This document shows, piece after piece, positions 1 to 59,137 of a DNA stretch of 59,137 nt; the first letter of the stretch is position 1, and every line of letters starts with the position of its first letter. The DNA comes from Actinomycetospora sp. (GTDB lineage: Bacteria > Actinomycetota > Actinomycetes > Mycobacteriales > Pseudonocardiaceae), in the NCBI GenBank assembly GCA_029266415.1, contig JAQSWW010000010.1, positions 1 to 59,137 on the forward strand. The letters run 5' to 3'. The notes beneath the pieces are model-generated. The model worked only from the letters and a program-made list of their open reading frames with translations, made no database searches and was not told the DNA's origin. The translations under genes were made by a program, and so were the position numbers.

Positions 1-589
1 GAGCGCTCGCGGCGACGGTGCGGCGTCCGGGCAGGCGCGCGCACAGCGGCGCGGCGGCCAGGGGGAGCAGGGCTCCGGCGAGCAGCACCGAGGTCCCGCC
101 GAGCGCCTCGTAGGCCCACACCCCGCCGCTGAGCAGCGCGAGCTGCGGCAGGCCGACGGCGAGCCCGTAGACGCCGGTGGCGCGCCCGCGGCGGGCGGGC
201 GGGGCGAGGTCGGCGATGAGCGCCGCGCCGGTCACGGTGACCAGGCCGAAGCCCAGCCCGCGCACGACCGCCACCGCGAAGAGCACCGGCAGCGACGCCG
301 TGGCGACGAGCGCCACCGCCGGCGCACCCAGCGCCAGCACGCCGGCGACCATCCCGGCGCGCGACCCCACCCGGCGCAGCACGGCGGGGACGGCGAGCTG
401 CGCGGCGACCGTGGCCGCCATGAACACGCCGGTGGTCGCCCCCGCCGCCCCGGGGGACGCGCCGCCGGCGGTGGCGTGCAGCGGCACGACGGGCAGGAGC
501 AGCGCGTAGCCGCCGAAGGCGAGGACGGTGGCGGCGAGGACCGCGACGAACGGCGCGGACCAGAGGACCGCGGGGCGCGGCGTGCTCAG
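1..589 (-). CDS. MFS transporter, C-terminus off the window edge
   Basis: Fragment of a major facilitator superfamily membrane transporter; the 196 visible codons cover about TM1-TM6 and run off the left edge. The arginine-rich cytoplasmic loop between TM2 and TM3 (residues 71-78) and a second one, PPARRGRATG (130-139), fit the family. The start is placed at CTG 589..587, which overlaps the TGA of the upstream pterin dehydratase (CTGA). A TAG lies directly before that CTG, and the next ATG/GTG/TTG in frame is codon 35, which would remove TM1. Substrate cannot be inferred. The family call is firm; the CTG start is inference. Confidence 0.8.
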   Translation of the reverse strand, partial: MSTPRPAVLWSAPFVAVLAATVLAFGGYALLLPVVPLHATAGGASPGAAGATTGVFMAATVAAQLAVPAVLRRVGSRAGMVAGVLALGAPAVALVATASLPVLFAVAVVRGLGFGLVTVTGAALIADLAPPARRGRATGVYGLAVGLPQLALLSGGVWAYEALGGTSVLLAGALLPLAAAPLCARLPGRRTVAASA

Positions 590-888
590 CTAGCGCCGCG
601 TCGGTCGAGGACCTCGGAGATCTTCCCGGCGAGGTCGGTGTCCTTGGCGGTGAGCCCGCCCTCGGAGTGCGTCGACAGCTTGAACTTCAGGCTGTTGAAG
701 CGGATGTCCATGTCCGGGTGGTGGTCGGCCTCCTCGGCGAGCTCGGCCACCTCGTCGACGGTGGCGACCGCCTCGCGGAAGCTCGGCAGCTTCGCGAACC
801 GCACGATCGTCGCCCCGTCCTCGCGCTGCCAGCCGGGCAGACGCTCGAGGGCCTCGCTGATCGCGTCCTCGTCCAGGAGTTCGGCCAT
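586..888 (-). CDS. pterin-4a-carbinolamine dehydratase
   Basis: A 100-residue protein of the PCD/DCoH family, the usual length. It dehydrates 4a-hydroxytetrahydropterin during recycling of the pterin cofactor (EC 4.2.1.96). The active-site signature DHHPDMDI (residues 55-62) supplies the paired histidines and proline, followed by the third histidine in STHSEGG (H74) and the conserved TxKDxxLA tail (80-87). ATG at 888..886 is chosen; an in-frame ATG three codons earlier (897..895) is equally possible. It overlaps the MFS gene behind it by 4 nt, so the two are probably cotranscribed. Actinobacteria often carry this gene without an obvious aromatic hydroxylase, so the exact role is unclear. Confidence 0.93.
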   Translation of the reverse strand: MAELLDEDAISEALERLPGWQREDGATIVRFAKLPSFREAVATVDEVAELAEEADHHPDMDIRFNSLKFKLSTHSEGGLTAKDTDLAGKISEVLDRRGAS

Positions 889-934
889 GTCTCGCATCCT
901 GGCACGCGCACGGTTCCCGGACACCTGCCGGAGA

Positions 935-1348
935 ATGCCGTGCGTGCGCATCGTGGTGGGGGCGGCCGTCGTGCGCGACGGCCGGGTGCTGGCGGCGCGG
1001 CGGACCCGGCCGGCCGCCGCGGCCGGACGCTGGGAGCTGCCCGGCGGAGCGGTGGAGGCCGGCGAGGACGAGCAGACCGCGTTGGCCCGCGAGCTGCGCG
1101 AGGAGCTGGACCTCGACGTGGTCGTCGGCGACCGCGTCGGCCCCGAGGTGGCGCTGCCGGGGGAGCGGGTGCTGCGCATCCGGGCGTGCCGCGCGGGCGG
1201 CGAGCCGACGGCGCGGGAGCACGACGCGCTGCGGTGGGTGGGCCCCGACGAGCTCGACGGCGTGGACTGGCTCGACGCCGACCGGGCGTTCCTGCCGGCC
1301 GTGGCGGCCCTGCTCAGGCGGCCCGGGCCTTCTTCAGCGCCTTCTTGA
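935..1348 (+). CDS. Nudix (MutT-like) hydrolase
   Basis: 137-residue Nudix protein, the size of MutT-type nucleoside triphosphate pyrophosphohydrolases that clean the nucleotide pool. The Nudix box spans residues 38-60: G38, E44, then RELREEL (52-58). The usual glycine near the end of the box is an aspartate (D59), while the catalytic REL and REE glutamates are kept. ATG 935 has GGAG only 1-2 nt upstream, whereas GTG 944 in the same frame has it at a normal distance, so the true start may be three codons later. It is divergent from the pterin dehydratase, and its last 35 nt run antisense into the next small gene. Confidence 0.88.
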   Translation: MPCVRIVVGAAVVRDGRVLAARRTRPAAAAGRWELPGGAVEAGEDEQTALARELREELDLDVVVGDRVGPEVALPGERVLRIRACRAGGEPTAREHDALRWVGPDELDGVDWLDADRAFLPAVAALLRRPGPSSAPS

Positions 1349-1559
1349 GGTCCTTGCCGCTGACGCCGGCGTCGGCCAGCCGCGCGGCGCGCATCAGCAC
1401 CACCGGGCAGCCCTTGCAGCGGGGCGAGGACCGGCAGCACTGCTTCTTGATCTTCTTCGCGCCGGTGAGCGGGGCGGCGTGGGCCCAGGCGGCGAGGTGC
1501 ACCGGGACCTTCGGGGACCTCGGCTCCTCGGTCCCGCCCTTCTTCCCGCCCTTGCCCAT
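1314..1559 (-). CDS. small basic Cys-rich protein, probably iron regulated
   Basis: An 81-residue lysine-rich soluble protein with no signal peptide. The centre carries a compact cysteine cluster, KKQCCRSSPRCKGCP, with C41, C42, C48 and C51 (pattern CC-x5-C-x2-C); four close cysteines suggest metal or Fe-S binding. The C-terminus is a lysine-rich amphipathic helix. I do not recognise a named family. A sequence resembling a DtxR/IdeR iron box abuts the ATG (1559..1577), so the gene is probably induced by iron limitation, and the lack of a Shine-Dalgarno sequence suggests a leaderless message. It converges with the Nudix gene with a 35-nt overlap. Function unknown. Confidence 0.72.
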   Translation of the reverse strand: MGKGGKKGGTEEPRSPKVPVHLAAWAHAAPLTGAKKIKKQCCRSSPRCKGCPVVLMRAARLADAGVSGKDLKKALKKARAA

Positions 1560-1577
1560 GAGGTGAGGCTAACCTCT
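1559..1577 (-). promoter_or_regulatory. candidate DtxR/IdeR iron box
   Basis: On the minus strand the 19-mer AGAGGTTAGCCTCACCTCA matches the known IdeR consensus (TTAGGTTAGSCTAACCTAA) at 15 of 19 positions, with the left core GGTTAGCCT intact. It touches the start codon of the Cys-rich gene, where bound repressor would block transcription start. The match is seen in the sequence; iron regulation is inferred. Confidence 0.62.
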
Positions 1578-1678
1578 GCTCCTCGCCCGGGACCAGCCCC
1601 GTCGGCCGGGGGTCGCGGACACCGTGCCACGATGGCTGCTCCAGGCGGTCTCCCGAGGAAGAAGGGCCCGGACGAGGC

Positions 1679-3844
1679 GTGAGCGCTCCCCGGCGTGCCG
1701 TCGGAGTCCTCCCCGCCCTCGTGCTCGCACTGGCGCTCCTGGTGGCGGCCTGCTCCGGCGCACCCCCACCCGTCGTCGGTCAGGTGCCCGTCCCGGCGCC
1801 CGCGCCGACCCCGCAGCTCGAGCCGGACCCCACCGAGCTGCGCCTCGGCGTCGACGACCTCGGCGTCGGCTTCAACCCGCACCGCGTCGCCGACGACACG
1901 CCCGTCTCCCGCGCGATGGCCTCGCTGGTCCTGCCCTCGGCGTTCCGGCCCGGACCGGACGGCGAGCCGCGCCTCGACACGACGGTGGTGACCTCGGCCC
2001 GCGTCACCTCGACCGAGCCGTTCACCGTGTCCTACGAGATCGCCCCGGCGGCGAGCTGGTCGGACAACGCCCCGGTCGCGGCCGAGGACTTCGTCTACCT
2101 CTGGCAGCAGATGCGCAGCCAGCCCGGTGTCGTGGGCGCCGCGGGCTACCGGGCGGTCAGCGACGTGCGCTCGCGGGCCGGCGGCAAGGCCGTCGACGTG
2201 GTGTTCGACCGGCCCTTCCCGGCCTGGCCGACGCTCTTCGACCACCTGCTGCCCGCGCACCTGCTCAAGGACGCCCCCGGGTCCTGGGGCGGCGCGCTGA
2301 CCGACAGCATCCCGGTGTCGGCGGGGCCGTTCGTCGTGCGCGTGGTCGACCGCATCCGCGGGCAGGTGACGCTCGCCCGCAACGACCGCTTCTGGGGCAC
2401 GCCGTCCGTGCCCGACGAACTGGTGTTCCAGGCCGCCGACGCCCCGTCGCTGATCGACCGCGTGCGCAGCGGCGACGTGCAGGCCACCCAGTTCCGGGCC
2501 GACGCCGACGACCTCGCCGCCCTGGCCACGGCCGGTCCCGAGCTGACCGTGCGCACCCTGCCCGAGCCGGCGCTCGTGCAGCTCGCGCTGCGCAGCGACG
2601 ACGGGCCGCTGGCCGATCTGCGGGTCCGGCAGGCCGTGGCCGCGTCGATCGACCGCGAGGCCCTCCGCTCGGTCGGCACCGGCGGCGGCCCGGCGGCCGA
2701 CCTGCCCGCCGACGCGTTCTCCCGTGCCCCCTCCGCGCCGGGCTACCGCCCCACGCTGCCGGCGGACTCCCCGGCCGCCGGCCGTGACCTCGGTGAGGCC
2801 GCGCGCCTGCTCACCGAGGCCGGGTACGCGCGCGGCGAGGACGGCACGTGGGCGCGCGACGGGCGCCCGCTCGTCCTGCGGCTGGCCGCGCCGGCGCAGG
2901 TCGCGCCGTATGGGCGGCTCGTCGCCACCCTCGGCACCCAGTTGCGCGCGGCCGGCATCGCCTCGGTGGTCGTCGCGGACAGCGGCACCAGCGGCTTCCC
3001 ACCCGGGCGCGGACCCGCGTCGACGACCACCACCGGGCCCCCGCGGACGACCGCCGGGCCCGTGCCCACCCCGAGCGCGACGGGGCCCGCGGCCACGACG
3101 ACGCCCGCCGCGGCGAGCGCCCCGGCGAGCACCTCGAGCACGACCACGACCGTCCCGCCGACCCCGAACTCGCCGTCGGACCTCGCCGTCGCCGACGTCA
3201 CGGTGGTGGCGCTGCCGATCGGGGCCGACGCCGTCACCGACCTCGCGTCGGTGATCGGCTGCCCGGGCGGTCGCGCGCCCGCCACCTCGGGGCGCACCGC
3301 GGTCGACCCGGCGGTGGACCTCGCGGCCCTCACCGCGGCGCCGTCCGCGCCCGGGGCGACCTCCACGGCGCCGAGCACCCCCGCGGCGCCGACGAGCACG
3401 TCCGCGCCGACCAGCGAGGCCCCGGCCGCCACGGCGACCGGGGCGGCGCCCTCCTCCACCGCTGCCCCGGCGCCCGGCGACCCCGCGGACGCCCAGGACC
3501 CGCAGGACGCCGCCGAGGACGACGCCGAGTACCTCGAGGAGCTCACCGAGCCGCAGGCCTCCGAGGCCCTCACCGCGACGGGGTTCTGCGACCCGGTCCT
3601 GCAGTCGCTGCTCGACGCCGCCTCGGCGGGCGCGGTCTCCGCCGACACCGCGCTCGCCCTCGCCGAGCCCGCCCTGTGGTCGGCGCTGCCCACCGTGCCG
3701 CTGTTCCAGGCGGCGTCGGTGCTGGTCGGCCCGACGGATCGCACCGACGTGGTGGTCGGGCCGCTCACCGAGAGCCCCTTCGCCGGGGTCGACCGCTGGG
3801 TGCCGCCCCCGGCCACCCAGCGCGGCGACGACGGCATCAACTGA
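1679..3844 (+). CDS. family 5 solute-binding lipoprotein (peptide-type ABC importer)
   Basis: 721-residue extracellular substrate-binding protein of the oligopeptide/dipeptide class. A signal peptide ends in the lipobox LVAAC (C25), so it is a membrane-anchored lipoprotein. The family fold is recognisable in lobe I (APVAAEDFVYLWQQM region) and in RVRQAVAASIDREALR, the conserved helix of SBP_bac_5. It is about 150-200 residues longer than usual because Ala/Pro/Ser/Thr-rich stretches are inserted near residues 440-500 and 550-610. GTG 1679 follows GAGGAAGAAGGG. No permease or ATPase lies downstream, only the relic of another importer, so it may work with a distant transporter. Substrate unknown. 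Confidence 0.85.
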   Translation: MSAPRRAVGVLPALVLALALLVAACSGAPPPVVGQVPVPAPAPTPQLEPDPTELRLGVDDLGVGFNPHRVADDTPVSRAMASLVLPSAFRPGPDGEPRLDTTVVTSARVTSTEPFTVSYEIAPAASWSDNAPVAAEDFVYLWQQMRSQPGVVGAAGYRAVSDVRSRAGGKAVDVVFDRPFPAWPTLFDHLLPAHLLKDAPGSWGGALTDSIPVSAGPFVVRVVDRIRGQVTLARNDRFWGTPSVPDELVFQAADAPSLIDRVRSGDVQATQFRADADDLAALATAGPELTVRTLPEPALVQLALRSDDGPLADLRVRQAVAASIDREALRSVGTGGGPAADLPADAFSRAPSAPGYRPTLPADSPAAGRDLGEAARLLTEAGYARGEDGTWARDGRPLVLRLAAPAQVAPYGRLVATLGTQLRAAGIASVVVADSGTSGFPPGRGPASTTTTGPPRTTAGPVPTPSATGPAATTTPAAASAPASTSSTTTTVPPTPNSPSDLAVADVTVVALPIGADAVTDLASVIGCPGGRAPATSGRTAVDPAVDLAALTAAPSAPGATSTAPSTPAAPTSTSAPTSEAPAATATGAAPSSTAAPAPGDPADAQDPQDAAEDDAEYLEELTEPQASEALTATGFCDPVLQSLLDAASAGAVSADTALALAEPALWSALPTVPLFQAASVLVGPTDRTDVVVGPLTESPFAGVDRWVPPPATQRGDDGIN

Positions 3845-3953
3845 CGTTTCTGTGCGGTCGCTAAGGTCCCCGGCGTTCGGACCACGCGCAGTGGTCGTTC
3901 GGTCGCACCGCGCGAGCGGCCCGGGGGTCCTGCACCGAGGACGAACGTTGCCG

Positions 3954-4207
3954 ATGCGCCGCTGGGTCACCGCCGTGGCCGCCGCCCTGGCCGTGGCGCT
4001 GCTCGTCACCGCGTGCGGTGGCGGGGGCGGCGACGAGCAGTCCGCCCGGACCATCGGCGTCGAGTGGGGCGAGCCGGAGAACCCGCTGATCCCCGGGAAC
4101 ACCACCCGAGCGACGCGCTGTTCGCCGGGCTCGTGAAGTACGACGTGGACACGGGGCAGCCGTCGAACGAGGTCGCGGACGCGATCACCACCACGGACAA
4201 CTCGACC
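3954..4207 (+). pseudogene. remnant: N-terminus of a second family 5 solute-binding lipoprotein
   Basis: Begins as a normal lipoprotein: a signal peptide with lipobox LLVTAC, a poly-Gly spacer, then the family hallmark [18 protein letters not shown]. After that the frame is broken. The next family segment, [20 protein letters not shown] through AITTTDNS, reads in another frame, and several residues normally found between them are missing (scar near 4106-4114). Homology ends at about 4200-4207, where the sequence switches without a gap to an ABC ATPase. The gene has lost about nine tenths of its length and cannot make a binding protein. Confidence 0.86.
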
Positions 4208-5090
4208 TCTACCCCGGCGAGACGCTGGGCGTGGTCGGCGAGTCGGGGTGCGGCAAGTCGACGCTCGCCCAGGTGCTCATGCGTCTGCTCCCGCCGACGG
4301 GCGGCACCGCGACGTTCGAGGGCGAGGACCTGTTCGCGAAGCGGGGCGCGGCGCTGAAGGCCTGGCGCCGGGACATGCAGATCGTCCTGCAGGACCCCTA
4401 CACCTCGCTCAACCCGCGCCGGACCGTCGGCGACATCGTCGGCGAGCCGTTCGACATCCATCCCGAGGTGGCGCCGAAGGGCGACCGCCGCCGGCGGGTG
4501 CAGGAGCTGCTCGAGGTGGTCGGGCTCAACCCCGAGCACATCCGCCGCTACCCGCACCAGTTCTCCGGCGGCCAGCGCCAGCGCATCGGCATCGCCCGCG
4601 CGCTCGCCCTGCGGCCCAAAGTGATCGTCTGCGACGAGCCGGTGTCGGCGCTCGACGTGTCGATCCAGGCGCAGGTGCTCAACCTGTTCTCCGACCTGCA
4701 GCGCGAGCTCGGGCTGGCGTACCTGTTCATCGCCCACGACCTCGGCGTCGTGCGGCACCTCTGCGACCGCGTCGCGGTGATGTACCTGGGCTCGATCGTC
4801 GAGACCGGCAGCAACGAGGAGATCTCCACGCGGGCGAGCCACCCGTACACCCAGGCGCTCCTGCGTCGGTGCCCGTCCCCGACCCGACCGTGCGCCGCGA
4901 GCGCCTCCGGCTCACGGGTGACGTCCCGAGCCCCGCCGCCCCGCCGTCGGGGTGCCGCTTCCGCACCCGCTGCCCGAAGGCCGCCGCGATCTGCGCCGCC
5001 GAGCCCCCGGAGCTCGAGGTCCGGGCGTCCACCGACCACCCGACGGCGTGCCACTTCGCCGAACCCCCGCGCCTCGTCCGCGCGGAGTAG
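4201..5090 (+). pseudogene. remnant: oligopeptide ABC transporter ATPase (DppF/OppF type), truncated and frameshifted
   Basis: Homology starts abruptly at [12 protein letters not shown], just ahead of Walker A (GESGCGKST), so the first 40 or so residues of the ATPase are gone. The remaining nucleotide-binding motifs are all present: Q-loop [10 protein letters not shown], signature [15 protein letters not shown], Walker [13 protein letters not shown] and H-loop [10 protein letters not shown] further frameshift near 4862-4870, just after HPYTQALL, moves the C-terminal oligopeptide-transporter domain (SVPVPDPTV to [10 protein letters not shown], ending at 5090) into another frame. It is fused directly to the binding-protein relic, so the two permeases and first ATPase normally between them have been deleted. 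Confidence 0.86.
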
Positions 5091-5098
5091 TGCCTCCA

Positions 5099-5125
5099 GT
5101 GTCAGCGAAGTGGCGTCGCTGACAC
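5099..5125. repeat. intergenic hairpin, 10-bp arms
   Basis: GTGTCAGCGA and its exact complement flank a 7-nt loop behind the ATPase relic. The block AGCGAAGTGGCGTC inside it is identical to part of the larger palindrome at 17513-17561, so the two belong to one intergenic repeat family. It may act as a terminator of the former ABC operon, although no U-tract follows. Confidence 0.6.
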
Positions 5126-5211
5126 CCAGTGTCCGTATCGGTACTTCGATCACCGAGGACGCGGTCACCCCGGGACGCCCGGCACCGCCGGACGGCCTAC
5201 CGTGAGCCCGC

Positions 5212-6069
5212 GTGAGCCCCGGCCCGCTGCTGCTCGTCCACGCCCACCCGGACGACGAGACGATCACTTGCGGCGGGGTCATGGCCCGGGCGGTCGCGGC
5301 GGGGGTGCCGACGACGCTCGTCACCTGCACGCGTGGTGAGCGGGGCGAGGTGATCCCGCCGGACCTCCAGCACCTGACCGGCGGCGCGCTCGGCGAGTAC
5401 CGCGAGGGCGAGCTGGCCCGCGCCTGCGCGGCGCTCGGGGTCACCGACCACCGCTGGCTCGGCGGGGCCGGGACCTGGCACGACTCCGGCATGGTGCTCG
5501 CCGGCGAGGGCATCCGCGCCGCCGCCCCGGAGACGATCGCGCCCGGGGCGTTCGCGGGCCCGGACCGCGCCGGCCAGGTCGACGCCCTGGTCGCCGTGCT
5601 GCGCGAGGTCGCGCCGCGCGTGGTGCTGACCTACGACGAGCGCGGCGGCTACGGCCACCCCGACCACGTCCGCGCGCACGAGATCACGATGGCGGCTGTC
5701 GTGGCCGTCGACCCCGACGCCACCGCGATCACCGTGCTCGCCACGGCCGCCGCCCACGACGAGGTCGACGCCGGCCTGGCCGCGCTGCGCCGCCGCGCCT
5801 GGCTGCCGCTGCCCGTGCCGCCCGTCGACGACCTGCCGACGGTGCCCGACGCGACGATCACCACGCGGGTCGAGCTGGGCGGGGCACGCGTGGCGAAGCT
5901 GGCGGCCCTGCGCGCGCACGCCACCCAGATCGGCGTGTACGACGACGGCCGCGAGCCCCCGGCGTTCGCGCTGTCGAACGGCCTGGCGCAGCCGGTGCTC
6001 GGCGCCGAGTGCTTCGTGCACCTGCGCGGCCCGGCGGGCGCGCGGGACGACCTGTTCCCGCCCTCGTGA
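5212..6069 (+). CDS. mshB: N-acetyl-1-D-myo-inositol-2-amino-2-deoxy-glucopyranoside deacetylase
   Basis: 285-residue zinc deacetylase of the LmbE/PIG-L family. MshB removes the acetyl group from GlcNAc-inositol in the second committed step of mycothiol synthesis, mycothiol being the main actinobacterial thiol. The metal site is visible: AHPDDE at the N-terminus (H12, D15) and GYGHPDH (H152). Length and the closing AGARDDLF segment fit MshB better than the mycothiol conjugate amidase Mca. GTG 5212 is chosen; an upstream GTG at 5202 is out of frame. The next gene overlaps by 4 nt, as in mycobacteria, where a small membrane protein follows mshB. Confidence 0.93.
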   Translation: MSPGPLLLVHAHPDDETITCGGVMARAVAAGVPTTLVTCTRGERGEVIPPDLQHLTGGALGEYREGELARACAALGVTDHRWLGGAGTWHDSGMVLAGEGIRAAAPETIAPGAFAGPDRAGQVDALVAVLREVAPRVVLTYDERGGYGHPDHVRAHEITMAAVVAVDPDATAITVLATAAAHDEVDAGLAALRRRAWLPLPVPPVDDLPTVPDATITTRVELGGARVAKLAALRAHATQIGVYDDGREPPAFALSNGLAQPVLGAECFVHLRGPAGARDDLFPPS

Positions 6070-6560
6070 CCGACCCCCGCGAGCCCGGCGCGGCGAGCGA
6101 AGGACGCCCCGACGGCGTGGGGAGCAGCGACGGTGACCCTCGCCCGCGAGCCCGGCGCCGCGCGGTCCTCGCCGGCGTCGCGGTCGGGGTGCTGGCGCTC
6201 GACGCCGTGCTGCTGGCGTGGGCCGAGATGGCGTGGCTGACCCTGCGCGTCGGGGCCTCGGGCCTCCCGCTGCCCCTCGCCGCGCTGGTCGCGGCCCTGA
6301 CGACCCCGGTGCTCGTCCTCGGCGCCGACGCCGTGCGGCCCGGGTCGCGGGCACCGCTCGTGCCGCTCGGCGCCTGGACGCTCACCGTGCTGGTCGCGGG
6401 CCTCTGGAGCCCGGCCGGGGCGGGCGTGCTGCCGCCGGACTGGCGGGCGGTCCTGCTGCTCGGAGCCGGGGTCGTGCCCGGCGCGCTGGTGATGTCGTGG
6501 CGCTCGGCCCGCCACCGGGTGCGCGAGGCGAGGGACACCACGGACGTCGCGGGAGGTTGA
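6066..6560 (+). CDS. four-helix membrane protein following mshB
   Basis: 164 residues: a polar N-terminus of about 40, then four hydrophobic helices (roughly residues 40-60, 68-92, 102-122 and 128-147) and a basic C-terminal tail, so an integral membrane protein. GTG 6066 shares GTGA with the mshB stop, implying coupled translation. The same arrangement, an uncharacterised membrane protein directly after mshB, is conserved in mycobacteria (Rv1171). The tight link hints at a role near mycothiol metabolism or export, but nothing in the sequence shows an activity. Confidence 0.8.
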   Translation: MTDPREPGAASEGRPDGVGSSDGDPRPRARRRAVLAGVAVGVLALDAVLLAWAEMAWLTLRVGASGLPLPLAALVAALTTPVLVLGADAVRPGSRAPLVPLGAWTLTVLVAGLWSPAGAGVLPPDWRAVLLLGAGVVPGALVMSWRSARHRVREARDTTDVAGG

Positions 6561-6589
6561 GCGACGCGGGCGTCGGGAAACGACCCGCC

Positions 6590-7426
6590 ATGCCCGCCAT
6601 CCCCGACGAGCACGTCGTCCGCGTCCTCCGGCCCTTCGTGGCCGCCACGGGTCCGGTCCTGCGTGGTCTGCGCGACGCCGACCCCTTCCGGCTCGGACGG
6701 CTCGCCCGCCGCCGCGCCCTCGAGCTCCAGGAGGGCGGGGACCGCACCGAGCGCCTCCCCGCCCCGACCAGCCGTCTCGGGCGGCTCCGCCGGGTCCTGG
6801 GGTCGGCCCGGTCACGCCTGCTCGACCGCCTGGCCACGTCGAGGCTGCCCGGCACGCCGCGCTGGCAGGCGATGAGCCCCGAGGAGCGGGACGACTGGTG
6901 GGTGTCGCGGGTCGGGCGCTTCACCTCGGCCGTCGCGTCGGTCCCGGGCATCGGCGGCGCGCTGGCCCGCCGGCTGCCGGTCTCCGACATCCTCGGGCTC
7001 GGCGCGCAGGGCCTGGTCATCTGCGCGATCGCCGGCGACCACGGCGTGGACGGCCGCGACGAGCAGGTGCGCCTGCTGGCCGCGGTGCTCTTCGGCCGGG
7101 ACGTCGACCCCGCCCGCCACGGCGACCCGCACGGCGCCGACGTGGAGCGCGAGGCCGGCGAGCTGCGGGGCAACGTGGGCGCCGAGCGCGAGGAGCGCGG
7201 CCGCCTGTCCGCCCTGGCCCACGCGCTCTGGCGGATGGGTCGCACCCTGTGGAGCCTGCAGCAGGAGCTCGACCGGCGCCCGCAGGGCCGCACGTTCTGG
7301 CGGCTGCTGGCGAACGTGCCGGTGATCGGCGCCCTGGCCAGCTACCGCAGCGAGCGCTCGGGCCTCAAGCGGGCGGCCCGCGCGGCCGGCCAGTGGGTCG
7401 CCCGGGAGCAGGGCCGCACACGCTGA
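6590..7426 (+). CDS. hypothetical protein, 278 residues
   Basis: An arginine-rich, helical protein I cannot assign. It opens with MPAIPDEHVVRVLRPFVAAT, then a basic region (residues 20-85). A moderately hydrophobic stretch (SDILGLGAQGLVICAIAG, about 130-147) may touch the membrane, and it ends with a second weakly hydrophobic segment (LLANVPVIGALASY) and a basic tail. The layout is faintly like EcsC-type peripheral membrane proteins, which I would not assert. ATG 6590 is 29 nt after the preceding gene, so it may be the last gene of the mshB operon. No signal peptide or catalytic motif. Confidence 0.65.
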   Translation: MPAIPDEHVVRVLRPFVAATGPVLRGLRDADPFRLGRLARRRALELQEGGDRTERLPAPTSRLGRLRRVLGSARSRLLDRLATSRLPGTPRWQAMSPEERDDWWVSRVGRFTSAVASVPGIGGALARRLPVSDILGLGAQGLVICAIAGDHGVDGRDEQVRLLAAVLFGRDVDPARHGDPHGADVEREAGELRGNVGAEREERGRLSALAHALWRMGRTLWSLQQELDRRPQGRTFWRLLANVPVIGALASYRSERSGLKRAARAAGQWVAREQGRTR

Positions 7427-7590
7427 CCAGCGGTGTGACGGGCACCATCCCGGCACAATCGGATCGCCCCCGCACGGGCGCGGGCCGCACACGACCGGAA
7501 TACTCCCGGGTGGTGGCGTGCCCGGCCGCGTGACACCACCGCGCGAGGACGGGGCCGCGCCCGACGACGTAGTGAGGAGCAGGAGCAGAC

Positions 7591-7911
7591 GTGACGTACG
7601 TGATCGCCGAACCGTGTGTCGACGTGCTCGACAAGGGCTGCATCGAGGAGTGCCCCGTCGACTGCATCTACGAAGGGGGCCGGATGATGTACATCCACCC
7701 CGACGAGTGCGTCGACTGCGGGGCGTGCGAACCGGTCTGCCCGGTCGAGGCCATCTACTACGAGGACGACGTCCCCGACCAGTGGTCGGTGTACACCCAG
7801 GCCAACGTCGACTTCTTCGACGAGCTGGGGTCGCCGGGAGGTGCCTCCAAGGTCGGCAAGGTCGACCGCGACGCCGGCCCCGTGCCGTCGCTGCCCCCGC
7901 AGGGGGAGTGA
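7591..7911 (+). CDS. fdxA: 7Fe ferredoxin (3Fe-4S plus 4Fe-4S)
   Basis: 106-residue soluble electron carrier nearly identical in layout to mycobacterial FdxA/FdxC. All eight cysteines are visible: C9, C17, C21 and C25 in the first half, and C40, C43, C46 and C50 in [14 protein letters not shown]. The extended C9-x7-C17 spacing and the conserved tail ([10 protein letters not shown] to SPGGASKVG) mark the seven-iron type. GTG 7591 follows AGGAGCAGGAGC. dapC starts 34 nt later in the same direction; the ferredoxin-dapC pair is conserved in actinobacteria. It probably donates electrons to cytochromes P450 or other oxidoreductases. Confidence 0.96.
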
Positions 7912-7945
7912 CCACCGGGAGACGGAGCGCCGCGGAACCCCCGCC

Positions 7946-9061
7946 GTGACGGTCGGCGCGCGCCGTGCCCTGCCGGACTTCCCCTGGGACAGTCTGGCGG
8001 GCGCCGCGGCCGTGGCCCGGTCGCACCACGACGGGGTGGTCGACCTGTCGGTCGGCACCCCCGTCGACCCGGTGCCCGACGCCGTCGGCGAGGCCCTGCG
8101 CGCCGCGTGGGACTCCCCGGGCTACCCGCAGACCTGGGGCACGCCGGCGCTGCGCGAGGCCGCGGTGGGCGCGCTCGCCCGCCGGCACGGCGCCGGGCTC
8201 TCGGGCACCGAGGGGCTCGACCCGGACGCGGTGCTGCCGACCATCGGCTCGAAGGAGCTGGTGGCCTGGCTGCCCACGCTGCTGGGTCTGGGCCCCGACG
8301 ACGTCGTGGCGTTCCCGCACCTGGCCTACCCGACCTACGAGGTGGGCGCCCGGCTCGCGGGCACGCGCACGGCCACCGTGCACGACGACGAGCCGCTGCC
8401 CCCGGGGGCGCGGTTGGTCTGGCTCAACTCGCCCTCCAACCCGACGGGTCGCGTCCTCGACGCGGGGCGGCTGGCGGACCGGGTGGCCGAGGCCCGCGCG
8501 CTGGGCGCCGTCGTCGCCTCCGACGAGTGCTACCTCGCGCTGCCCGGCCCCGGCGTCGTCACGACCTCGGTGCTCGACCCGGCGGTGCACGGCGGTGACG
8601 TCGCGGGCCTGCTGGCGGTGCACTCGTTGTCGAAGACGTCGAACCTCGCGGGCTACCGCGCGGGCCTCGTGCTCGGCGACCCCGTGCTGGTCGCCGACCT
8701 GCTCCAGACCCGCAAGCACGCCGGGATGATCGTCCCGCGGCCCGTCCAGGAGGCGATGACCGCCGCCCTCCGCGACGACGAGCACGTCGCCGCCACCCGG
8801 GCGCGCTACGACGCCCGCCGGGCGGTGCTGCGCCCCGCGCTCGAGGCTGCCGGGCTGCGCGTCGAGCACTCCGAGGCCGGGCTCTACCTCTGGGCGACCG
8901 CGGGCGAGCGGTGCCGTGCGACGGTCGACCGCCTCGCCGCCCGCGGCATCCTCGTCGCGCCCGGCGAGTTCTACGGGCCCGCGGGCGCGTCCCACGTCCG
9001 CGTCGCGCTGACCGCGTCGGACGAGCGCATCGCGGCCGCCGCGGAGCGGCTCGCGGGGTGA
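7946..9061 (+). CDS. dapC: succinyldiaminopimelate transaminase
   Basis: 371-residue class I/II PLP aminotransferase. DapC transfers the amino group from glutamate to N-succinyl-2-amino-6-ketopimelate in the succinylase branch of diaminopimelate/lysine synthesis, feeding peptidoglycan. Visible motifs: SNPTG (164-168), ASDECY (191-196) and the PLP-binding lysine K230 in SLSKTSNLAGYR. Actinobacterial dapC next to ferredoxin is the known order; dapD and dapE sit 6-9 kb away, so the pathway is spread over this window. GTG 7946 is chosen because the DFPWDSL opening is the conserved N-terminus of the group. It shares GTGA with the following MFS gene. Confidence 0.93.
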   Translation: MTVGARRALPDFPWDSLAGAAAVARSHHDGVVDLSVGTPVDPVPDAVGEALRAAWDSPGYPQTWGTPALREAAVGALARRHGAGLSGTEGLDPDAVLPTIGSKELVAWLPTLLGLGPDDVVAFPHLAYPTYEVGARLAGTRTATVHDDEPLPPGARLVWLNSPSNPTGRVLDAGRLADRVAEARALGAVVASDECYLALPGPGVVTTSVLDPAVHGGDVAGLLAVHSLSKTSNLAGYRAGLVLGDPVLVADLLQTRKHAGMIVPRPVQEAMTAALRDDEHVAATRARYDARRAVLRPALEAAGLRVEHSEAGLYLWATAGERCRATVDRLAARGILVAPGEFYGPAGASHVRVALTASDERIAAAAERLAG

Positions 9062-10227
9062 CCGACCGGGGCGTGCGCCCGGGCGTGGTGCTGCTCGCGG
9101 TGCTGGCGCTGGGCGTCAACCTGCGCGCCGCGCTGTCGGCCTACCCGCCGCTGCTGGAGACGATCCGCGCCGACCTCGGCCTGTCGGCGGGCTTTGCCGG
9201 GCTCGTGCAGGCCGCGACCGTCCTCATGATGGGCGCGGGCTCGTTCGCCGCGCCGGCCCTGGCCCGCCGGGTCGGCCGCGAGCAGGCCGCGGCGCTGGGC
9301 ATCGCGGCGATCGCCCTCGGCAGCGCCGTGCACGGGGTCCCGGCCGCGGTCACCCTCGTGGCGGGCAGCCTCGCGATCGGTCTGGGCATCGGCGTCGTCG
9401 GCGTGGCGATCACCGGCGTCGTCCGCGACCACCTGCCCGAGCGCGCGGGCGCGGCCACCGGGCTCTACACGGTGTCGATGATGGGCGGGGCGACCGTCGC
9501 GTCGCTGACGGCGCTGCCGCTGGCGGACGTGCTCGGTGGGTGGTGGTGGGCGCTCGCGGCGTGGACCCTGCCGGCGGTCCTCGCCCTCGTCGTGTGGTGG
9601 CCGGCCACCCGGCGCCTGCACGACATCCCCGCCGCCACGCCGGTGGACCTGCCCTGGCGCAGCCGGTTCGCCCGGCTCGCCGTGCTGTTCCAGGCGATGT
9701 CGTCGGTGCAGTTCTACGGGTGGCTGACCTGGCTCGCACCGCTCTACGAGGCGCAGGGCTCCTCGCCGGAGCGGGCCGCGGTGATCCTCTCGGTGTGGAA
9801 CGTGGTGCAGATCCCCGCCGCGCTGCTCGTGCCCCTCGCCGCGGAGCGACGGCGCGCCTGGGGTCCGTGGGCCGCGTTCTGCGTCGTGTGCGCCGGGATC
9901 GGTGTCGCCGGGATCCTCGTGGCGCCCGTGCTGCCCGTCCTGGGTCCGTGGCCGTGGGTGGTGCTCGCGTCGGTGGCCGTGGGCGCGGGGTTCCCGCTCG
10001 GCCTGGCCGTCGTCGCCTGGCGCACCCCCGACGGCGCCACGTCGGCGTCGGTGTCGGCGCTGACCCTCGGCGTCGCCTACCTCGTCGCGGCCGTCTCCCC
10101 GCTCGTCATGGGCGTGCTCGTCGACCTCGCGGGGTTCCGCGCGGCCCTGGGCGTCATCGTCGTCGCCGTCGTGCTCCAGGGGGTCGCGGTCGTCCGGCTC
10201 GGGCCCCGGCGGGTCACCTACGCCTGA
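9058..10227 (+). CDS. MFS transporter of the CynX/NimT type
   Basis: 389-residue 12-helix permease. The opening ALGVNLRAALSAYPPLLETI is the hallmark N-terminal helix of the CynX/NimT (cyanate/2-nitroimidazole) subgroup, and further family features are the LGIGVVGVAITGVVRDHLP loop and QFYGWLTWLAPLYEAQG. GTG 9058 overlaps the dapC stop by 4 nt, so it is cotranscribed with dapC, but the link to lysine synthesis is unclear. It converges on the response-regulator gene, the last 10 nt overlapping. Family firm, substrate unknown. Confidence 0.9.
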   Translation: MTDRGVRPGVVLLAVLALGVNLRAALSAYPPLLETIRADLGLSAGFAGLVQAATVLMMGAGSFAAPALARRVGREQAAALGIAAIALGSAVHGVPAAVTLVAGSLAIGLGIGVVGVAITGVVRDHLPERAGAATGLYTVSMMGGATVASLTALPLADVLGGWWWALAAWTLPAVLALVVWWPATRRLHDIPAATPVDLPWRSRFARLAVLFQAMSSVQFYGWLTWLAPLYEAQGSSPERAAVILSVWNVVQIPAALLVPLAAERRRAWGPWAAFCVVCAGIGVAGILVAPVLPVLGPWPWVVLASVAVGAGFPLGLAVVAWRTPDGATSASVSALTLGVAYLVAAVSPLVMGVLVDLAGFRAALGVIVVAVVLQGVAVVRLGPRRVTYA

Positions 10228-10907
10228 CCTCCCGGGTGACCTCCCGTCCGACCCCCGCCCGGCCCGCCGAGACCCGCCCTCCGGGCCCGCGCGACGGCCT
10301 CGGCGCGCCCGCCGACGCCGAGCTTCGCGAACACCGCCGACGCGTGGTTGGTGACCGTCTTCGGTGCCAGCCCGAGCTCCGCGCCGACCGCCGTGGTGGT
10401 CCTCCCCGCCGCGAGCAGCTCGAGGACCTGGCGCTCGCGCCGGGTGAGCTCCGGGAACGGCTCGGCGGAGCGCTCGGGCCCGCCGACGAGGCCGAGGACG
10501 CGGCGGGCGACGCCAGGCCCGAAGATCGCCTCCCCGGCGGCCACGGCGTGGATGCCCCGCACGATCTCCTGCTGGGTGGCGCCCTTGAGCAGGTAGCCGT
10601 GGGCGCCCGCGCGCATGGCGGCGAACACGGTGTCGTCGTCGTCGAACATCGTCAGCATCAGCACGGCGACCGACGGCGCCGCGCGCAGGACCTCCGTCGC
10701 CGCCGTGACCCCGTCGGTGTCGGGCATCTGCACGTCGAGCACGACCACGTCCGGCGCCTCGGTCACGGCGGCCCGGACGGCCTCGCGCCCGGACCCGACC
10801 GCCGCGACGACCTCGATCCCCGGCACCGACGAGAGCAGGGCCGAGAGCCCGTCCCGGACGACGGGGTGGTCGTCGGCGAGGACGACGCGCAGCGGTCCGC
10901 GGTTCAC
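10218..10907 (-). CDS. NarL/LuxR-type response regulator
   Basis: 229 residues: receiver domain (1-120) with acidic pocket D12/D13, phospho-acceptor D58 in VVVLDVQMPDTDG and the lysine in GYLLKGA, followed by a LuxR-type helix-turn-helix (about 150-215) with ELTRRERQVLELLAAGRTTT and PKTVTNHASAVFAKLGV. The Gly/Arg-rich tail is disordered. It is encoded 10 nt after the histidine kinase, forming a two-component operon transcribed leftward. Target genes are unknown; the divergent membrane protein at 13037 is one candidate. Confidence 0.95.
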   Translation of the reverse strand: MNRGPLRVVLADDHPVVRDGLSALLSSVPGIEVVAAVGSGREAVRAAVTEAPDVVVLDVQMPDTDGVTAATEVLRAAPSVAVLMLTMFDDDDTVFAAMRAGAHGYLLKGATQQEIVRGIHAVAAGEAIFGPGVARRVLGLVGGPERSAEPFPELTRRERQVLELLAAGRTTTAVGAELGLAPKTVTNHASAVFAKLGVGGRAEAVARARRAGLGGPGGGRTGGHPGGQA

Positions 10908-10917
10908 GACACCCTCC

Positions 10918-12906
10918 TCACAGCGGCAACCTCGCGGAGACCCGGCCGCCGCCCGGCGCGGGGCCGACGGCGAGCGTGCCGCCGAGCTCGGCCACCCGCT
11001 CGCGCATCGAGGTCAGGCCGACCCCGGAGCCCCAGGAGACGGAGGGGCCGCCGTCGTCGGTCACGGCCAGCTCGAGCGCCCTGTCGCCCGCGATCCGCAC
11101 CTCGACGTGCGTCGCGGCGGCGTGGCGCACGGCGTTGGTCACCGCCTCGACCGCGATCCGGTACGCCGCCACCTCCACCGCGGCGGACAGGGGCGGCAGC
11201 TCGCCCTCGTCGTGGACCGTCACCGTGACCGCGTCCCCGCCCAGCCCCTCGACGTGGCGCCGGAGCGCGCCGAGGAGCCCCAGCTCGTCGAGGGCGGGCG
11301 GGCGCAGCGCGTAGACGAGGCGGCGGACGTCCTCGATCGCCTCGGTGCTCGCGGCCCGCAGCGTGCGCAGCAGCGCCGCCGCCCGCTCCGGGTCGGAGGT
11401 CAGGACGTTGCCGGCGGCGTCGGCGGAGAAGGCGATCCCGGTCAGCGCCGGGCCGAGCCCGTCGTGGAGGTCGCGGCGCAGCCGCCGGCGCTCCTCCTCC
11501 CGGGCACCGACGAGCTCTGCGCGCGAGCGCTGCACCTGGGTCGAGAGCTCGGTGGCGTGCACGGCGACGGCGAGGGGCACGGCCAGCAGCTCCAGCGCCG
11601 CGCGGTCCGCCTCGTGCAGGGCGTGCTGGCCCCGGCGGACGCCGACGACGAGCTCGCCGACGTGCTCGGTGCGGTAGCGCAGCGCGACGGTCTCGGTGGT
11701 CTCGGGCTCGCGGCCGTACGCCGCGGTGACCTCCCCGTGCCGGCGGACCGCGACGAAGGGCAGCCGCAGCGCCTCGCCCACCGCGGCGAGGACGTCGTCG
11801 GAACCGGTGCCGGTGCGCAGCTGCTCGCCGATGCGCGACAGGGCCCGCACGGGATCGCTGCGGTCGCCGTAGAGGGCGCGGTCGACGAGCCGCTGGAGGC
11901 GCACGCGCACCGGGTTGAACCCGATCGCGATGACGAGCGTCGCCAGCACGCTCGTCCCGAGCCCGGCCCCGCGGCGCAGGAGCAGGTCGGCGGCGGCGAC
12001 CAGGGCGAGGTAGACGCCGACGACGCCGGCGGTGAGCAGCGCGGAGAGCACCGTGCGCGACAGCACGAGGCGGATGTCGAGCAGCTGGTGGCGCAGGACG
12101 GCGATGGTCATCGCCGCGGGGAGCAGGGCGATCGCGAGCAGCAGGAGCACCGGCCCGGCGTCGAACAGGCCCCACGGCACGAGCACCACGATCACCAGCA
12201 CCACGGCGAGGACCAGCCAGAGGAGCTGGCGGCGCCGCTGCTCGTCCCCGCGGCGGTAGCGCAGGACCAGGCCCACCACCGCGGCGACGAGCCCGAGCAG
12301 GTGCACGGCCTCGGAGACCGTCCAGAGCACCGCGAGGTCGGCGTAGCCGTCCTGGACCCACCACGGCCGCAGCGGCCGCGGCCCCACGGCCTGGCCGGGC
12401 TCGGTGGCCACGTTGACGACGAACAGCGGGGCGGACACCAGCGCCACCGCCCAGGCCACGGCCCGCCACGCCTTACCGGGGAGCAGCCCGTCGGGGAAGA
12501 CGAGCAGTGCGAGCGGCAGGAACAGCCCGATCGACCACGGCCAGGCGAACACGAACACCGTGTCGAGCGTGCGCAGCACCGGCTCCGGCCAGGCACGCTG
12601 CGTCCCGAGGACGATCAGCGGCGCGGCCGCCGCCGTCGCGCTCTGGGCGACCCCGGCGGCCAGGAGCAGCCAGCCCAGCGCGCGGCGGGGTCGGTGGCCC
12701 GCGACGAGGACGCCCGCGGTGGCGCAGGAGAGCCCGATCGCGAGGTTGGTGACGACGAAGCCGTCGACCGCCTGGGCGGGCGTGATGCCGGCGAGCGCGG
12801 CCGCGGCGACCGCCGTCGTCGCCTCGAGCAGCACCAGCGCGAACAGGCCCGCGGCGGCGACGGGCCCGGCGCGCCGCCGTCCCCGGAGCTCGTCGTCGCT
12901 GGTCAC
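10918..12906 (-). CDS. membrane sensor histidine kinase (HisKA_3, NarL-partner type)
   Basis: 662-residue kinase. The N-terminal half has about nine hydrophobic helices (residues about 15-310) instead of an extracellular sensor loop, so it probably senses a membrane or lipid signal. A GAF-like linker follows (about 340-450). The dimerisation histidine lies in RRDLHDGLG (H481), the N box in EAVTNAVRHA (about 588-597) and the G box in GSGVGLTSMRERV. GTG 12906 is preferred because longer frames would run into the divergent gene. The downstream regulator is its evident partner. Confidence 0.93.
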   Translation of the reverse strand: MTSDDELRGRRRAGPVAAAGLFALVLLEATTAVAAAALAGITPAQAVDGFVVTNLAIGLSCATAGVLVAGHRPRRALGWLLLAAGVAQSATAAAAPLIVLGTQRAWPEPVLRTLDTVFVFAWPWSIGLFLPLALLVFPDGLLPGKAWRAVAWAVALVSAPLFVVNVATEPGQAVGPRPLRPWWVQDGYADLAVLWTVSEAVHLLGLVAAVVGLVLRYRRGDEQRRRQLLWLVLAVVLVIVVLVPWGLFDAGPVLLLLAIALLPAAMTIAVLRHQLLDIRLVLSRTVLSALLTAGVVGVYLALVAAADLLLRRGAGLGTSVLATLVIAIGFNPVRVRLQRLVDRALYGDRSDPVRALSRIGEQLRTGTGSDDVLAAVGEALRLPFVAVRRHGEVTAAYGREPETTETVALRYRTEHVGELVVGVRRGQHALHEADRAALELLAVPLAVAVHATELSTQVQRSRAELVGAREEERRRLRRDLHDGLGPALTGIAFSADAAGNVLTSDPERAAALLRTLRAASTEAIEDVRRLVYALRPPALDELGLLGALRRHVEGLGGDAVTVTVHDEGELPPLSAAVEVAAYRIAVEAVTNAVRHAAATHVEVRIAGDRALELAVTDDGGPSVSWGSGVGLTSMRERVAELGGTLAVGPAPGGGRVSARLPL

Positions 12907-13036
12907 GGCCTCAGTGTGGCCGAGGGCGCCCACCCCTGTCCCGGGTCGGTGTCCCGGTCCCGACCGGGTCGCTGCCCGGTCCGCACGGGTGCGCGGCCCT
13001 GGTCGGCGGGGATCCTCGCGGCGGACCGTCACCGCC

Positions 13037-13711
13037 ATGACCACGACCCTCACCACCCCCGTCGACGACACCCTGACCTGGCGCCGTGCCGCCCTCGTCG
13101 TCACCCCGATCGGCCCGCTCGCGATCGCCGTGCTGCGCTGGCTGCTGCCCTACGACACCACCGACGACCCGGTGACCATCGTCGCGAAGGTCGCCTCGCA
13201 CCCGACCGCCATGACCGCGGTGCTGTGGCTCAGCCTGGTCGCCCTGGTCACCCTGCCGCTCGGGGTGCTGGTGGTCGGCGCGGTCGCCGCCCGTGCGCGC
13301 CCGGTGCTCGGCACCGTCGCCGCCGTGCTCGCCTGGGTCGCGTTCGCGACGCTGCCGTTCCTCGTCGGGCCCGACCAGATCGCGCTGGCCGGCCTCGACG
13401 CGGGGCTGCCCGGGCCGGTCACCGCCGCCCTGTTCACCGCCGCCGCCGCGCACCCGGTGAGCGCGACCGCCACGATGGTCTGGGTGCTGGGCCACATCGT
13501 CGCCGTGGTCCTGCTCGGCATCGCGCTGTGGCGCACGATCCCCGTCTGGGCGGCGGTCGCCCTGATCGTCTCCCAGCCGCTGCACCTGATCGTCGCGGTG
13601 GTCGTGCCGAACCACCTGGTCGACGGGCTCGCCTGGCTGCTCACCGCCGTCGGCTTCGCGGTCACCGCCGCGGTCGGGCTCAGGACGCGGCCGGCCGCAG
13701 GCGCCGGGTGA
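13037..13711 (+). CDS. six-helix membrane protein, function unknown
   Basis: 224 residues with six hydrophobic segments and short loops and no recognised catalytic motif. It opens MTTTLTTPVDDTLTWRR and ends in a basic tail. It is transcribed away from the two-component pair across a 130-nt divergent region holding the short palindrome CCCGGTC/GACCGGG around 12951-12966, so it may be a target of that pair. Its 3' end overlaps the convergent antiporter gene by 32 nt. Confidence 0.78.
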   Translation: MTTTLTTPVDDTLTWRRAALVVTPIGPLAIAVLRWLLPYDTTDDPVTIVAKVASHPTAMTAVLWLSLVALVTLPLGVLVVGAVAARARPVLGTVAAVLAWVAFATLPFLVGPDQIALAGLDAGLPGPVTAALFTAAAAHPVSATATMVWVLGHIVAVVLLGIALWRTIPVWAAVALIVSQPLHLIVAVVVPNHLVDGLAWLLTAVGFAVTAAVGLRTRPAAGAG

Positions 13712-14858
13712 GGCCGGCGTGCACGGGCTCGACGACGCGCGCCGCGACCGGGCCCAGGATCGCCATGAGCAGCACGTACGTGGTGGCCAGCGGCGCGAGC
13801 CCGGGGTCGACGGCGCCGGTGGTCAGCGCGAGACCCGCGATGACGATGGAGAACTCGCCGCGCGCCACCAGCGCCGCCCCCGCGCGCCAGCGCCCCAGCG
13901 GGCCGACGCCGATCTGGCGCGCGGCGAACCACCCCGCGCCGAGCTTCGTCGCCGTCGACACCACGGCGAGCACGAGCGCCGCGGGCAGCACGGCGGGCAC
14001 CTGTGCGGGGTCGGTGTTGAGGCCGAAGACGACGAAGAACACCGCCGCGAACAGGTCCCGCAACGGTGCGAGCACGCGGGCGGCGTTCTCGGCGGTGTCC
14101 TCGGAGATCGCGATGCCGAGCAGGAACGCTCCGACGCCCGCCGAGACCTGCAGCTGGGACGCGATCCCCGCGACCAGCAGCGCGAGGCCGAGCACCCGCA
14201 GCAGGAACACCTCCGAGGTCGGCGACTCGACCAGCGCCGACACGAGCCGCCCGTAGCGCAGCGCCACGACGAGCACCACGACCAGGAGCAGCACGGCGAT
14301 CGCGACCGTCCGCAGGCCCGCGACCCATCCCAGCGCCGCGAGGGCCGCGGTGGTGATCGGGAGGTAGAGGGCCATCGCGAGGTCCTCCATGACGAGGACC
14401 GACAGCACCGCGGGGGTCTCCCGGTTGCCGAGGCGGCCCAGGTCGTCGAGGACCTTCGCGACGATCCCCGACGACGACACCCAGGTCACCCCGGCCATCG
14501 CCAGCGCGCCCAGCGGGCCCCACCCGAGCACCAGCGCGGCGATCGCGCCCGGCGCGGCGTTGAGCACCATGTCGACGATCCCGGCCGCCCACGAGCGCCG
14601 CAGGCCGCCGACCAGGTCGGACGCCGAGTACTCGAGCCCGAGCAGCAGGAGCAGCAGGACGACGCCGACCTCGCTGGCCACGCTGGTGAACGGCTCGATG
14701 CCCTCGAGGGGCAGCAGCCCGCCGGAGCCGAACGCCAGCCCGCCGAGCAGGTAGAGGGGCACCGGTGAGATGCCGAGGCGGCCCGCCAGGCGCCCGAGGA
14801 TGCCGAGGCCGAAGAACAGCGCGCCCAGCTCGATGAGCGAGAGGGCGACCGAGTGCAC
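13680..14858 (-). CDS. cation:proton antiporter of the CPA2 family (KhtU-like)
   Basis: 392-residue membrane protein with about 12 helices. It is a CPA2 K+(Na+)/H+ antiporter core lacking the C-terminal RCK domain of KefB/C. Family features include GLEYSASDL after TM3, the discontinuous helix SSSGIVAKVL, VMEDLAMALY (acidic residues of the ion site) and ARGEFSIVIAG. The missing regulatory domain is supplied by the separate upstream gene 6 nt away, the KhtT/KhtU arrangement of Gram-positive bacteria. Likely role: K+ efflux and pH or osmotic balance. Confidence 0.9.
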   Translation of the reverse strand: MHSVALSLIELGALFFGLGILGRLAGRLGISPVPLYLLGGLAFGSGGLLPLEGIEPFTSVASEVGVVLLLLLLGLEYSASDLVGGLRRSWAAGIVDMVLNAAPGAIAALVLGWGPLGALAMAGVTWVSSSGIVAKVLDDLGRLGNRETPAVLSVLVMEDLAMALYLPITTAALAALGWVAGLRTVAIAVLLLVVVLVVALRYGRLVSALVESPTSEVFLLRVLGLALLVAGIASQLQVSAGVGAFLLGIAISEDTAENAARVLAPLRDLFAAVFFVVFGLNTDPAQVPAVLPAALVLAVVSTATKLGAGWFAARQIGVGPLGRWRAGAALVARGEFSIVIAGLALTTGAVDPGLAPLATTYVLLMAILGPVAARVVEPVHAGLTRRLRPAAS

Positions 14859-14864
14859 GGGCGG

Positions 14865-15347
14865 TCAGTCGTCCTCGAGGATCGCGGCCGCCTGCCCGAG
14901 ACCCTCGCTGGTGCCGACGACGACGACGAGGTCGCCCGCCCGGAACACGAACCCGGGCCCCGGCGTCGGCGCCACGACGTGGTCGCGCACGACCGCCACG
15001 ATCGACGCGCCGGTGCGCGTGCGCATCGCGGTGTCGCCCAGCGTGCGCCCGTCGTACGGCGACCCCGTGGCGATCGGGAACTGCGCGGTCATGATGCCCT
15101 CGACCTCGCGCACCTGGTCCTGCAGCTGCGCGACGAGGTTCGGCGCCCCGAGCAGCGTGCCCAGCGCCTGGCCCTCCGCGTCGGTGAGCCGTACCGACGC
15201 GCACGAGGTGTCGGGGTCCGCCTGCGCCGAGACGAGCAGCTCGCGGTGTCCGTCGCGGTGGGTCAGCACGCCGAGGCGGCGTCCCGAGGCGGTGGTGATC
15301 TCCTGCTTGGTGCCGATCCCGGGCAGACGGGTGACCTCGACGTCCAC
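14865..15347 (-). CDS. antiporter regulatory subunit with TrkA-C/RCK_C domain (KhtT-like)
   Basis: 160-residue cytoplasmic protein. The N-terminal half (MDVEVTRLPGIGTKQEITTA) is the KhtT-type N-domain; the C-terminal half (about 85-160) is an RCK_C domain, seen in TGASIVAVVRD and the FRAGDLVVVVGTSEGL strand pair. In Bacillus KhtT such domains bind c-di-AMP and gate the antiporter KhtU. It lies directly upstream of the antiporter gene in the same direction, so the two form a complex and an operon. Ligand here not proven. Confidence 0.9.
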   Translation of the reverse strand: MDVEVTRLPGIGTKQEITTASGRRLGVLTHRDGHRELLVSAQADPDTSCASVRLTDAEGQALGTLLGAPNLVAQLQDQVREVEGIMTAQFPIATGSPYDGRTLGDTAMRTRTGASIVAVVRDHVVAPTPGPGFVFRAGDLVVVVGTSEGLGQAAAILEDD

Positions 15348-15356
15348 GGCCCGAGG

Positions 15357-16340
15357 CTAGTCGTTCTTGTGGAGGGCGTCGTTCAGCTCGACGCGGGCGC
15401 CCTCGCTGCGCGGCAGGGCGTGCACGGCCCCGGTGGTCGAGTCGCGGCGGAAGAGCAGGCCCGGACGTCCGGAGAGCTCGACGGCCTTGACGACCGACCC
15501 GTCGTCCAGCGTCACCCGCGTGCCGGCGGTGACGTAGAGGCCGGCCTCGACGACGCAGTCGTCGCCGAGGGAGATGCCCAGGCCGGCGTTGGCGCCGATG
15601 AGGCAGCGCTCGCCGACCGCGATGGTCTCCTTGCCGCCGCCCGAGAGCGTCCCCATGATCGACGCGCCGCCGCCGACGTCGGAGCCGTCGCCGACGACGA
15701 CCCCGCCGGATATCCGGCCCTCGACCATCGACGTGCCGAGCGTGCCGGCGTTGAAGTTGACGAAGCCCTCGTGCATCACCGTGGTGCCCGACGCCAGGTG
15801 CGCGCCGAGGCGGACGCGGTCGGCGTCGCCGATGCGCACGCCCGACGGGATGACGTAGTCGACCATGCGCGGGAACTTGTCCACCGCGTAGACGGTGACC
15901 GGGCCGCGGGCGCGCAGCCGGGCGCGGGTGCGCTCGAACTCGGGTACCGGGCAGGGCCCGTGGTTGGTCCACACCACGTTGGCGAGGTGGCCGAAGATGC
16001 CGGTGAGGTCGACCCCGTGCGGCCGCACCAGCCGGTGCGAGATCAGGTGCAGGCGCAGGTAGACGTCGTACGCCGACTCGGGCGGGCCGGTGAGGTCGGC
16101 GACCGTGCGCACGGCGACGACCTCGACGCCGCGGTCGGGGTCGCTGCCCAGCACGTCGACCAGCGACGGCTCCAGCTCGGACGCCGGGACCTGGACCGTC
16201 CCCGCCTCCCCGGCCATCCCGTCGCTCGCGTCCACGAGCTCGGGCAGCGGGTACCAGGTGTCGAGGACGGTGCCGTCGACGGCCACGGTGGCGAGGCCGA
16301 CGCCGAGGGCGCGGGTGGGGCGCGGGGCGGGGGTGCTCAT
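15357..16340 (-). CDS. dapD: tetrahydrodipicolinate N-succinyltransferase
   Basis: 327-residue left-handed beta-helix acyltransferase. DapD succinylates tetrahydrodipicolinate with succinyl-CoA, the entry step of the succinylase route to diaminopimelate. The hexapeptide-repeat region spans residues about 160-290 ([59 protein letters not shown]). Length and the N-terminal domain match the actinobacterial form (Rv1201c). It is divergent from dapE across 72 nt, where a shared control region is expected. It ends 9 nt from the antiporter regulator start. Confidence 0.95.
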
Positions 16341-16412
16341 CGCCCGTCAGGCTAGCGGCCCGGACCGACGCCGCACGTCACCGACCGAACGCCCCGGTTA
16401 GCCTCCCGGGTC

Positions 16413-17492
16413 GTGAGCGCCCCACCCGTGACCCTCGACCTGCTCGCCGGCCCGGTGTCGCTGACCGCCGCCCTGGTCGACGTGCCGAGCGTCTCCGGCG
16501 AGGAGGCGGCGCTGGCCGACGCGGTACAGGTGGCGCTGGCGACCCAGGCGCCGCACCTGGAGCTGCTGCGTTCCGGGGACGCGGTGCTCGCCCGCACCCG
16601 GCTGGGCCGGGCGCGCCGGGTGCTGCTGGCCGGGCACCTCGACACCGTCCCGATCGCCGACAACGTCCCGTCGCGGCGCGAGGGCGGCACGCTGTTCGGC
16701 TGCGGGACCAGCGACATGAAGTCCGGCGTCGCGGTGATGACCCACCTGGCCGCCGCGCTCGCCGAGCCCGCGCACGACGTCACGCTGGTGCTCTACGACT
16801 GCGAGGAGGTCGAGGCGGCGCGCAACGGTCTCGGGCGCCTCGAGCGCGAGCACCGCGACTGGCTCGACGCCGACCTCGCGCTGCTCGGCGAGCCCACCTC
16901 CGGCCAGGTCGAGGCGGGGTGCCAGGGCACGCTGCGGGTGGTGGTGCGCACGCACGGGCGGCGCGCGCACTCGGCGCGGTCGTGGCTGGGGGAGAACGCG
17001 ATCCACGCGGCGGCGCCGGTGCTGGCGCGGCTCGCGGCGTACGCGGCGCGCGAGGTCGACATCGACGGCTGCCGCTACCGCGAGGGCCTGCAGGCCGTGC
17101 GGGTCGCCGGCGGCGTCGCGGGCAACGTGGTGCCCGACGCGTGCGAGGTGACGGTCAACTTCCGCTTCGCGCCCGACCGGTCCCTCGACGACGCCCGCGC
17201 CCACGTGGCCGAGGTGCTCGACGGCTTCGACCTCACCGAGACCGACGCGGCCCCGGGCGCCCTGCCGGGTCTCGGGGAGCCGGCGGCGGCGGACTTCGTC
17301 GCGGCGACGGGGACCACGCCGGTGGCCAAGTACGGCTGGACCGACGTGGCCCGGTTCGCGGCCCTCGGGATCCCGGCGCTGAACTTCGGCCCGGGGGACC
17401 CGAACCTCGCCCACACCCGCGAGGAGTCGGTGCCCGTCGAGGCCGTCACCGCGGCCTGCGACGTCCTGCGCGCGTACCTGACGCGCGCCTGA
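16413..17492 (+). CDS. dapE: succinyl-diaminopimelate desuccinylase
   Basis: 359-residue M20-family zinc hydrolase that releases succinate to give LL-diaminopimelate. The di-zinc site can be read: GHLDTVP (His/Asp), GTSDMKSG (bridging Asp), DCEEVEA (catalytic Glu pair), LLGEPTSG and the C-terminal [10 protein letters not shown] histidine. GTG 16413 starts 72 nt from the divergent dapD, the order seen in mycobacteria (Rv1201c/Rv1202). A long palindrome follows the stop codon and separates it from convergent wrbA. Confidence 0.95.
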
Positions 17493-17512
17493 ACGGAGCA
17501 GCGGGGGAGGAC

Positions 17513-17561
17513 CAGCGAAGTGGCGTCACGGACGTTGAGCGTCCGTCACGCCACTTCGCTG
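17513..17561. terminator. large bidirectional hairpin between dapE and wrbA
   Basis: Inverted repeat with 22-bp arms (17513-17534 and 17540-17561), one mismatch and a 5-nt loop, between two convergent genes. It begins CAGCGAAGTGGCGT and has no T-tract. It is ideally placed to terminate both transcripts. It shares 14 nt with the hairpin at 5099-5125. Confidence 0.75.
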
Positions 17562-17584
17562 ACAAGTTCGAGCCGGCGAACGGC

Positions 17585-18217
17585 CTAGATGGCGGCGACC
17601 TCGGCGCGGCCGGCGACGAGCTGGCGGGTGATCGTGGCGATGCGCTGGCCCGCGTACTGCGTGGCCTGGCGCGTGTCGTCCGAGATCGGGATCGAGCCCT
17701 GGCCGTCGACGTGCGACGGGCCGTAGGGGTTCCCGGTGGTGAACTGGATCGGGTCGGTGTAGCCCGGCGTCACCGTGATGCCACCGAAGTGGTGGAACGT
17801 GTTGTAGAGCGCGAGCAGGGTCGACTCCTGGCCGCCGTGGGGGGTCGAGGTCGAGGTGAACCCCGAGTAGACCTTGTCGGCGAGCTGACCCTGCGCCCAC
17901 TGCGGACCGAGGGTGTCGATGAACTGCTTGAGCTGGGCGGTGACGTTGCCGTACCGGGTCGGCGAGCCGAACACGACGGCGTCGGCCCACAGCACGTCGT
18001 CCGCGGTGGCCTCGGGGACGTCCTGCGTCTCCTCGGCGTGCTTCTGCCAGGCCTCGTTGGAGGCGATGGCCTCCGGCGGCGCGAGCTCGTGCACCTTGCG
18101 GATGCGCACCTCGGCGCCCGCGTTCTCGAGGCCCTTCGCGTACTCCTGCGCCAGCGCGTGGATCGTGCCGGTGGAGCTGTAGTAGATGATCGCGACCTTG
18201 GGCGTGACGGTGGCCAA
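17585..18217 (-). CDS. wrbA: NAD(P)H:quinone oxidoreductase (WrbA flavoprotein)
   Basis: 210-residue flavodoxin-like FMN enzyme that reduces quinones by two electrons and so avoids semiquinone radicals. The FMN phosphate loop is YYSSTGTIHALA (residues about 12-23); GSPTRYGNVTAQLKQF and TSTSTPHGGQESTLL are strongly conserved WrbA blocks. Length is typical (about 200). The only sensible start is TTG 18217..18215, placed 6 nt after AGGAGGG. The next upstream in-frame codons extend into the divergent promoter region. Monocistronic, convergent with dapE. Confidence 0.95.
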   Translation of the reverse strand: MATVTPKVAIIYYSSTGTIHALAQEYAKGLENAGAEVRIRKVHELAPPEAIASNEAWQKHAEETQDVPEATADDVLWADAVVFGSPTRYGNVTAQLKQFIDTLGPQWAQGQLADKVYSGFTSTSTPHGGQESTLLALYNTFHHFGGITVTPGYTDPIQFTTGNPYGPSHVDGQGSIPISDDTRQATQYAGQRIATITRQLVAGRAEVAAI

Positions 18218-18344
18218 GACTGGCCCTCCTCGAGTGGTTCGTTGCAGGTTCAACCACCGGGTGCCACGGGTCCGCGGAGCCGAAACACCGGGTGGACGCC
18301 CCACGGCCGGGCCCCGTTCGGGCGGGACTCCTAGGCTCGGTGCC

Positions 18345-19166
18345 ATGACCGGGCAGAGGGGCCACGACGGGCAGAGGGCGTACGAGGTGCTCCACGACGA
18401 CCCCGCGGGGCGTGACGCGACCGCGCCGCGTCCGACGACGATCGACAAGCGCCGGCCGCAGCACCGCGACCCGGCACGGCTGAGCTCCACCACCGACCAG
18501 CGCCTGCTCGACTCGCGCGGGCCCGCCGACTGGGTGCACTCCGACGCCTGGCGCATCCAGCGCATCCAGGCCGAGTTCGTCGAGGGCTTCAGCGTGCTCG
18601 CCGAGATCCCGCGCGCGGTGACGGTGTTCGGCTCGGCCCGCACCTCGCCCGGTCACACCGACTACGAGCGCGGCGTCGCCCTCGGCGGGGCCCTGGCGCG
18701 GGCGGGCTACGCCGTCATCACCGGCGGCGGGCCGGGTGTCATGGAGGCCGCGAACCGCGGGGCGTCGGAGGCCGGCGGCCTGTCGGTGGGTCTGGGCATC
18801 GAGCTGCCCTTCGAGCAGGGCCTCAACCCGTGGGTCGACCTCGGGGTGGGCTTCCGCTACTTCTTCGCGCGCAAGACGATGTTCGTCAAGTACGCGCAGG
18901 CGTTCGTCTGCCTGCCCGGCGGGTTCGGCACGCTCGACGAGCTGTTCGAGGCCCTCGTGCTCGTCCAGACCGGCAAGGTCACCCGCTTCCCGGTGGTGCT
19001 GCTCGGTACCGAGTACTGGGGCGGGCTGGTCGAGTGGCTCGCGGGCCCGGCCGTGTCGGCGGGGACGATCAGCCGGCACGACGTCGACCTCATCCACCTC
19101 ACCGACGACATCGACGAGGTGCTCGCGATCGTCGAGGAGGGCTTCCGCGAGGCCGTGGGCTCGTGA
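18345..19166 (+). CDS. LOG-family protein (TIGR00730), longer paralogue
   Basis: 273-residue Rossmann-fold protein of the LOG (Lonely Guy)/lysine decarboxylase-like family, many of which are nucleoside 5'-monophosphate phosphoribohydrolases. Key motifs: VFGSART, ITGGGPGVMEAANRGA and the signature LPGGFGTLDELFE. The first 75 residues are a basic, variable extension. ATG 18345 is chosen by the spacing from wrbA. A second LOG gene overlaps it by 4 nt, and folP2 and gpgS follow, matching the mycobacterial order around Rv1205. Confidence 0.9.
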   Translation: MTGQRGHDGQRAYEVLHDDPAGRDATAPRPTTIDKRRPQHRDPARLSSTTDQRLLDSRGPADWVHSDAWRIQRIQAEFVEGFSVLAEIPRAVTVFGSARTSPGHTDYERGVALGGALARAGYAVITGGGPGVMEAANRGASEAGGLSVGLGIELPFEQGLNPWVDLGVGFRYFFARKTMFVKYAQAFVCLPGGFGTLDELFEALVLVQTGKVTRFPVVLLGTEYWGGLVEWLAGPAVSAGTISRHDVDLIHLTDDIDEVLAIVEEGFREAVGS

Positions 19167-19720
19167 GGATCTGCGTCTTCTGCGCGTCCGGCCCGGTGCC
19201 CGACGCGGCGGTCGAGCTCGCCGTGCAGGTGGGGACGGCGATCGCCGACCATGGCTGGTCGCTCGTCTCGGGCGGCGGGCGCGTGTCGATGATGGGCGCC
19301 GTCGCCCGGGCCGCCCGGGCGGGCGGGGCGCACACGGTGGGGGTCATCCCCGAGGCGCTGGTGGCCGAGGAGGTCGCCGACGACGACTCCGACGAGCTGG
19401 TCGTCGTCACCGACATGCGCACCCGCAAGCGCGAGATGGACGAGCGCAGCGACGGGGTGCTCGCCCTGCCGGGCGGGCTGGGCACGCTCGAGGAGCTGTT
19501 CGAGGCCTGGACATCGCACGCGCTGGGGATGCACGACAAGCCGGTGGTGATCCTCGACCCCGACGGCCACTACGACCCGCTGTTCGCCTGGCTCGAGGGG
19601 CTGCGCGCCACCGGCTTCGTCACCGACCGCGGCCTGTCCGGGGTGGTGCGCGTCGCGACGGTGGAGGCGGCCCTCGACGCCCTGGCGCCGGCGACCGTCC
19701 CCGCGTCGGGGAGGGGCTGA
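19163..19720 (+). CDS. LOG-family protein, short paralogue
   Basis: 185-residue LOG protein, the usual size of cytokinin-activating phosphoribohydrolases. Motifs: FCASG near the N-terminus, VSGGGRVSMMGAVARAA (the usual GGGxxGLMG loop with Ser-Met), RTRKREMDERSDGVLALPGG and GTLEELFEAW. GTG 19163 overlaps the upstream LOG stop (GTGA) and its own TGA overlaps the folP2 ATG by 1 nt, so the three are translationally coupled. It differs strongly from its neighbour; it is the better candidate for the classic LOG enzyme. Confidence 0.92.
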   Translation: MRICVFCASGPVPDAAVELAVQVGTAIADHGWSLVSGGGRVSMMGAVARAARAGGAHTVGVIPEALVAEEVADDDSDELVVVTDMRTRKREMDERSDGVLALPGGLGTLEELFEAWTSHALGMHDKPVVILDPDGHYDPLFAWLEGLRATGFVTDRGLSGVVRVATVEAALDALAPATVPASGRG

Positions 19721-20580
19721 TGCCGGCCCGGCCGCTGCTGCCCGCCGACGGGCGGATCGCGGTGATGGCGATCGTCAACCGCACGCCCGACTCGTTCTAC
19801 GACCGCGGCGCGGCGTGGGACCCCGCCGCCGCGCTGGACGCGGTGGACCGGGCCGTCGCCGAGGGGGCGGACGTCGTCGACGTCGGCGGGGTCAAGGCCG
19901 GCCCCGGGCCCGGCGTCGACGTCGCCGAGGAGCTGCGCCGGGTCCTGCCCACCGTCGAGGCCGTCCGCGCCCGGCACCCCGACGTCGCGATCAGCGTCGA
20001 CACCTGGCGCAGCGAGGTCGCGCGCGAGGTGTGCGCGGCGGGCGTGGACCTGGTCAACGACACCTGGGCCGGCGTTGACCCGCACCTCGGCGAGGTCGCC
20101 GCCGAGTTCGGGGTGGGCATCGTCTGCTCCCACACCGGGGGAGCGGTGCCCCGCACCCGCCCGCACCGCGTGCGCTACGCCGACGTCGTCGCCGACGTCA
20201 TCGCCGAGGTCACGCGGCAGGCCGAGGCGCACGAGCGCGCGGGCGTCGACCCGTCGCGGATCCTCGTCGACCCCACCCACGACTTCGGCAAGAACACGTT
20301 CCACGGGCTCGAGCTGCTGCGGCGCCTCGACGAGCTCGTCGCGCTCGGGCGCCCGGTGCTCATGGCGCTGTCGAACAAGGACTTCATCGGCGAGACGCTC
20401 GGCACCACCGAGGTCACCGAGCGCCTCGAGGGCACGCTCGCCGCGACGGCCGTCGCCGCCCGGGCGGGCGCGCGGATGTTCCGGGCGCACGAGGTGGCCG
20501 CCACTCGCCGCGTCGTCGACATGGTGTCGGCGATCCGCGGCGACCGCGCCCCGGTCAGGACCGTCCGTGCTTTGGCCTGA
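19720..20580 (+). CDS. folP2: dihydropteroate synthase-like protein FolP2
   Basis: 286-residue TIM-barrel protein of the dihydropteroate synthase family. Typical DHPS blocks are present: MAIVNRTPDSFYDRG, DVVDVGG, ISVDTWRSEVA, LVNDTWAGVDP and LVDPTHDFGKNT. The gene sits before gpgS as in mycobacteria, whose FolP2 (Rv1207) is reported to lack DHPS activity, so this copy may have another pterin-related role. ATG 19720 overlaps the previous stop by 1 nt. A perfect palindrome starts 5 nt after its stop codon. Confidence 0.9.
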   Translation: MPARPLLPADGRIAVMAIVNRTPDSFYDRGAAWDPAAALDAVDRAVAEGADVVDVGGVKAGPGPGVDVAEELRRVLPTVEAVRARHPDVAISVDTWRSEVAREVCAAGVDLVNDTWAGVDPHLGEVAAEFGVGIVCSHTGGAVPRTRPHRVRYADVVADVIAEVTRQAEAHERAGVDPSRILVDPTHDFGKNTFHGLELLRRLDELVALGRPVLMALSNKDFIGETLGTTEVTERLEGTLAATAVAARAGARMFRAHEVAATRRVVDMVSAIRGDRAPVRTVRALA

Positions 20581-20584
20581 CGGC

Positions 20585-20630
20585 CTCGTGCGTGCTTGTC
20601 CGTGCTGGGGCACGGACAAGCACGCACGAG
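20585..20630. terminator. perfect palindrome between folP2 and gpgS
   Basis: Perfect inverted repeat, 21-bp arms (20585-20605, 20610-20630) with a TGGG loop. The arm ends CTTGTCCGTGC. It lies inside a run of co-directional genes, 13 nt before the gpgS start, so it could attenuate read-through or protect a processed mRNA end. The same design, with related arm sequence, recurs at 40049-40088. Confidence 0.75.
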
Positions 20631-20643
20631 CGCGGAGCGCCAC

Positions 20644-21576
20644 GTGAAAGCCGGCACCGAGGACTGGTTCGCCCGGCGGACGTGGGTGCGGCCGCCGTGG
20701 AGCGCCGACGACCTGGCCGCCGCCAAGCGCGGGCGGACCGTGTCGGTCGTGCTGCCCGCGCTCGACGAGCAGACCACGGTCGGCGGGGTCGTCGCCGCCG
20801 TGCGCCCGCTGCTCGGCACGCTCGTCGACGAGCTGGTCGTCGTCGACTCGGGCTCCACCGACGCCACCGCCGCGCGCGCCCGGGCCGCCGGCGCCCGGGT
20901 GGTGGCCCGCGACGCCGTGCTGCCCGAGGTCCCCGTGCGCCCCGGCAAGGGCGAGGTGCTGTGGCGCTCGCTGGCCGCCACCTCCGGCGACCTCGTCGTG
21001 TTCCTCGACTCCGACCTCGTCGATCTCGGTCCCGGCTTCGTCGTCAACCTGCTCGGGCCGCTGCTCACCGTCTACGGGGTCGCGCGGGTCAAGGGCTTCT
21101 ACCACCGCCCCCTGCGCACGTCGGAGCACGACGCCACCCTCACCGGCGGCGGCCGGATCACCGAGCTCACCGCCCGGCCCGCGCTCGCCGCCCTGCGCCC
21201 CGAGCTCGCCGGCGTCGTCCAGCCCCTCGGCGGCGAGTACGCCGCCACCCGCGAGCTGCTCGAGTCGCTGCCCTTCGCCGCCGGCTACGGCGTGGAGATC
21301 GGCCTGCTGCTCGACACCCACCGCGAGCGCGGGCTCGACGCGATCGCGCAGGTCGACCTCGGCGTGCGCAAGCACCGCCACCGCGGCCTGCGCGCGCTCG
21401 GCGCCACCGCCGCCGAGGTGCTCGACGCCGTCCTGCGCCGCTGCGTGCCCGGACACCCCGGCAGCGACCCGCTGACCCAGTTCGTGCCCGTCGACGGCGA
21501 CTGGCTCCCCGACGAGCAGGAGGTGGCGACGAGCGACCGCCCGCCCCTGACGACCCTGCGGGCCACGGAGCGCTGA
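20644..21576 (+). CDS. gpgS: glucosyl-3-phosphoglycerate synthase
   Basis: 310-residue GT81 glycosyltransferase that makes glucosyl-3-phosphoglycerate from NDP-glucose and 3-phosphoglycerate, the first step of methylglucose lipopolysaccharide synthesis. Visible: SVVLPALDEQTTVGGVV (nucleotide-binding N-terminus), VVDSGSTDATAA, the metal-binding DSD in VFLDSDLVDLGP, and PLGGEYAATRELLESLPFA. GTG 20644 is the first start after the palindrome. It is followed by the DivIVA-like gene, the order seen in mycobacteria. Confidence 0.94.
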   Translation: MKAGTEDWFARRTWVRPPWSADDLAAAKRGRTVSVVLPALDEQTTVGGVVAAVRPLLGTLVDELVVVDSGSTDATAARARAAGARVVARDAVLPEVPVRPGKGEVLWRSLAATSGDLVVFLDSDLVDLGPGFVVNLLGPLLTVYGVARVKGFYHRPLRTSEHDATLTGGGRITELTARPALAALRPELAGVVQPLGGEYAATRELLESLPFAAGYGVEIGLLLDTHRERGLDAIAQVDLGVRKHRHRGLRALGATAAEVLDAVLRRCVPGHPGSDPLTQFVPVDGDWLPDEQEVATSDRPPLTTLRATER

Positions 21577-21602
21577 CCCCCCACCACCTACGATCGGATC
21601 CC

Positions 21603-22058
21603 ATGGGCAGCGCGCTGGTGTACGTCATCGTGGTCGGCCTCGTGGCCGCCGCGGTCTACCTGGTGGCGGCCTTCGTCTTCGGTCGCGGCGAGGAGCTCGC
21701 GCCCATGCCGCCGGGCGCGACGCCCACGCGGCTGCCCGCGCGCGACCTCACCGGCGGCGACGTCCGCGACCTGCGCTTCCAGCAGGCGCTGCGCGGCTAC
21801 AAGTGCAGCGAGGTCGACTGGGCGCTCGAGCGCCTCGCCGCCGAGGTCGACGCGCTGCGCGCCCGCGTCGAGGCCATGGAGAACCTGGCCGCGGAGCCGG
21901 AATCCGCCCCCGCGCCGACGCCCCGGGTCAACGGCCACGCCGGCCGCGAGGTGGACGACCCGGCCCCCACCGACCCGACCGTGCGCGCCGAGCAGGCCCA
22001 GGGCGCGTCGTCCGGCCCCGCGCGGGGAATGTCCGGCGTCGACGGCCCGCGGCGCTGA
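21603..22058 (+). CDS. small membrane protein with DivIVA-domain segment
   Basis: 151 residues: an N-terminal transmembrane helix (about 4-26), then LRFQQALRGYKCSEVDWALERLAAEV, a match to the DivIVA repeat that recognises curved membrane, continuing as a short coiled coil, and a disordered Pro/Ala-rich tail. It resembles mycobacterial Rv1209, which also follows gpgS. A membrane-anchored DivIVA motif suggests a link to septum or pole growth; its position is also consistent with polysaccharide synthesis. Confidence 0.82.
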   Translation: MGSALVYVIVVGLVAAAVYLVAAFVFGRGEELAPMPPGATPTRLPARDLTGGDVRDLRFQQALRGYKCSEVDWALERLAAEVDALRARVEAMENLAAEPESAPAPTPRVNGHAGREVDDPAPTDPTVRAEQAQGASSGPARGMSGVDGPRR

Positions 22059-22090
22059 GCCCGCGGGCACCACGGAGCAGGGAGCCCGGC

Positions 22091-22558
22091 ATGGCGCGAC
22101 GCGAGATCTCGGTGTCGGTCGACATCGACGCCCCGGTCGAGACGGTGTGGGCCGAGGTCACCGACTGGGAGTCCCAGGGCGAGTGGATGCTCGGCACGGA
22201 CGTACGGGTGACCGAGGGCGACGGGAAGACCCCGGGAACGCGCGTCGCGGCGTTCACCGGCATCGGCCCGCTGGGTGTGATGGACAGGATCGAGCTGGTC
22301 GGCTGGGACCCGCCGCACCGCGCCACCGTGCGGCACGTCGGACGCGTCATCCGGGGCAGCGGAACGTTCACCGTCGTCGAGCGACGGACCGAGGACGGGC
22401 GGGCCGGCTCGACGTTCACCATGGCCGAGCAGCTCGACCTGCCCCTCGGCCCGCTGGGGGCGCTGGGCTGGCCGCTGACCAAGCCCGTGTTCACCTGGGG
22501 CCTGCGCCGCTCCCTGGCCGAGCTGGCCCGGCGGTGCGAGCGCAGCGGCGCCCGGTGA
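22091..22558 (+). CDS. SRPBCC-family protein (polyketide cyclase/START-like)
   Basis: 155-residue helix-grip fold protein. The opening REISVSVDIDAPVETVWAEVTDWESQGEWM is the typical first strand and helix of the polyketide cyclase/dehydrase (CoxG-like) group; it closes with the long C-terminal helix (SLAELARRCERS). The fold makes a hydrophobic cavity for a small lipid or aromatic ligand, but the ligand cannot be inferred. It is co-directional between the DivIVA-like gene and tag with short gaps. Confidence 0.88.
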   Translation: MARREISVSVDIDAPVETVWAEVTDWESQGEWMLGTDVRVTEGDGKTPGTRVAAFTGIGPLGVMDRIELVGWDPPHRATVRHVGRVIRGSGTFTVVERRTEDGRAGSTFTMAEQLDLPLGPLGALGWPLTKPVFTWGLRRSLAELARRCERSGAR

Positions 22559-22565
22559 CCACCCC

Positions 22566-23159
22566 GTGACCGCGGCCGTCGTCGGCGCCGACGGCGTCGG
22601 CCGCTGCCCCTGGGGCGCGGGGGACGGCCTGCTCGCCGAGTACCACGACACCGAGTGGGGCCGGGAGCTGCGCGGCCGGGACGCCCTGTTCGAGCGAATC
22701 AGCCTCGAGGCGTTCCAGTCGGGACTGTCGTGGCTGATCGTGCTGCGCAAGCGTCCCGCCTTCCGCGCCGCCTTCGCGGGGTTCGACCCGGAGGCGGTGG
22801 CCGGCTTCGGCGACGACGACGTCGCGCGCCTGCTCGCCGACGCCGGCATCGTCCGCAACCGCGCCAAGATCGAGGCGACGATCGCCAACGCCCGCGCCGT
22901 GCTGGGGCTCGCCGAGCGCGGCGAGGACCTGGACACGCTGCTGTGGTCGTTCGCGCCCCCGCCGCGCCCGGCGCCGCCGGCGGGCTTCGAGGACGTCCCC
23001 GCGACGACGCCGGAGTCGACGGCGATGGCGAAGGCGCTGCGCGCCCGCGGCTTCCGGTTCGTGGGCCCAACGACCTGCTACGCCCTCATGCAGGCGACCG
23101 GGATGGTCGACGACCACCTCGCGGGGTGCTTCCGCGCGGTCGACGCACCGGGCCGCTGA
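22566..23159 (+). CDS. tag: DNA-3-methyladenine glycosylase I
   Basis: 197-residue HhH-GPD-like base-excision enzyme removing 3-methyladenine. The zinc-binding pieces are split as in E. coli Tag: RCPW at the N-terminus, YHDTEWG, and DDHLAGC near the C-terminus. Other conserved blocks are FQSGLSWLIVLRKR and GFRFVGPTTCYALMQATGMV, which recognise the flipped base. It starts 8 nt after the SRPBCC gene. Constitutive repair role; the neighbouring DUF3117 gene follows as in mycobacteria. Confidence 0.95.
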   Translation: MTAAVVGADGVGRCPWGAGDGLLAEYHDTEWGRELRGRDALFERISLEAFQSGLSWLIVLRKRPAFRAAFAGFDPEAVAGFGDDDVARLLADAGIVRNRAKIEATIANARAVLGLAERGEDLDTLLWSFAPPPRPAPPAGFEDVPATTPESTAMAKALRARGFRFVGPTTCYALMQATGMVDDHLAGCFRAVDAPGR

Positions 23160-23325
23160 GGCCCTTCCGCGCCCCTGACCGGGGCGGACACGCCCGGATG
23201 ATCGCTCCGGTGTCGTGCCGGTCGGGCGCATGGTGAAGAATCGTCGCCTGTCACACGGCGCTCGCTCCCCTGACCCCCGTGCGGGTGACGGGGGCGGGGA
23301 GACGCAGCTCGCGGAGGGAGCAGAC

Positions 23326-23493
23326 ATGGCGGCCATGAAGCCCCGGACCGGCGACGGTCCCCTCGAGGTCACCAAGGAGGGGCGCGGCATCGTGATGCGC
23401 GTGCCGCTCGAGGGTGGGGGGCGCCTCGTCGTCGAGATGACCGCGGACGAGGCGGGCGACCTGCGGGAGGCCCTGCAGGGCGTGGTCGGCTGA
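23326..23493 (+). CDS. DUF3117 protein
   Basis: 55-residue protein highly conserved across Actinobacteria (Rv1211-like), matching the usual length and sequence (MAAMKPRTGDGPLEVTKEGR, then RLVVEMTADEAGDL). No function is established for the family; the compact beta-alpha pattern suggests a small domain that binds a partner. ATG 23326 follows CGGAGGGAGCAG. Its TGA overlaps the CTG that appears to start pepA, so the two are probably coupled. Confidence 0.93.
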   Translation: MAAMKPRTGDGPLEVTKEGRGIVMRVPLEGGGRLVVEMTADEAGDLREALQGVVG

Positions 23494-25088
23494 GCACCCC
23501 GACACGCGACGGGCGGGGCGTCGCGGAGGCGGACAGGGGCACACCGCCCTTCGCCGCCCCCGCGCTGCCCACCCCGCTCGCCGAGCTGGTCACCACCGAG
23601 CCCGACGGCCCCGACGGCGCCGCCGGACTGCGGTGGCGCCGTCGCGACCGGTCGGCCGGCGACGGCGACCCCGGCGACGGCAACGACGAGACCCCCTCCA
23701 CCGACACCGACGACCCCGCGCCCGAGGAGGTCGTCGACGGCGCCCCACCCGGGTGGAAGCCCTCCGCCGGCGCCGTGACCGCGCTCGCCGGGCCGCCACC
23801 GGCGCGCTGGATCGTCGGCGTCGGCGAGGGCCGCGAGCGCGACTGGCGCGCCGCCGGCGCGGCCGCCGTCCGGGCCCTGCGCGACGCCTCCGCGGCGGCA
23901 CTCGGGAACGGCCACGGGGCCACCGACCCCGCGCCGCGGGTCGCCGTCCTGCGCCCCGACCGTCCCGCGGACGCCCCGGACACCGCCGCCGACTGGGCGG
24001 CGCTCGCGCTCGGCGTCGTCCTGGGTTCGCACCGTTTCGCCGTGCGGTTCGAGGCCCGGCCGGCGCTGCGGGTGCACCTGCACGTCCCCGCCGAGCACCG
24101 GGACGCCGTCGACCGGGCCGTCGAGCTCGCCGCCGCCACGGCGCGGGCCCGCGACCTCGCCGACACGCCCTCGGGCACCAAGTCGCCCGACTGGTTCGCC
24201 ACCACCGCCACCGACCTCGTCGCCGACGCCGACGGCCTCGGCGTGACCGTCCGCGACGAGGCCTGGCTCGCCGAGCAGGGCTTCGGCGGCGTCCTCGCCG
24301 TCGGGGGCGGCTCGTCGCGCCCGCCCCGGTTCCTGGAGCTGACCTGGTCGCCGCCGGACGCCGCGGGCGAGCACGTCGTGCTCGTCGGCAAGGGCATCAC
24401 GTTCGACACCGGCGGCATCTCGATCAAGCCGAACGCCGGCATGGCCGACATGCGCACCGACTGCTCCGGCGGCGCCGCGGTCGTCGGGGCGCTGCGCGCG
24501 CTGGCCCGGCTGCGGGTCCCCGTGCGCGTCACCGGGCTCGTGCCGCTCGCCGAGAACCATGTCTCGGGGTCGGCGTACCGCCCCGGCGACGTCGTGCGGC
24601 ACCGCGGCGGCACCACCACCGAGGTCACCAACACCGACGCCGAGGGGCGCATGGTGCTCGCGGACGCGATCGCCTACGCGCTCGACGAGCTCGCGCCGGA
24701 CGTCGTCGTCGACGTCGCCACGCTCACCGGGGCGATGAAGGTCGCGCTCGGCGTGCGCACCGGCGGGGTGTTCGCCAGCTCGCCCGCCCTGCGCACCGCG
24801 CTGGTCGAGGCCGGCGCGGCGACGGGGGAGGCATGGTGGCCGATGCCGCTGTCGGCCCACCACGACGCCGACGTCGACTCGACGATCGCCGACGTCCGCC
24901 AGGCCCCGGGCGGCCCGGGCGGCATCGCGGCGGCGCTGTTCCTGCGCCGCTTCACCGCCGGGCGGCCGTGGATCCACCTCGACATCGCGGGACCGGCGCG
25001 CTGCGACGGCCCGCACGAGGAGGTCGCCAAGGGCGCCACGGGCTTCGCGACGCGCACGCTCGTGGAGTTCTGCGCCTCCCGCGGCTGA
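23490..25088 (+). CDS. pepA: leucyl aminopeptidase (M17 family), probable CTG start
   Basis: 532-residue zinc/manganese aminopeptidase releasing N-terminal residues from peptides. The catalytic domain is clear: VGKGITFDTGGISIKP, MRTDCSGGAAVVGAL, and the signature NTDAEGRMVLADAI. The N-terminal domain (residues 1-170) only fits if translation begins at CTG 23490, overlapping the DUF3117 stop (CTGA). The frame is open with strong GC3 coding bias from there, yet the first ATG/GTG/TTG in frame is GTG 23775 (codon 96), inside the domain. N-terminal residues about 55-85 are an acidic disordered linker. A GTG 23775 product would also keep the active site. Confidence 0.9.
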   Translation: MSTPTRDGRGVAEADRGTPPFAAPALPTPLAELVTTEPDGPDGAAGLRWRRRDRSAGDGDPGDGNDETPSTDTDDPAPEEVVDGAPPGWKPSAGAVTALAGPPPARWIVGVGEGRERDWRAAGAAAVRALRDASAAALGNGHGATDPAPRVAVLRPDRPADAPDTAADWAALALGVVLGSHRFAVRFEARPALRVHLHVPAEHRDAVDRAVELAAATARARDLADTPSGTKSPDWFATTATDLVADADGLGVTVRDEAWLAEQGFGGVLAVGGGSSRPPRFLELTWSPPDAAGEHVVLVGKGITFDTGGISIKPNAGMADMRTDCSGGAAVVGALRALARLRVPVRVTGLVPLAENHVSGSAYRPGDVVRHRGGTTTEVTNTDAEGRMVLADAIAYALDELAPDVVVDVATLTGAMKVALGVRTGGVFASSPALRTALVEAGAATGEAWWPMPLSAHHDADVDSTIADVRQAPGGPGGIAAALFLRRFTAGRPWIHLDIAGPARCDGPHEEVAKGATGFATRTLVEFCASRG

Positions 25089-25090
25089 GA

Positions 25091-25879
25091 TCAGCGGCGG
25101 GCGGCGCAGAGCAGCCCGTCGGCCACGGGCAGCAGCAGCGGTACGAGGCGCTCGTCCTCGCGGACGGCGCGCACCGTCTCCCGGAGCGCGCCGCCGACGG
25201 CCTCGCGGCGCACGGGGTCGGAGACCCGGCCCTGCCACAGGACGTCGTCGAGCACCACGACCCCACCGGGGCGCAGCAGCCGCAGCGACGCGTCGAGGTC
25301 GCGGGGGAAGTCGGTGGTGGCGCCGTCGACGACGACCATGTCGTACCCGGCGTCGGACAGCTTCGGCAGCACCTGCCGTGACGAGCCGGTGATCATCCGG
25401 AGGCGCCCGGCGGCGAACCCTGCCTCCGCGCACGTCGCGCGGGCCTGCGCCTGCCGCGCGCCGTCGGTGTCGATGCTGGTCAGCAGGCCGTCGGCGGGCA
25501 TCCCGCGCAGCAGGGCGACGGTGCCCAGGCCCAGCCCGGTACCGATCTCGACGACGGCGCGCGCCCGCGTGGCCGCCGCGAGGAAAGTCAGGGCGGCGGC
25601 GGTCGCCGGGGCGACGGGCACCACGCCCTGGGCGGCCGAGCGCTCGCGCAGCCCGGCGAGGACCTCGTCCTCCACGACGAACGCCGCCGCGCGCTCGACG
25701 AGCCGGCTCGCCGCGCGGGCATCGTCGGGGGCGGTGGCTCCGGGCGCCGGGTCGGCGGCCCCGTCGGGCGCGCCCTCCGCGGGCTGCTCGCCCGGGCGGC
25801 GCACCGCGCGCAGGGCGCGGGGCGTGCCGCGCAGGGTCCCGCCGCGCCCCCCGGGCCCACCCGGGCGTCCCGTCGCCAT
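25091..25879 (-). CDS. SAM-dependent O-methyltransferase
   Basis: 262-residue class I methyltransferase of the catechol/caffeoyl-CoA O-methyltransferase family. SAM-binding motif [18 protein letters not shown] is followed by LTSIDTD, and the metal-site region reads [12 protein letters not shown] with [14 protein letters not shown] disordered Pro/Gly-rich N-terminus of about 50 residues is an extension. Placed divergently from sigE, as in mycobacteria (Rv1220c). The substrate is not known. Its stop is only 2 nt from the convergent pepA stop. Confidence 0.92.
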
Positions 25880-25971
25880 CGGTGCAGGCTAGATCGTCGG
25901 CGCGCCGGGATCGGCGTGCCGCGCCGCCACGCCGACGCACCCGGTCGGGGGTCACACCCCTGCACCGGAAA

Positions 25972-25989
25972 CTCAGGCGTCTCTCAGGC
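25972..25989 (+). promoter_or_regulatory. direct-repeat candidate operator upstream of sigE
   Basis: CTCAGGC occurs twice (25972-25978 and 25983-25989), one helical turn (11 bp) apart, within the 204-nt divergent region before sigE. Mycobacterial sigE is activated by the OmpR-type regulator MprA, which binds paired short direct repeats; this is a plausible equivalent. Inference only. Confidence 0.4.
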
Positions 25990-26083
25990 CGACCTCACCT
26001 CCGTGACATGCCCACCCGCCAGGGTGGAGCCACGACGCCGGGCCCCCCGACCGGCGCGACGACGACCGAGGAGCCGCACCCCG

Positions 26084-26722
26084 ATGGCCGACCGCTCTGC
26101 CCCCGTCGCCGACGCGCTCCCCGGTGCCACCGCGGTGCTCGACCGGCCGGAGCTCGCCGAGGTCGAGGGCGTCGACGCGGACGTGCCCTGGGTGCCCCCG
26201 ACCTGGGACGACGTCGTGCGCCAGCACGCCGACCGCGTCTACCGCCTCGCGTTCCGCCTCACCGGCGACGCCCACGACGCCGAGGACCTGACGCAGGAGA
26301 CCTTCATCCGCGTCTTCCGCTCGCTCGCCGGCTACAAGCCCGGGACGTTCGAGGGCTGGCTGCACCGCATCACCACCAACCTCTTCCTCGACATGGTCCG
26401 CCGCCGTGCCCGGCTGCGGATGGAGGGCCTGCCCGAGGACACCGACCGCCTTCCCGGCGGTGGCCCGAACCCCGAGCAAGTCTGGTCCGACGCCCACCTC
26501 GACCCCGACCTGCAGGCCGCCCTCGACGCGCTCGCGCCCGAGTTCCGGGCCGCCGTCGTGCTGTGTGACGTGGAGGGGCTGTCGTACGAGGAGATCGCGG
26601 CGACGCTCGGTGTCAAACTGGGGACCGTGAGGAGTCGCATCCACCGCGGGCGGCAGGCCCTGCGCTCCGCGCTCGAGTCCCGGGCCGCCGAGCGTGGCGG
26701 GACGTCGGGGAGCGCGGCATGA
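26084..26722 (+). CDS. sigE: ECF RNA polymerase sigma factor SigE
   Basis: 212-residue ECF sigma factor, by context SigE, which directs envelope and oxidative stress genes. Region 2 runs from [18 protein letters not shown] through [20 protein letters not shown]; region 4 is [20 protein letters not shown] with the DNA-reading helix [19 protein letters not shown] 26084 is selected; earlier in-frame starts would add an unlikely Arg/Pro-rich extension. rseA overlaps its stop by 4 nt, and htrA and tatB follow. The order sigE-rseA-htrA-tatB is a conserved actinobacterial envelope-stress cluster. Confidence 0.95.
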
Positions 26723-27342
26723 TCTCCGGCCGCCCCGGGGGCTCGGGCTGGACGCGGCGGTTCACCGACGCCGGCCACCTCGCGCTCGACGCCGTCGTCG
26801 CCTTCGTCGACGACGAGCTCCCGCCCGGCCCCGCCCACCCGGCCGCCGCCCACGTCGACCGCTGCCTCACCTGCGCCGGCGAGGTCGCCGCCCAGCGCCA
26901 GGCGCGCCGCCGGGTCCGGGCCGCCGAGTGCCCCTCGGTCCCCACCGCACTGCTCAGCGCGCTGCGTTCGATCCCCGACGCGGCGCCGCTGCCGGCCGCG
27001 CCCGCCGGTCTGTCCGTGGCCCCCGACGGCTCGCTGGTGGTCCCGGTGGACCACCGCGACCTCGCCCACGGCGACGAGCCGCCCGCACGGGTCCGCCGCG
27101 GCCGGCGGCGGGCGTTGGGCCTGCCGGTGGCGGTCGGCTCCGGGGTGGTCGTCGGTGCCGCCGCGCTGGTCGCGTTCACCGGCCCCGCCGTGGTGGCCGA
27201 GGGCACCGGCTCCGGACTGCCCGCGGGGGCGGCCGTGCGGCCGACCACGACGGCGCCGGCCGACCTCACCGCCGGCGTCGCCGACACGGCCCGCCCCACA
27301 CCGGTCGCGCGCCCGGCGCTGCCCGGTCCCGGCGCCCCGTGA
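26719..27342 (+). CDS. rseA: anti-sigma-E factor with zinc-binding domain
   Basis: 207-residue anti-sigma factor. The ZAS motif HxxxCxxC is visible as HVDRCLTC (H45, C49, C52) after a helix that docks on the sigma factor. Unlike soluble mycobacterial RseA, a hydrophobic segment (about [20 protein letters not shown], residues 135-154) followed by a Thr/Pro-rich tail suggests one transmembrane helix with the C-terminus outside. ATG overlaps the sigE stop (ATGA), so regulator and target are made together. Release may involve redox or membrane proteolysis; the HtrA protease next door fits the latter. Confidence 0.9.
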
Positions 27343-27429
27343 CGCGCTGACGGCTCCTTCACCCCGCCGGTCGCAGGCTGTGACCGTGTCGACGCGGGCC
27401 CGGCCGCGACGCTCTACGGTGGAGGGGCG

Positions 27430-27474
27430 ATGAGCACCACGAGCCTGCCCACCTCCGTCCGGGGGACGCGATGA
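27430..27474 (+). CDS. candidate 14-codon leader ORF overlapping htrA
   Basis: A short ORF ([14 protein letters not shown]) has a strong Shine-Dalgarno-like run, GGTGGAGGGGCG, directly before its ATG. Its TGA overlaps the htrA ATG as ATGA. htrA itself has only GGGGGA before its start, so ribosomes may reach htrA by termination-reinitiation from this leader. No similarity to known peptides; could be chance. Confidence 0.4.
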   Translation: MSTTSLPTSVRGTR

Positions 27475-29090
27475 CGGGGCCGACGGATCCGCGGGGTGGC
27501 CCGACCACGGGGCCGGTGACCGAGGACGCCCACGACGACCGGGCCGACGCGCACGCGACGAACGGCCACACCGCACCCCCCGTGAACGGCCACGGCAACG
27601 GGCACGGCACCCACGGCCACGCGGGCACCAACGGGCACGGCAACGGGCACGGCAACGGGCACGGCGGCGAGCACGAGCTGGCCGCGGTGTTCGGCCGTCC
27701 GTCGGGTGTGCAGGGCGCGTTCGGTGCGCGGACGGGCGACACGGTCCGCACCTCCCGCCCGTCCCGCGGCGACATCCCGGCCCCGGCGCTGGCCGCCGCG
27801 TTCGGGCGTCCCGGGGTCGGCACGAGCACCTCGCTGCAGCGGCCGGAGCGACCCGCCGACGGCGACGACGCCCCCGACGAGTTCTGGGCCGGCGACACCG
27901 CCGCCGCCGACCCCTGGCGCGATCCCGACGCCGGCGCCGAGCTGGGCGGCCCCGCGCTGGGCGAGTCGGCGGCGCGCACCAGCAGCCCGCCCGTCGGTCC
28001 GCGCCTCTCCGCACGTGAGCTGCTGCTCGGCCGGCGCGTGCAGCCCACCGCGCTGGCCCTGCTCGCGGTGGTCGCGCTGGTGCTCGGCGCGGTCGGTGGT
28101 GTCGTCGGCTGGGCGGTCGCCGGCGGTGCCGACAGCCTCGTCGACCCGGGCGCGTCGCTGACCCCGGTCGCCGCCGGGCGGGAGCGCCCGCCGGGCTCGG
28201 TGGCCGACATCGCGGGGCGTGTCACACCGGCCGTCGTGTCCCTCGAGCTGCAGGCCGGCACCAGCGGTGGCACCGGCTCGGGCGTCGTGCTCAGCCCCGA
28301 CGGCTACATCGTCACCAACAACCACGTCGTCGAGCTGGCCGCCACCGACCCGCGCGCGACGCTCGAGGCCGTCTTCGCCTCGGGGCTGCGCGCGCCGGCC
28401 CGCGTGGTCGGCCGCGACCCGCAGACCGACGTCGCGGTGGTCAAGGTCGACCTCGCCAACCCCGTCGTCGCCCAGCTCGGCCGCTCGTCGGACCTGCGCG
28501 CGGGCGACGGCGTCATCGCCATCGGCTCGCCGCTGGGCCTGGCCGGCACGGTCACCGAGGGCATCGTCAGCTCGATCGACCGCCCGGTGCGCCTCGACGC
28601 CGAGTCGGCCGAGGCCAACCCCGTGATCGACGCGATCCAGACCGACGCGGCGATCAACCCCGGCAACTCGGGCGGCGCGCTGGTCGACACCACCGGCGCC
28701 GTCGTCGGGATCAACACCGCCATCCGCACCCTGGGCGGTGGCGAGGGCGGCTCGATCGGCCTCGGCTTCGCGATCCCGATCGACGACGTCCGCGTGATCG
28801 CCGAGTCGATCATCCGCACCGGCGGCTACACCCACAGCGACCTCGGGGTGAACGCGAAGTCGGTGACCGACGGCAACGCCGACGGCGCGCAGGTGCTCAA
28901 CGTGCGCCAGGGCGGGCCCGCGTCGGCCGCCGGGCTGCTGGAGGGCGACGTGGTCCTGCGCGTCGACGACCGCGCGATCGCCTCGGCGGACGAGCTCGTG
29001 GTGGCCGTGCGCGACCACCTGCCGGGTTCGGTGGTCACCCTCGGCGTCGTGCGGCAGGGCCGGCCGCTCACGCTCCAGGTCACCCTCTAG
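27471..29090 (+). CDS. htrA: membrane-anchored HtrA/DegP serine protease
   Basis: 539 residues. A long cytoplasmic N-terminus (1-190), one transmembrane helix (about 195-218), an extracytoplasmic trypsin-like domain (about 245-415) with catalytic triad H285 (TNNHVVE), D320 (PQTDVAVV) and S400 (INPGNSGGA), then one PDZ domain to the end. The N-terminus contains a histidine-rich Asn-Gly-His-Gly tract (11 His in residues 21-68, with a 12-bp triplicate at 27630-27665). Two FGRP motifs (74-77, 111-114) follow, the second ending in SLQR. It degrades or refolds damaged envelope proteins and is part of the sigE stress block. Confidence 0.95.
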
Positions 29091-29098
29091 GGGGCGCG

Positions 29099-29533
29099 GT
29101 GTTCGACAACATCGGCTGGCCGGAGCTGCTGGTCCTCCTCCTCGTCGGTCTGTTCGTGCTCGGCCCCGAGCGCCTCCCCGCGGCCGCGGCCTGGGTGGCA
29201 CGCACCGTGCGCACGGTCCGCGACTACGCCACCGGCGCCCGCGACCAGCTGCGCTCCGAGCTCGGTCCCGAGTTCGACGAGCTGCGCAAGCCGCTGGAGG
29301 ACCTGCGGTCGGTGCGCGACCTCGACCCGCGCCGCGCCGTGCGCCAGCACCTGTTCACCGACCCGCCCGCGGACGGCACCTGGAGCGGCTCGCCCACGCC
29401 GGGCACGCCGGCGCCGGCACTGTCGTCCGACCCGTCTCCCGCGCCGGCGACCCCCACCGCGCCGCGTCCGGCGGCCGACCGGCGCCCGCTCGGCCCCGGC
29501 GAGATCGCCCCCCTCGACCCCGACGCCACCTGA
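29099..29533 (+). CDS. tatB: Sec-independent protein translocase subunit TatB
   Basis: 144 residues. One N-terminal membrane helix ([20 protein letters not shown]) with the Glu and Pro typical of TatB, the LGPERLP hinge, then the amphipathic helix ([20 protein letters not shown]) and a disordered Pro/Ala/Thr tail. TatB works with TatC to receive folded twin-arginine substrates; tatA and tatC are not in this window. GTG 29099 follows htrA by 8 nt. Position after htrA is the conserved actinobacterial order. Confidence 0.95.
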
Positions 29534-29556
29534 GCGCGGAGCGGGGTTGCGTCCCC

Positions 29557-30462
29557 GTGCCCCTGCTCACGAAGTCGTCGTGGGTCCGTGCTCGGCGAGA
29601 GGTAGCCGATACCGTCGGTAACGTGCTCGGGCGCCAGGGAGATCCCGTGCGCCGCGGCCTGCTGCTCGCGGCGCACCGAGTCGACAGCGACCCCCGCCTG
29701 CTCGCCGCGCTCGAGTGGGCCCGGTCGCGGCTGCCCGGCGACGCGGCGTACGGCGACCCGCTCTCGACCGGCGACGACGCCGTCGGGCGCCTCGCCGCCC
29801 AGCTCGCCCCGCTGGCGGCGACGCGGCCGAGCGTGCTGCGCGAGGTGGGGCTGACCGCGCTGCAGGTGTGGCAGGCGCACGCCGGGGTCGACGAGCGCCA
29901 GAGCGACGAGCACCTCGCGGTGCTGTTCACCGACCTGGCGGGCTTCTCGGACTGGACGCTCGAGGTCGGCGACGAGGTCGCGGTGCACGCCCTGCGCCGG
30001 GTGGGCGCCGAGGTCGAGCCCCTCGTGCGCCGGCGCGGGCGCGTCGTCAAGCGCCTCGGCGACGGGCTGATGGCCGTGCTCCCGAGCGCCGAGGACGCCG
30101 TGGAGGTGGCCCTGGCGGCCCGCGACGCGGTCGAGGGCCTCGAGGTGGACGGGCACCGCCTGCACCTGCGGGCGGGCGTGCACGTCGGGCGGCCCCAGCA
30201 GCTCGGCGGCGACTACTACGGCCGCGACGTCAACATCGCCGCCCGGATCACCGACGTCGCCGGACCCGGCGAGGTGTGCGTGTCGAGCACGACGCGCGAC
30301 CGGCTCGGTGGCCGCTTCCCGGTGCACGCCCGGCCGTGCGCGCGGACCAAGGGCGTGCCGCCGGACATCACCCCGTGGCGGGTCGATCACCCGTCTCGTG
30401 ACGCAGAGGGTTCGCCCGCAGTCCGCCCGCGGGATCCAGCCGCCCGAGGATCGCGGCGGTGA
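29557..30462 (+). CDS. class III adenylate/guanylate cyclase
   Basis: 301 residues. The N-terminal 115 residues are helical with no membrane span (GRQGDPVRRGLLLAAHRVDS), and the cyclase homology domain follows (about 118-277). Metal-binding aspartates are D126 in LFTDLAGFS and D169 in KRLGDGLMAVL; the transition-state residues lie in GRDVNIAARI (N226, R230). It presumably makes cAMP. After the domain ends at TPWRV the frame continues another 25 residues of Arg/Pro-rich sequence, overlapping the convergent MarR gene by 95 nt. GTG 29557 is used; a downstream start at GTG 29623 (VLGRQGD) is also possible. Confidence 0.9.
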   Translation: MPLLTKSSWVRARREVADTVGNVLGRQGDPVRRGLLLAAHRVDSDPRLLAALEWARSRLPGDAAYGDPLSTGDDAVGRLAAQLAPLAATRPSVLREVGLTALQVWQAHAGVDERQSDEHLAVLFTDLAGFSDWTLEVGDEVAVHALRRVGAEVEPLVRRRGRVVKRLGDGLMAVLPSAEDAVEVALAARDAVEGLEVDGHRLHLRAGVHVGRPQQLGGDYYGRDVNIAARITDVAGPGEVCVSSTTRDRLGGRFPVHARPCARTKGVPPDITPWRVDHPSRDAEGSPAVRPRDPAARGSRR

Positions 30463-30883
30463 CGCAGGCCAGGGAGGCCACACCCTCGTCGTCCAGCGCG
30501 TCGAAGATCAGGCGGCGCACCTCGGCGGCGTGACCGGGCGCGGTCGCGACGACCTTCTCCATGCCCGCGTCGGTCAGGCGCGCGACGGTGACCCGGCCGC
30601 TCTCGGGCGACGGCTCGCGCCGCACCCAGCCCTGCTGCTCGAGCCGGGCGACGACGTGCGAGAGCCGGGAGAGCGACGAGTTGACGGTGGCGGCGAGGGA
30701 ACTCATCGGTAACGTGCGCCCCGGCTCCTCCGAGAGCATGGCGAGCACGAGGTACGAGAACTGGGTCAGCCCGGCGTCGCGCTGCAGTTGCGCGTCGAGC
30801 GCGGCGGGCAACAGGGTGATCACCGCCGCGGTGCGCCGCCACGCCCGCTGTTCGTCGTCGTCCAGCCAGGGCCCCTCGTCCAT
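30368..30883 (-). CDS. MarR-family transcriptional regulator
   Basis: 171 residues with the winged-helix core of MarR proteins: LTQFSYLVLAMLSEEPGRTL, MSSLAATVNSSLSRLSHVV (recognition helix) and GWVRREPSPESGRVTVARLT (wing, with the family's D/E-x-R-x-x-x-x-x-LT pattern). Divergent from an extradiol dioxygenase gene, with a double operator between them, so it most likely represses both, with relief by a phenolic or quinone compound. Its final 95 nt overlap the cyclase gene. Confidence 0.93.
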   Translation of the reverse strand: MDEGPWLDDDEQRAWRRTAAVITLLPAALDAQLQRDAGLTQFSYLVLAMLSEEPGRTLPMSSLAATVNSSLSRLSHVVARLEQQGWVRREPSPESGRVTVARLTDAGMEKVVATAPGHAAEVRRLIFDALDDEGVASLACVTAAILGRLDPAGGLRANPLRHETGDRPATG

Positions 30884-30896
30884 GAGCAGGACTTTA

Positions 30897-30945
30897 CTTG
30901 ATGCTTCAACTCTTGTCGCGTACCGTTCGGAGTTGAAGCATCAAG
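30897..30945. promoter_or_regulatory. double MarR operator between divergent genes
   Basis: CTTGATGCTTCAACTC (30897-30912) and its perfect complement (30930-30945) flank 17 nt. Each arm contains TTGATGCTTCAA, itself of the TTGA-N4-TCAA form, so there are two MarR dimer sites. It is AT-richer than its surroundings. The right site reaches the ribosome-binding region of the dioxygenase and the left lies 14 nt from the regulator's ATG. Confidence 0.82.
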
Positions 30946-30954
30946 GGAGACACC

Positions 30955-31827
30955 ATGGACCCGTTCGCCACCGCCCGTCCCGGAGCGGCCTTCGACGCCT
31001 ACGTGCCCGCCGCGCGGGAGCGCGCGGCCCGGCGCACGCCCTGGACCCCGGAGGACGGCCCGCTGCCCGCGCTGTACGTCAGCCACGGGGCCCCGCCGCT
31101 GTTCGACGACGCCGACTGGATGGCACGCCTCGGGGCGTGGGCGGACCGGCTGCCGACCCCGCGCGCGATCCTCATCGTCTCGGCGCACTGGGAGTCGGCG
31201 CCGCTGGCGCTGTCGAGCCCGGAGCCGGCGACCCCACTGGTGTACGACTTCGGCGGCTTCGCCGAGCGCTTCCACCGCATGACCTACGCGACGCCCGACG
31301 CCTCGGCGCTGGCCGCGCGCGTGACCGCCGTGCTGCCCGACGGCGCGTCGCCGCACCTGACCCGCCGCGGGCTCGACCACGGGGCCTGGGTCCCGCTGAA
31401 GGTCATGTACCCCCTCGGCGACGTGCCGGTCCTGCAGATGAGCCTGCCCACCGAGGACCCCGAGCGCCTGCTCGCCGTCGGGACGCGGCTGCGCGAGCTG
31501 CGCAGCGAGGGCGTGCTCGTGATCGGGTCCGGCTTCATGACCCACGGGCTCCCGTTCCTCACCCGCGAGATGCTCGCCGGGCGGAGCACCCCGGGCTGGA
31601 CCGGGGACTTCGACGCCTGGGCCGCCGAGGCGCTCGACCACGGCGACCTCGAGACGCTGTCCCGCTTCCGCGAGGCCCCGGGCATGCCGTACGCCCACCC
31701 GACCGCGGAGCACTTCGTGCCGCTGTTCGTCACCCTCGGTGCGGCGACCGATCCGGAGGGTCCGGTGACCACGGCGATCGACGGGCACATGTGGGGCCTG
31801 TCGCGGCGCTCGCTGCAGGTGGCCTGA
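30955..31827 (+). CDS. extradiol (LigB/DODA-type) ring-opening dioxygenase
   Basis: 290-residue class III dioxygenase of the 4,5-DOPA/YgiD group. Metal ligands can be placed in YVSHGAPPL, SAHWES, RRGLDHGAWVPLKVMYP, GSGFMTHGLP and PTAEHFVPL. In the DODA group the metal may be Zn or Fe, and substrates include catechols. ATG 30955 follows AGGGAGA, which overlaps the operator. With the divergent MarR gene it forms a compact, probably phenol-responsive detoxification unit. Confidence 0.92.
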   Translation: MDPFATARPGAAFDAYVPAARERAARRTPWTPEDGPLPALYVSHGAPPLFDDADWMARLGAWADRLPTPRAILIVSAHWESAPLALSSPEPATPLVYDFGGFAERFHRMTYATPDASALAARVTAVLPDGASPHLTRRGLDHGAWVPLKVMYPLGDVPVLQMSLPTEDPERLLAVGTRLRELRSEGVLVIGSGFMTHGLPFLTREMLAGRSTPGWTGDFDAWAAEALDHGDLETLSRFREAPGMPYAHPTAEHFVPLFVTLGAATDPEGPVTTAIDGHMWGLSRRSLQVA

Positions 31828-32021
31828 GAAATCGCTGGTGCGGGTCGCGTCCGCGCGCCATGCTGGTCGCGCACTGGTTCGCACCTGATCGAGGAGATGC
31901 CGTGGCTGCCCGGTACGGGCGCCATGAAGGCGCCGTCGCCGTCACCCCCTGGTGACGCCCACCGGCCCGATCGGCGGTGACGCGCGCCAGGGACCTCTCT
32001 CTCCTCGAAGGGTCCCCTTCA

Positions 32022-33206
32022 GTGTCTTCGATGCTCTCTCCTGTCCTGTCCTCCTACGGCTGGGACGACTCCTGGGCGCAGCTCGCCCACCCGCACCTCG
32101 AGGCCGGCGGACTGCCCGGCCGCGTCGCCCGCGTCGACCGCGGCCGGGTCGACGTCCTCACCGAGCAGGGGCGGGTGCGGGCCGCCCCCGGTCGCGGCAC
32201 CACCCCGGCAGTGCCCGGCGTCCCGCGCGGCAGCTCCGCTCCGCTGCGTGCCGCAGTGCCCGGCGTCCCGCGCGGCAGCTCCGCTCCGCTGCGTGCCGCA
32301 GTGTCCGGCGTCCCGCGCGGCAGCTCCGCTCCGCTGCGTGCCGCAGTCGGCGACTGGGTCGTGGTCGACCCGGACGTCCGGGTGTCCGCCGTCCTGCCCC
32401 GCCGCTCCGCCCTCACCCGCGCCGTCGCCTCGGGCCGTTCCAAGGGCCAGGTGCTGGCCGCCAACGTCGACACGGTGCTCGTCGCCGTGGCGCTCGAGGC
32501 GAAAACGCGACCCGGCCGCCTCGAGCGGCTGATCGCCCTGGCGTGGGAGAGCGGCGCGGTGCCCGTCGTCGTGCTGACCAAGATCGACCGGGCGGACGGC
32601 GACGTGCTCCTCGCCGCCCTCGCCGACGTCTCCGTGGCGGCGCCCGGCGTCGACGTCCTGCCCGTCAGCGCCGTGACCGGCGACGGCCTCGCCGAGGTCG
32701 CCGCGGCCGCACGCGGCACCACGGTGCTCGTCGGGCCCTCGGGTGCGGGCAAGTCCACGCTGGCCAACGCCCTGCTCGGCGACGAGGTGATGGCCGTCGG
32801 CGAGGTCCGCGCGAGCGATGGCAAGGGCCGCCACACGACCGTGCACCGGGAGCTCGTGCCCTTCGGTGACGGCGGCGTGCTGGTCGACACGCCGGGCCTG
32901 CGCGCCGTGGGCCTGCACGACGCCGCCGAGGGGATCGACCGGGCGTTCGCCGACGTCGTCGCGCTGGCGGAGGACTGCCGGTTCGCCGACTGCGCCCACG
33001 CCGGCGAGCCGGGCTGCGCGGTCCGGGCCGCGGTGGACGACGGGTCGATCCCGGCGCGGCGGCTCGAGGCCTGGCGCAAGCTGGTCCGGGAGGACGAGTG
33101 GTCGGCCGCGCGGACCGACGCCCGGCTCGCGGCCGAGCGCCGCGGGCGGTGGAAGACGATCGCCAAGGCCCAGCGCGCGGCCTACCGGGAGCGGGGGCAC
33201 CGCTGA
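32022..33206 (+). CDS. rsgA: ribosome small subunit-dependent GTPase A
   Basis: 394-residue circularly permuted GTPase that checks 30S maturation. Order: OB-fold (about 30-125), G domain with G4 VVLTKIDRAD, G1 GPSGAGKSTLANALLG and G3 DTPGLRA, then the zinc finger CRFADCAHAGEPGC. The OB-fold carries three in-frame copies of a 15-residue unit (63-107) just before GDWVVVD. GTG 32022 has GAAGGG 9 nt upstream; ATG 32031 and GTG 31977 are alternatives. It lies alone, followed by a strong hairpin. Confidence 0.92.
   Translation: MSSMLSPVLSSYGWDDSWAQLAHPHLEAGGLPGRVARVDRGRVDVLTEQGRVRAAPGRGTTPAVPGVPRGSSAPLRAAVPGVPRGSSAPLRAAVSGVPRGSSAPLRAAVGDWVVVDPDVRVSAVLPRRSALTRAVASGRSKGQVLAANVDTVLVAVALEAKTRPGRLERLIALAWESGAVPVVVLTKIDRADGDVLLAALADVSVAAPGVDVLPVSAVTGDGLAEVAAAARGTTVLVGPSGAGKSTLANALLGDEVMAVGEVRASDGKGRHTTVHRELVPFGDGGVLVDTPGLRAVGLHDAAEGIDRAFADVVALAEDCRFADCAHAGEPGCAVRAAVDDGSIPARRLEAWRKLVREDEWSAARTDARLAAERRGRWKTIAKAQRAAYRERGHR
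32208..32342 (+). repeat. 45-bp unit repeated three times in frame within rsgA
   Basis: Three consecutive 45-bp units (32208-32252, 32253-32297, 32298-32342), followed by the first 5 nt of a fourth. Units differ only by one base (a C to T in unit 3 changing Pro to Ser). They encode AVPGVPRGSSAPLRA and lie in the OB-fold. Near-identity implies recent expansion by slippage or recombination. Confidence 0.95.
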
Positions 33207-33223
33207 GCGGACCGGTCGCGGGG

Positions 33224-33270
33224 GCGAGGGACGCCTCGGCTGCGGGCCACGCGGTCGAGGCGTCCCTCGC
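33224..33270 (+). terminator. hairpin after rsgA
   Basis: Perfect 15-bp inverted repeat (33224-33238 with 33256-33270, arm GCGAGGGACGCCTCG) and 17-nt loop, 17 nt behind the rsgA stop. No T-run follows, which is usual in high-GC actinobacteria. Likely terminator or mRNA end-protector. Confidence 0.72.
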
Positions 33271-33313
33271 TGCTCCCGGCGGGTATCCGCGTCCCCTCAG
33301 GAGAGGAGCGCCG

Positions 33314-33574
33314 ATGAGCGACGACACGGTCATGACCAGCGGCATGGACACCGGCAGCGACGAGGGCGAGCCCGGCGACCGGGGAACGCCCCCGGCCGAC
33401 CGCGAGGAGATCGCGGCCCTCGAGGCGGAGCCGGGCGGCGACGACATCGGCCCGGCCGTCGAGGACGACCCCGAGGTCGCCCGGGCGGCCGCGGACGACG
33501 CGCCGCTGCCGGACCAGGCCGCCGGCGGACCGTCGCCCGTCGGCGAGGACCCGGCGTTCCTCGGGCCCGACTAG
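33314..33574 (+). CDS. small acidic protein of unknown function
   Basis: 86 residues, strongly acidic (Asp/Glu-rich) and probably disordered, with no cysteine or hydrophobic core. It opens MSDDTVMTSGMDTGSDEGEP and ends EDPAFLGPD. It has good coding bias and a clear ribosome-binding site (GGAGAGGAGCG) before ATG 33314. It is convergent with mrp, 10 nt apart. Possibly a stress or chaperone-like adaptor, but nothing shows this. Confidence 0.62.
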   Translation: MSDDTVMTSGMDTGSDEGEPGDRGTPPADREEIAALEAEPGGDDIGPAVEDDPEVARAAADDAPLPDQAAGGPSPVGEDPAFLGPD

Positions 33575-33584
33575 GTCCGCGGGC

Positions 33585-34721
33585 TCAGCGGCCCGCGGGC
33601 GAGATGTTCAGCGACATGCCCGCGAGGCCGCGCGAGCGCACCGAGAGCTTCTCGGCGACGGCGCGCAGGGCCGCACCGGCCGGCGACTCGGGCTGGGTGA
33701 GCACCAGCGGGACGCCCGCGTCGCCGCCCTCGCGCAGGCGGGTGTCGATCGGGATCTGGCCGAGCAGCGGCACCGCACCGCCGACGGACGTGGCGAGCGA
33801 GTCGGCGACCCGCTGACCGCCGCCGGTGCCGAAGAGGTCCATGCGCGACCCGTCGGGCATGTCCATCCACGACATGTTCTCGATGACGCCGGCCAGCCGC
33901 TGGCGGGTCTGCAGGGAGATCGCCCCGGCGCGCTCGGCCACCTCGGCCGCGGCCTGCTGCGGCGTGGTGACGACCAGCAGCTCGGCGCTGGGGATCAGCT
34001 GCGCCACCGAGATCGCGATGTCGCCGGTGCCCGGGGGCAGGTCCAGCAGCAGGATGTCGAGGTCGCCCCAGAACACGTCGGCGAGGAACTGCTGCAGCGC
34101 GCGGTGCAGCATCGGGCCGCGCCAGACGACCGGGGTGTTGCCCGGGGTGAACATGCCGATCGAGATCAGCTTCACGCCGTGCGCCTGCGGCGGCATGATC
34201 ATGTCGTCGACCTTGGTGGGTCGGTCGTCCGTGCCGAGCATCCGCGGCACCGAGTGGCCGTAGATGTCGGCGTCGACGACGCCCACCGACAGGCCGCGGT
34301 CGGCCATCGCGGCGGCGAGGTTGACCGTCACCGACGACTTGCCGACGCCGCCCTTGCCCGACGCCACGGCATAGACCCGCGTCAGCGAGCCGGGCTGGGC
34401 GAACGGGATGACCGGCTCGTCGGCGTCGCCGCGGACGGTCTTGCGCAGCTCGCGGCGCTGCTCGTCGTTCATGACGTCGAGGTCGACGAGGACGGACGTG
34501 ACGCCGGAGACCGCCGAGACCGCGGTGGTGACGCGGGAGGTGATGGTCTCCTTCATCGGGCAGCCGGCCACGGTGAGGTAGACGCCGATCTCGACCTTGC
34601 CGTGGTCGAGGACGTTGATGTCCTTGACCATGCCCAGCTCGGTGATGGGGCGGTGGATCTCGGGATCCTCGACGCCGGCCAGGGCGGCCCGGATCGCGTC
34701 GACGGACGGTGCTGCGGCCAT
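33585..34721 (-). CDS. mrp: Mrp/ApbC-type Fe-S cluster carrier ATPase
   Basis: 378 residues: an N-terminal MIP18/DUF59 domain (1-95, with the conserved VAGCPMKETI, C54), then a deviant Walker A P-loop GKGGVGKS (122-129), DADIYGHSVPRMLG and LLLDLPPGTGD. The C-terminal CxxC that binds the cluster in E. coli ApbC is replaced by WMDMPDGSRMDLF, which I believe is normal in actinobacterial Mrp. ATG 34721 is at the usual family position. Mrp-DUF1003-MgtE_N is a conserved mycobacterial order (Rv1229c-Rv1232c). It probably hands Fe-S clusters to target proteins. Confidence 0.94.
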   Translation of the reverse strand: MAAAPSVDAIRAALAGVEDPEIHRPITELGMVKDINVLDHGKVEIGVYLTVAGCPMKETITSRVTTAVSAVSGVTSVLVDLDVMNDEQRRELRKTVRGDADEPVIPFAQPGSLTRVYAVASGKGGVGKSSVTVNLAAAMADRGLSVGVVDADIYGHSVPRMLGTDDRPTKVDDMIMPPQAHGVKLISIGMFTPGNTPVVWRGPMLHRALQQFLADVFWGDLDILLLDLPPGTGDIAISVAQLIPSAELLVVTTPQQAAAEVAERAGAISLQTRQRLAGVIENMSWMDMPDGSRMDLFGTGGGQRVADSLATSVGGAVPLLGQIPIDTRLREGGDAGVPLVLTQPESPAGAALRAVAEKLSVRSRGLAGMSLNISPAGR

Positions 34722-34825
34722 CGGACCCTTCTCGATGTCTCGGCGGACGGCGGTCCCGGGGAAGCCCACGCGGAGACCGGGGGACGGGGCGCCTCGAGCC
34801 CGTCGGCTCACCACCATGCTACGTG

Positions 34826-34854
34826 CCCCGTGCGCCGCGGCCCTCCGCACGGGG
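34826..34854 (-). terminator. hairpin between DUF1003 gene and mrp
   Basis: CCCCGTGC pairs with GCACGGGG across a 13-nt loop, in the 166-nt gap upstream of mrp and downstream of the DUF1003 gene (both leftward). It may end the MgtE_N-DUF1003 transcript; the rest of the gap would hold the mrp promoter. Confidence 0.45.
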
Positions 34855-34887
34855 AGCGGCCCCCGTCACGCCCTGCTCACCGCGCGC

Positions 34888-35529
34888 TCACCGCCCGTTG
34901 GTGCGTTCCCCGTCGACGGTCGGCGCGCGCTGCTCGAGCGCGCGGACCAGGGCCTCCTCGACCGCGGTGCCCAGTGCCCGGTGCACGGCACGGTCGACGG
35001 CGCGGTCGACGGCCTTGCCCACCGTCTTCTCCAGGGCCTTGTCGGGCTTGCCGCCGCGGTCGCCGTCGAGGCGCGCCCCGCGCACCTGCTCGAGCTCGCC
35101 GCGCAGGTAGTCGCGGGTGACGACCTCGCCGAGCTGCAGGCGCATCGAGGCCAGCTCGCGGGCCAGGTACTCGGTCTCGGCGGAGAGCCGACCGGCGCGC
35201 GTGCGGTCCTCCTCGAGGGAGACGCGGTCGCGGTCGTCCTGGCGGTTCTGCGCCAGCAGGATCAGCGGCGCGGCGTACGCGGCCTGGGTCGAGAAGGCCA
35301 GGTTGAGCAGGATGAACGGGTACGGGTCCCACTGCAGGCTGATCGCGAAGACGTTGAGCGTGATCCAGATCAGCACGAGGACCGACTGCCACAGCAGGAA
35401 CGTGCCGGTGCCGAGGAACCGCGCGAGGCGCTCGGCGACGCGCGCGAACCACTCGGCGTCGACGCCGAGGCGCAGGCGCGCGGTACCGACGGGCTGGTCC
35501 AGTCGACGTCGTGGGGTGGGTTCAGGCAC
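34888..35529 (-). CDS. DUF1003 membrane protein
   Basis: 213 residues. Two transmembrane helices (about 43-63 FLLWQSVLVLIWITLNVFAI and 74-92) joined by the short DUF1003 signature QWDPYPFILLNLAFSTQAAY, then AAPLILLAQNRQDDRDR and a long charged helical tail (about 100-210). The family is widespread and linked by position to Mg2+/cation transporters. Its start overlaps the 3' end of the MgtE_N gene by 8 nt, implying coupled translation. Exact role unknown. Confidence 0.92.
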   Translation of the reverse strand: MPEPTPRRRLDQPVGTARLRLGVDAEWFARVAERLARFLGTGTFLLWQSVLVLIWITLNVFAISLQWDPYPFILLNLAFSTQAAYAAPLILLAQNRQDDRDRVSLEEDRTRAGRLSAETEYLARELASMRLQLGEVVTRDYLRGELEQVRGARLDGDRGGKPDKALEKTVGKAVDRAVDRAVHRALGTAVEEALVRALEQRAPTVDGERTNGR

Positions 35530-36805
35530 GGCCGCCTCCGGTGGTGGAGGCGGGCGACGGCTCCGGGTCGGGCTGGGAGCGCCAGTCCTCGGGCAGCAGG
35601 TGGTCGAGGACGTCGTCGACGGTGACCGCGCCCAGCAGGTGCCCGCCCTCGTCGATGACGGGGCCGCACACCAGGTTGTAGGTGGCGAAGTAGCGGGTGA
35701 CCTCCGCGAGCGAGGCCTCCGGGCCGAGGCGGGTCAGCTCCGAGTCGAGCACGCCCGCGACCAGCTCCGACGGGGCCTCGCGCAGCAGCCGCTGGGCGTG
35801 CACGCAGCCGAGGTAGCGCCCGGTGGGGGTGGCCGACGGCGGGCGGCACACGAACACCATCGAGGCCAGCGCCGGGGTGATGTCGGGGTTGCGGACGTGG
35901 GCGAGCGCCTCGGCGATCGTCGCCCCGGGGGCCAGGACGATCGGCTCCGGGGTCATCAGGCCGCCCGCGGTGTCCGACGAGTACGTCAGCAGCCGGCGCA
36001 CCGGTTCGGAGTCCTCGGGCTCCATGAGTCCGAGCAGCTCCTCGGACTCGGCGCCGGGGAGGTCGGCGAGCAGGTCCGCCGCGTCGTCGGGGTCCATCTC
36101 CTCGAGCACGTCGGCCGCGCGGTCGGTGGTGAGGTGGCGCAGCAGGTCCTGCTGCTCGGCGGACGGCAGCTCCTCGAGGACGTCGGCCAGCCGGGAGTCG
36201 CCGAGGCCGTCGGCGACGTCGTGACGCCGCCGCTGCGGCAGGTCCAGCAGCGCGTGGGCGATGTCGGCCGGGCGCATGTCCTCGTAGGTGGCGAGCAGCT
36301 GCTCGGTGCCCTGGCCCTCCTCCGAGAGCGACAGCCCCGACACGGCGGCCCACGGCAGCACCTGCACCGGCCCGCGCCGGCCCAGCCGCCCGACCAGCTC
36401 GCGCACCGCGAGCCGGGTGACCAGCCAGTCGCGGCTGCGCTGGTGCTCCATCAGCACGTCCACGACCTGGGCGTCCGCGTCGTGGTCGACCACGCGGACG
36501 CGCGCGTCGAGCATCTCGCCGACCACCAGCACCTCGTTGGGGCGCTGCGCGAACGCCCGCAGGTTGACCTGGCCCGTCGCCAGCGTCACCGCGTTGGCGT
36601 CCACCGCCGTGACCCGCAGCATCGGCACGAAGATCCGCCGACGGGACCCCACACTCACCACGAGCCCGAGCACCCGCGGCGGCCGGGGGCCCACCGACAC
36701 CGCGCAGACGGCGTCGCGGACGCGCCCGATGCGCTCCCCGTCCGGGCCCAGGACGGGCAGCCCGACCATGCGCGCCACGAACACCCTGGTCATGGCGGTT
36801 GTCAC
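35522..36805 (-). CDS. PRC-barrel/MgtE N-domain/CBS protein without transporter domain
   Basis: 427 residues. A PRC-barrel-like N-terminal half (1-150), then the MgtE intracellular N domain (about 170-280, LLATYEDMRPADIAHALLDL and LEEMDPDDAADLLADLPGAE), then a pair of CBS domains (about 280-405). The membrane part of the MgtE Mg2+ channel is absent; this is the arrangement of Rv1232c. It probably senses Mg2+ or adenine nucleotides and regulates a partner, possibly the DUF1003 protein it overlaps or CorA nearby. Confidence 0.93.
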   Translation of the reverse strand: MTTAMTRVFVARMVGLPVLGPDGERIGRVRDAVCAVSVGPRPPRVLGLVVSVGSRRRIFVPMLRVTAVDANAVTLATGQVNLRAFAQRPNEVLVVGEMLDARVRVVDHDADAQVVDVLMEHQRSRDWLVTRLAVRELVGRLGRRGPVQVLPWAAVSGLSLSEEGQGTEQLLATYEDMRPADIAHALLDLPQRRRHDVADGLGDSRLADVLEELPSAEQQDLLRHLTTDRAADVLEEMDPDDAADLLADLPGAESEELLGLMEPEDSEPVRRLLTYSSDTAGGLMTPEPIVLAPGATIAEALAHVRNPDITPALASMVFVCRPPSATPTGRYLGCVHAQRLLREAPSELVAGVLDSELTRLGPEASLAEVTRYFATYNLVCGPVIDEGGHLLGAVTVDDVLDHLLPEDWRSQPDPEPSPASTTGGGRA

Positions 36806-36927
36806 CTCAGCAGGCTAACGCGCAGCTGGATCGAGTCACGGGTGAGAGGGTCGCCACCTCGACCGATGCCGTGCGGAGACGCGTGCCAGCATCGGCCGAC
36901 AATCTCGACGAGGAGGTCAGCAGCCAA

Positions 36928-37710
36928 GTGAGCGTGGAGAACCGCCCCCGCCGGTCGTGCCTGGCGGTGCCCGGGTCGAGCCAGAAGTTCATCGACAAGG
37001 CCCGCACCCTGCCCGCCGACCAGATCTTCCTGGACCTCGAGGACGCCTGCGCGCCGCTGGTGAAGCCCGAGGCCCGCAAGACGATCGTGGCGGCCCTCAA
37101 CGAGGGTGGCTGGGAGGGCAAGACGCGCGTCGTGCGCGTCAACGACTGGACCACCGAGTGGACCTACCGCGACGTCACCGAGGTCGTGGAGGGCGCCGGG
37201 GCCAACCTCGACGCGACCATCGTCTTCGGCCCCGCCGACTTCATGGCGTCGATCAACATGAAGTCCCTGGTGGTCGGCGAGCAGCCCCCCGGCTACACCG
37301 AGGGCGACGCCTACCACTACATCCTCATGCAGATCCTCATGGCCGCGCGGGCCAACGACCTGCAGGCCATCGACGGCCCCTACCTGCAGATCCGCGACGT
37401 CGACGGCTTCCGCCGCGTGGCCAACCGGGCCGCGGCGCTGGGCTACGACGGCAAGTGGGTGCTGCACCCCGGCCAGATCGACGCCGCGAACGAGACGTTC
37501 TCGCCGTCGCAGGAGGACTACGACCACGCCGAGAACATCCTCGACGCCTACGAGTGGTTCACCTCGGAGGCGGGCGGCGCGAAGGGCTCGGCGATGCTCG
37601 GCGACGAGATGATCGACGAGGCCTCGCGCAAGATGGCGCTCGTCATCGCGGGCAAGGGCCGGGCCGCCGGCATGACCCGCGGCGAGCGCTGGACGCCCCC
37701 GGAGAACTAG
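36928..37710 (+). CDS. HpcH/HpaI (CitE-like) CoA-ester lyase with about 60 residues deleted internally
   Basis: 260 residues. It matches the malyl/beta-methylmalyl-CoA lyase type: SCLAVPGSSQKFIDKA, DQIFLDLEDAC, TRVVRVNDWTTEW at the start and FGPADFMASINMKS, GYDGKWVLHPGQI, GDEMIDEASRKM at the end. Between VVEGAGANLD (residue 95) and ATIVFGPADF (96) the barrel strands holding the LPKV and IE(A/T) motifs are missing, about 60 residues. That segment carries one of the two Mg2+ ligands, a glutamate. The frame is preserved. GTG 36928 has AGGAGG upstream. It is probably inactive unless the deletion is an assembly error. Confidence 0.87.
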   Translation: MSVENRPRRSCLAVPGSSQKFIDKARTLPADQIFLDLEDACAPLVKPEARKTIVAALNEGGWEGKTRVVRVNDWTTEWTYRDVTEVVEGAGANLDATIVFGPADFMASINMKSLVVGEQPPGYTEGDAYHYILMQILMAARANDLQAIDGPYLQIRDVDGFRRVANRAAALGYDGKWVLHPGQIDAANETFSPSQEDYDHAENILDAYEWFTSEAGGAKGSAMLGDEMIDEASRKMALVIAGKGRAAGMTRGERWTPPEN

Positions 37711-37751
37711 GCATACTCGTCGGTAACCGCACCGAGCAGGGAGCACGACCC

Positions 37752-38945
37752 ATGGCACGCCTCGCCCAGACCGCCGGCCTGACCGATGTGCAGCAGGAGA
37801 TCCTGTCCACGGTCCGCGACTTCGTGGACAAGGAGATCATCCCGCACGCGCAGGACCTCGAGCACGCCGACGAGTACCCGCAGGAGATCGTCGACGGGAT
37901 GAAGGAGATGGGCCTGTTCGGGCTCATGATCCCCGAGGAGTACGACGGTCTGGGCGAGTCGCTGCTGACCTACGCGCTGGTGGTCGAGCAGATCGCCCGC
38001 GGGTGGATGAGCGTCTCGGGCGTCATCAACACCCACTTCATCGTCGCCTACATGCTGCGCCAGCACGGCACGCCGGAGCAGAAGGCGCACTACCTGCCGA
38101 AGATGGCCACCGGCGAGATCACCGGCTCGTTCTCGATGTCCGAGCCCGACCTCGGCTCCGACGTCGCGGCCATCAAGACCACCGCGAAGGCCGACGGCGA
38201 CGACTACGTCGTCAACGGCGCCAAGATGTGGCTGACCAACGGCGGCTCGTCGAACCTCACCGCGGTGCTGGTCAAGACCGACGAGGGCGCGGAGAAGCCG
38301 TACCAGAACCTGACGACGCTGCTGGTGGACAAGCCCCGCGGCTTCGGCAAGGTCGCCGAGGGGCTCTCGATCCCCGGCAAGATCGACAAGATGGGCTACA
38401 AGGGCGTCGACACCACCGAGATGGTGTTCGACGGCCACCGCATCCCGCAGAGCCAGGTGCTGGGCCACGCGCCCGGCAAGGGCTTCGCCCAGATGATGGA
38501 CGGCGTCGAGGTCGGCCGCGTCAACGTCGCCGCCCGCGCCTGCGGCATCGCGATCCGCGCCTTCGAGCTCGGCATCGAGTACGCCCAGCAGCGCTCGACG
38601 TTCGGCAAGCCCATCGCCGGCCACCAGGCCATCGCGTTCAAGCTCGCCGAGATGGCCACCAAGGTCGAGGCCGCGCACCACATGATGGTCAACGCCGCGA
38701 ACCTCAAGGACCGCGGCGAGCGCAACGACGTCGAGGCCGGGATGGCCAAGATGCTGGCCTCGGAGTACTGCAAGGAGGTCACCGAGGAGTCGTTCCGCAT
38801 CCACGGCGGCTACGGCTACTCCAAGGAGTACGAGATCGAGCGCCTGATGCGCGAGGCGCCGTTCCTGCTCATCGGCGAGGGCACCTCCGAGATCCAGAAG
38901 ACGATCATCAGCCGCGGTCTGCTCAAGGACTACAAGCTGCGCTGA
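37752..38945 (+). CDS. acyl-CoA dehydrogenase (methylsuccinyl-CoA dehydrogenase candidate)
   Basis: 397-residue FAD enzyme of normal length. Family motifs: FSMSEPDLGSDVAAIKT, WLTNGGSSNLTAVLVK, GYKGVDTTEMVFDGHRIP, QQRSTFGKPIAGHQAIAFKL and the C-terminal FRIHGGYGYSKEYEIERLMR. The active-site base is the Glu in LIGEGTSEIQ. It follows the CoA-ester lyase by 41 nt, and a MaoC hydratase lies 2.5 kb downstream. In streptomycetes the same three families sit in the ethylmalonyl-CoA cluster, which suggests methylsuccinyl-CoA as substrate; branched-chain acyl-CoA is the alternative. Confidence 0.93.
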   Translation: MARLAQTAGLTDVQQEILSTVRDFVDKEIIPHAQDLEHADEYPQEIVDGMKEMGLFGLMIPEEYDGLGESLLTYALVVEQIARGWMSVSGVINTHFIVAYMLRQHGTPEQKAHYLPKMATGEITGSFSMSEPDLGSDVAAIKTTAKADGDDYVVNGAKMWLTNGGSSNLTAVLVKTDEGAEKPYQNLTTLLVDKPRGFGKVAEGLSIPGKIDKMGYKGVDTTEMVFDGHRIPQSQVLGHAPGKGFAQMMDGVEVGRVNVAARACGIAIRAFELGIEYAQQRSTFGKPIAGHQAIAFKLAEMATKVEAAHHMMVNAANLKDRGERNDVEAGMAKMLASEYCKEVTEESFRIHGGYGYSKEYEIERLMREAPFLLIGEGTSEIQKTIISRGLLKDYKLR

Positions 38946-39031
38946 TCGGCGGTACCGTCCGTCGGCACCGTCACGTAACCGTCGGGCACTCCCGCGGCGT
39001 GTCCGGCGTTGTACGGGACGGAACCGCCGAT
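38945..39031. repeat. long-spaced inverted repeat after the acyl-CoA dehydrogenase gene
   Basis: ATCGGCGGTACCGTCC (38945-38960) and GGACGGAACCGCCGAT (39016-39031) are complementary at 15 of 16 positions across a 55-nt spacer, filling almost the whole gap before the next gene. It may be a terminator, an mRNA switch for the stress protein, or a double operator. Confidence 0.6.
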
Positions 39032-39052
39032 TGAGGACAGCGAGGGATCGTC

Positions 39053-39568
39053 GTGACTGCGCCGTTCACCGGGAACCGCCCCGGCGCCCAGCCCGGGCTG
39101 CCGAACCTGCCCGAGCCGCCGTCGGGCTGGCCGGTGGGCTCCTACGCGAAGTACGAGGAGGCCCAGCGGGCGGTCGACCACCTGGCGGACAACGAGTTCC
39201 CCGTCGCCGACGTCACCATCGTCGGCGTCGACCTCATGCTGGTCGAGCGGGTCATCGGCCGCCTGACGTGGGGCCGCGTCCTGCTCACCGGGGCGGCGTC
39301 GGGCGCGTGGCTCGGTCTGTTCGTCGGCCTCGTGCTGTCGCTCCTCTCGCCCGCCGGCGGCCTGGGCTCGATCCTCACCGGCCTCGCGATCGGTGTGGTG
39401 TTCGGCGTCGTCTCCGGGGCGATCACGTACGGCGCCTCGCGGGGCCGGCGGGACTTCACGTCGCAGAGCCAGCTCGTGGCCGGGCGGTACGACGTGCTCT
39501 GCCAGCCCCGCAACGCCGAGAAGGCCCGCGACATGCTGGGCAAGCTCGCGATGGGCACCGAGGGCTGA
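39053..39568 (+). CDS. general stress protein with YflT (GSP17M) N-domain and membrane span
   Basis: 171 residues. The N-terminal VGSYAKYEEAQRAVDHLADN to VADVTIVGVDL is the heat-induced stress protein YflT (PF11181) fold. A glycine-rich hydrophobic hairpin follows (about 80-125, WLGLFVGLVLSLLSPAGGLG, VVFGVVSGAITYG), then a second small domain ending in the tail ARDMLGKLAMG. GTG 39053 follows CGAGGGATCG. Mycobacterial Rv1234 occupies the same place. Likely membrane stress protein; biochemical role unknown. Confidence 0.88.
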   Translation: MTAPFTGNRPGAQPGLPNLPEPPSGWPVGSYAKYEEAQRAVDHLADNEFPVADVTIVGVDLMLVERVIGRLTWGRVLLTGAASGAWLGLFVGLVLSLLSPAGGLGSILTGLAIGVVFGVVSGAITYGASRGRRDFTSQSQLVAGRYDVLCQPRNAEKARDMLGKLAMGTEG

Positions 39569-39591
39569 CCCGGAGACGGCGCACGGGGTGT

Positions 39592-39625
39592 GCCAGCGTG
39601 GGGGCCACGCTGGCGTTCAACGCCA
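39592..39625 (+). terminator. overlapping hairpin pair
   Basis: GCCAGCGTGG pairs with CCACGCTGGC around GGG (39592-39614). The end of that right arm begins a second hairpin, TGGCGTT-C-AACGCCA (39611-39625). Only one can form at a time. Located 24 nt behind the stress-protein stop. Confidence 0.55.
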
Positions 39626-39746
39626 GGAAATCACCACCTCGCGAGCGCGACACGCCAGGAGCGCCCGCGGAGCTGCGGTGGTTCGCCACCCGGTCCACGA
39701 TCTTCGTCTGCTCGCCGGGGTGTGGGGCGATCTCGGTGTTCGGGCG

Positions 39747-39854
39747 TCACCGGGAGACGTCTGCTCGCGAGCCGATGCGGACGACGAGCACCTCGCGCCG
39801 CTCGTCGTCCACGCGGTCGATGACGCGGTGTCCGCCGCGACGTACGGCTCGGCC
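39747..39854 (-). pseudogene. relic of a RelE/ParE-type toxin C-terminus
   Basis: The minus-strand frame reads HRVIDRVDDERREVLVV then RIGSRADVSR and stops, matching the C-terminal beta-strands of RelE toxins (usual form YRVIYRxDD...V.V..VGHRRDVYR). The residues normally Tyr, His and Tyr are Asp, Ser and Ser here, and the upstream part of the gene is unrecognisable with no start codon. No antitoxin gene was found. I read it as a decayed toxin-antitoxin locus. Confidence 0.55.
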
Positions 39855-40048
39855 GCCACACCCAGGACCGCCGCGAGGACCCCGCCGATCATCATGACCG
39901 CCGCCGCTGAACGGTCTGTCCGTCGTGTTCGTCGGGGTCTGGCGAGCGCGCGGGAAGACCGGACCCGCGGAGGCGGTGGCCGCCTCGTGATCTCGAGATC
40001 GGTGGGACGGGGTGCCGGGACTGCGCCGGACGCAGCACCGCCCCGGCT

Positions 40049-40088
40049 GTGAGCGCTTGCCCGTGCCCCAGCACGGGCAAGCGCTCAC
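40049..40088. terminator. perfect palindrome downstream of corA
   Basis: 18-bp perfect arms (GTGAGCGCTTGCCCGTGC, 40049-40066, with 40071-40088) around CCCA, 11 nt from the corA stop. The arm resembles that of 20585-20630 (CTTG-Y-CCGTGC core), indicating a repeat family at gene ends. Confidence 0.78.
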
Positions 40089-40099
40089 GAGAGCGCAGC

Positions 40100-41194
<1,095 letters not shown>

Positions 41195-41276
41195 GGGGAC
41201 CTCCGGGGACCGGACGGTGAGGTGGGGGCTGGCCTCGATGCCACCGCGTCCATCCCTCGGAGTACCCCGTCGACGC

Positions 41277-41357
41277 TCAGCGCGCGGGCACCACCGGGAG
41301 GGGGACGCGGCACGTACTGGAGGGCAGGGCGTCGACCCTCGCCGAGTAGTCGTCCAC
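41277..41357 (-). CDS. candidate 26-codon upstream ORF ahead of corA
   Basis: GTG 41357 is preceded by GAGGGAGGTGAGAC, an excellent ribosome-binding site, and opens VDDYSARVDALPSSTCR, ending PLPVVPAR at TGA 41277, 82 nt before corA. Mg2+ transporter genes elsewhere are controlled by proline-rich leader peptides (E. coli MgtL); this one has four prolines. Coding status is unproven. Confidence 0.42.
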   Translation of the reverse strand: MDDYSARVDALPSSTCRVPLPVVPAR

Positions 41358-41495
41358 GTCTCACCTCCCTCGCCTCGCACGACACGACGTCGGACGATCC
41401 GTCATCCTAACGACCCTCGTCGACGGCGCCGGACGGTGGACCCGCCCTGTGCCGATCGACGCACCGCAGACCAGTGACGTTCAGGAGGCGGATCC

Positions 41496-42026
41496 GTGCA
41501 GTTCGGTCGGTACTTCGAGGAGTTCGAGGTCGGTGCGACCTACAAGCATTGGCCGGGCAAGACGGTCACCGAGTACGACGACCACCTGTTCTGCCTCATC
41601 ACGATGAACCACCACCCGCTGCACCTCGACTCGCACTACGCCGAGGGCACGCAGCAGGGGCGCAACGTCGTCGTCGGCAACTACGTCTACTCGCTGCTGC
41701 TGGGCATGTCGGTGGCCGACGTGTCGGGCAAGGCGATCGCGAACCTCGAGGTCGAGTCGCTGCGCCACGTCAAGCCGGTGTTCCACGGCGACACGATCTA
41801 CGGCGAGTCGACGGTGCTGGACAAGAAGGAGTCGTCGTCGAAGAACGACCGCGGCGTCGTCCAGGTCGAGACGATCGGCTACAACCAGGACGGCGTGGTC
41901 GTCTGCATCTACCGCCGCAAGGTGATGGTGCCCAAGCGCCCGGCGTCCGAGGGCTCCGACGACGCCTCCTCCGACCAGATCCTGGTCGAGGCCGAGCAGC
42001 CCCGCCGCCCGGTGCCCCAGCGTTAG
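41496..42026 (+). CDS. MaoC-like enoyl-CoA hydratase (mesaconyl-CoA hydratase candidate)
   Basis: 176-residue hot-dog-fold protein: MQFGRYFEEFEVGATYKHWP, TVTEYDDHLFCLITMNHHPL (catalytic Asp/His region of MaoC hydratases), VVGNYVYSLLLGMSVADVSG and FHGDTIYGESTVLDKK. It closely resembles the MaoC protein of the streptomycete ethylmalonyl-CoA cluster as I recall it. GTG 41496 follows CAGGAGGCGG. It is divergent from corA, and the lyase and dehydrogenase genes lie upstream on the same strand. Its end overlaps the Nudix gene by 4 nt. Confidence 0.9.
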   Translation: MQFGRYFEEFEVGATYKHWPGKTVTEYDDHLFCLITMNHHPLHLDSHYAEGTQQGRNVVVGNYVYSLLLGMSVADVSGKAIANLEVESLRHVKPVFHGDTIYGESTVLDKKESSSKNDRGVVQVETIGYNQDGVVVCIYRRKVMVPKRPASEGSDDASSDQILVEAEQPRRPVPQR

Positions 42027-42496
42027 CGCGACGAGGCCGGCAGGCAGTCCCACCCGCGCAGCGCGTCGGTGAGCCCGGTGACGAGCTCGCCGGCCGCGTC
42101 GAGCGCGGCGTAGGCGGCGGCGTCGACCCACCGCGCGTCGGCGGCGTCGTCGCCCGCGCGGGGCATCGCGTCGGGGTCGAGCGGGCGGCAGCGGAAGTCG
42201 TGGATCACGAAGACCCGGCCGTCGGGGGCGGGGCGGCGCACGCTGCCGACCTCGTCGCCCACCGCCACGCGCAGCCCCGTCTCCTCGGCGACCTCGCGGG
42301 CCGTGGCCCCGGCCGCGGTCTCGCCGGGCTCCACACGGCCGCCGGGCAGCGACCACCGACCGGCCTCGGGGTCGTGCGCCCGTCGGACCAGCAGGAGGCG
42401 ACCGTCCGCGTCGGTGACGACGCCGCCGACGCAGGGCACCTCGCCCGGATCGGGTGGCGACGCGCCCGGCGCGCCCCGGGGGTCACGCATCGTCAC
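42023..42496 (-). CDS. Nudix hydrolase
   Basis: 157 residues with a complete Nudix box, GGRVEPGETAAGATAREVAE followed by ETGLRV (about residues 52-77), in the ADP-ribose pyrophosphatase/MutT-like group (VGGVVTDADGRLLLVRRA start). Substrate not assignable. ATG at 42496 or 42490 (MTMRD) are both possible. Convergent with the MaoC gene, stop codons overlapping by 4 nt. Confidence 0.93.
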   Translation of the reverse strand: MTMRDPRGAPGASPPDPGEVPCVGGVVTDADGRLLLVRRAHDPEAGRWSLPGGRVEPGETAAGATAREVAEETGLRVAVGDEVGSVRRPAPDGRVFVIHDFRCRPLDPDAMPRAGDDAADARWVDAAAYAALDAAGELVTGLTDALRGWDCLPASSR

Positions 42497-42600
42497 AGAG
42501 GATCACACTAGTATCACCCCGTGCCGGATAGCTGTCCCGGCGCGGACGACTCCATACTGCCGACGGCACACGTCGATCCGACCCACCGCGAGGGACCCTG

Positions 42601-42759
42601 GTGAACGCGAAGAAGTTGGGCATCATCGCGGGCGTCGCGTTCGCGCTCTTCTTCGTCATCTCGAACCCGCAGGGGTCGGCCGACCTCGTGCTGAGCATCC
42701 TCACGATCCTGGCCGACGCGGCGACGTCCGTGGTCCAGTTCATCCAGGCGTTGTTCTAG
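42601..42759 (+). CDS. 52-residue membrane mini-protein
   Basis: Starts VNAKKLGIIAGVAFALFFVI (membrane helix), then SNPQGSADLVLSILTILADA and a second hydrophobic stretch to QFIQALF. GTG 42601 follows CGCGAGGGACCCTG. The PH-domain membrane gene begins 14 nt later on the same strand, so they are an operon. The two-helix design recurs beside such PH proteins in actinomycetes as far as I recall. Function unknown; may stabilise the PH protein. Confidence 0.75.
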   Translation: MNAKKLGIIAGVAFALFFVISNPQGSADLVLSILTILADAATSVVQFIQALF

Positions 42760-42773
42760 GTCGGAGGTCGGAC

Positions 42774-43325
42774 GTGCTGGCACCTCGGGAGGTCGACGAG
42801 TACGTCCTGCCCACCGAGCGCCGGGTGATCCGCTTCCGGCGCCACTGGGCGGTGGTCGTCGGCGAGGTGCTGCAGGCCGTCGTCCTGTTCGTCCTGCTCG
42901 CGCTGGGAGCGGCGTTCCTGCCGCAGAACGTCGTGCTCGACAACCTGTTCTGGTACGGCGCGCTGCTGGTGCTGCTCAAGACCAGCTACAAGGTCAGTGA
43001 GTGGTGGGTCGAGAAGGTCGTCGTCACCGACAAGCGGGTGATGCTCACCAAGGGGATCATCACCCACCAGGCCGGCATGATGCCGCTGACCAAGGTCACC
43101 GACCTCACCTTCGAGCGCAGCCTGATGGGCCGCATCCTCGGCTACGGGACGATGGTCATCGAGTCCGCGGGGCAGATCCAGGCCCTCAACCGGATCGACT
43201 ACCTGCCCGACCCCGAAGAGGTCTACGAGGCCATCTCCGAGCTGGTGTTCGGCGACAAGCGCCAGACCCGCTCGTACACGCTGCCCGGGTCGGGCTTCGG
43301 CGCCGCCCGCGGTCGACGGCGCTAG
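42774..43325 (+). CDS. membrane protein with bacterial PH domain
   Basis: 183 residues. A cytoplasmic start EVDEYVLPTERRVIRFRRHW, two membrane helices (about 28-48 and 58-74), then the bacterial PH-like domain (about 80-160) with VTDKRVMLTKGIITHQAGMM, PLTKVTDLTFERSLMGRI and YGTMVIESAGQIQALNRI. bPH2-type proteins may organise membrane complexes; no enzymatic role is known. GTG 42774 follows GGAGGTCGGAC. Cotranscribed with the preceding mini-protein. Confidence 0.9.
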   Translation: MLAPREVDEYVLPTERRVIRFRRHWAVVVGEVLQAVVLFVLLALGAAFLPQNVVLDNLFWYGALLVLLKTSYKVSEWWVEKVVVTDKRVMLTKGIITHQAGMMPLTKVTDLTFERSLMGRILGYGTMVIESAGQIQALNRIDYLPDPEEVYEAISELVFGDKRQTRSYTLPGSGFGAARGRRR

Positions 43326-43349
43326 ATCCTGTCGTCCGATACTGGACGT

Positions 43350-44207
43350 GTGATCGACCTCCACACGCACTCCACGTTCTCCGACGGCACCGAGACGCCC
43401 ACGGAGCTGGTCGCCACGGCCCGGGCCGCGGGCGTGACGGTGCTCGCGCTGACCGACCACGACACCACCGCGGGCTGGGACGAGGCCGCCGCAGCGGTGT
43501 CGTCGTCGGGGATCACGCTCGTGCGCGGGGCCGAGTTCTCCACCGAGAGCCCCGACGGGCGCGGCGGCACCGTGACCGCCCACCTCCTGGGCTACCTGTT
43601 CGACCCCGCCGCGCCCGACGTCGTCGCCGAGCAGGAGCGGATCCGCGAAGCGCGACGCGCGCGGGTGTGGGAGATGGGGGCGCGGATCGGGGCCGATCAC
43701 CCGGGCATCGACGGCGACTCCCTGCTGGCCCGGCTGCCCGCCGATTCGCCGGCCGGGCGGCCCCACATCGGGCAGGCGCTCGTCGAGCTCGATGTCGTCG
43801 CTTCGGTGACCGACGCGTTCGAGCACATCCTGCGCAAGGACGGACCCTACTACGTGGAGAAGTACAACACCCCGATCGCGACGGCGATCGCGATGATCGA
43901 CGCGGCCGGGGGCGTGGCCGTGTTCGCCCACCCCTTCGCCCGGAAGCGGGGGCCGACCGTCGACGCGTCGGTGCTGGCGGACCTGGCGGGCCGCGGGCTC
44001 GCGGGGATCGAGGTCGACCACCCCGACCACGCCGCCGACGACCGCGCCACCCTGCGCGACGTGGCCGCGGCGACCGGGCTCCTGGCGACCGGCTCCAGCG
44101 ACTACCACGGCACGAACAAGACGACGGGGATCGCCGTCGAGACGACCGCGCGCGAGCAGTACGACGCCCTCGTGGCGCGTGCGACCGGCGTCGGGGTGCT
44201 CGCCTAG
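43350..44207 (+). CDS. PHP-domain phosphoesterase (TrpH/YciV-like)
   Basis: 285 residues. Metal-binding PHP motifs: DLHTHSTFSDG, LTDHDT, GAEFST, VAVFAHPF and GSSDYHGTNK. This is the RNase AM/3'-5' phosphoadenosine phosphatase-like group that acts on short RNA ends or nucleotides. GTG 43350 follows the PH-domain gene by 24 nt. The next gene is a Fe-S nuclease on the same strand, suggesting a nucleic acid repair or processing operon. Confidence 0.92.
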   Translation: MIDLHTHSTFSDGTETPTELVATARAAGVTVLALTDHDTTAGWDEAAAAVSSSGITLVRGAEFSTESPDGRGGTVTAHLLGYLFDPAAPDVVAEQERIREARRARVWEMGARIGADHPGIDGDSLLARLPADSPAGRPHIGQALVELDVVASVTDAFEHILRKDGPYYVEKYNTPIATAIAMIDAAGGVAVFAHPFARKRGPTVDASVLADLAGRGLAGIEVDHPDHAADDRATLRDVAAATGLLATGSSDYHGTNKTTGIAVETTAREQYDALVARATGVGVLA

Positions 44208-44218
44208 GCTGGGCGGTG

Positions 44219-45073
44219 ATGAGCCTGCAGCTGGGTCTGGACGGCATGCCCGCCCGCCTGGTCCGCGTGACGCCGTCGCGCCTCGCGACCTGGGAGGACT
44301 GCCGGCGCCGCTACCGCCTCACCTACCTCGACCGGCCGACGCCGGCCCGGGGTGGGCCGCGGGCGGCGAGCACGCTGGGCGCGGTGGTGCACAACGCCCT
44401 GCACGCCGTGTTCGGCGAGCCGCCGGCCCGGCGCAGCGGCCCGCGCGCCGCCGCCGAGGTGGAGCGCCGCTGGTCGAGCGAGGGCTTCCGTGACGACGCG
44501 CAGGCCGCGGTGTACCGCGAGCGCGCTCGGGGCTGGGTGGCCGAGTACGTCGAGCGCCACGCCGTCACCGACGCCCCGGAGCCCCAGGGCGACCCGGTCG
44601 GCCTCGAGCGCTGGCTCAGCGCCCCGGTCGGCACCATCGTCGCCGAGGGCCGCGCCGACCGTCTCGACGAGCGCGACGGCGAGGTCGTCGTCGTCGACTA
44701 CAAGACCGGCCGGCGCGTGCCCGACACCGAGGACGTCCGGCGCTCGCCGGCGCTGGCGCTCTACGCGCTCGCGGTGCGCCGGGTGCTGCGCCGCCCGTGC
44801 CGGCGCGTGGAGCTGCACCACCTGCCGAGCGGCACCGTGGCCGTCGCCGACCACGACGAGGACTCCCTCGCCGCCCACCGCGCGCGGGCCGAGGCGTCGG
44901 CGGCGGGGCTCGCGGAGGCCGCCGAGGAGTGGGAGGTCGCACCGCGGCGCACCGAGGACCTCTTCCCGCCGGCCCCGGGCCCCCGCTGCGGCGCGTGTGA
45001 CGTGCGCCGCCACTGTCCCGAGGGCCGCGCCGCTGCGCCGGCCGACGTCGCGTGGGCGGGGTTGGCGCCGTGA
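44219..45073 (+). CDS. stand-alone PD-(D/E)XK nuclease with Fe-S cysteines (RecB family)
   Basis: 284 residues. The nuclease core is visible: VTPSRLATWEDCRRRYRLTY at the N-terminus, the GADR-like VAEGRADRLDE, and the catalytic VVVVDYKTGRR (Asp and Lys). Four cysteines, C28 and C257, C260, C266 (CGACDVRRHC), match the CX2CX5C pattern that binds 4Fe-4S in AddB and Cas4-type nucleases. No helicase is attached. It starts 11 nt after the PHP gene. Likely single-strand exonuclease in DNA repair. Confidence 0.9.
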   Translation: MSLQLGLDGMPARLVRVTPSRLATWEDCRRRYRLTYLDRPTPARGGPRAASTLGAVVHNALHAVFGEPPARRSGPRAAAEVERRWSSEGFRDDAQAAVYRERARGWVAEYVERHAVTDAPEPQGDPVGLERWLSAPVGTIVAEGRADRLDERDGEVVVVDYKTGRRVPDTEDVRRSPALALYALAVRRVLRRPCRRVELHHLPSGTVAVADHDEDSLAAHRARAEASAAGLAEAAEEWEVAPRRTEDLFPPAPGPRCGACDVRRHCPEGRAAAPADVAWAGLAP

Positions 45074-45519
45074 GCCACGCCCAGCCGGAACGAGGTCCGG
45101 GCGCGCCGACGCCGCCGTGGGGCGGTCCACCGCGGCCCGCCCGCGGCCGGCGCGCCACCGGTCGCCCGACGCCGCCCACCGGGTTCGCCCACCCCGGGCC
45201 CGGTGCCACCGCCGGCATCCCGCGGGCGCACCGCCGCGACCGCCTCGCCCGGCCCCGCGCGCGCGCCGTGGCGCTCGCGCGCGTGCTCGCCGGCGGGCTC
45301 GTGGTGCTGGCGGTGGTGGTGCTCCTGGCGCCGGTGCTGCTCGGCGGCCCCGGACCGGGCGCCGACACCGTCGCCGGCCACCTCGTCGGCGCCGTCCTCG
45401 CCGTCGGGGCGACGGCCGTCGCCGCGCACCGCCGCACCGCCTCGGGTCCCGCCCTCGCCGCCGCGGCGGCGGTGCCGGTGATCCTGCTGGCCGTGCTGTG
45501 GTCCTCCTGGTGGGCTTAG
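45070..45519 (+). CDS. small membrane protein with Pro-rich N-terminus
   Basis: 149 residues. The first 70 are Pro/Gly/Arg-rich and disordered (GAPTPPWGGPPRPARGRRAT), followed by about three hydrophobic helices (residues 73-94, 101-116 and 123-145) ending LWSSWWA. GTG 45070 overlaps the nuclease stop (GTGA), so it is cotranscribed with the PHP-nuclease pair. No recognised family. Confidence 0.75.
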   Translation: MSHAQPERGPGAPTPPWGGPPRPARGRRATGRPTPPTGFAHPGPGATAGIPRAHRRDRLARPRARAVALARVLAGGLVVLAVVVLLAPVLLGGPGPGADTVAGHLVGAVLAVGATAVAAHRRTASGPALAAAAAVPVILLAVLWSSWWA

Positions 45520-45574
45520 TCGCGCGACGAGTCGGTTGCGGCGTCGCGTCCAGGGGTCGCCCGGCGGAGCCGCG

Positions 45575-46555
45575 TCACCCGAGCTGGTCCCGCAGCCAGG
45601 TGCGCCAGGTGGGGACGATGACGTCGAGCAGCGCCGGTGGGTTCTCGACGTTCGGCGCGTGCGCGGCGCCCGGCACCGCGGCGAACTCGGCCTCGAGCCG
45701 GTCGGCCATCGAGCGCTGCACGCTCACCGGCCAGGCGTCGTCGTCGATCCCGCACACGACGAGCGTCGGCACCCGCCGGGCCCGGACGGCGGCGACGAGC
45801 TCGGCGGTGCGGTCGGGCTCGGCGCGCAGCGCGTCGCCCATGCCCAGCAGGGCGGCCGCGCTCGAGCGCCGGAGACGCTCGCGCAGCAGCGCGAGGACCT
45901 GCGGGTCGGTCGACGACCACTCGCCGGAGGCGTCGCGCAGCTCCACCACCGCCTCGACCCCGCGGCGGCGCAGGACGGGCTCGAGCACGTCGAGCGTGGT
46001 GCGGCGCCGGCCCATGGGCAGCTCGCCCGGGCCCGAGTCCATGAGCGTCAGCCCGGCCACCGGCGCGCCCGCGAGCAGCGTCGCGCGGGCCACGAGCCCG
46101 CCGTAGGAGTGTCCGAGCAGCAGCACCCGGCGCCCGCCCGCCGCCTCGGCGGCGACGATCCCGGCCACCACGGGACCGAGCGCCGCGGGCCGGTGCTCGC
46201 TCTCGGCCTCGGGGCCGGGTGACTCGTACTGGCCGGGCAGGTCGACGGCCAGCACCCCGATGCCGCCGGCGGCGATCGCGTCGATGAGCGGCGCGAAGTC
46301 CTCCTTCGAGCCCGAGTACCCGGGCAGGAGCAGCGCCGTCGCCGGCGCCCCGGCGGCGGCCGCGTCCTCGTCGGGCTCGGCGCGCAGGGCCGCGAGGGGG
46401 CCGTGCGCGGAGTCGACCGTCACCCGGTGCGCGTGGTGCGGGTGGCACTGGGCCTCGCCGCGCGCCGCCGCCACCGTGGCCGGGGTGGCGTCGGGCGTGC
46501 GCGGCACGGTGCGCCCCGCGGGATCGGGGGTCTCGGGTCGGCCCACCTCGGTCAC
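45575..46555 (-). CDS. alpha/beta hydrolase
   Basis: 326 residues. LLLPGYSGSKEDFAPLIDAI provides the oxyanion strand, VLLLGHSYGGLVARATLL the nucleophilic serine (GHSYGG), VCGIDDDAWP the acid loop and AAHAPNVENPPALL the catalytic histidine. The N-terminal 60 residues are an unusual polar extension. GTG 46555 is assumed; ATG is absent near the fold start. Substrate unknown. Same direction as the beta-propeller gene. Confidence 0.88.
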   Translation of the reverse strand: MTEVGRPETPDPAGRTVPRTPDATPATVAAARGEAQCHPHHAHRVTVDSAHGPLAALRAEPDEDAAAAGAPATALLLPGYSGSKEDFAPLIDAIAAGGIGVLAVDLPGQYESPGPEAESEHRPAALGPVVAGIVAAEAAGGRRVLLLGHSYGGLVARATLLAGAPVAGLTLMDSGPGELPMGRRRTTLDVLEPVLRRRGVEAVVELRDASGEWSSTDPQVLALLRERLRRSSAAALLGMGDALRAEPDRTAELVAAVRARRVPTLVVCGIDDDAWPVSVQRSMADRLEAEFAAVPGAAHAPNVENPPALLDVIVPTWRTWLRDQLG

Positions 46556-46605
46556 TCTGCCGCATCCGGGCGCGCGGCAGGAGGCGGCGGTGACGGGTCC
46601 CGGAT

Positions 46606-47934
46606 CTAGCCCGGCGGGCGCAGGGCGACGACGGTCGATCCGCGCAGCTCCACCACGGTCGTGCCGGCGGCGGCCACCGCGACCGGTGTGCCCGCCGGCA
46701 GGTCGCGTGCGACGGGGATCGCCGGGCCGCGCGGGGCACCCGTCTCGGCGTCGAGCACGGCCAGGCCCTCCGGCACCGGGACGAGGACGACCGCCGCGGG
46801 CGCGCTGCCCGGCCACGCGGCGCCCGCCCCGAGCGCGCCGGGCGCGGTCCAGCGCGGGCGCAGGTCGCCGGCGTCGAGGGCGACCGTGGCGGTGCCCGTC
46901 CACCACAGCAGGACCGGGCCGACGGGGCGCACGGCGGCGGCGAGCCCCGGCGGGTCGGTGGTCGGGCCGGCGGCGGGACCGAGGGGGTACACGGTCTCGG
47001 CGAGGGCGGTGAGGTCCGCGGTGTCCGGCGAGGCGGGGACCACGTGCAACGTCCCGTCCGGCCCGGCCCACGCGGCGCGCTGGTCGGTGAGTGCGACGAG
47101 CCGGGCGCCGCGGACCCCGAGCAGCGTGCTCGAGCGCTCCTGGGGCTTCTCCGAGCTCTCGGGATCGGCATCGACGACGGTGAGGCGGTCGGAGTCCTCG
47201 CCGGGGCAGCGCTGCACCATCCCCACCGTGCCGCCGCCCACGGCCACCGACCCGTTGGTGCACCCGGCCCGCGGCTGCGCGTCGGGGGGCTGCACGGGCG
47301 TCTCCACCCGGCCCACCTCGGTGGTCAGCACGAGGTCCGAGCGCCAGGTCTCGACGTGCTCGGCGCCCGTCCCGGTGACGTGGTCGCGGTCGGCGAGCAG
47401 GCGGGTGCCCTCGCGCAGGTCGGCGTTGCGGGCGGGGCCGCGCGCCCCGGTGCCCGGCTCGAGGGCGGTCACCTCGGAGCACCAGGTGCCCAGCGCGCCC
47501 TCGGTGCGGAACACGGCGAGCACGTCGCCGAACCCGCTGCCCACGGTGCACGGGGGCTGCGCGCGGGCGTAGCGCCACGCCTCGCGGCCGGTCGCCGGGT
47601 CGTGGCCCACGACGCCGTCGGGCCCCGCGGTGACCACGGCGGGGCCGACGGCCAGGGGCGCCGGCGTCGCCGGGCTCTCGGCGCGCCACGCCTCGGCGAG
47701 CACGGTGGGCACCAGCCCGTCGGGCGACGGGGACAGCGGCGGGCTCGCCACCTGCGACGTCGTGCCCGCGCCGTCGCCCGTGGCCAGCACCAGGGAGGTG
47801 CCGACCACGACGGCGACGGCGATCAGGGCGACCGCGACCAGGTCGCCGCGGCGGCGGCGCTCCGGGGCGGGCAGGCGGGTCCGCCGCGGGCCCGCCGTCG
47901 GCGGCGCGTCCGGCGAGGACGTCGGTGAGCTCAC
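46606..47934 (-). CDS. membrane-anchored beta-propeller (PQQ-like) protein
   Basis: 442 residues: a short Arg-rich cytoplasmic start, one membrane helix (about LVAVALIAVAVVVGTSLVLA, 32-51), then an external domain of repeated strands with PQQ-like repeats such as VVTAGPDGVVGHDPATGREA, VTALEPGTGARG and LAVLDAETGAPRG. It lacks quinoprotein metal ligands, so it is more likely structural or binding. In mycobacteria Rv3212 sits beside rhlE (Rv3211) similarly. It starts 12 nt from rhlE, both leftward. Confidence 0.87.
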   Translation of the reverse strand: MSSPTSSPDAPPTAGPRRTRLPAPERRRRGDLVAVALIAVAVVVGTSLVLATGDGAGTTSQVASPPLSPSPDGLVPTVLAEAWRAESPATPAPLAVGPAVVTAGPDGVVGHDPATGREAWRYARAQPPCTVGSGFGDVLAVFRTEGALGTWCSEVTALEPGTGARGPARNADLREGTRLLADRDHVTGTGAEHVETWRSDLVLTTEVGRVETPVQPPDAQPRAGCTNGSVAVGGGTVGMVQRCPGEDSDRLTVVDADPESSEKPQERSSTLLGVRGARLVALTDQRAAWAGPDGTLHVVPASPDTADLTALAETVYPLGPAAGPTTDPPGLAAAVRPVGPVLLWWTGTATVALDAGDLRPRWTAPGALGAGAAWPGSAPAAVVLVPVPEGLAVLDAETGAPRGPAIPVARDLPAGTPVAVAAAGTTVVELRGSTVVALRPPG

Positions 47935-47946
47935 CGGCGCGGGGGC

Positions 47947-49743
47947 CTACTCCGGCGCGGGGGCCGATGCCGCCGCGGGGACGGTCTCGTCCGACCCCGC
48001 GGTCGACCCGGCCTCCGAACCGTTCGACCGCGACCCGGCGCCGCGGCCACCGCGACGACGGCGGCGGCGGCGCCCGCCCGAGCCGTCGCCCTCGGCGCCG
48101 TCGGTGCTGTCGGCGGCGGCGTCGGCGGCCTCGGGGGCGTCGGGGGTGTCGCCCGGCTCTCCGCCCGTGTGCGGGCCGTCGGTGCCCTCGCCGGCCACGA
48201 CCTCGCCGGCGCGCCGGCGGGTGCGTGAGCGGCGGCGCCGGCCCCGGCCGGGACCGGTCTCGTCGCCGGCGCCCTCGTCGGCCGCGACGTCCTCACCCGG
48301 GCCGGAACCCGTGCTGGTGCCCGAGCCCCCGCGGGTGCGGCCACGCGAGCGGCCGCGGGTGCTCTCGCGTGTCTCGCGCACCGGGCCGTCCTCGGCCTCC
48401 TCCTCGGCGGGGCGGCGACGGCGCGCGACGCGCCCGCTCGCACCCTCCGGGATGTTCATGTCCGCGTAGAGGTGCGGGGAGTTCGAGTACGTCTCCGGCG
48501 GCTCGGGCGCGCCGAGCGCCAGGTCGTCCGAGATGAGCTTCCACTTGGGGAGGTCGTCCCAGTCGACCAGCGTCACCGCGATGCCCGCGAGACCGGCGCG
48601 ACCGGTGCGGCCGATGCGGTGGATGTAGGTCTTGGCGTCGTCCGGGCACTGGTAGTTGATGACGTGCGTGACGCCCGTGACGTCGATGCCGCGGGCGGCC
48701 ACGTCGGTGCAGACCAGGACGTCGATGCGCCCGTCGCGGAACGCCTTGAGCGCGTGCTCGCGGGCGCCCTGCCCGAGGTCGCCGTGCACGGCGCCGACGG
48801 CGAACCCGCGCTCGGCCAGCTCCTCGGAGACCTTGCTCGCGGTGCGCTTGGTGCGGGTGAACACCATCGTCGGCCCGCGGTCGGTGGCCTGCAGGGTGCG
48901 GGCCAGCATCTCGACCTTGTCCAGCGCGTGGGCGCGGTAGACGAACTGCGCGGTCTTCTCACCGATGGCCGAGGAGTCGACCTGCTCGGCGCGGATGTGC
49001 GTCGGTTGCGTCAGGAACGTGCGCGACAGCGTGATGATCGGCCCCGGCATGGTGGCCGAGAACAGCATCGTCTGGCGCTGCGCGGGCAGCATGCCCAGGA
49101 TGCGCTCGACGTCGGGCAGGAAGCCGAGGTCGAGCATCTCGTCGGCCTCGTCGAGGACGAGCCCGCCGATCTTCGCCAGCACGAGGTGTCCCTGCTGGGC
49201 GAGGTCGAGCAGGCGGCCCGGTGTGCCGACGACGACGTCGACGCCGCGCTGCAGGGCGGCGATCTGGCTCTCGTAGGGGCGCCCGCCGTAGATCGACAGG
49301 ACGCGGGTGCCGAGGTCGGCGCCTGCGGCCTCGATGTCCTTCGCGACCTGCACGCACAGCTCGCGGGTGGGGACGACGACCAGCACGCGCGGCGTGCCGT
49401 CGTCGGTGGGGCGGCCGAAGCGCTGCAGCAGCGGGACGCCGAAGCCGAGGGTCTTGCCGGTGCCGGTGCGCGCCTGGCCGATGAGGTCGTCGCCGGCGAG
49501 GGCCAGCGGCAGCGTCAGCTCCTGGATGGCGAACGTGCGCTCGATGCCGGCGCGGGAGAGCGCGGCGACGATGCCGGGGTCGACGCCGAGCTCGGCGAAG
49601 GTGGGGGAGTCCTCGGCGACGGGGGCGTCGGCCTTCAGCGGCTCGACGACCGGCTCGTCGTCGGTGTCCCCGTGGGGATCGGACGTGGCGGTGTCGGTGG
49701 TGACGGTGGTCAGGGGTCTGCCTCTCTCGCGGCTCGTGCGCAC
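47947..49743 (-). CDS. rhlE: DEAD-box RNA helicase RhlE
   Basis: 598 residues. DEAD-box motifs: Q motif FAELGVDPGIV..RTFAIQ, motif I QARTGTGKT, PTREL, DEAD in LVLDEADEMLDLG, SAT (motif III), then MVFTRTKRTA and the motif VI HRIGRTGRAGLAG. The C-terminal 150 residues are Arg/Gly/Ser-rich and RNA-binding. It probably remodels rRNA and mRNA at low temperature. GTG 49743 (MRTSRERGRP) is used, but CTG 49713 (LTTVTTDTATSDP) lies within the family start; no ATG is near. Confidence 0.94.
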   Translation of the reverse strand: MRTSRERGRPLTTVTTDTATSDPHGDTDDEPVVEPLKADAPVAEDSPTFAELGVDPGIVAALSRAGIERTFAIQELTLPLALAGDDLIGQARTGTGKTLGFGVPLLQRFGRPTDDGTPRVLVVVPTRELCVQVAKDIEAAGADLGTRVLSIYGGRPYESQIAALQRGVDVVVGTPGRLLDLAQQGHLVLAKIGGLVLDEADEMLDLGFLPDVERILGMLPAQRQTMLFSATMPGPIITLSRTFLTQPTHIRAEQVDSSAIGEKTAQFVYRAHALDKVEMLARTLQATDRGPTMVFTRTKRTASKVSEELAERGFAVGAVHGDLGQGAREHALKAFRDGRIDVLVCTDVAARGIDVTGVTHVINYQCPDDAKTYIHRIGRTGRAGLAGIAVTLVDWDDLPKWKLISDDLALGAPEPPETYSNSPHLYADMNIPEGASGRVARRRRPAEEEAEDGPVRETRESTRGRSRGRTRGGSGTSTGSGPGEDVAADEGAGDETGPGRGRRRRSRTRRRAGEVVAGEGTDGPHTGGEPGDTPDAPEAADAAADSTDGAEGDGSGGRRRRRRRGGRGAGSRSNGSEAGSTAGSDETVPAAASAPAPE

Positions 49744-50003
49744 GAGGCGGGCCGGCTGGCTCGACCGCGTCGGGGTCGGCGACGGTGCGATCCGTGGTCT
49801 CCATCGTCGGAGCCGAACCACGTCACCGGACGCGGGAGAGCCGACTGAGGCGCCCGCACGCTCGGGTGCGTACCGCGGAGCGAGACGGCGACCGGGTGGT
49901 CGGCGACGGTGCAAGCCCCCGCGGGACGACACCATGGTAACGGTTGGCACTCCGGGCCCGCGTCACCGCCGGTCCGGGAGTCCTGCCCCTAGGGTGATCG
50001 GCC

Positions 50004-50702
50004 GTGACCGAGCCCGATCCCGGGGCCGCCGCCCCGGCCGCGTCCGTCGACCTGCTCGGCGCCGTCGCGTACGGCGCGCTGACCGCGTTCACCCGGCTCG
50101 CGGCCGACGCGGCGCTGGCGCCGGACCTCACCGGCCGCGCCGAGATGGCCGCCCTCGCCGCCGTCGAGATGGCACACGTCGAGCGGGTGCGCGCGCACCT
50201 CGCGGCGCGGGGTGTGGACCTCGTCACCGCGATGGCGCCCTTCGCCGCCGTGCTCGACGCCTTCGCGGCGCGCACCGCGTCGCGTGACTGGGGCGAGGCG
50301 CTGGTCGGCGCGTACGTCGGCCGGACCCTCGCCGTCGACCTGGTCGCCGCCACCGGCGCGGCCGGCGCGGCCGGCGCGGAGGGCTCCGACGGCCGGGACG
50401 ACGGCGGCGAGGCCGCCGAGCTGCTGCGCGGACCCGACGCGGGGCGCGAGGCCTCGGGCGAGAGCGGGTTCGACGCCTTCGCCGAGCGGGCGGTCGCCGA
50501 GCTCCTCGCCGACGAGCGCACCCGCGCCAAGCTGGCGCTGTGGGGGCGCCGCCTGCTGGGCGAGACGCTCGCGGCGGCGGCGGAGGCCCTCGACCAGCAC
50601 CCGGCGACGTCGTCGGCCCTGCTCGGCGGCACCTCGCGCGGCGCGGTGTTCAAGGCGCTGAAGTCGCGGCACGCGCGGCGCCTGCGCGCCCTCGGGCTGT
50701 AG
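50004..50702 (+). CDS. ferritin-like fold protein (tRNA hydroxylase MiaE-like)
   Basis: 232 residues of helical ferritin-like protein in the group neighbouring rhlE in actinobacteria (Rv3210c). The core helices are VDLLGAVAYGALTAFTRLAA and AEMAALAAVEMAHVERVRAH (Glu/His typical of di-iron helix pairs), then SGFDAFAERAVAELLADERT. A Gly/Ala/Asp-rich loop (about 118-150) is inserted between helices. Whether it binds iron is not shown. GTG 50004 at the foot of the divergent region with rhlE. Confidence 0.8.
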   Translation: MTEPDPGAAAPAASVDLLGAVAYGALTAFTRLAADAALAPDLTGRAEMAALAAVEMAHVERVRAHLAARGVDLVTAMAPFAAVLDAFAARTASRDWGEALVGAYVGRTLAVDLVAATGAAGAAGAEGSDGRDDGGEAAELLRGPDAGREASGESGFDAFAERAVAELLADERTRAKLALWGRRLLGETLAAAAEALDQHPATSSALLGGTSRGAVFKALKSRHARRLRALGL

Positions 50703-50776
50703 CGCCGACCCGTCCCCGCGACGTGGACTAACCTCGCGCGGGCACGGGACGAGGGACCGGTCGAGCGGAGGAACGC

Positions 50777-51004
50777 GTGGAGGTCAAGATCGGCGTGGCG
50801 GAGAGCCCGCGCGAGCTGGTGGTCGCGAGCGACAAGACGCCGGACGAGGTGCAGTCGCTCGTCGACGCGGCGCTGGGCTCGGACGGCGGGACGCTCGTGC
50901 TCTCCGACGACAAGGGTCGCCGGTACGTCATCCCCGCGGCCCGCATCGCCTACGTGGAGATCGCGCCCTCGGAGGGCCGCCGCGTGGGCTTCGGGGTGAG
51001 CTGA
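50777..51004 (+). CDS. DUF3107 protein
   Basis: 75-residue protein conserved in actinobacteria (Rv3208A-like, TB9.4): MEVKIGVAESPRELVVASDK, DDKGRRYVIPAARIAYVEIA, ending GFGVS. The family has no known activity; the fold appears to be a small ligand-binding beta-sheet. GTG 50777 follows GCGGAGGAACGC. Its position between the ferritin-like gene and the convergent TetR gene is the conserved order. Confidence 0.93.
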   Translation: MEVKIGVAESPRELVVASDKTPDEVQSLVDAALGSDGGTLVLSDDKGRRYVIPAARIAYVEIAPSEGRRVGFGVS

Positions 51005-51068
51005 GACAGGTCCCGGGCCGGGACAGGCCCGACGCGGCGGGCCGGCCACCAACCGGCTCGCCGCGGTC

Positions 51069-51695
51069 CTACCCCTCCTGGCGGGGGAACCCGCCGATGC
51101 CGCGCCACGCGAGCTGGGACATCAGCGTGATCGCGTCCTCACGCGGCGGCTGCAGCCCCGCGTCCAGCCAGTAGCGCGCCGCCGTGGTCGACAGGCCCAC
51201 GAGCCCGACCGCCAGCAGGCGCGCCCGCTCGGGCTCGAGCCCCGCGTCGGTGGTGACGGCCTCGGTGACGGCGTCGATGCAGTCCGACGTGGCCCGGTCG
51301 ACCAGCGCCGCGACCTCGGGCGTCGCGCGGGTGTCGGTCTCGAACACCAGCCGCATCGCTCCGTCGCGGGCCGAGACGACGTCGAAGTAGGCCTGGATCG
51401 TGGCCTGGACACGCGCCTTGTTGTCGGTGGTGGAGCGGATCGCCGCCCGCACCGTGCGCACCATGTCGTCCGCCGCGCCCTGCACCAGAGCCCGGTACAG
51501 GTCGAGCTTGCCGGGGAAGTGCTGGTAGAGCACGGGCTTGCTCACGCCCGCGCGCTCGGCGATCTCGTCCATGGCCGCGGCGTGGTAGCCGCGGGCGCCG
51601 AACACCTCGCGCGCCGCGTCGAGCAGCTGCACGCGGCGCGCGGACCGCGTCATGCGTGGCCGGCCCGCCGCGATGCCGGGGCTCTCGGGGCTCAT
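51069..51695 (-). CDS. TetR-family transcriptional regulator
   Basis: 208 residues. N-terminal helix-turn-helix (20-65): RRVQLLDAAREVFGARGYHA, MDEIAERAGVSKPVLYQHFP, GKLDLYRALV. The all-helical C-terminus is a dimer and ligand domain. Mycobacterial Rv3208 holds the same place next to DUF3107. Divergent from the alpha/beta hydrolase at 51880, so that gene or itself may be the target; I could not find a convincing palindrome in the intergenic region. Confidence 0.92.
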   Translation of the reverse strand: MSPESPGIAAGRPRMTRSARRVQLLDAAREVFGARGYHAAAMDEIAERAGVSKPVLYQHFPGKLDLYRALVQGAADDMVRTVRAAIRSTTDNKARVQATIQAYFDVVSARDGAMRLVFETDTRATPEVAALVDRATSDCIDAVTEAVTTDAGLEPERARLLAVGLVGLSTTAARYWLDAGLQPPREDAITLMSQLAWRGIGGFPRQEG

Positions 51696-51879
51696 CCGCC
51701 CACCCCCGATCCGACCTCGGAGGGGCGGCTACCGGTGTCGACCGCCCCTGGGGTGCTGGACATTACCCATCGGGTGACGCCCGCGCGCCCGACGCCACGC
51801 GGGGACCGAACGGGCGGTCGGTCGGATCCCGCGTGTCCACCCGGGGTCCACCACGACGTCACCGGACCGACACCCCAAG

Positions 51880-52980
51880 ATGGTGGCCGTGATCGTCCGT
51901 GCCCCCGCCCCGACGACGGACCCTCCGCCGGCCCCGCCGTCGGCGCCGGCGTCGGCGCTCGGGCCGCTCGGCACGGTGGCGGCGCCGACGCCCTGGTGGC
52001 CCGGGCGGGACGTCCCCGTCGACTCCCCCGCCGGCACGACGCTGCACGTCCGCGAGACGCCCGGGCCGGCCGGCGAGACCGCGGTGTACGTGCACGGGCT
52101 CGGCGGGTCGTCGAACAACTGGACCGAGCTCGCCGGCGCGCTCTCGGGGCGCTGCCGCGGCCTCGCGGTCGACCTGCCCGGCTTCGGGCGCACCCCGCCG
52201 CCCGCGACGGGCGACTACCGGCCCGCCGCGCACGCCGCCGTGGTCACCGCCTACCTCGACGACCTGCGCCGCCAGGGTTCCGGGCCCGTGCACCTGCTGG
52301 GCAACTCCCTCGGCGGCGCGGTGTCGCTCCTGGTCGCGGCCCGGCGCCCCGACCTCGTGCGCACGCTGACGCTCGTCAGCCCGGCGATGCCCGACCTGCG
52401 CCCCCTGCCCTCGCGGATCGGGGGCGGGCGCGCGGCGCTGGCCCTGCTGCCCCTGCTCGGCGGCCGGGCGCGCGCCGAGCAGGACGCCCGCAGCCCCCGC
52501 GAGCGCCTCGCCCGCACGATGGCGCTCTGCCACGCCGACCCCGAGCGGGTCGGTCCGCGCGCGCTCGCCATGGCCACCGAGGAGGCCGAGGAGCGCGCCC
52601 GCCTGGACTGGGCGCCCGACGCCATGAACCGCTCGTTCCTCGGGCTCCTGGGCACCTGGGTGGCGCCGCCGCCGCGCTCGCTGTGGGCGGCCGCCGCGCG
52701 GGTGGACGCGCCGACGCTGGTGGTGTGGGGCGAGCTCGACCGCCTCGTCGGCGTCCACCGCGCCGCGCGCACCGCCGCGACGCTGCCCGCCGGGCGCCTG
52801 CTGCGCCTGGAGGGCGTCGGCCACGTCGCCCAGATCGAGCGTCCGGAGACCGTCGCGCGCGCCGTGCTCGGCCTCCTCGACGCCGCCGCCGACGGGTCGT
52901 GGCCCGGGGCCGCGCGGGACGGGGTGTCACGGGGCGTGACTCGGTCGGTCCGATCGGCGTATGGGACAGTTCCCGGGTGA
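51880..52980 (+). CDS. alpha/beta hydrolase (lysophospholipase/esterase-like)
   Basis: 366 residues. Core: VYVHGLGGSSNNWTELAGAL (HG oxyanion strand), GLAVDLPGFGRTP, LLGNSLGGAVSLLVAARRPD (nucleophile serine in GNSLGG), VVWGELDRLVGVHRA (acid) and LEGVGHVAQIERPE (catalytic His). The long Pro-rich N-terminus (1-50) is an extension. ATG 51880; GTG 51889 is an alternative. DUF3152 overlaps its stop by 4 nt, implying one operon. Substrate unknown. Confidence 0.9.
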   Translation: MVAVIVRAPAPTTDPPPAPPSAPASALGPLGTVAAPTPWWPGRDVPVDSPAGTTLHVRETPGPAGETAVYVHGLGGSSNNWTELAGALSGRCRGLAVDLPGFGRTPPPATGDYRPAAHAAVVTAYLDDLRRQGSGPVHLLGNSLGGAVSLLVAARRPDLVRTLTLVSPAMPDLRPLPSRIGGGRAALALLPLLGGRARAEQDARSPRERLARTMALCHADPERVGPRALAMATEEAEERARLDWAPDAMNRSFLGLLGTWVAPPPRSLWAAAARVDAPTLVVWGELDRLVGVHRAARTAATLPAGRLLRLEGVGHVAQIERPETVARAVLGLLDAAADGSWPGAARDGVSRGVTRSVRSAYGTVPG

Positions 52981-54008
52981 CCCGCCCGGCCAGGCGCACC
53001 GCCGAGGGGGAGGACGCCACCGCCTCCCCGCCCGACGCGGCACTCCCGGGGCGGGCGCGCGGCGCCCGTGCCGAGACCGTCGAGGACCTCCCGCCCGACC
53101 TCCGCCCGCCCCGCGAGGCCCCGCGCCGCCGCGAGCCGGTGCCGGCCCGGCGGGGCCCGGCCGGGTCGGTGCTGCGGTCGTGGCGCACCTGGGTCATCCC
53201 CGCGCTGGTGGTGCTCACCGTCCTGGCCGTGATCGAGGCCGTCTCGCCCGAGGGCGACCCCGGGTCCGCGTCGCCGCTGCTCGCGCCGCCCGCCGCGGGC
53301 CCCCCGCCGGTGGTGGGCGAGGCCCCGCCGGGCGTCGGGCAGAACGTCGACATCCCCACCGCCGAGCTGCCCGCCGGCGGCGCCTTCCCGGCCACGGGCG
53401 CGGGCACGTGGCACGTCGTGCCGGGCACCACCGCGCAGGTCGGCACCGGGCGGGTGTGGACCTACATGGTCGAGGTCGAGGACGGCATCACGATCGCCGA
53501 GGGCGAGCAGGCCTTCGCCACCGCCGTCGACGCGACGCTGGCCGACCCGCGCAGCTGGGTCGGGTCCGGGCAGCTCGCCGTCCGGCGCATCGACACCGGC
53601 GTGCCCGACTTCCGCGTCAGCCTCACCGCGCAGACCACGGCGCGGGGGCAGTGCGGCTACGCGATCCGCTACGACGCCTCGTGCTGGAAGTCCGACATCG
53701 GGCGCGTGCTCATCAACGGGGCCCGCTGGGTGCGCGGCGCCGGCGCGTTCGACGGCCAGCTGGGGCTCTACCGCCAGTACGCGGTCAACCACGAGGTCGG
53801 GCACGTCTTCAACAACCCGCACGTGCCGTGCCCCGTGAACGGCGGGCTCGCGCCGGTGATGATGCAGCAGAGCTTCGGGACCGCGAACGACTACCTGGCC
53901 CAGCTCACCGAGGAGAACCCGCAGGGCACGCAGATCCCCCGCGACGGGAAGACGTGCGCCCCCAACGCCTGGCCCTACCCCCAGGGCGCGGTCCCGGCCT
54001 CGGGGTGA
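52977..54008 (+). CDS. DUF3152 membrane-anchored metalloprotease-like protein
   Basis: 343 residues. A disordered cytoplasmic start, one membrane helix (about 68-88, WVIPALVVLTVLAVIEAV), then an external domain with GTWHVVPGTTAQVGTGRVWT, ARGQCGYAIRYDASCWKSDI, and QYAVNHEVGHVFNNPHVPCP, an HExxH-like zinc site (HEVGH) followed by a third His, plus four cysteines likely forming disulphides. Mycobacterial Rv3207c is equivalent. GTG 52977 overlaps the hydrolase stop. Probably an envelope protease; substrate unknown. Confidence 0.9.
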   Translation: MTRPARRTAEGEDATASPPDAALPGRARGARAETVEDLPPDLRPPREAPRRREPVPARRGPAGSVLRSWRTWVIPALVVLTVLAVIEAVSPEGDPGSASPLLAPPAAGPPPVVGEAPPGVGQNVDIPTAELPAGGAFPATGAGTWHVVPGTTAQVGTGRVWTYMVEVEDGITIAEGEQAFATAVDATLADPRSWVGSGQLAVRRIDTGVPDFRVSLTAQTTARGQCGYAIRYDASCWKSDIGRVLINGARWVRGAGAFDGQLGLYRQYAVNHEVGHVFNNPHVPCPVNGGLAPVMMQQSFGTANDYLAQLTEENPQGTQIPRDGKTCAPNAWPYPQGAVPASG

Positions 54009-54088
54009 GGGAACACGGCGGGGCCCGTCGCGGTTGTAGCCGATGAGGACCCGAGCAACGAGCAGTCGATAGGGAGTTGAGGGCCGTC

Positions 54089-55264
54089 ATGGCATCCCTG
54101 CCGCCCCTGGTGGAGCCGGCCGCGGAGCTGACCAAGGACGAGGTCGCCCGCTACAGCCGTCACCTGATCATCCCCGACGTGGGGGTCGACGGGCAGAAGC
54201 GCCTGAAGAACGCGAAGGTGCTGGTCGTCGGGGCGGGCGGGCTCGGCAGCCCGGCGCTGCTGTACCTGGCCGCCGCGGGCGTGGGCACGCTCGGCATCGT
54301 CGACTTCGACGTCGTCGACGAGTCGAACCTGCAGCGCCAGGTCATCCACGGCCAGTCGGACATCGGCAAGCCGAAGGCGCACTCGGCGAAGGAGTCCGTC
54401 GCCGAGATCAACCCGCTCGTGACGGTGAACCTCCACGAGGTCCCCCTGGACTCGTCGAACGCGCTGGACATCTTCCGCGACTACGACCTGATCCTCGACG
54501 GCACCGACAACTTCGCCACCCGCTACCTCGTCAACGACGCGGCCGTGCTGCTGGGCAAGCCGTACGTGTGGGGCTCGATCTTCCGCTTCGAGGGCCAGGT
54601 CTCGGTGTTCTGGGAGGACGCACCGAACGGCCAGGGCCTCAACTACCGGCACCTCTACCCCGAGCCCCCGCCGCCGGGCATGGTCCCGTCGTGCGCCGAG
54701 GGCGGCGTGCTGGGCGTGCTCTGCGCGTCGATCGGCTCGATCATGGTCACCGAGGCGATCAAGCTCATCACCGGCATCGGCGACACCCTGCTCGGCCGTC
54801 TCAAGATCTACGACGCGCTGGACATGGAGTACCGCGAGGTGAAGATCCGGCGAGACCCGAACGCGGCCGAGATCACCGAGCTCATCGACTACGAGGCCTT
54901 CTGCGGCACCGTCTCCGACGACGCCCAGTCCGCCGCGGCGGGGCACACGATCACCGCGCCCGAGCTCAAGCAGAAGATCGACGCGGGCGACAAGTTCGAG
55001 CTCATCGACGTGCGCGAGCCCCACGAGTGGGAGATCGTGCGCATCCCCGGCGCCAAGCTGATCCCCAAGGACAAGATCCTGTCGGGCGAGGCCTTCGCCG
55101 AGATCCCCCAGGACCGGCAGACGATCCTGTACTGCAAGTCGGGCGTGCGCTCCGCCGAGGCGCTCTCCGCGCTGCAGAAGGCCGGTTTCTCCAACGCCGT
55201 GCACGTGGGCGGCGGTGTCACCGGCTGGGCGCAGCAGGTGGACACCTCGCTGCCGACGTACTGA
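54089..55264 (+). CDS. moeZ: adenylyltransferase/sulfurtransferase MoeZ
   Basis: 391 residues, the usual length. N-terminal ThiF/E1-like domain (1-275): VVGAGGLGSPALLYLAAAGV (ATP site), ESNLQRQVIHG, DGTDNFATRYLVND, CAEGGVLGVLCASIG; C-terminal rhodanese domain (about 290-391) with the persulfide cysteine in LYCKSGVRS. In mycobacteria MoeZ activates sulfur carrier proteins for cysteine, molybdopterin and related synthesis. ATG 54089 is preferred to TTG 54077. A cluster of long palindromes follows the stop. Confidence 0.96.
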   Translation: MASLPPLVEPAAELTKDEVARYSRHLIIPDVGVDGQKRLKNAKVLVVGAGGLGSPALLYLAAAGVGTLGIVDFDVVDESNLQRQVIHGQSDIGKPKAHSAKESVAEINPLVTVNLHEVPLDSSNALDIFRDYDLILDGTDNFATRYLVNDAAVLLGKPYVWGSIFRFEGQVSVFWEDAPNGQGLNYRHLYPEPPPPGMVPSCAEGGVLGVLCASIGSIMVTEAIKLITGIGDTLLGRLKIYDALDMEYREVKIRRDPNAAEITELIDYEAFCGTVSDDAQSAAAGHTITAPELKQKIDAGDKFELIDVREPHEWEIVRIPGAKLIPKDKILSGEAFAEIPQDRQTILYCKSGVRSAEALSALQKAGFSNAVHVGGGVTGWAQQVDTSLPTY

Positions 55265-55282
55265 CGCGCGCCCCCTCCGTAC

Positions 55283-55335
55283 GACACGAACGCGCCGTTC
55301 GCTGCGTCCAGGGCAGCGAACGGCGCGTTCGTGTC
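55283..55335. terminator. perfect 23-bp-arm palindrome after moeZ
   Basis: Perfect inverted repeat (55283-55305 and 55313-55335, arm starts GACACGAACGCGCCGTTC) with 7-nt loop, 18 nt behind moeZ. The longest perfect palindrome seen in the window. Likely bidirectional terminator between convergent genes. Confidence 0.8.
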
Positions 55336-55351
55336 ATCGGCGCGGGTGGAG

Positions 55352-55390
55352 GGTGGCGCGCCACCGGTGTTCCGACCACCGGTGTTCCGA
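55352..55390. repeat. short palindrome fused to a 15-bp tandem repeat
   Basis: GGTGGCGCGCCACC (55352-55365, self-complementary) overlaps two tandem copies of CCACCGGTGTTCCGA (55361-55375, 55376-55390). Followed by several copies of CGAAGGGC. The function is not known; it lies in the middle of the palindrome cluster. Confidence 0.8.
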
Positions 55391-55465
55391 GCGAAGGGCA
55401 CCACCGCTCGGACGAGCCGCCGAAGGGCGCCCGTCGCCGAGTGCCCGTGATCTCCGCTGAGTGAA

Positions 55466-55510
55466 CGAAGGGCACCTCCGGTCGACTGGTTCGACCGAAG
55501 GTGCCCTTCG
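55466..55510. terminator. 20-bp-arm hairpin ahead of the convergent symporter gene end
   Basis: Arms 55466-55485 and 55491-55510 (starting CGAAGGGCACCT) complementary at 19 of 20 positions around CTGGT, 23 nt from the stop of the leftward symporter gene. Probably its terminator. Confidence 0.75.
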
Positions 55511-55532
55511 CTCCGTTCGGGGTCGGGCAGCC

Positions 55533-56809
55533 TCAGGCGCTCGACCCCGTGCTCGCGCCCGCGCCCGCCGGGGTGCGGTCGGCCGGGCGGTCGGCGTCCT
55601 CGTCGGTCTCGTCGTCGCCCTCGTACTCCTGCTCGATGGCGTCGCGCACCAGCGACGGGTCGTCGAGCGCGGCCTGGAAGCGCTCGTCGTCGCGGTCGCC
55701 GTTCCAGCCCGAGACGACCATGACGGCGACGGTGTTGCCGATGACGTTGGTCAGCGCCCGGCCCTCGCTCATGATGCGGTCGATGCCGGCGATGATCGCG
55801 ATGCCGATGGCGATCGACTCCGTGGTGTAGAACTGGCCGCCGAACGCCTGTAGCGAGGCCGCGAGCGTCACCAGGCCCGCGCCAGAGACGCCCGCCGCGC
55901 CCTTCGAGGTCAGCAGCATCAGCGCCACGAGGCCGAGCTGCACGCCCCAGGGCAGGTCCTGCCCGCCGGCCTGGGCGATGAACAGCGCCGCCATCGTCAG
56001 GTAGATGCAGGTGCCGTCGAGGTTGAACGAGTACCCGGTGGGCAGCACCATGCTGACCGTCGAGCGCGACGCCCCGGCCGACTCGAGCTTGGCCAGCAGG
56101 CGCGGCAGCACCGTCTCCGACGAGGACGTGCCGACGATGATGAGGAGCTCGTCCTTGATCATCCGGATCAGCTTGAAGATGTTGAAGCCGGAGTACGCGC
56201 AGACCGCGCCGAGGACGACGACCACGAACAGCGCGCACGTGCCCCAGAACGTGACCATCAGCGCGGCCAGGTTGCCCAGGCTCTCGCCGCCGAGCGCGCC
56301 GACGGTGTAGGCGATCCCGCCGAACGCCGCGATGGGCGCGAGGAACATGATCAGCCGGATGATGCCGAAGATGACCTTGGCGATCAGGTCGATGGCGCCG
56401 ACCACGCGCTTGCGCAGCGCCGGCGCGAGCATCGACGTCGCCGCGGCCACGAGGATCGCCAGCACCAGCACCCGCAGGATCTCGTTCTCGACGAACGGGC
56501 CGACGAAGCTGTCGGGCAGCAGCGTGTTCGTGATGAACCCGATCGCGCCGCCCTCGCCGCCGCCGCTGGCCACGTCGGCCTGCGCCTCGGCGATCGTCTC
56601 GGGGTCGGGCGGGATGGGCGGGAAGCCCGCGCCCGGCTTGACGATGTTGACCACGATCAGCCCGAGCCCGAGGGCCAGCAGCGTCATCAGCAGGAAGTAC
56701 GCCAGCGCCCGTGCCGCGATCCCGCCCGCGGCGGCGAGGCTGCCGATCGAGGCGATGCCGACGATCACGGTCTCGGATCTGGTCGAGCGTCCGCTTCCTG
56801 CGTCGACAT
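55533..56809 (-). pseudogene. cation:dicarboxylate symporter (DctA/GltP family), N-terminus deleted
   Basis: From residue VIVGIASIGSLAAAGGIAAR to the end (codons 56768-55533) the protein is a normal DAACS transporter: TSSSETVLPRLL, GYSFNLDGTCIYLTM (sodium and substrate site) and VIGNTVAVMVVSGWNGD. The start with a proper GGAGGAG site is ATG 56809, which encodes MSTQEADARPDPRP then stops; the transporter frame resumes inside this segment without TM1 and most of TM2 (about 60 residues missing, frame shifted). It would not insert correctly if made from GTG 56768. Divergent from a two-component system that may have controlled it. Confidence 0.8.
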
Positions 56810-56926
56810 CGCTGTCTCCTCCCGGCGTGAGGGTGGCGTGGGTCTCATGCCGCGGGTGAGGCTAGGGCGCCGACCACGCGGTCGGCGACGCGAACGTGTC
56901 CGAGTTGGGGTTTTCTTGAGGTTGGG

Positions 56927-57603
<677 letters not shown>

Positions 57604-57628
<25 letters not shown>

Positions 57629-59137
57629 GACCCGACCGGCGGGGACACCGGCAGCGTCACCGTGAACACCGTCCCGCGGCCGTCGGGCCCGGCGCCCACC
57701 TCGAGGCGCCCGCCGCGGCGGTCCACGACGCGGCGGACGAGGGCGAGACCCAGGCCGCGCCGGTCGCTCCCGTCGCGGTCCTTCGTCGACCACCCGGGGG
57801 TGAACGCGGCGTCCGGGTCGGCGAGGCCCGGCCCGTCGTCGGCCACCCGCACGACGACGGCGCCATCGATCGCCCGGACGTCCAGCTCCACCGTCCCGCC
57901 GCGCCCGGCGTGCGCGCTCTCGAGCGCGGCGTCGAGGGCGTTGTCGAGCAGGTTGCCGACGACGGTGACGCGGTCGGTCGACGCCTGCTCGTCGCCGGCG
58001 TCGCCCGCGTCGAGCGCGGTGCGCGGCCCGATGCGCAGCGCCAGCCCCCGGTCGCGGGCGTCGGTGGCCTTGTCCAGCACGAGCGCGGCGAGGGCCGGGT
58101 CGGCGAGGCGTTCGCGCAGGTCGGAGTCGTCGTCGCCCAGCAGGTCGCGGGTCCAGCGCTGGGCGAGGTCGCGGGCGTCGTCCTGCGCGCCCAGCTCGAT
58201 CAGCGTCGACACCGCCTGCAGGTGGTTCGCGTGCTCGTGCGCGGCGAAGCGCAGCGCGCGGGCCACCGTGCGCGCGTCGTCGAGCTCGCGGGTCATGGCC
58301 TCCAGCTCGGTGCGGTCCCGCAGGGTCACGACCAGGTCGGGGGTCGGCGCGTCGGCCACCTCCGTCCGGTTGACCAGCAGCAGGCGCTCGCCCACGAGCA
58401 GCGTCTCGTCGGTGACGGGGGAGTCGTCGGCGAGGCGTTCGCGCAGGGCGGGGTCGACGCCGAGCTCGTCGAGGGTCGGCCCGGCCGCCCGGGACGGGTC
58501 GACGGGGGCGGGCAGGTCGAGCAGCCGCGCGGCCTCGGCGTTCATCACCACGACCCGACCGGTGCCGGCGTCGAGCACCAGCAGGCCCTCGCGCATCGCG
58601 GCCATGACGGCCTCGTGGTGGCGGTGCAGCGCGGTGATCTCGCGCGGTTCGAGGCCGAGGGTGTCGCGCTTGACCCGCCGCGCGGCGACCGCGGCGAGAC
58701 CGACGCCCAGGGCGATCGCCGCGGCCGCCGCCAGCGCGAGGATCGCGAGCTCGCGCGTGATCCGGTCGGCGACCTCCACGCGCAGCTGGCCCACGGCGAC
58801 CATGCCCACGACCGCCCCGCCCGGGTCACGCACCGGGACGATCGCGCGCACCGAGAGCCCGAGCGTGCCCGGGAACGTCTCCACCAGCGTCGCGCCGGCG
58901 GCCGCGGGGGCGAAGGTGCCCTGGTAGGTCTCGCCGATGCGCGAGGGCTCCGGGTGGCTCAGACGCGTGCCGGCGGGGTCCATGACGGTCACGAACGAGA
59001 CGCCCGTGCCGAGCCGTGCCGCCTCGGCCGCCGGCTGCACGCGCGCGACGTCCCGCGTCGCGACCGCTCCGGGCAGGCCGGGCGAGGACGCGAGGGCGAC
59101 GGCCACCGCGCGGACCTTGTCCGTCGCGTCCTGCTCG
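57604..59137 (-). CDS. CitA/DcuS-type sensor histidine kinase, N-terminus off the window edge
   Basis: Open at the right edge; 510 residues seen. An extracytoplasmic PAS-like (cache) ligand domain precedes RLGTGVSFVTVMDPAGTRLS, with the second membrane helix (about ELAILALAAAAAIALGVGLA). A cytoplasmic PAS domain, the phospho-acceptor helix LRFAAHEHANHLQAVSTLIE, and HATPase motifs VGNLLDNALDAAL, VADDGPGLAD and GLGLALVRRVVD follow. This is the citrate/C4-dicarboxylate sensing class. The nearby symporter supports dicarboxylate sensing. The partner regulator is OmpR-type. Confidence 0.9.

Follow-up and report, generated by a model that had tools for sequence, protein, structure and literature searches.

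A candidate CTG start codon at the junction of a pterin dehydratase gene and an MFS transporter gene in Actinomycetospora

At one end of a contig from Actinomycetospora, a soil-bacterial genus, an MFS transporter gene follows the gene for a pterin-4a-carbinolamine dehydratase (PCD), and its frame offers a usual start codon (ATG, GTG, or TTG) only well inside the coding region, which raises the question of where its translation could begin and by what route. One candidate is a CTG that overlaps the PCD stop codon. Bacteria very rarely start a gene at CTG, and gene finders restricted to ATG, GTG, and TTG do not propose such starts. Figures quoted in PMC11497404 put CUG at 0.86% of AUG output and at 0.024% of bacterial starts, and the start-codon reconstructions outlined in PMC5622118 record a switch from AUG to CUG in 2 of 61,358 AUG starts. 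A Streptomyces lividans reannotation (PMC8079986) reports ATG, GTG, and TTG starts only, and the selection and reporter experiments in Mycobacterium smegmatis, as outlined in PMC4633059, found CTG neither enriched nor selected. We conclude that the MFS gene is probably real and of full length, and that it would start at CTG 589-587 by termination-reinitiation. A CTG start kept genus-wide through changes at the junction would offer a natural experiment on whether a terminating ribosome is less strict about its start codon.

Where translation of the transporter can begin

The window, by which we mean the whole stretch of 59,137 nucleotides analyzed, is an entire contig (C249), one of 306 in its assembly. 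The features at the junction are as follows:

2 to 589, minus strand: 5' part of the MFS transporter gene (Pfam MFS_1, E = 6.9e-16; residues 18-183 match profile positions 2-170)
485 to 487, minus strand: GTG (codon 35), the next usual start, where TM1 (GGYALLLPVVPLH) ends; rejected as the start on the basis of coding constraint in codons 9-34 and of homologues outside the genus
586 to 888, minus strand: PCD gene, the upstream partner of MFS, from ATG at 888 to TGA at 588-586 (Pfam Pterin_4a, E = 1.2e-26)
587 to 589, minus strand: CTG, the presumed MFS start codon, which overlaps the PCD stop at 586-588 as CTGA; an in-frame CTG is present within -4 to +7 nt of this stop in each of the 17 genus loci
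590 to 592, minus strand: in-frame TAG adjoining the CTG, which closes the MFS frame on the upstream side

On the minus strand, the junction reads ...GGC GCT AGC TGA GCACG..., the PCD protein ending in ...RRGAS. Since TAG 592-590 directly precedes the CTG, the MFS frame cannot start upstream of 589, from which the first codons are CTG AGC ACG CCG. The profile match to MFS_1 (PF07690) includes TM1, and two full-length relatives match from profile position 2 (E = 5e-25 and 7e-28). Beyond codon 35, further usual in-frame starts in the window are a GTG at codon 55 and an ATG at codon 57. A sequence-only reading of the same DNA had described a TAG followed by CTG across the PCD stop, a next usual start 35 codons on, and first codons nearly identical to those of pepA. 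Direct reading of the sequence bears out these points; the GTG at 487-485 is indeed codon 35, and pepA begins CTG AGC ACC CCG.

The MFS gene leaves the contig at base 2, with 196 codons present in the window. MFS codons 135-196 recur at 93% identity at the end of another contig, C99 (locus L002, positions 1501-1688), within a 281-codon open frame; this partial copy likely reflects a strain mixture or an unjoined contig end of the assembly.

The interval in which translation can begin was delimited by the codon pattern of 16 aligned sequences (G002 was omitted as nearly identical to G017), divided into eight from the first set of species and eight others (G001, G003, G007, G009, and G013-G016). 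In codons 9-34, differences at codon positions 1/2/3 were 0.088/0.034/0.261 in the former group and 0.128/0.087/0.279 in the latter, a third-position excess that resembles the later part of the MFS gene. Codons 1-8 lack a coding pattern (0.414/0.523/0.397 in the first set), implying that they form a free tail or are partly untranslated. With codons 9-34 constrained and codons 1-8 not, the start falls between codons 1 and 9. This interval in the window contains CTG at codon 1, ACG at codon 3, and CTC at codon 9, and the CTG at codon 1 appears to be the best candidate. Since CTG ranks first or second in frequency among the Leu codons, its mere presence is weak evidence. The near-cognate ACG at codon 3 is shared by our genome and G008, and in G005, G006, G008, and G011 a second CTG lies at or near the codon 9 Leu, indistinguishable from the first as a start.

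Conservation of the junction within the genus

A gene search covering 61 genomes, 18 of them Actinomycetospora (family Pseudonocardiaceae), recovered the PCD-MFS pair in 17 of the 18 genus genomes, our own included, the exception being G004 (83% complete); because the genus genomes are related, these and the following counts are not independent. The position of the in-frame CTG relative to the PCD stop was -4 nt in nine loci, +1 in two, +4 in four, and +7 in two, and the stop and CTG form a true NTGA overlap, with the spacing of a coupled pair, in 9 of the 17, the window among them. In 14 of 17 loci, the 40 codons that lead up to TM1 contain no ATG, GTG, or TTG. The other three have a usual start nearby (GTG in G009 and G015, TTG in G013), each beside a CTGA overlap.

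The CTG concerned is not the same in every species. It is followed by AGC or ACC in the first set, made up of our genome and G002, G005, G006, G008, G010, G011, G012, and G017; a different CTG, at alignment codon 9 and 1 to 4 nt behind the PCD stop, is found in G001, G003, G007, G014, and G016. The codon thus varies but its distance from the PCD stop is kept, so that what is conserved is a coupling distance rather than one fixed codon. The first usual start past codon 9 is codon 35 in our genome, codon 22 (a GTG within TM1) in G005, G008, G010, and G012, and alignment codon 55, beyond TM1, in G001, G003, G007, and G016. In 5 of the 17 loci (G017, G002, G010, G012, and G007), CTG is the sole codon that differs from ATG by a single base in the stretch from 10 codons upstream to codon 9.

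As a control, we used the MFS family outside the genus, comprising 63 loci, of which 62 were usable once L115, with an N-terminus that failed to align, had been set aside. In the stretch that runs from 40 codons ahead of codon 9 to codon 10, a usual start was present in 62/62 outside homologues versus 3/15 named genus loci, which overlap with the numbered genomes and are not additional evidence. A PCD gene stood no more than 1.5 kb from MFS in 15/15 of these named loci versus 0/63 of the others. Lack of a usual start thus accompanies linkage to PCD. A comparison of 60 window genes with their syntenic relatives gave 73 cases lacking a usual start near the N-terminus among 749 comparisons, and MFS topped the list, with 13 of 15 orthologues affected. 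Several other window genes have two to seven such comparisons, most of which probably reflect an assumed start placed too far upstream.

Route of initiation and competing explanations

Close spacing of stop and start is a known setting for translational coupling, and NTGA is described as the commonest such spacing (PMC12548453; for coupling, also PMC6728339). In the coupled NTGA pairs treated in these two papers, stop and start likewise overlap or lie a few nucleotides apart, and downstream translation is expected to depend on the upstream gene. The present pair differs in that N is C and that 14 of 17 loci have no usual start before TM1. Ribosomes or small subunits terminating at the PCD TGA (588-586) may remain on the mRNA and restart at the overlapping CTG with the ordinary initiator tRNA, in which case the first MFS residue would be formyl-Met despite the CTG codon; relatives would use whichever CTG falls within roughly -4 to +7 nt of their PCD stop. 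We infer from the sequence comparisons that CTG is the codon used and reinitiation the route, the latter being favored because it uses the one conserved feature, distance to the PCD stop. Given the output quoted for CUG in PMC11497404, transporter output would be expected to be low relative to that of PCD.

Actinobacteria provide a precedent for the route. In Mycobacterium tuberculosis, the overlapping reading frames of the ppe2 uORF and PPE2 are described as undergoing termination-reinitiation (PMC11260477). That pair sits behind a riboswitch and also yields a frameshifted fusion, whereas the relative frame of PCD and MFS is not conserved. Two other ways of initiating at CTG were set aside. 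The anticodon-arm pattern with three G-C pairs was matched with zero mismatches in 18 of 18 genomes, which speaks against a special initiator tRNA. Leaderless initiation is unlikely, as the site lies directly behind PCD and CTG failed as a leaderless start in the M. smegmatis work outlined in PMC4633059.

The alternative that survives best retains the near-cognate start and replaces reinitiation by the same ribosome with independent initiation, once PCD translation has unfolded the junction. RNA unfolding is treated as an accepted alternative model in PMC12548453, the CTG lies within the main hairpin region of the window's own fold, and GGAGTGATC precedes the CTG in G017 and G002. However, folding was unremarkable: in the 8 of 17 loci folded, no conserved RNA structure at the junction stood out beyond shuffled sequences (z-scores of -1.44 to +1.79). 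A Shine-Dalgarno match of at least 4 nt is likewise absent from positions -22 to -4 of the CTG in 12 of 17 loci, the remaining five having weak matches (GTGATC within GGAGTGATC in G017 and G002, GTGAT in G011, GATC in G001, and TAAG in G016). The distance between stop and CTG, moreover, is held to -4 to +7 nt. We regard independent initiation as unlikely, although it keeps a modest share of our belief.

The start could also be another non-standard codon near the junction, which in the window would be the ACG at codon 3 or the CTC at codon 9. Codons 1-8 are unconstrained, ACG is present at codon 3, and codon 9 encodes Leu in 16 of 16 aligned sequences, all of which would suit such a start. Leu at the codon 9 place, however, is also seen in many homologues outside the genus with a usual start further upstream, and CTC and ACG are poorer start candidates than CTG. 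We consider a start at either codon very unlikely.

PCD and MFS might instead be fused by frameshifting at, or suppression of, the PCD stop, a reading to which the frameshifted product seen alongside reinitiation for the ppe2 uORF (PMC11260477) lends some plausibility. Against it, a TAG stands immediately before the CTG in the window, and the frame of MFS relative to PCD is 2 in nine loci and 1 in eight. As the relative frame differs among species, a conserved frameshift or readthrough fusion is excluded, and fusion in any form strikes us as highly improbable.

Initiation at the GTG at 487 would employ the earliest usual start in frame, leave the first 34 codons untranslated, and truncate TM1. 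The coding constraint on codons 9-34 leads us to reject it, as do the relatives in which the next usual start is found beyond TM1, at alignment codon 55 (G003, G001, G007, and G016), and the 62 outside homologues with a usual start upstream of TM1; hardly any credence is left for a start at codon 35. A sequence or assembly error, or a decaying pseudogene, might be suspected from the fragmented assembly and the 93% identical partial copy at the end of C99, but it is the least credible explanation, being refuted for the genus by the equal absence of usual starts in 13 other genomes and opposed by an MFS frame that is open and constrained.

With CTG reinitiation as the preferred reading, the junction can be placed among reported cases. 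In the account given in PMC9597629, the M. smegmatis polyprenyl synthetase starts at a CTG with Ser as the next residue, and an N-terminal peptide supports this start. Together with the failure of CTG to be selected in the reporters of PMC4633059, this indicates that starts of this kind are known and rare. As far as our literature searches show, a coupled pair whose CTG start extends through a genus is a new instance.

CTG starts elsewhere in the genome and the family

The sequence-only reading had suggested that CTG coupling may be a regular, underannotated start in this genome, and had proposed a search for NTGA overlaps at which only CTG would serve. We surveyed 378 kb of our genome and 400 kb of G003 (0.78 Mb in all), finding 167 in-frame, same-strand NTGA junctions, in which N was G in 74, A in 44, T in 3, and C in 46. 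C is common as a third base, so CTGA junctions are common and the motif by itself means little. In 45 of the 46 CTGA junctions, a usual start lies within 25 codons on either side; pepA is the one exception. CTGA was accordingly rejected as a mark of a CTG start. MFS itself falls outside this survey because the gene leaves the contig. In a survey of coding potential, 7 of 329 genes in our genome and 2 of 355 in G003 lose coding signal without a well-placed usual start, some of the flagged genes having a usual start slightly upstream and some resembling assembly frameshifts; this survey is not sensitive, as rhlE passed it. CTG-dependent starts are rare in these genomes, and the suggestion that CTG coupling is a regular start is not supported.

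The pepA junction comprises the following features:

23490 to 25088, plus strand: pepA-like leucyl aminopeptidase gene, read from the CTG at 23490 (Pfam Peptidase_M17, E = 8.2e-113)
23491 to 23493, plus strand: TGA stop codon of the DUF3117 frame that ends at pepA (Pfam DUF3117, E = 6.8e-28)

The DUF3117 gene (window positions 23287-23493) lies directly before pepA, with a CTGA overlap in nine of nine close species. The CTG at 23490-23492 overlaps its stop, and the first usual start in pepA comes only at codon 96. Orthologues of pepA were found in 16 of 18 genomes, G004 and G013 yielding a paralogue only, and CTGAGC is kept at the junction in all nine species of the first set. The suggestion that pepA is a second CTGA case is supported, with CTG required in four of the nine (our genome, G010, G012, and G011), where a usual start is lacking before the PTPLA core; five have a GTG before it. 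In the remaining seven species, GTG or ATG stands at this site or close to it. Residues 51-95, which precede the first usual start in our genome, display a weak third-position excess (0.290/0.301/0.379), making pepA a less firm case than MFS.

A third possible case had been noted at CTG 49713, in a gene with the following features:

47947 to 49713, minus strand: rhlE-like DEAD-box RNA helicase gene (Pfam DEAD, E = 3.5e-46; Helicase_C, E = 1.5e-33)
49711 to 49713, minus strand: presumed CTG start of rhlE, 7 nt after a Shine-Dalgarno-like motif in 18 of 18 genus genomes
49721 to 49728, minus strand: Shine-Dalgarno-like GAGAGAGG of rhlE (pattern match at 49711-49728)

In each of the 18 genus genomes (L187-L204), the rhlE CTG follows GAGAGAGG or GAGGAAGG after a gap of 7 nt. 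In 30 genomes from 29 other genera of Pseudonocardiaceae (L247-L276), the codon at this place was CTG in 23, ATC in 6, and TTG in 1, with no ATG or GTG; L248 and L249 fit both ATC and CTG and were counted as CTG. Among 23 genomes from other families of the order (L337-L359), it was CTG in 11, ATG in 3, TTG in 1, and ATC in 1, with no candidate in 7, most of which have ATG or GTG by eye; the rhlE counts rely on a loose list of Shine-Dalgarno-like motifs picked after viewing the sequences, and those at the order level may include chance matches. Such interchange of start codons is the behavior of a true start. Most genus genomes have in-frame usual starts further upstream, 10 codons away in five of them (L187-L191), and our own rhlE has a GTG at that distance, so only some genomes, G016 among them, leave no alternative to the CTG. 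In G065, G031, and G085, no usual start was found between an in-frame stop and the helicase domain. We judge rhlE to be a likely third CTG start, and taxonomically the widest. Its Shine-Dalgarno-like leader and lack of a stop overlap mean that it is not an instance of coupling, the part of the earlier suggestion that fails. A literature search found no paper on a CTG start in rhlE, which is not proof of absence.

The gene infC served as a positive control. In 16 readable genus genomes (L360-L375), it has ATC in 15 and ATT in 1, behind a GAGGAG motif, and an infC fragment from our own genome (L377) also shows ATC, the start codon given for Streptomyces infC in PMC5472188. Many of these genes have an in-frame GTG further upstream, 13 codons from the RIN motif in five.

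Streptomyces sigR (GTC) and infC (ATC), repressed by IF3, are presented in PMC5472188 as actinobacterial non-canonical starts missed by annotation. The codons of MFS, pepA, and rhlE, in contrast, are mainly CTG. A conserved start other than ATG, GTG, or TTG, as in this class, is predicted for MFS in 14 of 17 loci and for rhlE in 18 of 18 genus genomes and 29 of 30 family genomes (CTG or ATC). We tentatively propose, while thinking it rather unlikely, that Pseudonocardiaceae keep a small set of genes with near-cognate starts, whose output would be set by the level of IF3 or by initiation fidelity. The set would comprise infC (ATC), rhlE (CTG or ATC) as a new infC-like member and, in Actinomycetospora, MFS and, in one clade, pepA with CTG; stop-overlap coupling would then be a second way for a CTG start to function. 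If selection holds rhlE at CTG or ATC, start-codon control of the IF3 type would extend to a helicase. The annotated N-termini of transporters, peptidases, and an RNA helicase may be truncated or wrong in these genomes.

Two sites recorded during the survey, at L148:2686 and near 35109 in L155 (L155 being joined with L156), are genes seemingly split by an assembly indel. At two CTGA junctions, L151:6659 (minus strand) and L142:2381 (plus strand), coding signal is seen from the CTG and the next usual start lies 9 to 11 codons on, with L142 also having a GTG 20 codons upstream; both are possible further CTG starts.
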